This document shows positions 1-36,212 of a stretch of 36,212 nucleotides of DNA, piece after piece (within the stretch, counting starts at the first letter, position 1; every line of letters begins with the position of its first letter). Under the pieces are notes generated by a model. It was not told the origin of the DNA. It was given only the letters and a program-made list of their open reading frames with translations, and did no database searches. Source of the DNA: a bacterium (GTDB lineage Bacteria; SZUA-79; Acidulodesulfobacterales; Acidulodesulfobacteraceae); NCBI GenBank assembly GCA_021789605.1, contig JAJYJI010000019.1, positions 1 through 36,212 of the forward strand. The letters are read 5' to 3'. The translations under genes were made by a program, and so were the position numbers.

Positions 1-1
1 T

Positions 2-82
2 CATCCCATTCTTAAAGATGATTTTAACGAAACATATCCGTTTGCCTTAGAAATATTAAAAACAGGTAAGAAGATCTGCTAA
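2..82 (+). CDS. 3' end of an unidentified gene (partial)
   Basis: The frame is open from the left window edge and reads 26 residues to a TAA at 80-82. The visible peptide has an ordinary, non-repetitive composition and ends in GKKIC. It is followed 69 nt later by the next plus-strand gene, so the two could be co-transcribed on the integrated element. Too little is visible to name a family. It could also be a chance open frame. Confidence 0.35.
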   Translation, partial: HPILKDDFNETYPFALEILKTGKKIC

Positions 83-151
83 AGGAAATGCAATTATAAG
101 AGCCAGTTTTATATTGCCCCTTGACGGTTTAACTTTTAAGAGAATATATGG

Positions 152-955
152 ATGCAGATATATACGAGAATTGGAAAAAAAATTGCCTTTGAAGAACTTT
201 TGAGGAAAATAGATAATGCAAAGTTAATGTGTTTGTCTCCGAAGGAGCTAATTGATGAGTTATTATTAGAGCCTATCGATATATATGGACGTAAATTAGA
301 TATTATTAATAGATTGCGTAACACAGGGATAGAACAAGAAGCCGACATTATAATCCGGCTAATTAACTATATCATTAAAAATAGCGAAGATATTCCTTCG
401 AATGACAAATCTAAAACTGATGGTTATCTAAATAAGTTAATTTATTTACTTCCTCCTCGTCAAGGTGCAAAATATGCATTTATCTTTTTGGACCATAAAA
501 GAAAAAACCGAAGAAATATAGGCTTTAAATACTTAAAGTATCTTGATTATGATGAAGAAGAGGCAAATTTAATGATAAAAAGGTATACGAAAAGTAAAAA
601 TCAGACTTTTCTTGAATACCTTGCTAGAAATTTTAATGGGCTTACATTAAGCGATGATAAAATAACCTTTATTTTGCAAGAACTTAATGGAGAATACTGG
701 AGATGTAGAATTATTGAGAAGCTTATAAATGTGCGATATATAGATAATTTTTTAGAAGGAATTTTTAAGAGTTTTCCGCTTGAAACGTTTCACGCAATGG
801 GAAGAACCGAAAACAGGGACATCTTAAATTATATCGAGCAGTATATTGATAATTTCAAGAATGATTATGATAATTTGGGATTAGTGATTTGGGCATTAGG
901 TAAGGTTAGAGCAAAAGAGAAGTTGGACAAATTAAGAATTGATCTCCTGAAATAA
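152..955 (+). CDS. Hypothetical all-helical protein (HEAT-repeat-like), element cargo
   Basis: This 267-residue protein is not one I recognise. It has no signal peptide or membrane segment. It is rich in Ile, Leu, Lys, Glu, Asp and Asn, and it appears to be a series of amphipathic helices (for example around 55-75, 120-145, 180-215 and 235-265). The C-terminal part has the feel of HEAT/armadillo-type repeats (LGLVIWALGKVRAKEKLDKL). The start at ATG 152 is preceded only by a weak purine stretch (AAGAGA around 138-143). Codon use is more AT-rich than in the housekeeping genes to the right. It lies between the window edge and an integrase that reads towards it, so it is probably cargo of the integrated element. 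An immunity or regulatory role is possible, but nothing in the sequence shows one. Confidence 0.6.
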   Translation: MQIYTRIGKKIAFEELLRKIDNAKLMCLSPKELIDELLLEPIDIYGRKLDIINRLRNTGIEQEADIIIRLINYIIKNSEDIPSNDKSKTDGYLNKLIYLLPPRQGAKYAFIFLDHKRKNRRNIGFKYLKYLDYDEEEANLMIKRYTKSKNQTFLEYLARNFNGLTLSDDKITFILQELNGEYWRCRIIEKLINVRYIDNFLEGIFKSFPLETFHAMGRTENRDILNYIEQYIDNFKNDYDNLGLVIWALGKVRAKEKLDKLRIDLLK

Positions 956-1083
956 TTAGAAGAGAAACAAAAAATATGATATAATTTTTAAAAATTAACC
1001 AATAAAAAATCAGACTGACATGGATATCTAACGCTCCCGATTTTATAAATTTTTTCATCTTCTAATTAAGGACTATTCGCTAT

Positions 1084-2190
1084 TTATTTCTTCTTAAACA
1101 CATCCTCAACGGCTTTTCTTAATGTTTCCGGCACCAAATGACTATATCTTTTCGTCATCTGTGTAGTCCTGTGTCCTAACAACTCGCCGGTAATGTATAG
1201 CGATGTTCCGTTCATCACCATTTTAGAAGCGAATACGTGCCGTAAGTCGTGAATGCGCATATCTTTCAATCCTGCATTTCGGCAGGCGGTATGAAAAGAC
1301 CTTTTAAAGTCTGATATTTTTTTGCCGGAGTAATTAAACACATACTCGCAATTTTGTATTTTCGCTTCTGCACTTCTAGGTGGCGGGGGAGTTTTGGCTA
1401 TATTTTCTTTAGAACTTTCTATTTTTTCAATACCTGTTAAAAGTTCTTTTAGTTGCGAATGTATCGGTATATGCCTATCGTATTTTGTTTTGGCGGCTTT
1501 TATAGCTATTACGTTATTATTTAAATCCACATCGTCCCATTTAAGATTAAGAGCTTCACCCTTGCGGCAGCCAGTGTAAATTAGAAAGCTGATTAAATCC
1601 TTTGAGAGCTTGTTCGTGGCGCCGTTAATTAACTTACTTATATCTTCGTCGGATAAGGTTTTAAGCCGGGATAGTTCATTAAGTTTTTTAATTTTTAAAG
1701 CAGGATTATTATTAGTATAGCCTTTTTCAATACAATAATTGAAGAAATTAGAAAGCGTTCCAATTTCCATATTGATGGATCTAAACGATATTTCGTTTTC
1801 TCTTTTGCTAGCGTTTTTAGGCAAGTCTATTATTTCAAGTTTTCTTGTAAGCTGATAGTTTTTAATATCTGCCGTTGTTATGCTGGATATGTTTCTGTCT
1901 TTAAATACAGGTAAAAAATGTTTTGATATAAAAGTTTTTAGTTCGACAGTGTTTCGCGAATTGGATAAAACGGATAGATATTCTTTGAAAAGTCTTTCAA
2001 AATTAAGGTCATAACCGTTTGCTGCCGGTAACTGATATTTTTTCCTTGCAAGGTCAGTTTCTATTGCATTAGCTATCTGTTGAGCCGTTTTGCGGTCTTG
2101 CGTCTTGCATGAGCCCTGATAATGATTGCTGTTTAACGATACGGAATAGTAATAAACTTTGCTATTATTTTTCTGATAGATACTTGCCAT
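1084..2190 (-). CDS. Site-specific tyrosine recombinase (integrase)
   Basis: This phage/island-type integrase acts by a tyrosine-linked strand exchange. In the 368-residue form, an N-terminal Arm-type domain is followed by a SAM-like core-binding domain at about 65-165. The catalytic domain has Arg209 in YTGCRKGEAL, a Lys near 234-236, HDLRH (His314, Arg317), His340 in LLGHRTT and the nucleophile Tyr349 in KRYSHL. All expected residues are present, so it looks intact. I chose the ATG at 2190 because an AAGAAGG ribosome binding site lies a normal distance before it. The upstream in-frame GTG at 2202 overlaps that site. The Pro-rich stretch near 268-272 (TPPPP) sits in a loop before the HxxR box. 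The gene lies about 200 nt beyond the 3' end of tRNA-Ala, the usual layout of an element integrated into a tRNA gene. Confidence 0.93.
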   Translation of the reverse strand: MASIYQKNNSKVYYYSVSLNSNHYQGSCKTQDRKTAQQIANAIETDLARKKYQLPAANGYDLNFERLFKEYLSVLSNSRNTVELKTFISKHFLPVFKDRNISSITTADIKNYQLTRKLEIIDLPKNASKRENEISFRSINMEIGTLSNFFNYCIEKGYTNNNPALKIKKLNELSRLKTLSDEDISKLINGATNKLSKDLISFLIYTGCRKGEALNLKWDDVDLNNNVIAIKAAKTKYDRHIPIHSQLKELLTGIEKIESSKENIAKTPPPPRSAEAKIQNCEYVFNYSGKKISDFKRSFHTACRNAGLKDMRIHDLRHVFASKMVMNGTSLYITGELLGHRTTQMTKRYSHLVPETLRKAVEDVFKKK

Positions 2191-2258
2191 AGCTTTATTC
2201 ACCTTCTTTTAAGCGTAAATAATTTAATAGCTATTATGTATAATTTGTCGCTATTGAG

Positions 2259-2333
2259 TTGCTACCTGCTATTTTAATGATAGCAATCAGTAGCAATATG
2301 GTAGCAAACATATGTCATATTTTGTCATATTTT
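2259..2333. repeat. Phased short repeats between integrase and tRNA (candidate arm/Xis sites)
   Basis: TAGCAA occurs at 2281, 2291 and 2302, about one helical turn apart. Inverted copies (TTGCTA at 2259 and TGCTAT at 2267) face them. They are followed by two tandem 10-mers, TGTCATATTT, at 2313-2322 and 2323-2332. Direct repeats phased at 10-11 bp beside an integrase are typical of arm-type integrase sites or excisionase sites in an attL/attR region. They could also be operators controlling the integrase gene. The functional assignment is inference. Confidence 0.5.
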
Positions 2334-2400
2334 TGCATTTATTGTCAAGTTAAAGTTTTTTAAAAATACCGGCAAGGTTCTTATTTACTGCGGTTTTAAA

Positions 2401-2476
2401 TGGTGGAGCTGATCGGGGTCGAACCGACGACCTCTTGCATGCCATGCAAGCGCTCTGCCAACTGAGCTACAGCCCC
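2401..2476 (-). tRNA. tRNA-Ala (anticodon GGC)
   Basis: The reverse complement folds into a full cloverleaf of 76 nt with an encoded CCA end. The acceptor stem is GGGGCTG paired with CAGCTCC with one G-U pair. The D arm contains AGCTCAGTTGG. The anticodon stem CTTGC/GCAAG encloses a 7-nt loop with GGC at the anticodon position, and the T arm contains GGTTCGACCCC. It reads GCC/GCU alanine codons. Its 3' end faces the integrase, so it is the likely integration target. The gene itself is intact. Confidence 0.97.
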
Positions 2477-2524
2477 ATAATAACTATGATATATATTTAA
2501 GGAAAGTATTAGTTTACGTTAATA

Positions 2525-2554
2525 ATAATACTACAATTTAATATTTTAAGTCAA
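2525..2554 (-). promoter_or_regulatory. Sigma-70-type promoter for tRNA-Ala
   Basis: On the minus strand a -35 TTGACT (2549-2554) is followed after 18 nt by a -10 TATTAT (2525-2530). This predicts a start about 40 nt before the mature tRNA 5' end. The bases around the -10 (AAATTGTAGTATTAT) are identical to those of the promoter upstream of the first lbpA gene, which supports both calls. Confidence 0.55.
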
Positions 2555-2661
2555 TAATAAAAATCGGCATCTTAAACCTATATACATTGAGCCTATACAT
2601 ATTGAAATTTTCATATTGACATAAAACTAACGATATTATATAAAAAAGAAGGGATTAACCC

Positions 2662-2724
2662 GTCCAGTAATTTCCGGAATGGGTGTCCAGTTAAAAACGG
2701 AAAAGCCGTCCAGTTAGAACGGAA
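2662..2724. repeat. Three direct repeats GTCCAGT...GGAA with 23-nt period
   Basis: GTCCAGT occurs at 2662, 2685 and 2708, exactly 23 nt apart. Each copy is followed 13-14 nt after its first base by GGAA (2676, 2699, 2721). The outer two copies share CGTCCAGT and the last two share GTCCAGTTA. Regularly spaced terminal repeats of this kind occur at the ends of some insertion sequences (for example the IS21 family), so a remnant IS end is one explanation. A protein-binding array is another. No transposase gene is present nearby. Confidence 0.6.
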
Positions 2725-2873
2725 TACGCAAATAAGTGAAAAACCTTTATTATTCTAAATATCGGTTGTATAATTTACAATAGGGATTGATTTAAACGTC
2801 TGGCTATATTATATATATATTAAATAAATTCAGGCTTCATTTTAATTTCTTATGTTTATGTTTGTTTACATTT

Positions 2874-2895
2874 GATAATCGGTTCATCGATTATT
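2874..2895. promoter_or_regulatory. Dyad in the fba upstream region (possible operator)
   Basis: ATAATCG (2875-2881) and CGATTAT (2888-2894) form a perfect 7-bp inverted repeat around a 6-nt spacer. A possible -35 (TTTACA, 2865-2870) and a poor -10 (GATTAT, 2889-2894) would place the dyad inside the promoter, as expected for a repressor site. In such AT-rich DNA it may be chance. Confidence 0.3.
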
Positions 2896-2967
2896 CAATT
2901 TTATATTCAGTCTTTTTTATAATTATATAATTTATATAATATTACTTTATATTATAGGAGGAATAAA

Positions 2968-3894
2968 ATGCCTTTGGTATCCGCTAAAATTATACTTGAC
3001 GATGCAAACAAAAACGGTTACGCCGTTGGAGCCTTTAACGTGAATAATATGGAATTTTTGCAGGCGGTATTTTCCGCCGCCTCGTTCGAAAAATCTCCTA
3101 TAATTATTGCCGCAAGCGAAGGCGCCATAAAATATGCCGGTCCGGAAATGCTTCATTCGATGGTAAAAACTCTTTCGGACTCCTATCCTGAAATTCCTGC
3201 GGCTCTCCACCTCGACCACGGTTCAAACCTGAACGCCGTAATGACTGCGGTAAAAGCCGGCTTTACTTCCGTCATGATAGACGCGTCACACTTTCCTTAC
3301 GAAGAAAACCTTAAAATCACCAAGCAGGCTGTCAGCCTCTGCCATCCCTTAGGAATTTCCGTGGAAGCGGAGCTAGGCAGGCTTCAGGGCGTCGAAGAGC
3401 ATGTATCGGTTGCCGAAAGAGACGCTGTTCTCGTTAATCCTGACGAAGCAAAAGATTTCGTCGCGTCATCAGGCATAGATTTCCTCGCTCCGGCAATCGG
3501 AACTTCGCACGGCGCATTCAAATTTAAAGGCGAAGCCAAACTAGACTTCGAACGTTTAAAAAAAGTTAAAGAATTAACCGGTATTCCTCTTGTCCTTCAC
3601 GGCGCTTCATCGGTTCCCGAAGCCGCTTCAAAAAAATTCGAAGAATTCGGCGGAGATTTAAAGGGTGCCAAAGGTGTTCCGTTCGACGTGCTGAAAGAGG
3701 CGATTAAATTTGGAATCAATAAAGTAAATACCGATACGGACCTGCGGATTTCTTTTCTTGCAAGGGTAAGAGAAAGCATTGCAAAAGATAAATCTCAAAT
3801 CGACCCGAGAAAAATTTTCGGTCCGGCCAGAGATTATGTTATAGAAGTTATAAGGGAAAGAATGAGAGTTCTTGGTTCTTCCGGTAAAATTTAA
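2968..3894 (+). CDS. fba: Class II fructose-bisphosphate aldolase
   Basis: This cytosolic zinc enzyme interconverts fructose 1,6-bisphosphate with dihydroxyacetone phosphate and glyceraldehyde 3-phosphate in glycolysis and gluconeogenesis. The 308-residue TIM barrel starts GAFNVNNMEF, typical of the class. HLDHG at 81-85 carries the catalytic Asp83 and zinc ligand His84. The other two zinc ligands are His181 (GTSHGAFKF) and His211 (LHGASS). EAELGRLQG at 133-141 is the usual acidic strand. The length fits the shorter class II subgroup that also contains tagatose-bisphosphate aldolases, so strict substrate choice is not proven. The start is set by AGGAGG 6 nt upstream. It is a single gene on the plus strand that ends against a palindrome shared with the convergent neighbour. 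Confidence 0.95.
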   Translation: MPLVSAKIILDDANKNGYAVGAFNVNNMEFLQAVFSAASFEKSPIIIAASEGAIKYAGPEMLHSMVKTLSDSYPEIPAALHLDHGSNLNAVMTAVKAGFTSVMIDASHFPYEENLKITKQAVSLCHPLGISVEAELGRLQGVEEHVSVAERDAVLVNPDEAKDFVASSGIDFLAPAIGTSHGAFKFKGEAKLDFERLKKVKELTGIPLVLHGASSVPEAASKKFEEFGGDLKGAKGVPFDVLKEAIKFGINKVNTDTDLRISFLARVRESIAKDKSQIDPRKIFGPARDYVIEVIRERMRVLGSSGKI

Positions 3895-3901
3895 AGGCGG
3901 C

Positions 3902-3927
3902 TATCGCAAGATAGCTATCTTGCGATA
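3902..3927. terminator. 26-bp perfect palindrome between convergent genes (bidirectional terminator)
   Basis: TATCGCAAGATA, GC and TATCTTGCGATA form an uninterrupted palindrome 7 nt after the fba stop. It also contains the last four codons and the TAG stop of the convergent yip1-like gene. The stem could end transcription from both sides. The downstream T-runs are short in both directions, so termination may be modest. Confidence 0.6.
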
Positions 3928-4592
3928 ATAATTTTCATAAAAAATATTACTAATAACATCGAAACAAAAATAAACGGCAGAAGTATGGATAAAATAGACC
4001 TTGGCGTCGAAAGACCGTTTGTTTCCTTGATTCCAATTATCAATAAAGCCGCAAACCATGCCGCCGATATATTGTATCCGAATATTGGAAATATGGAAAA
4101 GATTCCCACGCCTGAAGCATAGGCGATTACTCTGAACGTATTCTTTACTCCGCTTTTGCCGCCCATAAACATTACGAATCCGTGCACTATGGCGGTTAAA
4201 AGCGCTAAAAAAACCGTGTATAATATCCCTAAGAGCAATAAAAGCAAGATAATCCCTGTTATTATATATAAATCGATAGAATTTTTGTCGGCAAAAAAGA
4301 GCGGGATTTTAGGCAAAATAGCATAATTTTTATAGAAACCTATCTTAAAAAATATTACTTCCCAAAAAAAAGAAAATACTAAATTTATATACGTAAATAT
4401 TATTGCATAAAAATAAGGACGCAAAATCTCCTGCCCTTCCTCATGCCCCATTTTATCCATTTTATCGGCGGTATCCGTGTCGCTTAAATTTAATTTTTTA
4501 TAAAATACTTCGGGATGAAAGAGAGATTCCTTCCACGTAGAAAATAACCCCTTGAAAAATCCTGTTTCTTTTATGTCGTCGAAATCCGCCAT
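3915..4592 (-). CDS. Yip1-family multispanning membrane protein
   Basis: The 225-residue protein begins with a soluble segment containing GLFSTWKESLFHPEVFYKKL (about 15-34), the signature N-terminus of bacterial Yip1-domain proteins. Four to five hydrophobic spans follow between about 60 and 222. The family is of unknown function in bacteria and sits in the inner membrane. It lies 69 nt downstream of cimA on the same strand, so it is probably the last gene of that long operon. Its ribosome binding site (GGAGGG on the minus strand) directly abuts a strong hairpin at 4609-4641. Its C-terminal codons lie inside the palindrome at 3902-3927. Confidence 0.75.
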   Translation of the reverse strand: MADFDDIKETGFFKGLFSTWKESLFHPEVFYKKLNLSDTDTADKMDKMGHEEGQEILRPYFYAIIFTYINLVFSFFWEVIFFKIGFYKNYAILPKIPLFFADKNSIDLYIITGIILLLLLLGILYTVFLALLTAIVHGFVMFMGGKSGVKNTFRVIAYASGVGIFSIFPIFGYNISAAWFAALLIIGIKETNGLSTPRSILSILLPFIFVSMLLVIFFMKIIIAR

Positions 4593-4608
4593 TATATGTG
4601 TATCCCTC

Positions 4609-4650
4609 CGGCCTCCGGCTATTCGTAGCCGCTTGCGGCCGTTTTTATTT
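4609..4650 (+). terminator. Plus-strand intrinsic terminator lying between two minus-strand genes
   Basis: On the plus strand CGGCC (4609-4613) pairs with GGCCG (4637-4641). Inside it CGGCTA (4616-4621) pairs with TAGCCG (4626-4631) around a TTCG loop. GTTTTTATTT follows at 4641-4650. This is a textbook Rho-independent terminator, yet both flanking genes are on the minus strand. It could stop read-through or antisense transcription coming from fba. On the minus strand the same hairpin forms in the yip1 leader next to its ribosome binding site. Confidence 0.7.
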
Positions 4651-4661
4651 AATTAACTTTT

Positions 4662-6260
4662 TTAAATTCTTTCTTTATCTAATTTATATCTTATACTGTC
4701 GGCAAGTGCCATATAAGACGCCTCTATTATGTTTTCCGACACTCCTAGCGTGGTCCATTTTTCTTCTTTATCCGAAGATTCGATTAGCACCCTTACATAA
4801 GAAGCCGTTCCCGATTTCGCCCTGTTACTGATGACCCTTACTTTAAAATCGGTCAGCCTCATATAGTTCAGAATCGGATAAAATTTTATCAGAGCTTTCC
4901 TTAGAGCCTTGTCTAAAGCGTTTACGGGACCGTCTCCTGCGGCGACCGCATGTTCGGTTTTGCCGTTAACGTCTATCATGACGACCGCTTCACTGAATAT
5001 ATTTTTATCGCAGGTTTTTTCGATATTCACCCTGAACGTAAGCAGTTTGAAATATTCTTTGTTTTTGTAATCCGGCGATGAATATTTATTTAATAATATT
5101 TTGAATGAACCGTCCGCGCTTTCAAAGTTAAATCCTAAAGTTTCAAGTTCTTTTATTTTATTTAAGAGGTCGGTTTCTTCGGAGATAGAAAGTTTGCCCA
5201 AATCCAAACCGAGTTCTTTTGCTTTCGCTTCTATATTACTTTTGCCGGATAAATCTGATATTAAAAATCTTCTGCCGTTTCCTACGGATTCCGGATTTAT
5301 ATGTTCGTAAGACGAAGGATTTTTTAAAACGGCATTGGCATGAAGACCCGCCTTATGGGCAAAAGCGCTTTCCCCTACGTAAGGCATATTTTTGGAGGGC
5401 GTATTGTTGGATATTTCATCTATTAACCTGCTGACTTTAAGCAGATTTTTCAGCCTTTTTATCCCTACGGTCCTAAATCCCATTTTCAGTTCTATGTTTG
5501 GAATAATAGAAGAAAGATTCGCGTTTCCGGTTCTTTCGCCGTAACCGTTTATGGTTCCCTGAATATGCCTTATCCCTCCCCAAACAGCCGCAATAGTATT
5601 TGCCACCGCGCAATCCGTATCGTTATGCGTATGAATTCCAAGCCTGCTTAATTTTAAAGCATGATGCGTCTTAAGTCTTTCAAATACTCGACCGATTTCA
5701 TGAGGCAGAGAACCTCCGTTGGTATCGCACAAAACAACTTTATCCGCTCCGGCCTGCAATGCTATGCGGATAGTTTTGACCGCATAATCTTCATTGTTTT
5801 TAAATCCGTCGAAAAAATGTTCTGCATCGAAAAAAACGTTTTTTCCCTCGTTTTTTAGAAAATTTATCGAATCCGCAATGATGTCTAAATTTTCGTTCAA
5901 CGATACTTTTAAAATGTTTTCTACATGCATGTCCCAAGATTTTCCGAAAATTGTGACTAAATCGGCATCTGTTTCGATTAGCGCTTTAAGTCCGGCATCG
6001 TCTTTTGCCTTTAAATTTTTTTTTCTCGTGCTTCCGAATGCAACTAATTTTGAATTTTTCAGAGGTTTTTTATATGCGTATTCGAAAAACTTTTTATCCT
6101 TAGGGTTAGAAGCCGGGAATCCACCTTCTATAAAATGTATGCCGAGCTCGTCCAGTATGCCGGTTATGGTTAATTTGTCGTCGATAGAAAGAGAAAACCC
6201 TTCCCCCTGCGTTCCATCCCTTAAGGTCGTGTCATAAATCTCTACAAAATCTTTGGCCAT
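4662..6260 (-). CDS. cimA: (R)-citramalate synthase
   Basis: CimA condenses pyruvate and acetyl-CoA to (R)-citramalate, the threonine-independent entry to isoleucine. The 532-residue protein has the HMGL-like barrel with YDTTLRDGTQGEG at 9-21. Other barrel motifs are EGGFPASNPKD, LCDTNGG and the metal-binding GIHTHNDT, with NGYGERTGN near the end of the barrel. A C-terminal LeuA-type regulatory dimer domain follows from about 400. The EGGFPASNP and TLRDGTQGEG wording and the length fit the CimA branch rather than 2-isopropylmalate synthase or homocitrate synthase. It follows lysC by 81 nt and is the last biosynthetic gene of the housekeeping run. Feedback control by isoleucine is known for the family and cannot be read here. 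Confidence 0.93.
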   Translation of the reverse strand: MAKDFVEIYDTTLRDGTQGEGFSLSIDDKLTITGILDELGIHFIEGGFPASNPKDKKFFEYAYKKPLKNSKLVAFGSTRKKNLKAKDDAGLKALIETDADLVTIFGKSWDMHVENILKVSLNENLDIIADSINFLKNEGKNVFFDAEHFFDGFKNNEDYAVKTIRIALQAGADKVVLCDTNGGSLPHEIGRVFERLKTHHALKLSRLGIHTHNDTDCAVANTIAAVWGGIRHIQGTINGYGERTGNANLSSIIPNIELKMGFRTVGIKRLKNLLKVSRLIDEISNNTPSKNMPYVGESAFAHKAGLHANAVLKNPSSYEHINPESVGNGRRFLISDLSGKSNIEAKAKELGLDLGKLSISEETDLLNKIKELETLGFNFESADGSFKILLNKYSSPDYKNKEYFKLLTFRVNIEKTCDKNIFSEAVVMIDVNGKTEHAVAAGDGPVNALDKALRKALIKFYPILNYMRLTDFKVRVISNRAKSGTASYVRVLIESSDKEEKWTTLGVSENIIEASYMALADSIRYKLDKERI

Positions 6261-6341
6261 ATTTTTAATAGCAGAACAATGAACTTCGTTCTATTTATAT
6301 TGTATATTTATTAATTAATTAATTACGGGATTTTAATTATG

Positions 6342-7571
6342 CTAATCGTTAATTTTCCCTAAATTGAAAGCATCGTGAAGTATCCTTGTAGCAAGTTCTG
6401 CATATTTAGAATCTATAACGCAGGATATTTTGATTTCCGAAGTGGAAATCATCATTATATTTATATTTTCTCTCGATAAAACTGAAAACATGGTTGAAGC
6501 GGTTCCGTAATGGTTGCGCATTCCGACGCCTATAACCGAAATTTTGGCAATTTTATCGTCGCTGATTACTTCTTTTGCGTTAAGTTCTTTTGCAAGTTCG
6601 CCGGTTATTTCTATGGCTTTTTTCAAATCTTTTTTTGATACTGTAAAAGTGAGGTCTGTTTGCCCTTCCACGGATATATTTTGGATAATCATATCCACTA
6701 TTATATTGACATCTGATATTCTCGAGAAAATCTTAGCAGCAATTCCCGGTTTATCGGGAATGCCTCTTATAGATATTTTGGCTTCGTCTTTATCGCACGC
6801 AACGCTCGACACCTGCAATTCTTCCATATTTTTTTCGTCTCCTAAAAATTTTATTTGCGTTCCTTTCCCTTCGGAAAACGTAGATTTTACGAATAAATTT
6901 ACTCCGTATTTCATGGCAAATTCAACCGACCTTATCTGTAGAACCTTTGCGCCGAGACTGGACATTTCTATCATCTCGTCGAAATATGCCACATCCAAAC
7001 GCCTTGCTTCCGGAACGATATTAGGGTCCGCCGTATAAACGCCGTCAACATCCGTATATATATCGCACCTGTCGGCATTGACCGCCGCCGCCACCGCAAC
7101 GGCCGTGGTATCGGAACCGCCCCTTCCAAGGGTGGTAATGAAACCGTTTGAATCGATTCCTTGAAAACCTGCTATTACGACAATTTTTCCTTTTCTAAGC
7201 ATTTTATGTATATTTTCTGCGTCTATAGACGATATTCTAGCCTTTCCGTAAGATTCGTCGGTTGTTATTCTAACCTGATGGCCTAAAAGAGGAACGGCGT
7301 CAAAACCTTCATTTCTTAATGCCAAAGAAAGGAGGCCGGAACTTATTTGCTCCCCGCTTGAAATAATTAAATCAGTTTCCATATCGTCCTGTTTACCGCC
7401 TATTTTGGCCGCAAGCTCTAAAAGCCTGTTTGTTTCCCCGCTCATGGCGCTTACCACTACTACCACGCCGTTCCCGCATAATTTTTCGTTTATTACGCGG
7501 CCTGCAACCTGCCTGATTCTTTCTATGCTGCCCATGGAAGTTCCGCCGAATTTTTGCACTATCAAAGCCAT
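6342..7571 (-). CDS. lysC: Aspartate kinase
   Basis: The enzyme phosphorylates aspartate, the first step to lysine, threonine, methionine and diaminopimelate. The 409-residue protein starts with the kinase signature VQKFGGTSMGS at 5-15. It continues with SAMSGETNRL, GRGGSDTTAVA and DVDGVYTADP. Two ACT regulatory domains occupy about 265-409 (ISIRGIPDKPGIAAKIF and ISVIGVGMRNHYGTASTMF). This is the usual short, monofunctional, feedback-regulated form. The ATG at 7571 has AAAGGAAA upstream. The leader before it is unusual: an 18-bp palindrome and a run of 7-nt repeats (7593-7660). The position between lpd and cimA fits a branched-chain/aspartate-family biosynthetic tail of the operon. Confidence 0.97.
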   Translation of the reverse strand: MALIVQKFGGTSMGSIERIRQVAGRVINEKLCGNGVVVVVSAMSGETNRLLELAAKIGGKQDDMETDLIISSGEQISSGLLSLALRNEGFDAVPLLGHQVRITTDESYGKARISSIDAENIHKMLRKGKIVVIAGFQGIDSNGFITTLGRGGSDTTAVAVAAAVNADRCDIYTDVDGVYTADPNIVPEARRLDVAYFDEMIEMSSLGAKVLQIRSVEFAMKYGVNLFVKSTFSEGKGTQIKFLGDEKNMEELQVSSVACDKDEAKISIRGIPDKPGIAAKIFSRISDVNIIVDMIIQNISVEGQTDLTFTVSKKDLKKAIEITGELAKELNAKEVISDDKIAKISVIGVGMRNHYGTASTMFSVLSRENINIMMISTSEIKISCVIDSKYAELATRILHDAFNLGKIND

Positions 7572-7592
7572 GAATATTTCCTTTTATCTTTT

Positions 7593-7660
7593 ATATTTAA
7601 TATTAAATATTTTTGTCTTTTGTCTTTTTGCTTTTTATATTTTATATTTTATATTTATTG
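7593..7660. repeat. lysC leader: 18-bp palindrome plus 7-nt tandem repeats
   Basis: ATATTTAATATTAAATAT (7593-7610) is a perfect palindrome 21 nt before the lysC start. It is followed, reading upwards, by two copies of TTTTGTC (7611-7624), a degenerate heptamer, and three copies of TTTATAT (7634-7654). The region forms the lpd-lysC spacer and would be an A-rich leader in the lysC mRNA. It is not a lysine riboswitch, which would be longer and GC-containing. Confidence 0.6.
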
Positions 7661-7669
7661 CGATATGCT

Positions 7670-9145
7670 TTAACCTTTTTTCGCCTTTTTAGGATTCACC
7701 TTGTGAATAGCTTCTCCGATTGAATCTAGAGCGGATTCTGGAACTATTTCCGAAAGAGTCGGATGCGAGTGTATAGTCGCTTCTATATCGAAAACCGTTC
7801 CGCCGAAGTGCATATATGACGCTATTTCTGCAATAAGTTCCGGAATGTCCGCGCCGATTCCCGTGGCTCCTAGAATTTTTTTTGTTTTCTCTTCGGCGAT
7901 TATCTTTAAAAAGCCGTCGGACTCTTCCATGGCCAGAGCCATTCCGCTTGCGGCGTATGAAAATCTGCCGGCATTATAGGATATTTCGGAGAGTCCTGCA
8001 TCTCCTTCCTTTAAACCCACCGTCCCTATTGGGGGATTCGTATAAACGGACCACGGAAGCACTCCGTAATCTTTTTCCCTGACTTTTCCGGCAATATTGT
8101 CCGCCGCCAGAATTCCGTCGTACGATGCTTTATGCGCCAGCATCGGTCCGTCTATTATATCGCCGCACGCATAAACGCCCTTAACGGTTGTTTCGTTATG
8201 AATATCCGTTTCTATTTTCCCCCTGCCGTCAATTTTCACGCCGATTTCTTCCAGCCCAAGACCTGCGGTATTTAATTTTCTTCCTATGGAAACAAGCACC
8301 ATTTCCGCTTCAAATTTTTCTCCGGTTTTTAAAACGACTTCCGCCCCACTTTTTGCGTTTTTATTTTTATGTCCGCCGTTTTCGCCTGCCTTAAAATTCA
8401 AAGGAGCGACGCTTTTAATGCTGTCGACTTCCGTTCCGGTCATTATATTTATGCCTCGGGACTTAAAATTTTTATGGATAAAGCGGGAAATTTCTTTGTC
8501 TTCCGTGGAAAGTATGGAAGGCAAGAGCTCTATCATTCTGACCTCGGCTCCAAATTCAGAAAAAATATTGGCGAATTCGCATCCTATAACGCCTGCTCCT
8601 ATTATAACCAGAGATTCGGGTATTTCGGTCAAAGAAAGCGCTTCGTCGGAAGTTATTATATTTTCGTGGTTTATATTGAACGCCCCGAACATCAGAGGGG
8701 AAGAACCGGTAGCTATAATGACGTTTCTTGCAAAAATTTGATTTTCCGCTTCTTCATCAGAAGCAATGTTAATATAAAACCCGCCGCCGCCGTCTTTGCC
8801 GGCAATTTTACCGGTTCCGTAATAGATATTAACTTTTCTTGCTTTTAAAAGTTTTTCCACTCCGTCCGTAAGATTTAAAACAACTCTGTCCTTATAATTT
8901 ATTATTTCTTCGTAATTAAAATTAAATCCGCTTATAGAAAAACCGTATTCCGGTTTTTTAAGCCTGCTCAGATATTTTGCCTTTGAATATATTACTTTCG
9001 TCGGTATACATCCCCTGTTCAGACATGTTCCGCCGAACCTTTCCTTTTCGACTATTGCGACGGACAGGCCGTTTATAGCCGACTTTAACGCGCCGACATA
9101 TCCGGCGGGACCGCCTCCGATAATACATACGTCAAAACTTTCCAT
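7670..9145 (-). CDS. lpd: Dihydrolipoamide dehydrogenase (E3)
   Basis: This FAD-dependent flavoprotein disulfide reductase reoxidises dihydrolipoyl groups with NAD+. The 491 residues contain the FAD-binding GGGPAG at 10-15 and the redox disulfide Cys41-Cys46 in GGTCLNRGCIPTK. The NAD-binding GAGVIGCEFANIF lies at about 182-194, followed by VYACGDI. The catalytic His-Glu pair is in the C-terminal HSHPTLSEIVPES. A Gly/Lys/Asn-rich insert (about 254-268, GENGGHKNKNAKSG) lengthens the protein slightly. It sits between tsaE and lysC, where many relatives have nothing, and not beside a 2-oxoacid dehydrogenase. With two lipoyl carrier genes about 18 kb away, it may serve those carriers, but that link is inference. 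Confidence 0.93.
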   Translation of the reverse strand: MESFDVCIIGGGPAGYVGALKSAINGLSVAIVEKERFGGTCLNRGCIPTKVIYSKAKYLSRLKKPEYGFSISGFNFNYEEIINYKDRVVLNLTDGVEKLLKARKVNIYYGTGKIAGKDGGGGFYINIASDEEAENQIFARNVIIATGSSPLMFGAFNINHENIITSDEALSLTEIPESLVIIGAGVIGCEFANIFSEFGAEVRMIELLPSILSTEDKEISRFIHKNFKSRGINIMTGTEVDSIKSVAPLNFKAGENGGHKNKNAKSGAEVVLKTGEKFEAEMVLVSIGRKLNTAGLGLEEIGVKIDGRGKIETDIHNETTVKGVYACGDIIDGPMLAHKASYDGILAADNIAGKVREKDYGVLPWSVYTNPPIGTVGLKEGDAGLSEISYNAGRFSYAASGMALAMEESDGFLKIIAEEKTKKILGATGIGADIPELIAEIASYMHFGGTVFDIEATIHSHPTLSEIVPESALDSIGEAIHKVNPKKAKKG

Positions 9146-9211
9146 TTTACGGCACCCCGATTTTTACGATTATATTTTTAATAATTTTATGTCTTTATAA
9201 TTATATTGTTT

Positions 9212-9655
9212 TTATAAAATTTTTTCTATTTCTATATATCTTTTTTCTTTTTTTTCGCTGGAGCCTATTTTAATATTTATATTATAATAATTACCCGAAA
9301 CATATTTTTTATAATCTACGGTTATAATGTCCGCCCATTCCGCAATCGTAATATTTTTACCCTCCAGAGAGTCGAAAAAGCCGCAATTTTCCATATCGTA
9401 AACGGTTTTAAGCCTGTAAAAATCGAAATGGTTTATTATTACGGTTTTGCAATCGTAGCGGTTCATAACGGAATACGAAGGGCTTGCGGCAACTATGTTT
9501 GCGCCTTTGCCGGCTATGATTCCGGATGAAAACATTGTTTTTCCGGCGCCTAACGGACCGTTGACGGCGACGAAATCGTACGGCTTTAAGCTTGCGGCAA
9601 AATACTTAGCTATATATTCTGTTTCAAGAAGCGAACTGGACTCTATCTTTTGCAA
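9212..9655 (-). CDS. tsaE: tRNA threonylcarbamoyladenosine biosynthesis ATPase TsaE
   Basis: TsaE is the small ATPase that drives the TsaB-TsaD complex in making t6A37 of ANN-decoding tRNAs. The 147-residue protein has Walker A GPLGAGKT at 33-40. It continues with the family motif SPSYSVMNRY, then HFDFYRLKTVYDMENCGFF and ITIAEWADI. The C-terminus is slightly long and Lys/Glu-rich. The start appears to be TTG at 9653-9655. No ATG lies upstream of the Walker A, and an AAGGG sequence precedes the TTG by about 10 nt inside the end of the CBS gene, whose stop is 6 nt away. It lies tightly downstream of that gene. Confidence 0.9.
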   Translation of the reverse strand: MQKIESSSLLETEYIAKYFAASLKPYDFVAVNGPLGAGKTMFSSGIIAGKGANIVAASPSYSVMNRYDCKTVIINHFDFYRLKTVYDMENCGFFDSLEGKNITIAEWADIITVDYKKYVSGNYYNINIKIGSSEKKEKRYIEIEKIL

Positions 9656-9661
9656 TTTTAA

Positions 9662-10138
9662 TCAACCCTTATTTTCTGTCGTTTTTTCACGCGACATGGC
9701 TTTTATTATGTCGTACCTCGAAACGATTCCGATAATTTCCTTTTCGTCGTTTACAATAGGGATAGAATAAAATTTTTTATCGGCCATTACGGTAGCAAGA
9801 GCGTAAATATCTTCGCCTCCTTTCGCGTAAAATACGTCTTTGTTCATTATGTCCTTTATTTTCGTAGCAGTTATTTTATTTACGTCATCTTTAAAATGTT
9901 TAGAGCTTCCAAGATAAAATATGCTGTCGAAAATCGTAAAAACCGTAGGAATATGAAGATTGGATTCCTGATAAACAAGGTCGGTTTCCGATACTATTCC
10001 GCTGAGTTTCTTGTCTGCGCCGGTCACAGGAACCGCGTTTATTTTATATTTTAAAAATACATCGGCCGCTTTCTTGATTTCGTCTTCTTCGTTTAATACT
10101 ATTACGTTTTTAGACATTACGTCGCTTGCCTTTATCAT
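9662..10138 (-). CDS. CBS-domain pair protein
   Basis: The 158-residue cytosolic protein consists of two CBS motifs, about 1-62 (MIKASDVMSKNVIVLNEEDE) and 93-155 (IKDIMNKDVFYAKGGEDIYA). A linker between them contains ESNLHIPTVFTIFDSIFYLG. Such stand-alone pairs bind adenine nucleotides or S-adenosyl compounds and act as sensors. This linker type recurs in relatives found next to nnrD. It overlaps the stop of nnrDE by 4 nt (ATGA), so translation is probably coupled. The target it regulates is unknown. Confidence 0.85.
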   Translation of the reverse strand: MIKASDVMSKNVIVLNEEDEIKKAADVFLKYKINAVPVTGADKKLSGIVSETDLVYQESNLHIPTVFTIFDSIFYLGSSKHFKDDVNKITATKIKDIMNKDVFYAKGGEDIYALATVMADKKFYSIPIVNDEKEIIGIVSRYDIIKAMSREKTTENKG

Positions 10139-11778
10139 ATAAAATCTCCTTTATCCGCCGTTCTTTTTCCCGACCTGATTAAATTAATTGAATTAGGAAT
10201 ATTCTCCGCTATTTTTACCGCCCCGGCTCCAAAGTCGCCGTATAAGCCCTCCAGATTTTTTGCCGAATATGCCGTTATAAAAGCGGCGCATCTTATGGCC
10301 TCGTATATGCTTATCCCTCCGCAAATAAAGGAACCGATTAGTCCGCTTAAAATATCTCCGCTTCCGCCGCTTGCAAGCAAAGGACTGTGTATTCCCTGAA
10401 TTGAAATATGCCTGCCTTTTTTATCGAAAATAAACATGCTGGGGCCTTTAAGAACAAGATAGACTCCGAACTCTTCGGTAAATTTTTTTCCTGCGCTCAA
10501 AGAGTCGGATTCTATATCTTTTCTGAATACTCCGCTTAAACGCTCCATTTCTTTAAAATGAGGGGTCAGAACGACGTCTGTCCTAGCGGATATTTCCTTT
10601 AAATATCCCATATCTTCGGACAAAATATTAAGAGCGTCGGCGTCTAACACCAACGGAACTTTTATTTCAAATATAAGCCTGCGCAAAAACATCTTGGTTT
10701 CTTTGTCTATGCCTATTCCCGGACCTATTACGACCGCGGTTTTTCCTTTTAAAATATTTTTAGAAATATCGGAGGCGCCGCTTTCCGTAAAAAAACCGCT
10801 GTCTCCGCCCGCAACGGGATAAGTCATAATTTCGGTCGTTTTTGTTCCCATAATATCGTTTAATTTTGAGGGAACGGCGGCCGTTACGAGTCCGGCTCCG
10901 CCTTTTAATCCCGCAAACGATGCCATATAAGCTGCCCCGCTTTTGCCGGAACTGCCTGCCACAACAAGGAGGTGTCCGTAATCGAATTTTGTTCCGGTTT
11001 TTTTTCTGCCGGAAAAACATTTCGATATTGCGGCTTCTGTAATTAAATTTATTCCGGCGCTATATTTTTTTAATAATTTTTTAGGATGGTTTATATCTAT
11101 AACGGTTGCCTTTTCGCCCAGCAGTAATTTTTCGCCTTCATTTACAAAAAATCCTACTTTTAAACCGCCGAAAGTAAAAATTTTTTTTATGCCGTTTTTT
11201 ATGCCCGCGCCTAAAAATGCGCCGGTATCGCAGTTTAAACCGCTGGGCGCATCGACGCATATTATATCGAATTCTTTATTTTCGTTGAGGCCGTTCTTTC
11301 CTCCTTTTTCATTTACCGCCCCGACAACAGTTTTAAGAAAACCTTCTATTTCCCTGCTGAGCCCGGTTCCAAAAATAGCGTCGATTAAAATATTCGTTGT
11401 ATCTAAAATTTCTAAAAAAAACGAAAGCCCGCTCTCTTCGGAAACCTCGACTATTTCGGCACCGAGATTAATTAAAATATCTAAGTTTTGTTTTGCCGTT
11501 CCGGCATAAGAACCGGGGTCTGCAAGGATAACGGTTTTTACGTTAAATCCGGAGTTAAAAAGATATCTCGACAGCACAAAGCCGTCGCCTCCGTTATTTC
11601 CCTTTCCGCAAACGACGGTAATGCCGGCTTTTAAGAGGCGGCATTCGCCGTATAAATTTAAAAGTTCCCTGTAACATCCGCTTCCGGCATTTTCCATTAA
11701 AATATTTTCGGAATATCCGAAACTCGAACGGCTTTCTTCGTCTATTTTTTTTAAATTTTCCGAAAAATATAGTTCCAT
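10135..11778 (-). CDS. nnr: Bifunctional NAD(P)HX epimerase / ADP-dependent NAD(P)HX dehydratase
   Basis: This enzyme repairs hydrated NADH and NADPH. The 547 residues split into a YjeF_N epimerase domain (about 1-235) and a ribokinase-like dehydratase domain (about 250-547). The epimerase domain has GKGNNGGDGFVLSRYL and IDAIFGTGLSREIEG. The dehydratase domain has VVAGSSGKSGAAYMASFAG, GPGIGIDKET, LDADALNIL, LTPHFKEMERL and the ADP-site ASGGSGDILSGLIGSFI. Both active-site regions look intact. It lies 31 nt downstream of acpS and overlaps the CBS gene. The acpS-nnr neighbourhood is widely conserved. Confidence 0.95.
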   Translation of the reverse strand: MELYFSENLKKIDEESRSSFGYSENILMENAGSGCYRELLNLYGECRLLKAGITVVCGKGNNGGDGFVLSRYLFNSGFNVKTVILADPGSYAGTAKQNLDILINLGAEIVEVSEESGLSFFLEILDTTNILIDAIFGTGLSREIEGFLKTVVGAVNEKGGKNGLNENKEFDIICVDAPSGLNCDTGAFLGAGIKNGIKKIFTFGGLKVGFFVNEGEKLLLGEKATVIDINHPKKLLKKYSAGINLITEAAISKCFSGRKKTGTKFDYGHLLVVAGSSGKSGAAYMASFAGLKGGAGLVTAAVPSKLNDIMGTKTTEIMTYPVAGGDSGFFTESGASDISKNILKGKTAVVIGPGIGIDKETKMFLRRLIFEIKVPLVLDADALNILSEDMGYLKEISARTDVVLTPHFKEMERLSGVFRKDIESDSLSAGKKFTEEFGVYLVLKGPSMFIFDKKGRHISIQGIHSPLLASGGSGDILSGLIGSFICGGISIYEAIRCAAFITAYSAKNLEGLYGDFGAGAVKIAENIPNSINLIRSGKRTADKGDFI

Positions 11779-11809
11779 TTTAATTTTCTTCTAATTTTCT
11801 TTAATTTTC

Positions 11810-12205
11810 TCATTGCAATACGACCATCGCGCACGCGAAACCTTTTTCATGGGTTATGCTAAGTTTTACGGACGAAAAACTTTTATTAAATTTACTTCGC
11901 AGAAAACCTGCGGTTTCGACATCGATATTTATGTAAGGGGCTCCGTTTTCAGCGTTTAATATTCCAATTTTATTTAAAGGCATCGAAAAAAGGCCGGCTC
12001 CCAAAGCCTTTAAAAAGGCTTCTTTGGCGGCAAAATATCCGGCGGCCTTTTGAAAAGCTTTTTTTTCGTTTTTATTTATGGCGTTTTTTATGGCTTTTCT
12101 TTCATTTTCTGAAAAAACTCTCGAATAAAACTTTTCTCCGTGTAATGAAAGCGCTTTTCCAACTTTTTCCACATCCGCCAGATCTACGCCTATGCCTTGT
12201 ATCAA
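11810..12205 (-). CDS. acpS: Holo-[acyl-carrier-protein] synthase
   Basis: AcpS transfers 4'-phosphopantetheine from CoA to apo-ACP, enabling fatty acid synthesis. The 131-residue protein has the two family boxes: GIGVDLADVEK with the metal ligand Asp8, and YFAAKEAFLKALG with Glu62. It ends in the SVKLSITHEKGFACAMVVL strand pattern. The start is a TTG at 12203-12205 (LIQGIGVDL) with GAGG upstream. No ATG fits, because Asp8 must be retained. It lies between a methyltransferase gene (134 nt upstream) and nnr (31 nt downstream). Confidence 0.93.
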   Translation of the reverse strand: MIQGIGVDLADVEKVGKALSLHGEKFYSRVFSENERKAIKNAINKNEKKAFQKAAGYFAAKEAFLKALGAGLFSMPLNKIGILNAENGAPYINIDVETAGFLRSKFNKSFSSVKLSITHEKGFACAMVVLQ

Positions 12206-12318
12206 AAGCCTTTCCTCTTGTTTTGCAACGCATTTCTTTTAATTGCAGGTGAACCTTATTTCTTATGATGAATTGTTATATCATAAAATAGATAAAATAA
12301 AAATTTAATTTTCAAAAT

Positions 12319-12356
12319 TTTCAAAAAATCTGATAAAGATTAAGATTTTTTTGAAA
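12319..12356 (-). terminator. AT-rich hairpin overlapping the methyltransferase stop codon
   Basis: TTTCAAAAAATCT (12319-12331) pairs with AGATTTTTTTGAAA (12343-12356) with one bulged base and an 11-nt loop. On the minus strand the first arm encodes the last residues (SKKS) and stop of the methyltransferase, and the second arm is followed by ATTTTG. The stem is low in GC and may be a weak terminator or a processing/stability element before acpS. Confidence 0.4.
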
Positions 12357-12972
12357 TTAAAGTAAAGGATGAAGAATAAAGAGGTAATATTTTTATATCT
12401 TTAAACCCCGATTCTTTCAATATTCCTATCGCCTCTTCGGTTGAAACCCTTTCCTCGAGGGGAGGCCCCATAGCGGGTTCGCGGTCTTCTTTCTTCCAAT
12501 CTAAAAGAAAAAAAGCTCCTCCTTCCTTCAGCACTCTTTTAATCTCTTGAAGATAGGCGCGCTTATCTTCAATTTCGTGAAAAACGTTTGCCATTAAAAG
12601 AATATTGACGGAATTATCTTCAAGCGGAATAAAAGATTCTTCGCATTTTACGAATTTTATCTTACCGTAATCGGTCTTTTCTATGCCGGCGTCCTTTTTA
12701 AGCCTGTCTTTAAAAATGCCTAGCATTTCCTCGCTAAGGTCTAACGCAAAAATAAAAAAATTTTTATTTTTAAAATTTTTTGCCGTTTTTGCCAAAGGTA
12801 TGGAAAAAAACCCGCTTCCGCAGCCTAAATCGGCAAAAGTAACGGCTTCCCCGTTTTTAAAATATTCGAGCGCGATTCTCTCTATTTCTTCAATTAAAGG
12901 TTTCGGAGGCATTATTCTGTATCTTGTCTCGGAATCCAGTTTTTTATGCTCCGAAGGATTAAATTTGTGCAT
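12340..12972 (-). CDS. Class I SAM-dependent methyltransferase
   Basis: The protein is a Rossmann-fold methyltransferase of the Methyltransf_11/25 type. The SAM-binding motif I is FADLGCGSGFFSIPLAK (about 46-62). ALDLSEEML is motif II, and NILLMANVFHEIEDKRAYL and VLKEGGAFFLLDWK are the post-motifs. The substrate cannot be told. The lack of an added domain and the HEIED pattern resemble UbiE/arsenite-type relatives only loosely. I chose the ATG at 12972 (210 residues) because GGGAGGG lies 8 nt before it. An upstream in-frame ATG at 12996 has no such site. It is inserted between pdxJ and acpS, which are adjacent in many related genomes. Confidence 0.8.
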   Translation of the reverse strand: MHKFNPSEHKKLDSETRYRIMPPKPLIEEIERIALEYFKNGEAVTFADLGCGSGFFSIPLAKTAKNFKNKNFFIFALDLSEEMLGIFKDRLKKDAGIEKTDYGKIKFVKCEESFIPLEDNSVNILLMANVFHEIEDKRAYLQEIKRVLKEGGAFFLLDWKKEDREPAMGPPLEERVSTEEAIGILKESGFKDIKILPLYSSSFTLISKKS

Positions 12973-13011
12973 AATATATACCCTCCCTTTTTTCATTTGC
13001 TATTTAAATTT

Positions 13012-13770
13012 TTAACTGTTTTTCTCAAGCCGATTCTTAAATTTTACTAATTCAACCGCCTTTATAATACCGAGCATTTCTTTTACCGCGGCTTCCAAAC
13101 CGCAGAACACCGCCTTGGATACGATGGAATAGCCGATATTAAATTCGCGAAAATCGCCCGTTAAAGCAACGTCGTATATGTTTTTATAATCCAATCCGTG
13201 TCCGGCGTTAACCTTAAGGCCGATTTCTAAGGCGTAAGCGGCGGCTTCTTTTATTTTTTTAAGCTCTTTTGCCCCGTCTTCGGTTCCCGTTTTATCCGCA
13301 TACTTTCCGGTGTGGATTTCTATAAAATCGAAGCCGGCTTCTTTCGCCGCTTCTACCTGCCTTAAATCCGGTTCGATGAAAGCGGATGCTACGCTGCCTA
13401 AAGATTTAAATTTAAATTTCCCGGTAATATCCCTGTATCTTTTTACGTCGCCGGCGACGTCGAGTCCGCCCTCCGTAGTAAGCTCCTTCCTTCTTTCGGG
13501 AACTATGGTAATGCTTTTCGGCATAATGTCCAGGGCAATTCTGACTATATCTTCTTCGGCGGACATTTCAAGATTTAATCTTTTCGTCAATTCCGATATA
13601 ATTTTAACGTCGTTATCCCTTATATGCCTTCTGTCCTCCCTTAAATGGCAGGTTACGTTAGATGCCCCCGCGTTCAGAACCGCGAATGCGGCATGGACCG
13701 GAGAAGGGAAATCTCCGCCTCTTGCATTTCGCAAGGTCGCTATATGGTCGATATTTACGCCTAATTCCAT
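13012..13770 (-). CDS. pdxJ: Pyridoxine 5'-phosphate synthase
   Basis: PdxJ closes the pyridoxine ring from 1-deoxy-D-xylulose 5-phosphate and 3-amino-2-oxopropyl phosphate in the DXP-dependent vitamin B6 pathway. The 252-residue TIM barrel starts ELGVNIDHIATLRNARGG and contains HLREDRRHI, NLEMSAEEDIV and TIVPERRKELTTEGGLDV. It continues with FIEIHTGKYAD, LKVNAGHGLDYKN and EFNIGYSIVSKAVF. All canonical blocks are present. It follows glmM by 82 nt in the same direction. Confidence 0.97.
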   Translation of the reverse strand: MELGVNIDHIATLRNARGGDFPSPVHAAFAVLNAGASNVTCHLREDRRHIRDNDVKIISELTKRLNLEMSAEEDIVRIALDIMPKSITIVPERRKELTTEGGLDVAGDVKRYRDITGKFKFKSLGSVASAFIEPDLRQVEAAKEAGFDFIEIHTGKYADKTGTEDGAKELKKIKEAAAYALEIGLKVNAGHGLDYKNIYDVALTGDFREFNIGYSIVSKAVFCGLEAAVKEMLGIIKAVELVKFKNRLEKNS

Positions 13771-13852
13771 AAATTTTTCCGCCTTTAAATTATAAGATGG
13801 ATATTATGATAATAAATAGATAATTATAATGCGCGATTAAAAATTTTTATTT

Positions 13853-15226
13853 TTAAATGACGTCCGGGGTTTTCCCGAAACTTTTTTCTATTTCTTCTTT
13901 AATCGCACAGCCTATATTGTTAATTTCGTCGTAATCCCGTCCTTCCACCAGAACTCTTAAATAGTTCTGGGTGCCGGAATATCTGACGAAAATTCTGCCC
14001 CTGTCTTTTAGGATTTCGCTAAAATAAGCTATTTTTTCGGATACCGCCGGTAATTCTTCCATACTTTTTCTATAAGGAACATCGACGTTAAAAAGAACTT
14101 GGGGATACGGGTCTATAACTTTCCTCAGCTCCGAAAGCGGCATGCCGGTTTTCACCATTACGGAAAGAAGTTTTAGTGCAGAAATTATGCCGTCTCCGGT
14201 ATTTATATCGTCTAAAAATATTATATGCCCCGACTGCTCCCCTCCGAGATTATACCCGTCTTTAAGCATTTTTTCCATAATGTACCTGTCGCCTACGCCG
14301 GCATAAACGATTTTTATTCCATGTTTTTTGAATAATAATTCAAGGGCGATATTAGACATATGGGTTGTGACTATCCCGTTATTTTTTAATTCGCCTTCGG
14401 ATTTCATATGCAGGGCGCAAATAGCAAGAAATTCGTCACCTAAAAGTATTTTACCGTTTTCGTCGCTGAAAATCACTCTGTCCCCGTCCCCGTCTAATGC
14501 CAGGCCGACGTCCGCCCCGCTTTTTTTGACGGCCGCGCTTAAATTATCAGGATACATAGACCCGCATCCGTCGTTAATGTTTATGCCGTCCGGATTTGCG
14601 CCTTCTAAAACGACCTCCGCCCCAAGCTCGGAGAAAACTTCGGGCGCTGCCTTATAATTTGCGCCGTTTGCGCAATCGACGACTATTTTTAATCCGTTCA
14701 GCGTCAAATTCTTGGGAAAAGAAAGTTTAGTAAAAATAACGTATCTGCCGGTTGCATCGTCGATCCTGTGCGCTTTGCCTATATTGACTCCGGTAGGGCC
14801 GGCATCGCCGGATTTAAGGCCGAAAAATAAATCCTCTATCTGTTTTTCGACCTTATCGTCAAACTTAAACCCGTTGCTGTCGAAAAACTTGATTCCGTTA
14901 TCGTAAAAAGGATTGTGGGAAGCTGAAATAACTACGCCGGCATCCGCCCTCATGCTGGAGGTAATAAATGCGACTCCCGGAGTAGGCATAGGGCCGACTA
15001 AATAAACGTCCGAGCCCATGGCGCAGATTCCCGACGATAAAGCGGTTTCAAGCATATAACCGGAAATACGGGTATCTTTTCCTATGACTATTTTTAATTT
15101 TTTTCCGCGGGCTTTTAGAACATGCACTAAAGCCATGCCAAGTTTTAAAGCTACTTCCGAGGTCAAAGGATATCTGTTGGCCTGCCCTCTGACGCCGTCG
15201 GTTCCGAATAATTTTCTGATTCCCAA
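13853..15226 (-). CDS. glmM: Phosphoglucosamine mutase
   Basis: GlmM converts glucosamine 6-phosphate to the 1-phosphate for peptidoglycan and LPS precursors. The 457 residues include RKLFGTDGVRGQAN at the N-terminus and the phosphoserine loop VISASHNPFYDNG with catalytic Ser103. The metal loop is LDGDGDRVIF, GGEQSGHIIF is the sugar-binding loop, and RYSGTQNYLRV is the phosphate-binding loop. The start is TTG at 15224-15226 (LGIRKLFGTDG) with AGAGG 6-7 nt upstream, because no ATG is available at the conserved N-terminus. It lies directly after the cdaA-ybbR pair, an order also used in Firmicutes, where CdaA activity is modulated by GlmM. Confidence 0.97.
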   Translation of the reverse strand: MGIRKLFGTDGVRGQANRYPLTSEVALKLGMALVHVLKARGKKLKIVIGKDTRISGYMLETALSSGICAMGSDVYLVGPMPTPGVAFITSSMRADAGVVISASHNPFYDNGIKFFDSNGFKFDDKVEKQIEDLFFGLKSGDAGPTGVNIGKAHRIDDATGRYVIFTKLSFPKNLTLNGLKIVVDCANGANYKAAPEVFSELGAEVVLEGANPDGININDGCGSMYPDNLSAAVKKSGADVGLALDGDGDRVIFSDENGKILLGDEFLAICALHMKSEGELKNNGIVTTHMSNIALELLFKKHGIKIVYAGVGDRYIMEKMLKDGYNLGGEQSGHIIFLDDINTGDGIISALKLLSVMVKTGMPLSELRKVIDPYPQVLFNVDVPYRKSMEELPAVSEKIAYFSEILKDRGRIFVRYSGTQNYLRVLVEGRDYDEINNIGCAIKEEIEKSFGKTPDVI

Positions 15227-15268
15227 ATTAAACCTCTTTTTATGTTAAATATTTTAAAATTGTTCTTT

Positions 15269-15949
15269 TTATTTTTGATTTAAAATAATTATGCTTATAT
15301 TCACTTTTTTATTATTCAGAATTTTTACTAATTTTGTAGGCTTTCTAAGCGAAACGGTTAAAAGTTTGTTTTTATTTAATCCGTTCAAATTTATATCCTT
15401 AGTGGTAATAACCGAAAGATTTCCGACGATATCCTTAGGTCCTTTAACCGAAACGTACTGCGGAAATACGCTTACGGCTTTCAAATAATACCCTTTTTGC
15501 AGGTTCCCCGTAGTTACGGGCAGAACCTTTATGTATCTCGTTATGACCCTGCTTATTATTATGGGAATGATATCGGGACGGATGCTTATGATTTTTACGC
15601 CGTCCGGAAGATTCAGGTACGAACCGCTTAAAATTATCGTATTTTTTTTAGCCAAAAGAGAATACCCGTTAATCTTAAAAACGGGTTTTTTATTAAGCTT
15701 AGTAAGCGCTATTCTTGAACCGCGCAGTTTTAAGCGAATTTTTTTGGGAAGATTATTGCTTACCGCAAAACCGCCGGGCAGATGTTCTATGGCGAGACCC
15801 GCCGTGCAGACTATATCCTGTTTTGTTCCGCCGACGACATATCCCCAGATAATAACGGCGAAAATTAAAGAAAAAAGTTTCAGCCAGAAATTTTTTTTTA
15901 TTAGATTTTTTAAATTGTTTTTTATATTTTTGTTAATGCTTTTATCCAT
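15269..15949 (-). CDS. YbbR-domain protein (CdaR-like c-di-AMP cyclase partner)
   Basis: The 226-residue protein has a basic N-terminus, one membrane segment at about 22-39 (WLKLFSLIFAVIIWGYVVGG), and two YbbR-type beta domains outside the membrane. The second contains TGNLQKGYYLKAVSVFPQYV and SVKGPKDIVGN. That TGxxxxGY...V.P..V.V.GP pattern is diagnostic of YbbR. It is encoded between cdaA and glmM, so it is the likely CdaR-type regulator of the cyclase. Firmicute CdaR proteins usually have four YbbR repeats, so this is a short version. Confidence 0.87.
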   Translation of the reverse strand: MDKSINKNIKNNLKNLIKKNFWLKLFSLIFAVIIWGYVVGGTKQDIVCTAGLAIEHLPGGFAVSNNLPKKIRLKLRGSRIALTKLNKKPVFKINGYSLLAKKNTIILSGSYLNLPDGVKIISIRPDIIPIIISRVITRYIKVLPVTTGNLQKGYYLKAVSVFPQYVSVKGPKDIVGNLSVITTKDINLNGLNKNKLLTVSLRKPTKLVKILNNKKVNISIIILNQK

Positions 15950-15974
15950 ATTTTATTTTTTTATTCCGGTAATT

Positions 15975-16796
15975 TTATTTTTCGGCGTATTTTCCGAATA
16001 AAAGTTCGTAAACAGATTTTATCAGGTTATGTCCGCCGTCGTACTGGTATTTTAAGTTTTTCAAAAGCTGATTTCTTAAATCTTCCATATTTTCGGCGCT
16101 TGTTAATTTTTTGGGACGAACCACGGTAATGCCGCCCGTTTCTTCTGAAATAACGACGGAAAAAGCGTCGGTAAGTTCGGAAAGTCCGATAGCGGCTCTG
16201 TGCCTTGTGCCCAACCTTTTGCTTATATTGTCCTCCGTAGACAGAGGCAGGTAACAGGAAGCCGCGGCTATCCTGCCTTTTTGGATAATCGCCGCTCCGT
16301 CGTGAAGAGGCGAAGGAGGGGTAAATATGCTTACTAGAAGTTCTTTGGATACTATGGAATCAAGTTTTGTTCCTATTTTTAAATAATCGCCCAGAAATAC
16401 GTTTCTTTCGAAAACTATAATTGCGCCTATTTTCCTTGAAGCCAGCTCAAAAACGGCTTTCACCGTTTCTTCGACCAAATTTACCCTTTCTAATTTATTT
16501 TGCGCAACGGCAAAAGGATTTCTCCCGACCTCTATAAGCGCCCTTCTTATTTCATTTCGGAAAAGCACTATAATTACTATTATTATTGAACTCAGAAAAT
16601 TTCCGAAAATATATTCCGCTGCGTAGAGTTTAAATATAACGGCAAATAAAAATACGGCAAAGATTATTATAAGGCCTATTAGGACCTGAAACGCTCCGGT
16701 TCCTTTTATGAGCATTATGGCCCTGTAAATTATAAAGGCTACTATTATAATATCTATAACGTCGCGCCATCCGAAATTTTGTATTAGAGAAAGCAT
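15975..16796 (-). CDS. cdaA: Diadenylate cyclase CdaA (DisA_N domain, membrane)
   Basis: CdaA makes c-di-AMP from two ATP. The 273 residues begin with three hydrophobic spans (about 13-30, 34-55 and 60-80). A DisA_N catalytic domain follows at about 100-245, with SPLHDGAAIIQKGRIAAASCYLPLS carrying the DGA motif near 165. RHRAAIGLSELTDAFSVVVSEE-like wording (about 200-220) carries the RHR motif. Both nucleotide-binding boxes are intact. It is followed by ybbR and glmM and preceded by folP by 16 nt. The signal controls turgor and cell-wall homeostasis in Gram-positives. Its role in Desulfobacterota-like bacteria is less known. Confidence 0.95.
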   Translation of the reverse strand: MLSLIQNFGWRDVIDIIIVAFIIYRAIMLIKGTGAFQVLIGLIIIFAVFLFAVIFKLYAAEYIFGNFLSSIIIVIIVLFRNEIRRALIEVGRNPFAVAQNKLERVNLVEETVKAVFELASRKIGAIIVFERNVFLGDYLKIGTKLDSIVSKELLVSIFTPPSPLHDGAAIIQKGRIAAASCYLPLSTEDNISKRLGTRHRAAIGLSELTDAFSVVISEETGGITVVRPKKLTSAENMEDLRNQLLKNLKYQYDGGHNLIKSVYELLFGKYAEK

Positions 16797-16812
16797 CTTG
16801 CTTATTTTTTGT

Positions 16813-18048
16813 TTATTTAAAGATATCGTCCTGCGGGGTTATTTTTTCTAACGCCGCGAAAGCCGATACGGTCTGTTTTACATCATGCACTCTTACCATA
16901 TCGACACCCCTCATTCTTAAATAAGAAGCTATGGAAATGCTTCCGCTTAAAACGCCGCTTTTGTTATTTCCGGTAATATTTTTAATGAACGATTTTCTAG
17001 AAACGCCGGCCATAACGGGCAATCCGACCGATTTTAACGAAATAATCCCCGATAATAGCCTGTAATTATCTTCCGGAGATTTGGCAAAACCGAAGCCCGG
17101 GTCCAATACGATATTGCCTTCATCGTATCCTTTCGATTTAAGATAATTTATCTTCATTGCAAAATAAGACAGGATTTCATGAAAAATATCGCCGTAAGGC
17201 TCTAAATCTTCTTGCATATTTTCTGGTGATTTTTCTCTAGAATGCATCATTATATACGGCGCGCCTGAATCGGTCAGAACCTTTGACATACCGCCGGCAT
17301 CGTAAGAAAGTCCCGACGAGTCGTTTACTATATCCGCTCCCGCTTTAAGAGCTTCTTTGGCTACCGCAGGCTTCCTGGTGTCTACGGATATCGGAATATT
17401 AACTGTTTTCGACAGCTTTTCGATAACGGGGCATATTCTTTCTATTTCGGTCTGTTCTTCTACTTTTGACGCGCGAGGCCTGGTCGATTCTCCGCCGATA
17501 TCCAATATATCCGCGCCTTCTTTTTCAATCTCTATGCCTCTTTTTACGGCGGAAGAATAATCGGAATATTTTCCGCCGTCCGAAAAGGAATCCGGCGTTA
17601 CATTAAGAATACCCGCTACGTAAGTTTTTCCGTTAAAAATTATATGCCCTTTTCCGGTTTTTAAAGTTCTGGGATTGTTTTTTTTAAACGACTTATCGCA
17701 AACTTCAAGTATATTTTCAAGTTCGGCGGACAAATCGTCCAGGCCGAATTGCTGCGATTTTATCTTTTTAACGATGATTCGCAACTGAACAGGCGTACCG
17801 AATAAAATGGAATCGGATACGGCAATCTTTCCGGTAATGACGTCTTTGTGGTTGGCAAGTTCGGCGCCTATGCTTAAAGCTTCCTGCTTAAGTATGTTCA
17901 GCGCCGTAGAACCCATATTTTTAAGCTTAATAATGATATACTTAAGCTTATCTCCCATGATAATCCTGCCGGTGCCGGACACCCCAACGTTAGACAACTC
18001 TTGCGAAGCTATATGGCTGTCAAAAATATCAATTAGGTATGCCTGCAT
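16813..18048 (-). CDS. folP: Dihydropteroate synthase with N-terminal extension
   Basis: FolP joins p-aminobenzoate to the pterin diphosphate in folate synthesis. The DHPS barrel occupies about 133-405. It contains VAGILNVTPDSFSDGGKY, DIGGESTRPRA, VDTRKPAVAKEAL, NDSSGL, LDPGFGFAKSPEDNY, AGVSRKSFI and MVRVHDVKQT. The first ~130 residues are an extra domain (LKYIIIKLKNMGSTALNILKQEA...) with no motif I recognise. The extension makes it 411 residues instead of about 280. Such long forms occur in related anaerobes. The gene lies 22 nt after ftsH and 16 nt before cdaA, clearly one operon. Confidence 0.95.
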   Translation of the reverse strand: MQAYLIDIFDSHIASQELSNVGVSGTGRIIMGDKLKYIIIKLKNMGSTALNILKQEALSIGAELANHKDVITGKIAVSDSILFGTPVQLRIIVKKIKSQQFGLDDLSAELENILEVCDKSFKKNNPRTLKTGKGHIIFNGKTYVAGILNVTPDSFSDGGKYSDYSSAVKRGIEIEKEGADILDIGGESTRPRASKVEEQTEIERICPVIEKLSKTVNIPISVDTRKPAVAKEALKAGADIVNDSSGLSYDAGGMSKVLTDSGAPYIMMHSREKSPENMQEDLEPYGDIFHEILSYFAMKINYLKSKGYDEGNIVLDPGFGFAKSPEDNYRLLSGIISLKSVGLPVMAGVSRKSFIKNITGNNKSGVLSGSISIASYLRMRGVDMVRVHDVKQTVSAFAALEKITPQDDIFK

Positions 18049-18070
18049 ATAAAAATATAAATAATACGGG

Positions 18071-19942
18071 TTAATCTTCTATGTCTAATCCTTCCCCCGC
18101 GTTATCTCCGGAAGCATTTTTATCAGAAATTTCGTTAGACTTGTAATCGGGTTTGCGCGCGATAATAATCGAGTCTATCTCTTTCCCGTTCAAAGACTCT
18201 TTTTCTATAAGTTTTGCGGCGAGGTCGTTTAAAATGGCAATGTTTTCTGACAGGATTTTTTTTGCCCTTTCATGGTTATCGGATATAATTTTCTTAACCT
18301 CTTCGTCTATCGCCACGGCGGTAGATTCCGAATAATCTTTATGCTGGGCAAATTCTCTTCCGAGAAATATCTGCTCTTCTTTTTTTCCGAAAGTAATCGG
18401 CCCTAGCTTTTCGCTCATACCCCATTCGCATATCATCTTTCTGGCGATATCGGTTGCCCTTTCTATGTCGTTTGAAGCGCCCGTAGTCATTTGATTGAAC
18501 GTAATCTCCTCCGCCGTTCTCCCTCCAAGCAGAATAGCTATTTCATTCAACAGGTATTCTTTATCGTAATTATGTTTATCGTCTATAGGAAGCTGTTGGG
18601 TAAGTCCCATCGCCATGCCTCTTGGAATTATGGTAACTTTATGAATAGGGTCGGTTCCTGGGAGCAGTTTAGCGACGAGCGTATGCCCTGATTCGTGGTA
18701 TGCGGTAATTTTCTTTTCTTTTTCGCTTATTACCATGCTTCTTCTTTCCGTTCCCATCATAACCTTATCTTTAGCTTCCTCTAAATCGCTCATGCCGACT
18801 GAGGTTTCATTCTTTCTGGCCGCCAGAAGAGCGGCTTCGTTTACCATATTGGCAAGGTCTGCCCCCGAAAATCCCGGCGTTCCCCTTGCAATTACTTTTA
18901 AATCGACGTCTTTATTTAAAGGAACGTCTTTGACGTGCACTTTTAATATCTCTTCCCTTCCTTTTATATCCGGTTTTGGAACGACGACCTGCCTGTCGAA
19001 CCTGCCCGGCCTTAACAGAGCGGGGTCCAGGACGTCCGGCCTGTTCGTCGCCGCAATTAAGATTACCCCTTCGTTTGGTTCGAACCCGTCCATTTCGACA
19101 AGAAGCTGGTTAAGCGTCTGTTCCCTTTCGTCGTGGCCGCCGCCGAGACCCGCCCCTCTGTGTCTTCCGACGGCATCAATCTCGTCTATAAATATTATAC
19201 AGGGGGCGCTTTTTTTCCCCTGCGCGAAAAGGTCCCTTACCCTTGAAGCACCGACCCCGACAAACATCTCGACAAAATCCGAGCCGCTAATGCTGAAAAA
19301 AGGCACTCCGGCTTCTCCGGCTATGGCTTTTGCAAGAAGGGTCTTGCCGGTTCCGGGAGGGCCTACGAGGAGTACGCCGTGAGGAATCCTGCCTCCGAGT
19401 TTGGTAAATTTCTTCGGGTCTTTTAAAAAATCGACTATTTCTTCGAGTTCCTGTTTCGATTCTTCTATTCCCGCCACGTCTTTAAATGTTACTTTATTGG
19501 TTCCGTCGTTTAATAATTTTGCCTTCGACTTCCCGAAGGACATTGCTTTTCCTGCCCCGCCTTGCATCTGCCTCCAGAAAAAATACCAGAAAGCAAAAAG
19601 TATGATTATCATCGGCAGCCAGTCTATCAGGAAGCTCAAATACCAAGGAGAACCGGGTTTGGGTTTCGCGTCTATTTCCACGTTATGTTTTTCAAGAAGA
19701 TTAATAAGTTCGGGGTAACTGGGAACGTAGGTTTTAAATTTCTTTCCGTTTTTATAAACACCAAGTATATTATGCGATTCGATAGTAATGCTTTTTATAT
19801 TGTCTGCTTTTATTTGCTTTATTAAAGAAGAAAAAATTATTCTTTGGGTTTTCGGCTTATGGCGGTTAAGCACGGTAAAAATAAAAATCATCAGAAAAAT
19901 TATAAAAATCCACAGCAACAGGTTCTTCAGTCTTGGATTCAA
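18071..19942 (-). CDS. ftsH: ATP-dependent zinc metalloprotease FtsH
   Basis: FtsH is the membrane-bound AAA+ protease that degrades misfolded membrane proteins and regulators. The 623 residues start with TM1 (about 8-25), then a periplasmic domain and TM2 (about 105-123). An AAA module carries Walker A GPPGTGKT (194-201), Walker [12 protein letters not shown] and the second region of homology. The zinc site is HESGH at about 415-419. The start is TTG at 19940-19942 with AAGGGGG about 11 nt upstream. The next Met (residue 18) would cut TM1. It lies downstream of tilS with a 132-nt spacer that holds its own promoter candidate. Confidence 0.98.
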
Positions 19943-19992
19943 AATTATATTAACCCCCTTAGGTTTTCGGTACAGATATAGCGCGTATTATC

Positions 19993-20021
19993 AATATGGC
20001 ATATTTATATATTTTTTTCAA
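19993..20021 (-). promoter_or_regulatory. Candidate sigma-70 promoter for the ftsH operon
   Basis: On the minus strand TTGAAA (20016-20021) is followed after exactly 17 nt by CATATT (19993-19998). It lies about 50 nt before the ftsH start, in the tilS-ftsH spacer. The -10 match is moderate. If real, ftsH-folP-cdaA-ybbR-glmM can be expressed without tilS. Confidence 0.35.
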
Positions 20022-20074
20022 TAACTATTTGCGTTGCGCATGACTATTTGCGCATAACCGCCTATACGGCCTAA

Positions 20075-21679
20075 TCATTCGATTCTCATTGCTCCCACGT
20101 TATTCGTAAATCCGGTTATCTTTATATAGTCGCTTATAACGTTGAAACTTACCCACGCTATCCGGCTTCCGAAAAGTATTACGGGAACTACTTTTCTTAT
20201 GTTTATGGGCACTTTTTTATCGATAAAATATTCTTTCAGCTTTTTGCCGCCCTTTTTGCCTGCCGCAACGCCAAGAGGCGCAAACCTGTCCCCTTCTTTG
20301 AACTGCCTTATAATGACGGGGAAATCAATTTTATCGAAATCGAAATAAACGGCGGCGGCGGAGTTTGGAAAATTAAATTTTTTTTCCGCAATTTCGTTTT
20401 TGATTTTTTCTGCGTCCGGAATGCCGAGTTTTTCGATATAAAAAGTTTTGCCGAGTTCTTCGATTCTAAGCGCGTACGATTCGCCGGCTTCCGCGAACTC
20501 GTATTTACTTATCGAATGATAATATCCGAAGGCGTTTTGCTTTATTTTCAAATTCCTGAAATCGCCTGGACCGATTACGTCGTATTTGTATTTTAATTTA
20601 AAATCAAAAGACTTAAAAGTTAAATCCCTGCGCCAAGAAATATTTTCTATTATAATATCGTCGTATTCTTTTCTGGCCTCGATATAAGAATTAATTTGAA
20701 AATACGTATTGGCTTTACTGGTTTTTATAAGTTTAAGAAAAGCTTTAAAATGTTTGTAATAAATTATCGTTTTTTTTAAATAAAATCCATTATTATTGCA
20801 GTTAGAATCCGGAACGCCTCCGCCTTCGGCATACGAAACTGAAATTTTTAAGAGCCTGTATAGTAGTGCATCTTCTATTTTTGATAAGTCTTCTTTGCCG
20901 AAGACTATTTTTTTTTCGCCGTCGTGGAACTTTGCGATATCTTTAAAAACTTTTATAGCTATATTACCGATAAATTCATCATCTTTCTTAAATATTCCGG
21001 AAGTATTTCTTACCGTATTCAAAAAAGAAGAATTTCGCATCTTTAAAAGAGGTATAATATCTCTCCTGACAAAATTCCGCAATATTGCCGTATCCCAATT
21101 CGTATAATCTTCTTTGAATACGATTCTATTTTTTTCTGCAAAATTTAATATTTCATATTTTGAGTGATTTATAAACGGCCTTATTACTATGCCCGACTTT
21201 ATAGGGAATCCGGCAATCGCGCCCGTCCCGCCTCCCGTAATCAGCCTCATTACAAAATTTTCGGCAAAATCGTCTAAATGGTGCGCAACGGCTATTTTTC
21301 CTGCTTTGAAATCGGAAGCCGATTCCATTAAAAAACCGTATCTCAAAATGCGTGCCGATTCTTCAAGGTTTAATTTATTTTCTTTTGCATGCGACTTAAC
21401 GTCTTTGCTTTCGGTATAAAAAGGAACGGAGAGCTTTTTGCATAAATCCTTTACAAACGTTATATCCTCTCCTGAGGACGGTCTTATTTTGTGGTCGAAT
21501 GAAGCACATGCGATATTAATTCCGAAATAATGCCTCAATTCATATAGCGAACAAAGCAGCACGGTCGAATCTACTCCGCCGCTAACGGCCGTCAGGACTC
21601 TTTCCCCCCATGTCAAAAGCTCGGAGCCCCTTACGGTTCTAATTAATTTGCTAAGGAATGAAGAACTGAATTTATCCAA
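20075..21679 (-). CDS. tilS: tRNA(Ile)-lysidine synthetase
   Basis: TilS converts C34 of the CAU-anticodon tRNA-Ile to lysidine so that it reads AUA. The 534-residue protein has the PP-loop SGGVDST at 33-39. It continues with ASFDHKIRPSSGEDITFVKDLC, the HHLDDFAENFVMRLITGGG block and the NWDTAILRNFVRRDIIPLL region. The middle part is divergent. The TilS C-terminal domain is clear (FKEGDRFAPLGVAAGKKGGK, VPVILFGSRIAWVSF). The start is TTG at 21677-21679; no ATG lies ahead of the PP-loop and the ribosome binding site is poor. The tilS-ftsH order is conserved in many bacteria. Confidence 0.95.
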   Translation of the reverse strand: MDKFSSSFLSKLIRTVRGSELLTWGERVLTAVSGGVDSTVLLCSLYELRHYFGINIACASFDHKIRPSSGEDITFVKDLCKKLSVPFYTESKDVKSHAKENKLNLEESARILRYGFLMESASDFKAGKIAVAHHLDDFAENFVMRLITGGGTGAIAGFPIKSGIVIRPFINHSKYEILNFAEKNRIVFKEDYTNWDTAILRNFVRRDIIPLLKMRNSSFLNTVRNTSGIFKKDDEFIGNIAIKVFKDIAKFHDGEKKIVFGKEDLSKIEDALLYRLLKISVSYAEGGGVPDSNCNNNGFYLKKTIIYYKHFKAFLKLIKTSKANTYFQINSYIEARKEYDDIIIENISWRRDLTFKSFDFKLKYKYDVIGPGDFRNLKIKQNAFGYYHSISKYEFAEAGESYALRIEELGKTFYIEKLGIPDAEKIKNEIAEKKFNFPNSAAAVYFDFDKIDFPVIIRQFKEGDRFAPLGVAAGKKGGKKLKEYFIDKKVPINIRKVVPVILFGSRIAWVSFNVISDYIKITGFTNNVGAMRIE

Positions 21680-21711
21680 TTTAATTCATATTTGTTTGTC
21701 CGTTATCTGCA

Positions 21712-21870
21712 TTAAACGCGAATATTTATGTTGCCGTTTGACTGCTGAGTAGCGACGGAAGATGGAATATTAGGCAGTTCTATCTTTACGGGCGGAGCGT
21801 TTTGAATTATCTGCTGATAATTCGTCAAAATAGTATTTGTAGGCGTAGACCCTACTCCGATTATCGCCAT
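21712..21870 (-). CDS. Small unknown protein, 52 residues
   Basis: The reading frame begins ATG (21868-21870), preceded 8 nt earlier by a near-perfect AAGGAGG (21879-21885). It begins MAIIGVGSTPTNTILTNYQQ, is rich in Asn, Gln, Thr, Ile and Pro, and ends NGNINIRV. It has no cysteine, no membrane segment and few charges. A ribosome binding site this good in a small gap between tilS and the osmC-like gene argues for a real gene. It is transcribed in the same direction as the lipoate operon upstream and could be its last gene, or be monocistronic. I recognise no family. Confidence 0.55.
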   Translation of the reverse strand: MAIIGVGSTPTNTILTNYQQIIQNAPPVKIELPNIPSSVATQQSNGNINIRV

Positions 21871-21904
21871 GAATACAACCTCCTTATTTTCGTTAAACGT
21901 TAAA

Positions 21905-21925
21905 ATTATTATTATTATTATTATT
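21905..21925. repeat. (ATT)7 microsatellite upstream of the 52-residue ORF
   Basis: Seven perfect ATT units lie 20-40 nt before the ribosome binding site of the small minus-strand ORF, in its likely leader or promoter region. Tri-nucleotide tracts can change length by slippage and so alter promoter spacing. The flanking 276 nt (21871-22146) hold no gene. They contain a weak hairpin near 21995-22008 that may end the upstream operon. Confidence 0.6.
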
Positions 21926-22146
21926 TATTTTATAAACTTTAAATAATAATTTCAACTTTTTATATGAACCCGAAATTGCCGAAAGAAATTTTTTAAAACT
22001 GCATTAGCAGTCTGAATATCGGCGGCGGGGAATATCCGTAAACTCCGGTAAAAATAAGCAAAAAATCAACTCGCCTGATGAAAAGCCGAATCTCTAATAA
22101 CCCTGAATAACCGTTCCGGCGCAGCCGGTATATTTTAAGCCGCCGG

Positions 22147-22602
22147 TTAATCGCCACGGTCGAACGATATTTCAAAATACGACCTATTTTCTATCATATT
22201 ATGAACGGGACATCTTTTCGAAACTCTTTGCAGTTCTTCGAGCTGGTCCTCGTCGAGATTTCCGATAAGTTTGATATTTTTTTCTATTTTGTGAACGTAG
22301 CCCCTTTCGTTGCCCGTTTCTATGCCGGATTCTTTTATTTCTTCCGCTCTAACCCTTTTGTGGGTTAAGTTTACTTCCACGCCCTGCAAATCGTACTTCA
22401 TTCTTTTCGCAAACATCATGAGGACGGAAATAGTGCATGCGCCTTCGGCGCCAAGAACAAGCTCGACTGGATTGACGGCTAGTCCTTCCCCTCCCGAATC
22501 TTCGGGTTCATCCGTTATAAGCGTATGTTTTTCGGTAATAATCTGATTTTGCAAATTGCTCAAATGTTTTACTTTTACTTTGACCGATTCGGATTCCGTC
22601 AA
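22147..22602 (-). CDS. OsmC/Ohr-family protein
   Basis: The 151-residue protein has the OsmC fold signature. NPVELVLGAEGACTISVLMMFAKRM (about 43-67) carries the first redox cysteine, and VSKRCPVHNMIENRS (about 126-140) carries the second. Typical members are thiol-dependent peroxidases for organic hydroperoxides, but many stand-alone members have unknown sulfur or persulfide roles. The start is TTG at 22600-22602 with GGGGTG upstream. No earlier ATG exists and the next Met is at about 62. It follows the LipS1-like gene by 62 nt, so it belongs to the lipoate operon. A thiol/sulfur-handling role in that pathway is inference. Confidence 0.85.
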   Translation of the reverse strand: MTESESVKVKVKHLSNLQNQIITEKHTLITDEPEDSGGEGLAVNPVELVLGAEGACTISVLMMFAKRMKYDLQGVEVNLTHKRVRAEEIKESGIETGNERGYVHKIEKNIKLIGNLDEDQLEELQRVSKRCPVHNMIENRSYFEISFDRGD

Positions 22603-22664
22603 TTATAGCACCCCGCTAATTTTATTTTTTTCCGCCTGCCTTGTCCTATTTTGTCAAAATCATT

Positions 22665-23765
22665 TTAATCGTATTCTAACAATTCCTTCCTGACCCGGTT
22701 TATGTCGCACGTTTTAAGTTCGAACGGAAAACTTCTTATATTTTTAGGCGAGGAATCGCCGAAAGGCCTGTTGCACGCGGAAATTTCGGATTTTCCGGGA
22801 CAGCCTGTGGTTCGGAAAGCCGCGCCATTCTCGATTATTTCGGCGACGGTTTTAAATGGCACTCCAAAATCCACTACTTTGCCGTATTCGTTAAATTTCA
22901 TGTCTTCGGCCTTTCCGATGTCATAATCTATTATATGCCTTGCAACCTGAATGCGCCTGTAATGTCCCGCCGGACACTGCGGATGATTTTCAAGTTTAGA
23001 GCCTTTTTCCCTATAGAAAGAAAACAGATGCGACCTTGCGCCCTTATTTCTAACGGACTGCATCCTGAGAACCATTTCCTTCTCCGTTTCGCCCAGACCG
23101 GCTACAAGATGGCATCCGACCTTATTTTTTCCAAAAACGAAAACCGAATATTCCAGTATATCGTTGTATTTTTCCCATCTGTGCGGACCTCCGACGCATC
23201 TTCCCCTGTATTTGTCGAACAATTCCGGGGTTGCCGCGTCCAGCGCGACCGTTACCATGTCTGCACCGTAGTCTTTAAAGCGGTCTATATCTCCGCGCTT
23301 TAATATCGTGGGAGTCATAAGTATGGAAACCGGACAGTGCAGTTCGTTTGCAAATCTTTTTAAAACGGCAAAAGTATCGTCTTTCGCCTTTTCATGAGTA
23401 ATCATAGATATGCATATTCTATCGACTAAGTTCTTTTTTTTAACAGTGGATTCTATAATATCGTCCGTCCTGAACGCAGGCCAATCGACCCTGATAAAAC
23501 TTTTATCGTTATACCTGCCTTCCCTTGATTTTTGAAGTCCGCAATACGCGCAGTTAGCCCTGCATCCTTCATCGTAGGTAAGAAGAACGTTTATGCAGTG
23601 CAGACAGGCATTGCGGTAGAAAATCCCCGGCACAAAATCCAAAGTCATTGCCGCCGCAAGGCTTACTTTTAAATATTCCGGCGAACCGCGCCTTTCAGAG
23701 TTTCCGGCGCATTCATAATCGGCCGTATCGGCTTTATCCGCGATGATTTCATTCGATTCATCCAT
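22665..23765 (-). CDS. lipS1: Radical SAM protein, LipS1-like lipoyl synthase subunit
   Basis: The 366-residue protein belongs to the biotin/lipoyl-synthase-like radical SAM group. The cluster motif CxxxCxxC is Cys68-Cys72-Cys75 in GCRANCAYCGLQKS, preceded by Cys54 and Cys57 (CLHC). Near the C-terminus FRTTGCPG and SACNRPFGD supply further cysteines that could hold an auxiliary Fe-S cluster as sulfur donor. LipS1 and LipS2 together insert the two sulfurs into octanoyl-carrier proteins in Thermococcus and in sHdr-type sulfur oxidisers. Which of the two radical SAM genes here is LipS1 is my judgement from motif recall. It starts 5 nt after the ligase stop, so translation is coupled with the ligase. 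Confidence 0.7.
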   Translation of the reverse strand: MDESNEIIADKADTADYECAGNSERRGSPEYLKVSLAAAMTLDFVPGIFYRNACLHCINVLLTYDEGCRANCAYCGLQKSREGRYNDKSFIRVDWPAFRTDDIIESTVKKKNLVDRICISMITHEKAKDDTFAVLKRFANELHCPVSILMTPTILKRGDIDRFKDYGADMVTVALDAATPELFDKYRGRCVGGPHRWEKYNDILEYSVFVFGKNKVGCHLVAGLGETEKEMVLRMQSVRNKGARSHLFSFYREKGSKLENHPQCPAGHYRRIQVARHIIDYDIGKAEDMKFNEYGKVVDFGVPFKTVAEIIENGAAFRTTGCPGKSEISACNRPFGDSSPKNIRSFPFELKTCDINRVRKELLEYD

Positions 23766-23770
23766 ATAAT

Positions 23771-25318
23771 TTATACGCCTTCTTTAAATATTTTAAATAA
23801 AACGTTGACGCCCAAAGATGCCTCGGCGTCAAACGAACCTTTATAGGCATCTTCTTCTTTGCCGTATTTATAACATAGGGGGGACGATATGTCTATTAAA
23901 AGAGCCTTTATTCCGCTTTCTTTGAAAGCTTCGTTTCTTTTTATATAAAATTCCCTGCAGCAAAATCCTATATAAGATTTAACGTTTTTATCCTTCATTT
24001 CGTTCAGCGTATCTATAAGGTTTTCGTAATTTACAACGGTTTTAGGTTTAATGCCGCGCCTTTCGGCAAATTTATAAGCTATCCCCGTTTCGCAGTCCCC
24101 GCATGATATGCATTCGTCTTTATTTCTGTATTCGCAGTCCTTTTTTTTTGCGCAATAGGGCAAAAGGATATATTCGGCCGACGAAATATCTTCGGGAGTC
24201 ATTCCGTTTGCGAAAATAAATCTCGATAAAACTTCTTCTTTGATTCCGGTGTTTTTAGAAAAATTAACCTTATTGATAATCTGGATAACGATGTTAAAAA
24301 AATCTTCTTTTCCGATATTCTGAAATTCAGGATTAAATTTTTCGAAATAATCGTCTATTTTAAATACGGCTTCGTTTAAAGGCGTATCCTTAAGCAAGCT
24401 CTCTAAATCGTTTATAGCCCTTGCAGGAGAAACGAAATAATCTCCGGTAAAATAAATATATTTCAATAAATTTCTTTTTGCATCGACCTTTGCGTAAGTC
24501 CTGAAAAGCCCTCCGCCGCATTGATAGGTTTCCGAAACCATTTTTGTTTTAACGGGGTCGAATTCATTTGAATAAACCCACTCTTTCGACCCGTAAAAAG
24601 AACGGTTTTCCTTTAAAAAATTTTCTTCCTCCGTCGAGAGTTCCGATTCGTAAAAATTTAAATCTAAATGCTCTTTGAATCCCGAAAGAATAACGGATTT
24701 AATCAAATTTAGACCCGGCATATATCCTAAAACGCTTTTAACGGAGGTTATCCTTGAAAGAACGGAATCAAAATTTTTAGACGTCAATTTTTCGACGGGA
24801 ATTTTTAAAGACCTGACCATATTTTCTGGATTAAAATCTAAAAGCAGCGTTCCTTGAAAAAAATAAACCGAAGATTCGTATGTACCGCCGGTTCCAGAAA
24901 TCTTGCGGCCTTCCACCTCTATATCGTTTCTGGGTCTAAATTTCGCATTAATTCCAAGTTTACCGATTCCTTTAGCAAAAGCCGTACAAATATTTTCCGT
25001 CAGATTTTCAAGGCTTTTCATTTTAATGCTTTTAGAAGAAAATACAAGCTCCCAGCCAATCTGCATCTCGTCAAAATATATCGCTCCTCCGCCGGTAATT
25101 CTTCTTCCTATGTCAATGCCCTTTTTTTCGCAGAAATCGCGCCTTACTTCGCTGAACACGGATTGATGATATCCGGTGAGAACGCAGGGTTTGAACCTTA
25201 AAAAACGGAAAGTATCTTCTATTAATCCCTCTTTCCTGAGCTCTAAGAGGGATTTATCCATGCATATATTATATGAAAAATCGTTTAATCCGGTGTCTAT
25301 AACCCTGAACTTATTCAT
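23771..25318 (-). CDS. Lipoate-protein ligase fused to a cysteine-rich DUF116-like domain
   Basis: The 515 residues form three parts. Part one (about 1-250) is a biotin/lipoate ligase catalytic domain with RRITGGGAIYFDEMQIGWEL (about 68-87), GRKISGTGGTYES and FQGTLLLDFNPENM. Part two (about 265-365) resembles the LplB/C-terminal accessory domain (TYQCGGGLFRTYAKVD). Part three (about 375-515) is cysteine-rich: LPYCAKKKDCEYRNKDECI, SCGDCETG, YIGFCCREF and SSPLCYKYG, matching the DUF116 pattern as I know it. The ligase would adenylate octanoate or lipoate and load the LbpA lysines. The third domain may bind an Fe-S cluster or supply sulfur; that is inference. The start is ATG 25318, with a 139-nt spacer to the LipS2-like gene. 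Confidence 0.8.
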   Translation of the reverse strand: MNKFRVIDTGLNDFSYNICMDKSLLELRKEGLIEDTFRFLRFKPCVLTGYHQSVFSEVRRDFCEKKGIDIGRRITGGGAIYFDEMQIGWELVFSSKSIKMKSLENLTENICTAFAKGIGKLGINAKFRPRNDIEVEGRKISGTGGTYESSVYFFQGTLLLDFNPENMVRSLKIPVEKLTSKNFDSVLSRITSVKSVLGYMPGLNLIKSVILSGFKEHLDLNFYESELSTEEENFLKENRSFYGSKEWVYSNEFDPVKTKMVSETYQCGGGLFRTYAKVDAKRNLLKYIYFTGDYFVSPARAINDLESLLKDTPLNEAVFKIDDYFEKFNPEFQNIGKEDFFNIVIQIINKVNFSKNTGIKEEVLSRFIFANGMTPEDISSAEYILLPYCAKKKDCEYRNKDECISCGDCETGIAYKFAERRGIKPKTVVNYENLIDTLNEMKDKNVKSYIGFCCREFYIKRNEAFKESGIKALLIDISSPLCYKYGKEEDAYKGSFDAEASLGVNVLFKIFKEGV

Positions 25319-25457
25319 TATTAATTATTATATAATATGCGGTTATATTTATATGCGGTTCCGCTTTAAAGGCTGACGGCGCATAACGTTTTCTCTAAGC
25401 TGACAAGCCGAACTGATATGGCTATTGCGCGCCCTTAAATTTATCCGAGGGATTAGG

Positions 25458-26462
25458 TTATCCGTTAATTTCCGACGCCGCCGGTAAAATCGTTTCGGAA
25501 AAAATTAAGGAACAGCACGCTTCGGAAAATTTTGGCTTTAATCCCAGTCTTACGCTGAAAGGTATAATTCCCTCCGAAGGATACGCTATGCCGTTTAATC
25601 CGGACTTAACCGCCAGCTCTTCGATTTTAAACTTGTTTAATCCATACGGCCTTTCGCATCCTAAAAGAACAGGAATGTCCGTAAATTTTTTACGGGCATA
25701 CAGAAATACGCCGCCGATTTCTTCAGGCTCGGGGGGGACCGCATTTTGCATTTTAGTATTATGCATAGGCATAAAACCTACCAGAACCAGCGAAGAAATA
25801 TTATACTTGGAAATAATATCTATTGCGTTATATTCGCCGGCAATAAGGCCGCGTTTCAATCCGATTACTACATGCGGAGAGCAGGGTATCCCTCTTTCGG
25901 ATAAGCGTTTCAGCGAATTGTCGTAATCTTCTACGGTTGCGTTGAGATGATATATTTTTCGTATAGTATCTTCGTCGCCGATAATATCGAGCATCGCGGA
26001 ATCGACGCCTGCATCCGAAAGCCCGTCGGCTATCTCCTCGGTAATAAGTCCGCAATGAACTATAACTTTAATACCGAAATCGAATTTAATTCTTTTTATA
26101 ATATCGACGTAAGGAAGTATATCGACTATGCCTTTGCTGTCGGAACCGCCGCTCAATAAAAATCCTTCGCCGCCGGATTCGCATATAGCCCGGGCTTTTT
26201 CGTAAAGGTCGTCCGGCGTAAGCGCCGGGGCCATTGATTTTAATATTTCCGCATTGCAGTGTTCGCATTTTAAGGAACATGAATTTCCAGTTATGGAAAA
26301 CGGGAGAAAAGAAGATGATTTATTATTTTTAAAATCTTCGGTTTCGTAGGATTTTATGCCAGGAGCGTAAAAATGCATTTCCGAATCGAAATGCGTTTTT
26401 AAAATATTAAAACCTTTTGAATATTCTTCGTTTATTTCTTCGTTAAATTCATAGAAACTCAT
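25458..26462 (-). CDS. lipS2: Radical SAM protein, LipS2-like lipoyl synthase subunit
   Basis: The 334-residue protein has the radical SAM CxxxCxxC at Cys62-Cys66-Cys69 in SCSLKCEHCNAEILKSM. A SAM-binding glycine-rich patch GGEGFLLSGGSDSKG and a C-terminal barrel with LVLVGFMPMHNT and LLGCERPYGLNKFKIEELA follow. The C-terminus has Cys residues (EACCSLIFSE) that may ligate a second cluster. It begins 6 nt after the second lbpA stop, showing tight co-translation with the carrier. Other radical SAM sulfurtransferases remain possible, but the neighbours (lipoyl carriers, ligase, second radical SAM) point to lipoate assembly. Confidence 0.7.
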   Translation of the reverse strand: MSFYEFNEEINEEYSKGFNILKTHFDSEMHFYAPGIKSYETEDFKNNKSSSFLPFSITGNSCSLKCEHCNAEILKSMAPALTPDDLYEKARAICESGGEGFLLSGGSDSKGIVDILPYVDIIKRIKFDFGIKVIVHCGLITEEIADGLSDAGVDSAMLDIIGDEDTIRKIYHLNATVEDYDNSLKRLSERGIPCSPHVVIGLKRGLIAGEYNAIDIISKYNISSLVLVGFMPMHNTKMQNAVPPEPEEIGGVFLYARKKFTDIPVLLGCERPYGLNKFKIEELAVKSGLNGIAYPSEGIIPFSVRLGLKPKFSEACCSLIFSETILPAASEING

Positions 26463-26468
26463 ATATAA

Positions 26469-26915
26469 TTATCTCTTCTTGCAGATTATATCTTCCTTTT
26501 CAAGCTTTTTAACATATGCGCTAACGGCTTCTTCCCCGGTTGGAAGGGATTTTATATCCGATGCGGCTTCTGGAAGCGGCTTAAACTTTACAATCCAGCC
26601 TTTGCCGTACGGGTCCAAATTAATAATATGCGGGTCGTTTTCCAATTCTTCGTTTACTTCCGCTATTTCGCCGGTAAAAGGCATGGGAAACGGACCCACG
26701 TATTTTCCGCTTTCTATGGTTGCGGCGCTTTTGCCCTTTTTTATTATTTTTCCTGCGGATTTAACGTCTATATAAAGTATTTTTCCTGCTAAAGATTGGG
26801 CGGGGTCGGTCATGCCGAGCGTAAAAGTGCCGTCGTCGTTTTTTCTGCCCCAAACCTGATTTTCTATATCGTAATACAGGTCTTCTGGAATATTGCATCC
26901 GTTAAAAATTGACAT
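26469..26915 (-). CDS. lbpA2: GcvH-like lipoate-binding protein, second copy (LbpA type)
   Basis: The 148-residue carrier has the lipoyl fold with the modified lysine Lys71 in SAATIESGKYVGPFPMPF. It shares FNGCNIPEDLYYDIENQVWG with the LbpA subfamily rather than with glycine-cleavage H proteins. PFTGEIAEVNEEL and LDPYGKGWIVKFKP follow, as in LbpA. It differs from the first copy in the linker and in a longer C-terminal tail. LbpA proteins serve the sHdr sulfur-oxidation complex. No glycine-cleavage genes (gcvT, gcvP) are near. It lies 61 nt downstream of lbpA1 and 6 nt upstream of the LipS2-like gene. Confidence 0.87.
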   Translation of the reverse strand: MSIFNGCNIPEDLYYDIENQVWGRKNDDGTFTLGMTDPAQSLAGKILYIDVKSAGKIIKKGKSAATIESGKYVGPFPMPFTGEIAEVNEELENDPHIINLDPYGKGWIVKFKPLPEAASDIKSLPTGEEAVSAYVKKLEKEDIICKKR

Positions 26916-26976
26916 TTATATGCTCTCCCGGTTTTTGTCTTTTTGTAGTTTGCACCGCGGTTATATTATATATTTA

Positions 26977-27414
26977 TTATTCGCATTTAATTCCTTCCGA
27001 TTCTATCTTTTTCTTGTATGCTTCTATAGCCTCTTTGCCGGTAAGAAGATTTTTTTTATCTGCGTCTATATTGTCGGCTTTAATTTTACATACCCAACCC
27101 TTTCCATAAGGGTCCGAATTTATAAGAGAAACATTTTTAACGGCATCGTCGTTAACGGCGACTATTTCGCCGGAAAACGGGGCAGGAACTGGGCCGACAT
27201 ATTTGCCGCTTTCAACCGTAGCGACAGACTTAAGCTGAGCAATTTTCTGTCCCAATTTTTTGGGGGTAAGATATAAAAGTTTGCCGGCCAAACTCTGAGC
27301 TACGCTCGTCATGCCGACCGTAACTATTCCGCCGTCGTCGACTTTTCCCCATACATGTTTTTCTATGCTGTAATACAAGTTTTCGGGAATATCGCATCCG
27401 TTGATTTTAGACAT
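26977..27414 (-). CDS. lbpA1: GcvH-like lipoate-binding protein, first copy (LbpA type)
   Basis: The 145-residue protein begins SKINGCDIPENLYYSIEKHV. That is the typical LbpA opening, including the conserved Cys7. The lipoyl lysine is Lys71 in KSVATVESGKYVGPVPAPFS. The strand pattern continues with SGEIVAVNDDAV and NSDPYGKGWVCKIKA. Relative to glycine-cleavage H protein it has ESGKYVGP in place of ESVKAAS. It is the first gene of the operon, with its own promoter (27456-27484) and a strong AGGAGG. Its substrate complex, probably sHdr, is not encoded in this window. Confidence 0.9.
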   Translation of the reverse strand: MSKINGCDIPENLYYSIEKHVWGKVDDGGIVTVGMTSVAQSLAGKLLYLTPKKLGQKIAQLKSVATVESGKYVGPVPAPFSGEIVAVNDDAVKNVSLINSDPYGKGWVCKIKADNIDADKKNLLTGKEAIEAYKKKIESEGIKCE

Positions 27415-27455
27415 GTTAATTTTCCTCCTTACCGATTATTTTTATTAATTTTTTT

Positions 27456-27484
27456 ATAATACTACAATTTTAAATTATTCTCAA
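27456..27484 (-). promoter_or_regulatory. Sigma-70-type promoter of the lbpA-lipoate operon
   Basis: On the minus strand TTGAGA (27479-27484) is followed after exactly 17 nt by TATTAT (27456-27461). The start would lie about 35 nt before the lbpA1 ATG. The 15 bases ending in the -10 (AAATTGTAGTATTAT, 27456-27470) are the same as in the tRNA-Ala promoter at 2525. Confidence 0.65.
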
Positions 27485-27511
27485 TTATATCACAGCCTCT
27501 TAGAAAAGAAA

Positions 27512-27541
27512 GAAAGAAAAAGGAACGAAAGAAAAAGGAAC
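27512..27541. repeat. 15-bp perfect tandem duplication upstream of the lbpA promoter
   Basis: GAAAGAAAAAGGAAC occurs twice back to back (27512-27526 and 27527-27541), preceded by a degenerate A/G-rich stretch from 27502. It lies between the end of the crotonase gene and the lbpA promoter. It may be a slippage product. On the minus strand it is pyrimidine-rich. Confidence 0.7.
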
Positions 27542-27641
27542 CTGAAACCGGATCCGAAAAATTATTTAAGAGATTCCGTCTAAGCATCGGTTAATTCCGC
27601 GCATATAAAATCATGAATCGGGATTGGGAGGGAATAACGGT

Positions 27642-28403
27642 TTACAGAGTGCCGCCGCGAAAATTAGATGCGGATTCTTTCCAATCTTTTCCGTCTTTTA
27701 AAAGTTCAGAAAAGATTTCTTCTATCGGAAAAAGATTATTTTTTAAATAATTTTTCCACAAATCGACGAAGATTCTTTTTTTAAGCCTTAAAGAATCTGC
27801 GGATAACTCTTTGAAACCGTTTAAAAAATCTCCGATTCCTTTATCGAATTCTTCTATGTTGAATAAATCCGTTAAATAATTAAATCTATATAAATCTCCG
27901 GCGGAATAAATTTTAGAACTAAGTATCATCTCGCACGCTCTTTGAACGCCTATTAAAAAAGACAGCCTTAACGACAGATAAGAAGGAGATAATATGCCGA
28001 ATTTAGACGAGAAATCAGCAAAAACTGATTTTTTTTCCGCTAATCTAAAATCGCAGGAAGACACAATGTCTAATCCCGTTCCGCTTACCGAACCTTTTAC
28101 GGCGCATATTACGGGAACGGGCGACTCAGCGATATGTTTTACCATAGTATTTAAAACCCTGATATAATGCCTTGCCCCGTCTTTATCTAAGCCCGCGATA
28201 TCTTTTATCTCCGGTCCCGTTGCAAAAAAATCTGGATTGGAGCTTTTTATTAAAATTGCTTTTAAATCTAATTCTTTTTCGATGCTGTCCTCGAATATCC
28301 TTATTATTTCGCTTATTTCCGGCAGATTCATTGTATTTTTTCCGCCTAAATCGATATCTATCAAGGCTATGCGGCTACTTTTGCAGTCAAAATTTATCGG
28401 CAT
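27642..28403 (-). CDS. Enoyl-CoA hydratase/isomerase (crotonase) family protein, atypical active site
   Basis: The 253-residue protein has the crotonase fold: FDCKSSRIALIDIDLG at the start, an oxyanion-hole loop FFATGPEIKDIAG (59-71) and a second one KGSVSGTGLDIVSSCDFRLA (103-122). A typical trimerisation tail follows. The two glutamates used by classical enoyl-CoA hydratase align with Asp112 and Ser132. Hydration by the standard mechanism is therefore unlikely. Isomerase, hydrolase or ring-cleaving reactions of the superfamily are alternatives. It has its own good ribosome binding site (AAAGGAG) and lies 67 nt after the RND gene, with no acyl-CoA genes nearby. Confidence 0.8.
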   Translation of the reverse strand: MPINFDCKSSRIALIDIDLGGKNTMNLPEISEIIRIFEDSIEKELDLKAILIKSSNPDFFATGPEIKDIAGLDKDGARHYIRVLNTMVKHIAESPVPVICAVKGSVSGTGLDIVSSCDFRLAEKKSVFADFSSKFGILSPSYLSLRLSFLIGVQRACEMILSSKIYSAGDLYRFNYLTDLFNIEEFDKGIGDFLNGFKELSADSLRLKKRIFVDLWKNYLKNNLFPIEEIFSELLKDGKDWKESASNFRGGTL

Positions 28404-28470
28404 AATCGACTCCTTTTAAACTTTTAATCCTTGCGTTAATTTGCTGTTTATCTTTATCCCTGCCTAAATT

Positions 28471-31400
28471 TTACAAGCTGTCGTGAATATCCTCTTTATG
28501 CCATCTTTTGCCTTCTATCATATAATAAAGTATCGGAATCACTACAAGAGTGAGGGCGGTCGAAGCGAACATTCCGAAAATAAGCGCCCACGCAAGCCCG
28601 TTCCATACGGGGTCGGTTACGAGTATAGCCGAACCGAATATAACGGCGAGAGCCGTTATTATAATAGGCCTTGCCCTCATAGCTCCTGCCTGAACTAATG
28701 AATCTATTATGTTATTCCCCTCCTTTTTCCTGTCGTTGATAAATTCTAGGAGCAGGAGGGAATTCCTTATGACGATACCCGAAAGAGCTATAGCTCCTAT
28801 CATTGAGGTAGCAGTAAAATATGTCCCGATAACCGCAAAACCGGGCATTATCCCTATCATTTCGAGCGGAATCGCCCCCATAAGCACTACTGGAATAATA
28901 AAAGAACCCGTATAACCGACTAAAAGAATATATATAAGCAGTATGGCGATTCCCATAGCGGCGCCAAGCTGTGCAAAAACCTTAAGCGTAAGGTTCCATT
29001 CTCCGCCCCATCTAATATGATAACCTGCGGGCACCGGATGTTTTAGGAAATGAATGAACAGGTCCAGATTTGCATACATAGGGCTTCTGCCGACAACCTT
29101 GCCGTAAACGTAAACTAAAGGTTTTAAATCCCTTTCGTATATCATGTTGTGAAGATAGCCGTTTTTTATTTTAATTACGGAATTCAGCGGAACCAATCTA
29201 TTGGCGTAAGGGGCGAATATCCATATACCCGATAAAGCTTTTACGCCGGTTCTGTAAGAATCCGGCATTCTTAAAAATATATCTTCCTGATGCAGATGGC
29301 CTTTCTTATGAATAGTTCCTACGGTCATGCCGTTATTTAGCAAATAAAGCGACTGCGCTATCATTTGCGTGCTTATTCCAAGCATCGACGCCTTCCTTCT
29401 TCTTGCGATAATCATTATTTTTTTTACAGGCGCTTTATAAGAAGAATTTACGTCCGTTACACCCCGAATTTTCTTCATTTTCGATTCTACGACTTTAGCG
29501 ATTTTTGCCTGCTCCGAATATTTACGGCCGTAAATTTCCGCTACTATGGTTGACCTTACCGGAGGTCCGGGAGGGCTTTCCAGAACCTTAACGGTGGCGT
29601 TGTATTTTTTCCCTATTTTATGAACCTCCGGCAATATTTTTAGAACGAGACTGTGCGACGATGTTCTTCTTTTGTCCTTGTCTATTAGATTGACTCTTAT
29701 TTCCGAATACCAGCTCGCGTTTCTAAAATTTGCGCCCCTCAATAAGCCGGAAAAATCGATTACCGAAGGCGTTCCTACAGTAACTACATAATTTTTTACC
29801 TGTTTTATTTGTTTTATATAGTTCACGATATGCATAGTCGCAATATTAGTATCTCCGAAAGTGGAACCTGGGCGTTTGTTTATCGTTATTAAGAACGTAT
29901 TGGTATTGGCGACCGGAAGCATTTTAAATTTTACCATTTTTAAAACCGGCAGTATCATGGCAAATATAAACAGCAATAAAATTATAGATATAAAAATCAA
30001 TCTTTTTTTCTTGCTTAAAAGCAAAGGCGTTAATATTTTCCCGTATAAACTTTTTTTATTTCCGCTGTTTTCTTCTTTTAGCGCTTTTCTGCGCAGAAGC
30101 GCCATTCCCCTTTCGTTAGCCATAAGTTTTATATAAAACCAGGGAACTATGGTAAGGGCTACGAACAGCGATACTAGCATTGCGATAGGAACGTTAAAAG
30201 GAATAGGCCTCATATACGGGCCCATCATTCCCGTTACAAACAACATCGGAATAAACGAGGCGATTACCGCCAAGGTCGCAAAAAAATTGGGATTGCCTAT
30301 CTCGTTTACGGCATCTACCGCATATATGGGCAATATATTTCTTTCGCGCGAAAAAACCCTCTCTATATTATCTATGACTACTATTGCGTTATCGACTAAA
30401 AGACCGAGCGAAAGAATTAACGCAAATAAAGTTATTCTGTTTAAAGTCTGATGAAAAATAAAGGCGATTCCCAAAGTGAGAAACAGCATTAACGGAATAG
30501 TGAAAGCAACTATAAACGCCTCCCTCCATCCCAGTATTATTAAAAGAAGTCCTATAACTATAGCTATGCTGATTATAAGATGAAACAACAGTTTATTTAC
30601 AGCGTTATTTGCCTTTTGACCGTCGTTTCTCGTTATAGTATAACGAACGCCTTCCGGAAGGCTTGTTTTTGCTATTTTATGAAATTTAGCGAGAATGTCG
30701 TTTACGACGGTAACGGCATTTTTTCCCCTTCTTTTTGCGATAGCGATAGTCACGGCCGGATAAACGCCTTTTCCGCCGGCTATTACCCTGTCGTTATGGC
30801 TGGCATGTATATAATTATCGCCGAACCCTATTTCCGATAAAAAATTTAAAGGCTTATAAGAATATTTAATTTTTGCTATATCTTTAAGATAAACGGGCCT
30901 TCCGCCAAAAACAGAAATAACGAAATTTTTAATAGAATTTACGCGATGAAAATATCCGCCCGCGGTTAAAAATCTTTTTCTGTTGTTATTCTGGAGAAAG
31001 CCTGCCGGAAGGTTTATATTTGTTCCTTTAAGCTCCTGCGCGACCATCAAAGGAGAAATGTCGTATGCGGCCATTTTGACCGGGTCGAGATAGACGTTCA
31101 GCTGTTTATATCTTGCCCCGTTTAAAGACGTTACGCCCGTTCCCTTAACCGAATCCAATTTATCCAATATGCGGCCTGCGATAGTCGTAAGATATCCGGC
31201 GTTATATCTTTTGCTCCATAAAGTAATATTTAGTATCGGAACGTGGTTTACGTCTATGGGTTTTATTAAAGGCCTCATTACCCCTTTAGGAATTTCGTCG
31301 AGATTGGAAAATACCTTATTGTATATATCTACGAGACTTTTATCGCGGCTTGCGTTGACATGAAACTGCACCGTGACAATCGACTCGGAATTCATAGATA

Positions 31401-31662
31401 TGGAATATACGTGTTTTACTCCCGGAATCTGCCACATTTTTCTTTCCAGCGGTTTTGTAACGAGGTTTTTAACTTGCGAGGAGCTTGCGCCGGGAAATCT
31501 TACTATTACGTTGGCGGCCGGAACTATAATCTGCGGATTATACTGCCTCGGCGTGAGAAGAACCGCAACTATTCCGAAACCGATGCTAAATAAAATCAGC
31601 AAGAGGGTTATCTTGTTTTCAATAAAATATTCTGTAATTTTACCGCTGAAATTTTTATTCAT
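28471..31662 (-). CDS. RND-family efflux permease (AcrB/HAE1 type)
   Basis: This 1063-residue inner-membrane pump has the RND architecture: TM1 at about 16-34, a periplasmic porter loop, TM2-6 (about 355-530), a second periplasmic loop and TM7-12 (about 885-1045). Family landmarks are VIVRFPGASSSQVKNLVTKP, the TM4 GLLVDNAIVVIDNIER and the TM10 GIVIRNSLLLLEF. The proton relay of AcrB (Asp407, Asp408, Lys940) reads Asp-Asn and Arg here, as in a divergent subgroup of RND pumps. It follows the adaptor gene by 125 nt. No outer-membrane TolC partner is in the window. The substrate cannot be predicted. Confidence 0.92.
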   Translation of the reverse strand: MNKNFSGKITEYFIENKITLLLILFSIGFGIVAVLLTPRQYNPQIIVPAANVIVRFPGASSSQVKNLVTKPLERKMWQIPGVKHVYSISMNSESIVTVQFHVNASRDKSLVDIYNKVFSNLDEIPKGVMRPLIKPIDVNHVPILNITLWSKRYNAGYLTTIAGRILDKLDSVKGTGVTSLNGARYKQLNVYLDPVKMAAYDISPLMVAQELKGTNINLPAGFLQNNNRKRFLTAGGYFHRVNSIKNFVISVFGGRPVYLKDIAKIKYSYKPLNFLSEIGFGDNYIHASHNDRVIAGGKGVYPAVTIAIAKRRGKNAVTVVNDILAKFHKIAKTSLPEGVRYTITRNDGQKANNAVNKLLFHLIISIAIVIGLLLIILGWREAFIVAFTIPLMLFLTLGIAFIFHQTLNRITLFALILSLGLLVDNAIVVIDNIERVFSRERNILPIYAVDAVNEIGNPNFFATLAVIASFIPMLFVTGMMGPYMRPIPFNVPIAMLVSLFVALTIVPWFYIKLMANERGMALLRRKALKEENSGNKKSLYGKILTPLLLSKKKRLIFISIILLLFIFAMILPVLKMVKFKMLPVANTNTFLITINKRPGSTFGDTNIATMHIVNYIKQIKQVKNYVVTVGTPSVIDFSGLLRGANFRNASWYSEIRVNLIDKDKRRTSSHSLVLKILPEVHKIGKKYNATVKVLESPPGPPVRSTIVAEIYGRKYSEQAKIAKVVESKMKKIRGVTDVNSSYKAPVKKIMIIARRRKASMLGISTQMIAQSLYLLNNGMTVGTIHKKGHLHQEDIFLRMPDSYRTGVKALSGIWIFAPYANRLVPLNSVIKIKNGYLHNMIYERDLKPLVYVYGKVVGRSPMYANLDLFIHFLKHPVPAGYHIRWGGEWNLTLKVFAQLGAAMGIAILLIYILLVGYTGSFIIPVVLMGAIPLEMIGIMPGFAVIGTYFTATSMIGAIALSGIVIRNSLLLLEFINDRKKEGNNIIDSLVQAGAMRARPIIITALAVIFGSAILVTDPVWNGLAWALIFGMFASTALTLVVIPILYYMIEGKRWHKEDIHDSL

Positions 31663-31761
31663 TTATATATATAACTCCTGCTTGTAGATAATTTGCGATA
31701 TAATTTAAATCTGCCGGCATCTATCATAATTATCGTTACAATAAAATATAAAAATTATAAT

Positions 31762-31780
31762 GTTATATAAAATATATAAC
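31762..31780. terminator. AT-only hairpin between adaptor and RND genes
   Basis: GTTATATA (31762-31769) and TATATAAC (31773-31780) form a perfect 8-bp stem around a 3-nt loop. On the minus strand it follows the adaptor stop and is trailed by ATTATAATTTTT. It may partly attenuate transcription into the RND gene or stabilise the adaptor mRNA. The pairing is weak because it is almost all A-T. Confidence 0.35.
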
Positions 31781-31787
31781 GGATAAT

Positions 31788-32876
31788 CTATTTATCGGCT
31801 TTATTTATTTTGTCAATATTATTGTCGAACTTAGGATTTACGAAACTTCCCGGCGCAATCTTGTCTAAGCCGCCGGTTAATACGGTCATTCCGGGATTTA
31901 ATCCGTTTAAAATTATGACGAAATTTTTTTTATAAACGCCGCCTTTTTTTACCGGTTGAAAAAAAACTTCTCCGTTATCGCTTGCGGTATAGACTCCTGT
32001 TATGCCTAATCGCCTTAAAACGGCATTTTTAGGTATTATAAGCGCTTTCCTCCTGCCTGTCCTGAATCTTGCGACGCCGTACATACCGGGCATGAGTTCA
32101 AATTTATTTGCCCCCGGAATTTCGATTTTTACTAAAACAGAATGGGAATAGGGATTGGCAGACCTTACTATGGATATTATCTTTCCGTCAACCGCGGCAT
32201 TTATAGAAGAAAAATTTAGGTTGACGGATTCGCCGGCTTTTAATTTTTTGTAATATCTGACGTTTACCGAAGTCTTAAATTCTAATTTATTAAGGCTTTG
32301 AATAATAAGCAACATCTGTCCGGGACCGACAAGGTCGCCCATCGAAACATTTTTTTTTGTTATAACGCCGCTAATGGGCGAATAAATATTTTTGTAGTTT
32401 AAATAGCTTGAAGCTTCGTTTAATCCGGCTTTTGCCATATTATACTGCATCAGGGTATTATCGTAGGTCTGTTTGGATACGGAATTTTCGGCGTATAATC
32501 TTCTAATCCTGTCATACGTCTTTTTTGCGTTTATATAGCCCGCTTTCGCCGCATAATATTTCGACTTTATTTCGGGAGCGTTTAATCTTAAAAGAAGCAT
32601 GCCCTTGGAAACTATCTGTCCTTCGCGGACATTTTCGTATATCACGTATCCCATAATGTGGGCGGATATTCCGGTATTGTTTAAAGAATCGGTGTTTCCC
32701 GGCGACTTAAGATAACCCGATATATATTTATATCCGGTTCTGAAGGCATTGACGCTTAAACGGGGCTGGGTTTCACCGGGCAGGTTCGCTTTTTTGGAGC
32801 ATCCGTTTAGCGAAAAAAACGACAGGACAAATATCAAAAATGCGGCTGCATATTTTATGCTTTTAAATTTTTTCAT
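31788..32876 (-). CDS. RND efflux periplasmic adaptor (membrane fusion protein), lipoprotein
   Basis: The 362-residue protein has a lipoprotein signal peptide with the lipobox LNGC (Cys26). After it comes the HlyD/AcrA arrangement. The lipoyl half-motif is IMGYVIYENVREGQIVSKG. An alpha-hairpin at about 108-155 (KYYAAKAGYINAKKTYDRI) comes next. The second lipoyl half is NYKNIYSPISGVITKKNVSM, and the beta-barrel and membrane-proximal domains end in LNPGMTVLTGG. It links the RND pump to an outer-membrane channel. Its ribosome binding site AAGGGAG is strong, and upstream DNA holds a dyad-rich region suggestive of local repression. Confidence 0.92.
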   Translation of the reverse strand: MKKFKSIKYAAAFLIFVLSFFSLNGCSKKANLPGETQPRLSVNAFRTGYKYISGYLKSPGNTDSLNNTGISAHIMGYVIYENVREGQIVSKGMLLLRLNAPEIKSKYYAAKAGYINAKKTYDRIRRLYAENSVSKQTYDNTLMQYNMAKAGLNEASSYLNYKNIYSPISGVITKKNVSMGDLVGPGQMLLIIQSLNKLEFKTSVNVRYYKKLKAGESVNLNFSSINAAVDGKIISIVRSANPYSHSVLVKIEIPGANKFELMPGMYGVARFRTGRRKALIIPKNAVLRRLGITGVYTASDNGEVFFQPVKKGGVYKKNFVIILNGLNPGMTVLTGGLDKIAPGSFVNPKFDNNIDKINKADK

Positions 32877-32933
32877 ATTCTACTCCCTTTTCATATGCTA
32901 TGCTTAAGATTCTTTCGTATTTTGTCATTGGAT

Positions 32934-32993
32934 ATGATAATATGAGTTATCGTTATAATATATATGATTATCGATATATAATAATATTATCAT
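32934..32993. promoter_or_regulatory. Dyad-rich promoter/operator region of the RND operon
   Basis: ATGATAATAT (32934-32943) and ATATTATCAT (32984-32993) are a perfect inverted repeat with a 40-nt gap. Between them TTATCG occurs at 32947 and 32968, 21 nt apart (two helical turns). The second copy lies in the palindrome TATCGATA (32969-32976). This is compatible with a dimeric repressor of the TetR or MarR type. No such regulator gene is adjacent, so the reading is inference. Confidence 0.4.
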
Positions 32994-33068
32994 TTTCATA
33001 TATTTTAAGTCAAATAAAATTTCGCTGAATAATTTCTTTACGGCTTTCCATGCGGTCAACGCAGTTCC

Positions 33069-33110
33069 AAAAAAAAATTTTAATTCAATTTTAATCGCGT
33101 TAAAATTGAA
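33069..33110 (-). terminator. Intrinsic terminator of the tautomerase-aroD operon, overlapping the aroD stop
   Basis: TTAAAATTGAA (33100-33110) and TTCAATTTTAA (33084-33094) form a perfect 11-bp stem with a 5-nt loop. On the minus strand a run of nine T (33069-33077) follows. The first arm encodes the last codons (VQF) and the stop of aroD. The stem is AT-only apart from one C-G pair, but its length and T-run are good. Confidence 0.75.
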
Positions 33111-33894
33111 CTTCGGCAAAATTCATCATCGCATAAAATTCTTCGGCGGACACCTGTCCGGGTGCCGTGGCTCCCGACTGCGAAGAACAATATGCCATCT
33201 CGGAACCGTAAATTAGGGATAAAATTCTTGTCGCCGTGCCTTTTTCACCCATTCCAAAAATCGTAAAAGCGGGAAAAGAAACTGGAGCGGCAGCCCTGAT
33301 GGATTGCACAGTCTGGTTTTTTTCTAAGACGGCGGTTACGTCCTTATCCGAAATTACGACATCGGCGAGCTTAAAACAGTCCGCCCCGAAATAATGCGCA
33401 TCTATATAAAATCTGACGGTCGACATCAAATCTATCTGTTTGCTAAAATCGTGAACGGAAAGGATAACTTTTGAACCCATGTCGTGAGCATAAACTGTAA
33501 AGTCTTTTACGGCAGGCCTTCTGACAATATCAAGCTCTATATCGCATGCGTATATACCTGCTTCTATAAGATATTTCAAAAATTTTATCCTTTGAAATTC
33601 TTCGCATGCTATTTCCTTTAAAGAAGAAATATTGCGGCCGGGACCGAAACCTGCGCCCCTTTTCGTCCCAATGATTTTAATCCCGAGGGCTTTTCCGTAA
33701 GAAATTATTTTTTCTATTTTTTCGAAAACAGGCGTGCGATGAAATTCATCGACATCTTGCGTTTCTTTAGTTTCTTTAATTGTGTCGAATCTAAGCTCTA
33801 CGAATCCGGCATTGACGGTTTTGGCATAATCTATATCCGCATATATTCTATCAAGCTCCGTATTTCCGACGGAAATACAAATTTTCCGATTCAT
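33100..33894 (-). CDS. aroD: Type I 3-dehydroquinate dehydratase
   Basis: AroD dehydrates 3-dehydroquinate to 3-dehydroshikimate in the shikimate pathway through a Schiff base. The 264-residue barrel has VELRFD at 32-37 and CDIELDIV (117-124). The catalytic His148 is in SVHDF and the Schiff-base Lys175 in CFKLAD. The C-terminal SSQSGATAPGQVSAEEF loop closes the active site. All key positions are intact. It overlaps the tautomerase gene by 4 nt (ATGA), so the two are translationally coupled. Other aro genes are not in the window. Confidence 0.93.
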   Translation of the reverse strand: MNRKICISVGNTELDRIYADIDYAKTVNAGFVELRFDTIKETKETQDVDEFHRTPVFEKIEKIISYGKALGIKIIGTKRGAGFGPGRNISSLKEIACEEFQRIKFLKYLIEAGIYACDIELDIVRRPAVKDFTVYAHDMGSKVILSVHDFSKQIDLMSTVRFYIDAHYFGADCFKLADVVISDKDVTAVLEKNQTVQSIRAAAPVSFPAFTIFGMGEKGTATRILSLIYGSEMAYCSSQSGATAPGQVSAEEFYAMMNFAEVQF

Positions 33895-34103
33895 TTGCTC
33901 CCGCCTCTTTTAGCTTTAATTTTATCGCAGGCCAATTCCCCTCCCAATCCCCACTCGTCTGAAGGAAATTCTTCAATCGCGACCCAGACGTTTTCCTCGC
34001 CGATGTTTAAAGTTTCGGAAACGCTTTTAGTGATAGATTTAATGAGGTTTTTCTTTTGTTCTTTCGTCCTTCCCTCAAGCATTTTAACGGATACAAAAGG
34101 CAT
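33891..34103 (-). CDS. 4-oxalocrotonate tautomerase family protein
   Basis: The 70-residue protein starts MPFVSVKMLEGRTKEQKKNL, so Pro1 is exposed after Met removal, as needed for tautomerase catalysis. It continues with ITKSVSETLNIGEENVWVAI and ends in a basic tail. The length (about 60-70) and layout fit the small homo-hexameric 4-OT family. The substrate is unknown. Pairing with aroD suggests a role in enol-keto handling of aromatic or shikimate intermediates, but the family is often simply a neighbour. The 278-nt divergent region to mcp holds its promoter. Confidence 0.85.
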   Translation of the reverse strand: MPFVSVKMLEGRTKEQKKNLIKSITKSVSETLNIGEENVWVAIEEFPSDEWGLGGELACDKIKAKRGGSK

Positions 34104-34381
34104 TTTAAATCCTCCTTGGTAAATGATTCTTGGTAAATGATTTAGGCTAACTAATGACGAAACATAAATTTAATAAACTTAATAAGATTATAACAAATAT
34201 AATAATTTTAGACAATTTTATTCCGGTTAAAAAATAATATAAACATAATGTTGATAATAATTGTAGATTTTATATTTCAAGTCGATATATAATAAAGTTA
34301 ATTTAAAAAATATTAATTAATATTTATAATTATTGTTAACATTTATTTTTTCTACAATTATTCCAAGGGGGAAATGTTATC

Positions 34382-36073
34382 GTGAAAACGCTGAAAGTCA
34401 AGCTTTATTTCTTTATAGGTTTAAGTTTTATTATTATTCTAGCGGTCAATTTTATTCTTATCTATTACTCGAATATCTTAAAATCACAAACAGTAAATAT
34501 GAATGTAATTGCGAATACTTCCGCCTCTATTAAAACATTGAGAAGCAACTTCTTGCAGATAATTTATTTATCGCATCTCAAGGCTTTAAAAATGGGCGCG
34601 GTAAAATCTAAAAAAGAAAAAGCCGCTATCGAAAAATCTTATGATGCGAATATAACAAAAATAGCCCAAGATTCAAAGCCTGTTTTTTTAAGCGTAGGCA
34701 ACGCGTTAACCGGATATACAAACGGATTCGACAAGGTAAAGGCCGCTCATGTTTTCGGCGTCCCAAAATCGAAATTACAAAAATACTCGTCTAAAAATAC
34801 GGCGCTCCTGCTTAAAAGCTTGTCCAATAAATACAATATCTTTCATCCGATTGCGGATAGGCTTTTAAAATATCCTCTGTTGCTCGGCGGAGCAATGAGC
34901 ACCAAATATTTCGACAGCCAGCTTAGTCCGATGGTATCTCAAATTAATAAAATCAATAATGTGGTTAAACGTTCTTATTACAGTAAAATTAAATTTTTCC
35001 AATATATTTTTATAGCGCTTCCCTTCCTGTTTCTGATAGTTGCCATTTTTATATCGTTTTATGTAAAGACTACGCTTATCAAAGTTCTTAACCTTATTAA
35101 CGAAAAAATCAAACAGATAGCCAAGGGCGACCTCACCTCCAAGCTAAGGATACCCGGCGTCCATAAGGAAAGCGAAATAGGCATTCTTATAGAAGAGGTC
35201 AATATTTTGGTAGATTCCCTTTCCAGCAACGTCAGAGGTATACTCGGCACTTCCGAATCTTTAAACGCCCAGTCGAATAACTTAAATATATCCTCTAAAG
35301 AATTCGAAACGACAATCGAACAGATGAAGGAGAAAGCCTCCCGCATCATAGAATCGATTAAACAGATGTCTATCGCTATCATAGAAGTCGCCAAAAATTC
35401 CTCGTCTTCCGCCCAGAAGGCTCAGGAAACTGAAAAGGTGGTCGATTACGGCACTAAATCGGTACAAGACGTCGCCGTCGAAATGAAAAATATAGAAAAG
35501 ACCGTTTCGGCGGTTTCCGCCACCATAACGGAACTCGGTTCTTCTTCGGAAAAAATAGGGGAAATCATAGGCGTTATAAACGACATAGCCGACCAGACTA
35601 ACCTTCTCGCCTTAAACGCCGCCATCGAAGCCGCCAGAGCCGGAGAACAGGGAAGGGGGTTTGCGGTGGTTGCGGACGAAGTAAGAAAACTTGCCGAAAG
35701 GACTACCAAAGCGACCAAAGAAATAGAATTTATGATTCTTAGCATACAGAAAAACACGCAGGATGCAGTTACGTCCATGCAGAAAGGCAAACAGGAAGTT
35801 TCCAAGGGGGCGGATATCGCCGGCAAATCCGCCGAAGCTATTTCAAATATAAATTCCTTAATGGCCAAACTAAAAGAAATGATAACCCAGATTGCGACAG
35901 CCTCGGAAGAACAGTCTCAGGTGAGCGAGGAAATCTCCTTATCGTCGGAGGAAATAATAAAAGCTCAGGACAGCGCTCAGGCAGGTTCAAGGCAGGTTAT
36001 AAAGGCATCCGAAGAACTTGCGGGTATGGCGGCAAACTTATCCGATTTAGTTAAAACTTTTAAAATAAATTGA
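34382..36073 (+). CDS. Methyl-accepting chemotaxis protein
   Basis: This 563-residue transmembrane chemoreceptor controls the CheA kinase. TM1 is at about 9-28 and TM2 at about 205-227. They bracket a ~175-residue helical periplasmic sensor with no recognisable Cache or PAS motif, probably a four-helix-bundle type. HAMP covers about 229-282. The cytoplasmic coiled coil has the conserved hairpin tip [20 protein letters not shown] and [18 protein letters not shown] at about 403-441. The start is GTG at 34382. An ATG at 34374 meets a stop after three codons, and AAGGGGG lies about 10 nt upstream. The ligand is unknown. It is the only plus-strand gene at this end, divergent from the tautomerase. 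Confidence 0.95.
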
Positions 36074-36165
36074 TTAATAAATTTGATTTTTACATTTATT
36101 TAATTTATAATTATAAAAAAGTGTTTTTATGCTTTCATCTTGATTCTTCAACGTAATGTCCTCCT

Positions 36166-36200
36166 AACCTGCCGGTTAAGATTATTCCCGGCAGGTTTTT
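36166..36200 (+). terminator. Intrinsic terminator downstream of the chemoreceptor
   Basis: AACCTGCCGG (36166-36175) pairs with CCGGCAGGTT (36188-36197) around a 12-nt loop. TTTTTTATT follows from 36196. The stem is GC-rich and perfect, and the orientation is plus, so it ends the mcp transcript about 90 nt after the stop. Confidence 0.9.
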
Positions 36201-36212
36201 TATTCTATTTTT

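Follow-up and report, generated by a model that had tools for sequence, protein, structure and literature searches.

A LipS1/LipS2 lipoate-assembly cluster with a DUF116-bearing ligase in an uncultured bacterium of Candidatus Acidulodesulfobacteriota

We describe a six-gene cluster that very probably encodes the known sLpl(AB)-LipS1/LipS2 pathway of lipoate assembly and supplies a pair of LbpA carriers that belong to sHdr sulfur oxidation. The assembly route itself is already known. The unstudied element is a cysteine-rich domain of the ligase, DUF116, which recurs beside the pathway in other bacteria and in archaea.

Gene order and domains of the cluster

The window, the whole 36,212-nucleotide stretch of DNA that was analyzed, holds the cluster on its minus strand at 22147..27414, in the order lbpA1-lbpA2-lipS1-ligase-lipS2-osmC. 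The sequence-only reading had given the same genes, strand and coordinates, and these were correct on re-check. Pfam domains across the cluster are two GCV_H, two Radical_SAM, one OsmC and, within a single 515-aa protein, LplA-B_cat, a weak Lip_prot_lig_C and DUF116. The features are as follows.

27456..27484, minus strand: weak promoter-like site (TTGAGA-17-TATTAT) upstream of lbpA1; 10/12 matches
26977..27414, minus strand: lbpA1, GcvH-like lipoate carrier, 145 aa; GCV_H 122.9 bits; predicted lipoylation at Lys71 (ESGKYVGP)
26469..26915, minus strand: lbpA2, second carrier, 148 aa; GCV_H 125.6 bits; Lys71
25458..26462, minus strand: lipS1, radical SAM sulfur-insertion enzyme, 334 aa; NF053742 223.4 bits; C6 step by analogy
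23771..25318, minus strand: octanoate/lipoate:protein ligase LplA-LplB-DUF116, 515 aa; domain matches; full-length model with mean pLDDT 89.2, pTM 0.69
24614..25318, minus strand: LplA catalytic part of the ligase (aa 1-235); RRITGGGA motif and Lys139 intact; LplA-B_cat 141.5 bits, above cut-off
24269..24571, minus strand: LplB accessory part (aa 250-350); sub-cut-off Pfam and NCBIfam matches; 3r07_C match
23774..24256, minus strand: DUF116-like domain (aa 355-515); PF01976; cysteines 389, 395, 403, 406, 409, 453, 454, 482
22665..23765, minus strand: lipS2, radical SAM sulfur-insertion enzyme, 366 aa; NF053743 211.1 bits; C8 step by analogy
22147..22602, minus strand: osmC, OsmC-family protein, 151 aa; PF02566 51.9 bits; Cys56 and Cys131

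The gene order is kept in relatives (Ca. Acidulodesulfobacteriota), and so the cluster is more than a chance arrangement. Its five intergenic spacers measure 61, 6, 139, 5 and 62 nt; the close 5-6 nt coupling claimed earlier for most of the genes thus holds for only two of the five. Promoter-like sites (21, versus 17.7 in shuffles) and terminator-like sites (8, versus 8.1) showed no excess. An Rfam search returned one tRNA, and a dihydrolipoyl dehydrogenase gene also lies within the window. The source organism is an uncultured bacterium whose group is known from acid mine drainage.

The radical SAM proteins group with LipS1 and LipS2

Each radical SAM protein has the corresponding LipS family as its best NCBIfam match, at a score below the curated cut-off (223.4 bits against 230 for LipS1, 211.1 bits against 270 for LipS2). 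Orthologous LipS1 proteins from two family members exceed the cut-off (G018, 234.8 bits; G012, 230.4 bits), and the LipS2 of the LbpA-ligase-LipS cluster in genome G070 is also below it (217.2 bits). For a tree, we used proteins of 240-450 aa with a best match to LipS1 or LipS2 at >60 bits, plus the genome's own BioB. The 47 LipS1 rows form one group (96/94) with the window LipS1 inside; it takes in nine loci with a LipS1 above the curated cut-off, in a tree from which characterized sequences are absent. The 40 LipS2 rows likewise form one group (100/99) that includes the window LipS2 and has no anchor row above the curated cut-off. Within these limits of the tree, neither protein falls outside LipS1/LipS2, a check that the sequence-only reading had itself proposed.

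The cysteines agree with this placement. In LipS1, cysteines 62/66/69 (CX3CX2C) are present in 46 of 47 rows, with one gap, and 269/316/317 in all 47; in LipS2, 68/72/75 (CX3CX2C) are present in 39 of 40 rows, again with one gap, and 118/322/331 in all 40. The CX3CX2C motifs of Thermococcus kodakarensis LipS1 and LipS2 are therefore kept, and the auxiliary cysteines of that pair (C230/C276/C277 in LipS1, C85/C276/C279 in LipS2) also have counterparts in the window proteins, although the last two in LipS2 are 9 apart in the window family and 3 apart in T. kodakarensis. In that organism, lipS1 and lipS2 lie >130 genes apart, and the enzymes were assayed on peptide substrates (PMC9585515).

The carriers and their link to sHdr

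LbpA1 and LbpA2 are 55% identical, and both have the ESGK motif with Lys71. In a tree, the LbpA clade comprises 13 rows (100/99) and is separate from the clade that holds the genome's own two GcvHs. The sequence features of an LbpA are present: a predicted lipoyl lysine, a clade distinct from GcvH, neighboring lip genes in the window and, in six relatives, neighboring shdr genes.

A search of the genome for shdr genes, suggested by the earlier reading, found them both in the window's genome and adjoining lbpA1 in six relatives. The sHdr cluster of the window's genome is on contig C87 in the order C1-B1-A-H-C2-B2, presumably the expected shdrC1B1AHC2B2 order; its H gene was assigned by position only and has no family match. 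The best PDB match of its sHdrA, at 3.9e-81 and nearly full length, is 6tjr, which we take to be H. denitrificans sHdrA. Of the 30 family genomes, 28 have the sHdrB1 of this set (two of these via fragments), whereas none of 31 others has it. In the six relatives, a second shdr-like set stands immediately upstream of lbpA1. Altogether, the main earlier reading holds, with corrections: genes of LipS1/LipS2-type lipoate assembly are grouped with LbpA carriers in an organism that has sHdr. The duplicated carrier had been counted as a novelty, but Tanabe et al. (2023, PMC10332631) already handle three LbpAs from two species, plus an LbpA2.

Sections of PMC6776010 describe this phylum through dsr and sqr genes, and sHdr, LbpA and LipS1/LipS2 are now found together in it. 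That paper calls these bacteria potential sulfate reducers, possibly also sulfide oxidizers, which makes it less than certain in which direction sHdr runs. It also places "hdrB2," "hdrC2" and "gcvH" among the top transcripts of Acidulodesulfobacterales, which suggests that these may be sHdr and LbpA genes.

LipA and the scope of the pathway

At 99% estimated completeness, the window's genome gave no LipA above the cut-off. The sequence-only reading had described a non-LipA/LipB operon. A lineage free of LipA was rejected: of the 19 family genomes (out of 30) that the LipA search took in, 15 have LipA. The homoserine dehydrogenase and the orthologous aminotransferase that neighbor lipA in relatives are also absent from the window's genome. 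Since lipA and two neighbors are jointly missing, the genome probably lacks LipA through an assembly gap.

Could the operon instead be the cell's general lipoyl-synthesis route, with LipS1/LipS2 also finishing the octanoyl-GcvH of the glycine cleavage system? The lack of a LipA match in so complete a genome would fit, as would the presence of only two LplA-B_cat proteins and the grouping on contig C12 of apparent gcvT and gcvH genes with two apparent parts of gcvP. However, the prevalence of LipA in the family and the joint loss of its locus here make this improbable. In addition, a ligase/transferase-type protein adjoins GcvH on contig C6, and from its motifs we take it to be LipM-like. Also against a general route, sLpl ligases are reported not to recognize lipoyl proteins of organisms without sHdr-LbpA (PMC10332631).

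The ligase and its DUF116 domain

The window ligase has the sLpl(AB) architecture, an LplA catalytic part followed by an LplB part. Motif alignments of the window ligase and 60 of the 76 ligases used for conservation show RRITGGGA and Lys139, presumably the catalytic motifs of LplA. The LplB part is more weakly matched, with Lip_prot_lig_C at 17.9 bits (cut-off 24) and NCBIfam LplB at 28.6 bits (cut-off 65), both below threshold, and with 3r07_C, a chain deposited as ligase subunit 2, at E 4.5e-4.

The cluster closely resembles those of the sulfur oxidizers Hyphomicrobium denitrificans and Thioalkalivibrio sp. K90mix (Tanabe et al. 2023, PMC10332631), which have LbpA, an LplA-LplB ligase, LipS1 and LipS2 as the window does, and shdr genes in the genome. 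The Thioalkalivibrio order lipS1-slpl(AB)-lipT-lipS2 equals the window's lipS1-ligase-lipS2 except for lipT. The window differs from these systems in the extra DUF116 on the ligase, the lack of lipT in the cluster, the added osmC and the phylum. DUF116 is not mentioned by Tanabe et al. (2023).

The third domain matches PF01976 at 28.4 bits (gathering score 25). We compared it with fused ligases from a locus set comprising the best 80 of 563, ranked by fused-ligase likeness, with search patterns that lie within the LplA part. All 61 aligned DUF116 domains from this set match PF01976 at E ≤ 0.001. There are eight near-invariant cysteines, of which seven are present in all 76 ligases examined from the same best 80 of 563 loci (79 ligases, less three partial ones). 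A structure model of aa 350-515 has a mean pLDDT of 90.5. A fold search with this model gave no match at E ≤ 0.001 in either PDB or BFVD, and so Fe-S binding by DUF116 is a prediction from the cysteines.

LplA-LplB-DUF116 ligases are spread over many bacterial and archaeal phyla, and thus the fusion cannot serve as the mark of the window cluster that the sequence-only reading saw in it; we rejected its being unique to this cluster. The fused ligases of loci L141-L201 (Nitrospirota, Actinomycetota, Bathyarchaeota, Thermoplasmatota and others) have the same three domains and are 37-47% identical. The share of three-domain proteins, 79 of 82 ligase-like ORFs, is biased by the choice of the best 80 of 563 loci.

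Neighbors in these loci were not selected for; they were counted at ≥50 bits within four genes on each side, on either strand. The LipS1, LipS2, OsmC and LbpA models derive from window-family sequences, and the LipT-like query was a single G060 flavoprotein that belongs to the geranylgeranyl reductase superfamily, so these labels can err. Three of the 80 loci were left out of the counts, L139 (contig end) and L186 and L196 (ligase displaced by overlapping ORFs); the latter two have all three ligase domains and both LipS1- and LipS2-type matches. Among the best 80 of 563 loci, LipS1 or LipS2 lies no more than four genes from the ligase in 33 of the 42 outside the window family and Aquificota, where the contig-end-cut Aquifex ligase L153 was scored as a miss. 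In all 59 fused-ligase loci outside the family, again from the best 80, there are 57 LipS matches 1-4 genes away and one farther. The 17 Aquificota loci of this set have no LipS1/LipS2 nearby, and neither do 9 of the 42 others. G060 has a fused ligase, and its LipS1 was not found in a genome that is 89% complete.

The reverse association is limited. An unselected sample of 356 contained 14 genomes outside the family that have LipS1; their LipS1 loci gave no DUF116-like match, and our own models matched a ligase in only 2 of the 14. Pfam found no DUF116 in six neighbors of LipS1 genes in other clusters, and DUF116-free ligases adjoin lipS1/lipS2 in G070 and G347. The LipS1/LipS2 pair can therefore do without DUF116, as the 14 loci indicate, and we rejected the idea that LipS1/LipS2 systems generally include DUF116. 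Its distribution ties DUF116, an unassigned domain family, to lipoate assembly in some bacterial and archaeal LipS1/LipS2 systems.

A LipT-like gene lies within four genes in 26 of the 42 loci outside the window family and Aquificota and in none of the 18 window-family loci (best 80 of 563). Locus L176 goes further, with a one-ORF fusion of the DUF116 ligase and a LipT-like flavoprotein domain. Family genomes do have LipT-like homologs elsewhere, outside the operon, and a flavoprotein tree gave them no LipT assignment. LipT occurs in about 53% of LipS1/S2 bacteria, so it is not obligatory (PMC10332631).

OsmC as a partner in the window family

The OsmC partner noted from the sequence is real in the window family. 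Among the best 80 of 563 loci, 16 of the 18 from the family have a linked osmC, the other two having no OsmC within four genes, and it is within four genes in none of the 42 loci outside the family and Aquificota. All 15 family rows have Cys56 and Cys131, corresponding to the pair of catalytic cysteines expected of an OsmC/Ohr lipoyl-dependent peroxidase. We tentatively suggest that OsmC takes electrons from dihydrolipoyl-LbpA for peroxide removal.

It is a further step to regard the carriers as GcvH-like components of a lipoyl peroxidase built on OsmC, with sHdr not their client. The frequent linkage, the dihydrolipoyl dehydrogenase in the window and a reference title in Tanabe et al. (2023), on Trichomonas OsmC and an incomplete glycine decarboxylase complex, speak for this. 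However, shdr genes stand directly before lbpA1 in six relatives, and two of the 18 family loci (best 80 of 563) manage without a nearby OsmC. We regard this explanation as very improbable, and sHdr as the probable client of the carriers.

Proposed pathway and role of DUF116

Judging from its family, motifs and characterized relatives, the LplA-LplB part would activate octanoate or lipoate with ATP and attach it to Lys71 of LbpA1 and LbpA2. By analogy with the T. kodakarensis pair, LipS2 would then insert the C8 sulfur and LipS1 the C6 sulfur, each at the cost of its auxiliary [4Fe-4S] cluster, and the lipoylated carriers would work in sHdr sulfur oxidation.

What might DUF116 contribute? The reading we favor, though it falls short of probable, is that the domain binds one or two Fe-S clusters and relays electrons to LipS1/LipS2 from a flavoprotein of the LipT type. 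A broader proposal is more doubtful: in a large share of LipS1/LipS2 systems, archaeal and bacterial, the ligase-fused DUF116 would be the redox input, one station for octanoate attachment and for flavoprotein electrons into LipS2 and LipS1, which the window family would have uncoupled from LipT while adding an OsmC that draws on finished carriers.

The same cysteines could instead serve to rebuild, in the manner of NfuA, the auxiliary clusters that LipS1/LipS2 sacrifice. Such renewal would suit enzymes that reached only 1-1.5 turnovers with a ferredoxin/NADPH system (PMC9585515), and it would suit the tight linkage of the DUF116 ligase to lipS1/lipS2. However, the flavoprotein fusion at L176 and the LipT-like neighbors at 26 of the 42 loci (best 80 of 563) are a better fit to electron transfer, and in vitro the clusters for T. 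kodakarensis LipS came from SmsBC, not DUF116; we therefore think renewal somewhat unlikely. It is also conceivable, but unlikely, that DUF116 does no redox work itself and serves as a binding module or scaffold by which LipS1/LipS2 dock on the loaded carrier. Fusion and neighborhood alone would fit docking, as would the DUF116-free ligases of G070 and G347 and the lack of DUF116 at all 14 LipS1 loci sampled outside the family, but docking has no need of eight cysteines that are among the most conserved residues of the domain. The link of DUF116 to the pathway, for which electron transfer is our working proposal, makes it testable what reduces or renews LipS1/LipS2.

In the literature, we found no paper tying DUF116 to lipoate. 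Electron transfer was earlier proposed, on other grounds, for stand-alone DUF116 (PMC5898192). Such proteins (PF01976, arCOG02078) have no ligase part and share with the ligase domain a core CX5CX(7-10)CX2CX2C and a later cysteine; the profile match between the two has 97% probability (E 6e-11). The window's genome has a stand-alone copy, beside genes reading as fmt and def.

Lipoate-assembly operon and its conservation

The window is contig C22 in an assembly of 87 contigs totalling 2.0 Mb, and by its named relatives we place its family in “Candidatus Acidulodesulfobacteriota”; the closest matches include “Ca. Acididesulfobacter diazotrophicus” and isolate SZUA-79. The operon to which the sequence-only reading had drawn attention lies as follows:

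22147-27414, minus strand, lbpA1-lbpA2-lipS1-ligase-lipS2-osmC

The gene set, strand, and coordinates proved correct, and the gene assignments are backed by Pfam and NCBIfam matches. The proposed tight coupling by 5- to 6-nt spacers holds at two of the five junctions but not at the other three (in gene order, the spacers are 61, 6, 139, 5, and 62 nt). The core of the operon is a known pathway, and the observation is sound. We found no earlier report of the LipS1/LipS2 pathway in this lineage in the open-licence literature.

Gene order is kept in those family loci that were inspected. The named collection contributed 19 family loci, and in 18 of these the ligase shows both an LplA and a DUF116 part; within four genes of it lie LipS1 or LipS2 in all 18, a carrier gene in 16, OsmC in 16, and a gene for a LipT-like flavoprotein in none. 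LipS1 (E <= 1e-20) occurs in 27 of 30 family genomes versus 14 of 356 other bacterial genomes. The ligase, partial or whole, is likewise present in 27 of 30, and among 31 other genomes some match was found in 10, full length only in one (G060).

Identity of LipS1 and LipS2

The best NCBIfam models for the radical SAM pair are LipS1 and LipS2; both scores are below the curated cut-offs, though close orthologues of the LipS1 pass. In a tree of 88 rows (the window, the fetched loci, and the genome's own BioB), LipS1 (47) and LipS2 (40) each form one strongly supported group, with the window proteins inside. The rows were picked with models built from the window's family and include no characterised sequence; nine rows above the curated cut-off anchor the tree to known LipS1, and the LipS2 group has no such anchor. 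Cysteines that bind the clusters in Thermococcus kodakarensis LipS1 and LipS2 (PMC9585515) are matched in the window proteins and are invariant or nearly so. In this tree, then, the pair did not fall outside LipS1/LipS2.

LipA in the lineage

The operon had been read as a non-LipA route. No LipA match above the cut-off was found in the window's genome, but LipA occurs in 15 of 19 family genomes, in 12 above the curated cut-off and in 3 just below it. In relatives, lipA precedes genes for an aminotransferase, a homoserine dehydrogenase, and a PALP-type protein, apparently threonine synthase. The aminotransferase query found nothing closer than a 42% match in the window's genome, which we take for a paralogue; the homoserine dehydrogenase search there returned no match, an empty result with no positive control. 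The simplest reading is that the lipA block is absent through an assembly gap. On this reading, two routes most likely coexist in the lineage, the canonical one serving GcvH and the LipS1/LipS2 one serving LbpA; Tanabe 2023 (PMC10332631) describes LipA as a common companion of LipS1/S2 in bacteria that have the pair.

Two diverged copies of a region reading argF-argG-argH...radA...dapA-dapB occur in this assembly (loci L249 and L250, on contigs C3 and C19), so the bin is probably a mixture of two strains or species. Estimated contamination is 5.21%.

Carriers and sHdr

LbpA1 and LbpA2 share 55% identity, and both have Lys71 within ESGK. In a 34-row tree, their group also contains LbpA-like proteins from Nitrospirota and two other loci and a third LbpA-like protein of the same genome (contig C7); the genome's two GcvHs (contigs C6 and C12) fall apart from this group. 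The C12 GcvH gene lies amid genes reading as gcvT and two gcvP parts, and the C6 gene adjoins a LipM-like transferase gene; these neighbour names are in part read from sequence. The third carrier (L023:8174-8623, motif ESGKWVGP) adjoins a putative membrane hydrogenase/Nuo-type complex and hemerythrin-like and ArsR-like genes, as labelled from sequence.

The shdr genes looked for in the window's genome are on contig C87, in the sHdr order C1-B1-A-H-C2-B2; sHdrA matches 6tjr best in the PDB, along almost its entire length. B1 of this set occurs in 28 of 30 family genomes (two by fragments) versus 0 of 31 others. Six relatives (L122, L124, L126, L134, L135, and L137) have a second shdr-like set directly upstream of lbpA1, 35-46% identical to the C87-type set across family loci and with no recognisable H gene; L122 has a gene for an ArsR-type regulator ahead of it. 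Its B1 occurs in 13 of 30 family genomes and was not found in the window's genome. Its HdrA, judged by the L134 protein, resembles methanogen HdrA and 6tjr to about the same degree.

Top-20 transcript lists of Acidulodesulfobacterales in PMC6776010 name “hdrB2,” “hdrC2,” “gcvH,” and “sqr.” Of these, the first three are possibly genes of sHdr and LbpA that were assigned to methane and glyoxylate metabolism.

DUF116 domain of the ligase

The last 160 residues of the ligase match PF01976, and profile comparison with stand-alone DUF116 aligned the cysteine core (97% probability, E 6e-11). Of eight conserved cysteines in this part, seven are present in 76 of 76 ligases and the eighth in 96%. The domain is confidently predicted to be alpha/beta (mean pLDDT 90.5, pTM 0.86), and no PDB structure matched it at E <= 0.001. 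Another DUF116, of canonical type, is encoded on contig C1 of the genome, adjoining genes reading as fmt and def.

The fusion had been taken to set the window's cluster apart, a claim that we drop: fused LplA-LplB-DUF116 ligases with 37-47% identity occur in Nitrospirota, Actinomycetota, Thermodesulfobacteriota, Chloroflexota, Aquificota, and several archaeal phyla. The more interesting trait is one that the window shares with loci elsewhere, a cysteine-rich domain of unknown function that is linked to LipS1/LipS2 in some of the systems. Among 59 non-family loci, chosen by rank of likeness to the window's ligase, LipS matches number 57 among the 385 genes one to four genes from the ligase and 1 among the 271 genes farther out. 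In the 42 loci left when 17 from Aquificota are set aside, LipS1 or LipS2 lies within four genes of the fused ligase in 33 and a LipT-like flavoprotein in 26; in Bacterium BMS3Abin01, a single 906-aa ORF reads LplA-LplB-DUF116-LipT-like (L176:7977-10697). Neither LipS1 nor LipS2 was found within four genes in the 17 Aquificota loci or in nine further loci. The Aquificota ligases are longer (>700 aa) and combine LplA, LplB, and DUF116; the one scanned, from Aquifex (L145), has a C-terminal CO_dh (PF02552) domain. G060 has its fused ligase on a contig of 3.3 kb and gave no LipS1 match at E <= 1e-20.

We also considered DUF116 as a general part of LipS1/LipS2 systems. We reject this: LipS1 loci of the 14 non-family genomes with LipS1 in an unselected sample show no DUF116-like match, and LipS1/LipS2 can therefore work without it. 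Two of these genomes (G070 and G347) have a 352-aa ligase adjoining LbpA, LipS2, and LipS1.

For stand-alone DUF116, a comparative study of 2015 (PMC5898192) had already suggested electron transfer and a flavodoxin-like fold, drawing on other contexts; the word lipoate is absent from its main text. We found no paper linking DUF116 to lipoate in the open-licence literature, which does not prove absence from print.

Proposed mechanism

Read directly from sequence are the parts with their motifs and conservation, the shdr genes, and the fact that many loci link a DUF116 ligase to LipS1/LipS2. By analogy with characterised relatives, ligation would occur at Lys71 of the carriers, and sulfur would be inserted by LipS2 first and LipS1 second. 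DUF116 is a putative Fe-S redox input, and OsmC a putative peroxidase that dihydrolipoyl-LbpA would feed. A possible reductase for lipoyl-LbpA and OsmC lies ~13 kb from the operon:

7670-9145, minus strand, dihydrolipoyl dehydrogenase (TIGR01350, 475 bits versus a cut-off of 408.8)

Left end of the window

The left end is a possible integration site, with an integrase gene beside a tRNA gene:

1084-2476, minus strand, adjoining phage-type integrase and tRNA (2404-2476) genes
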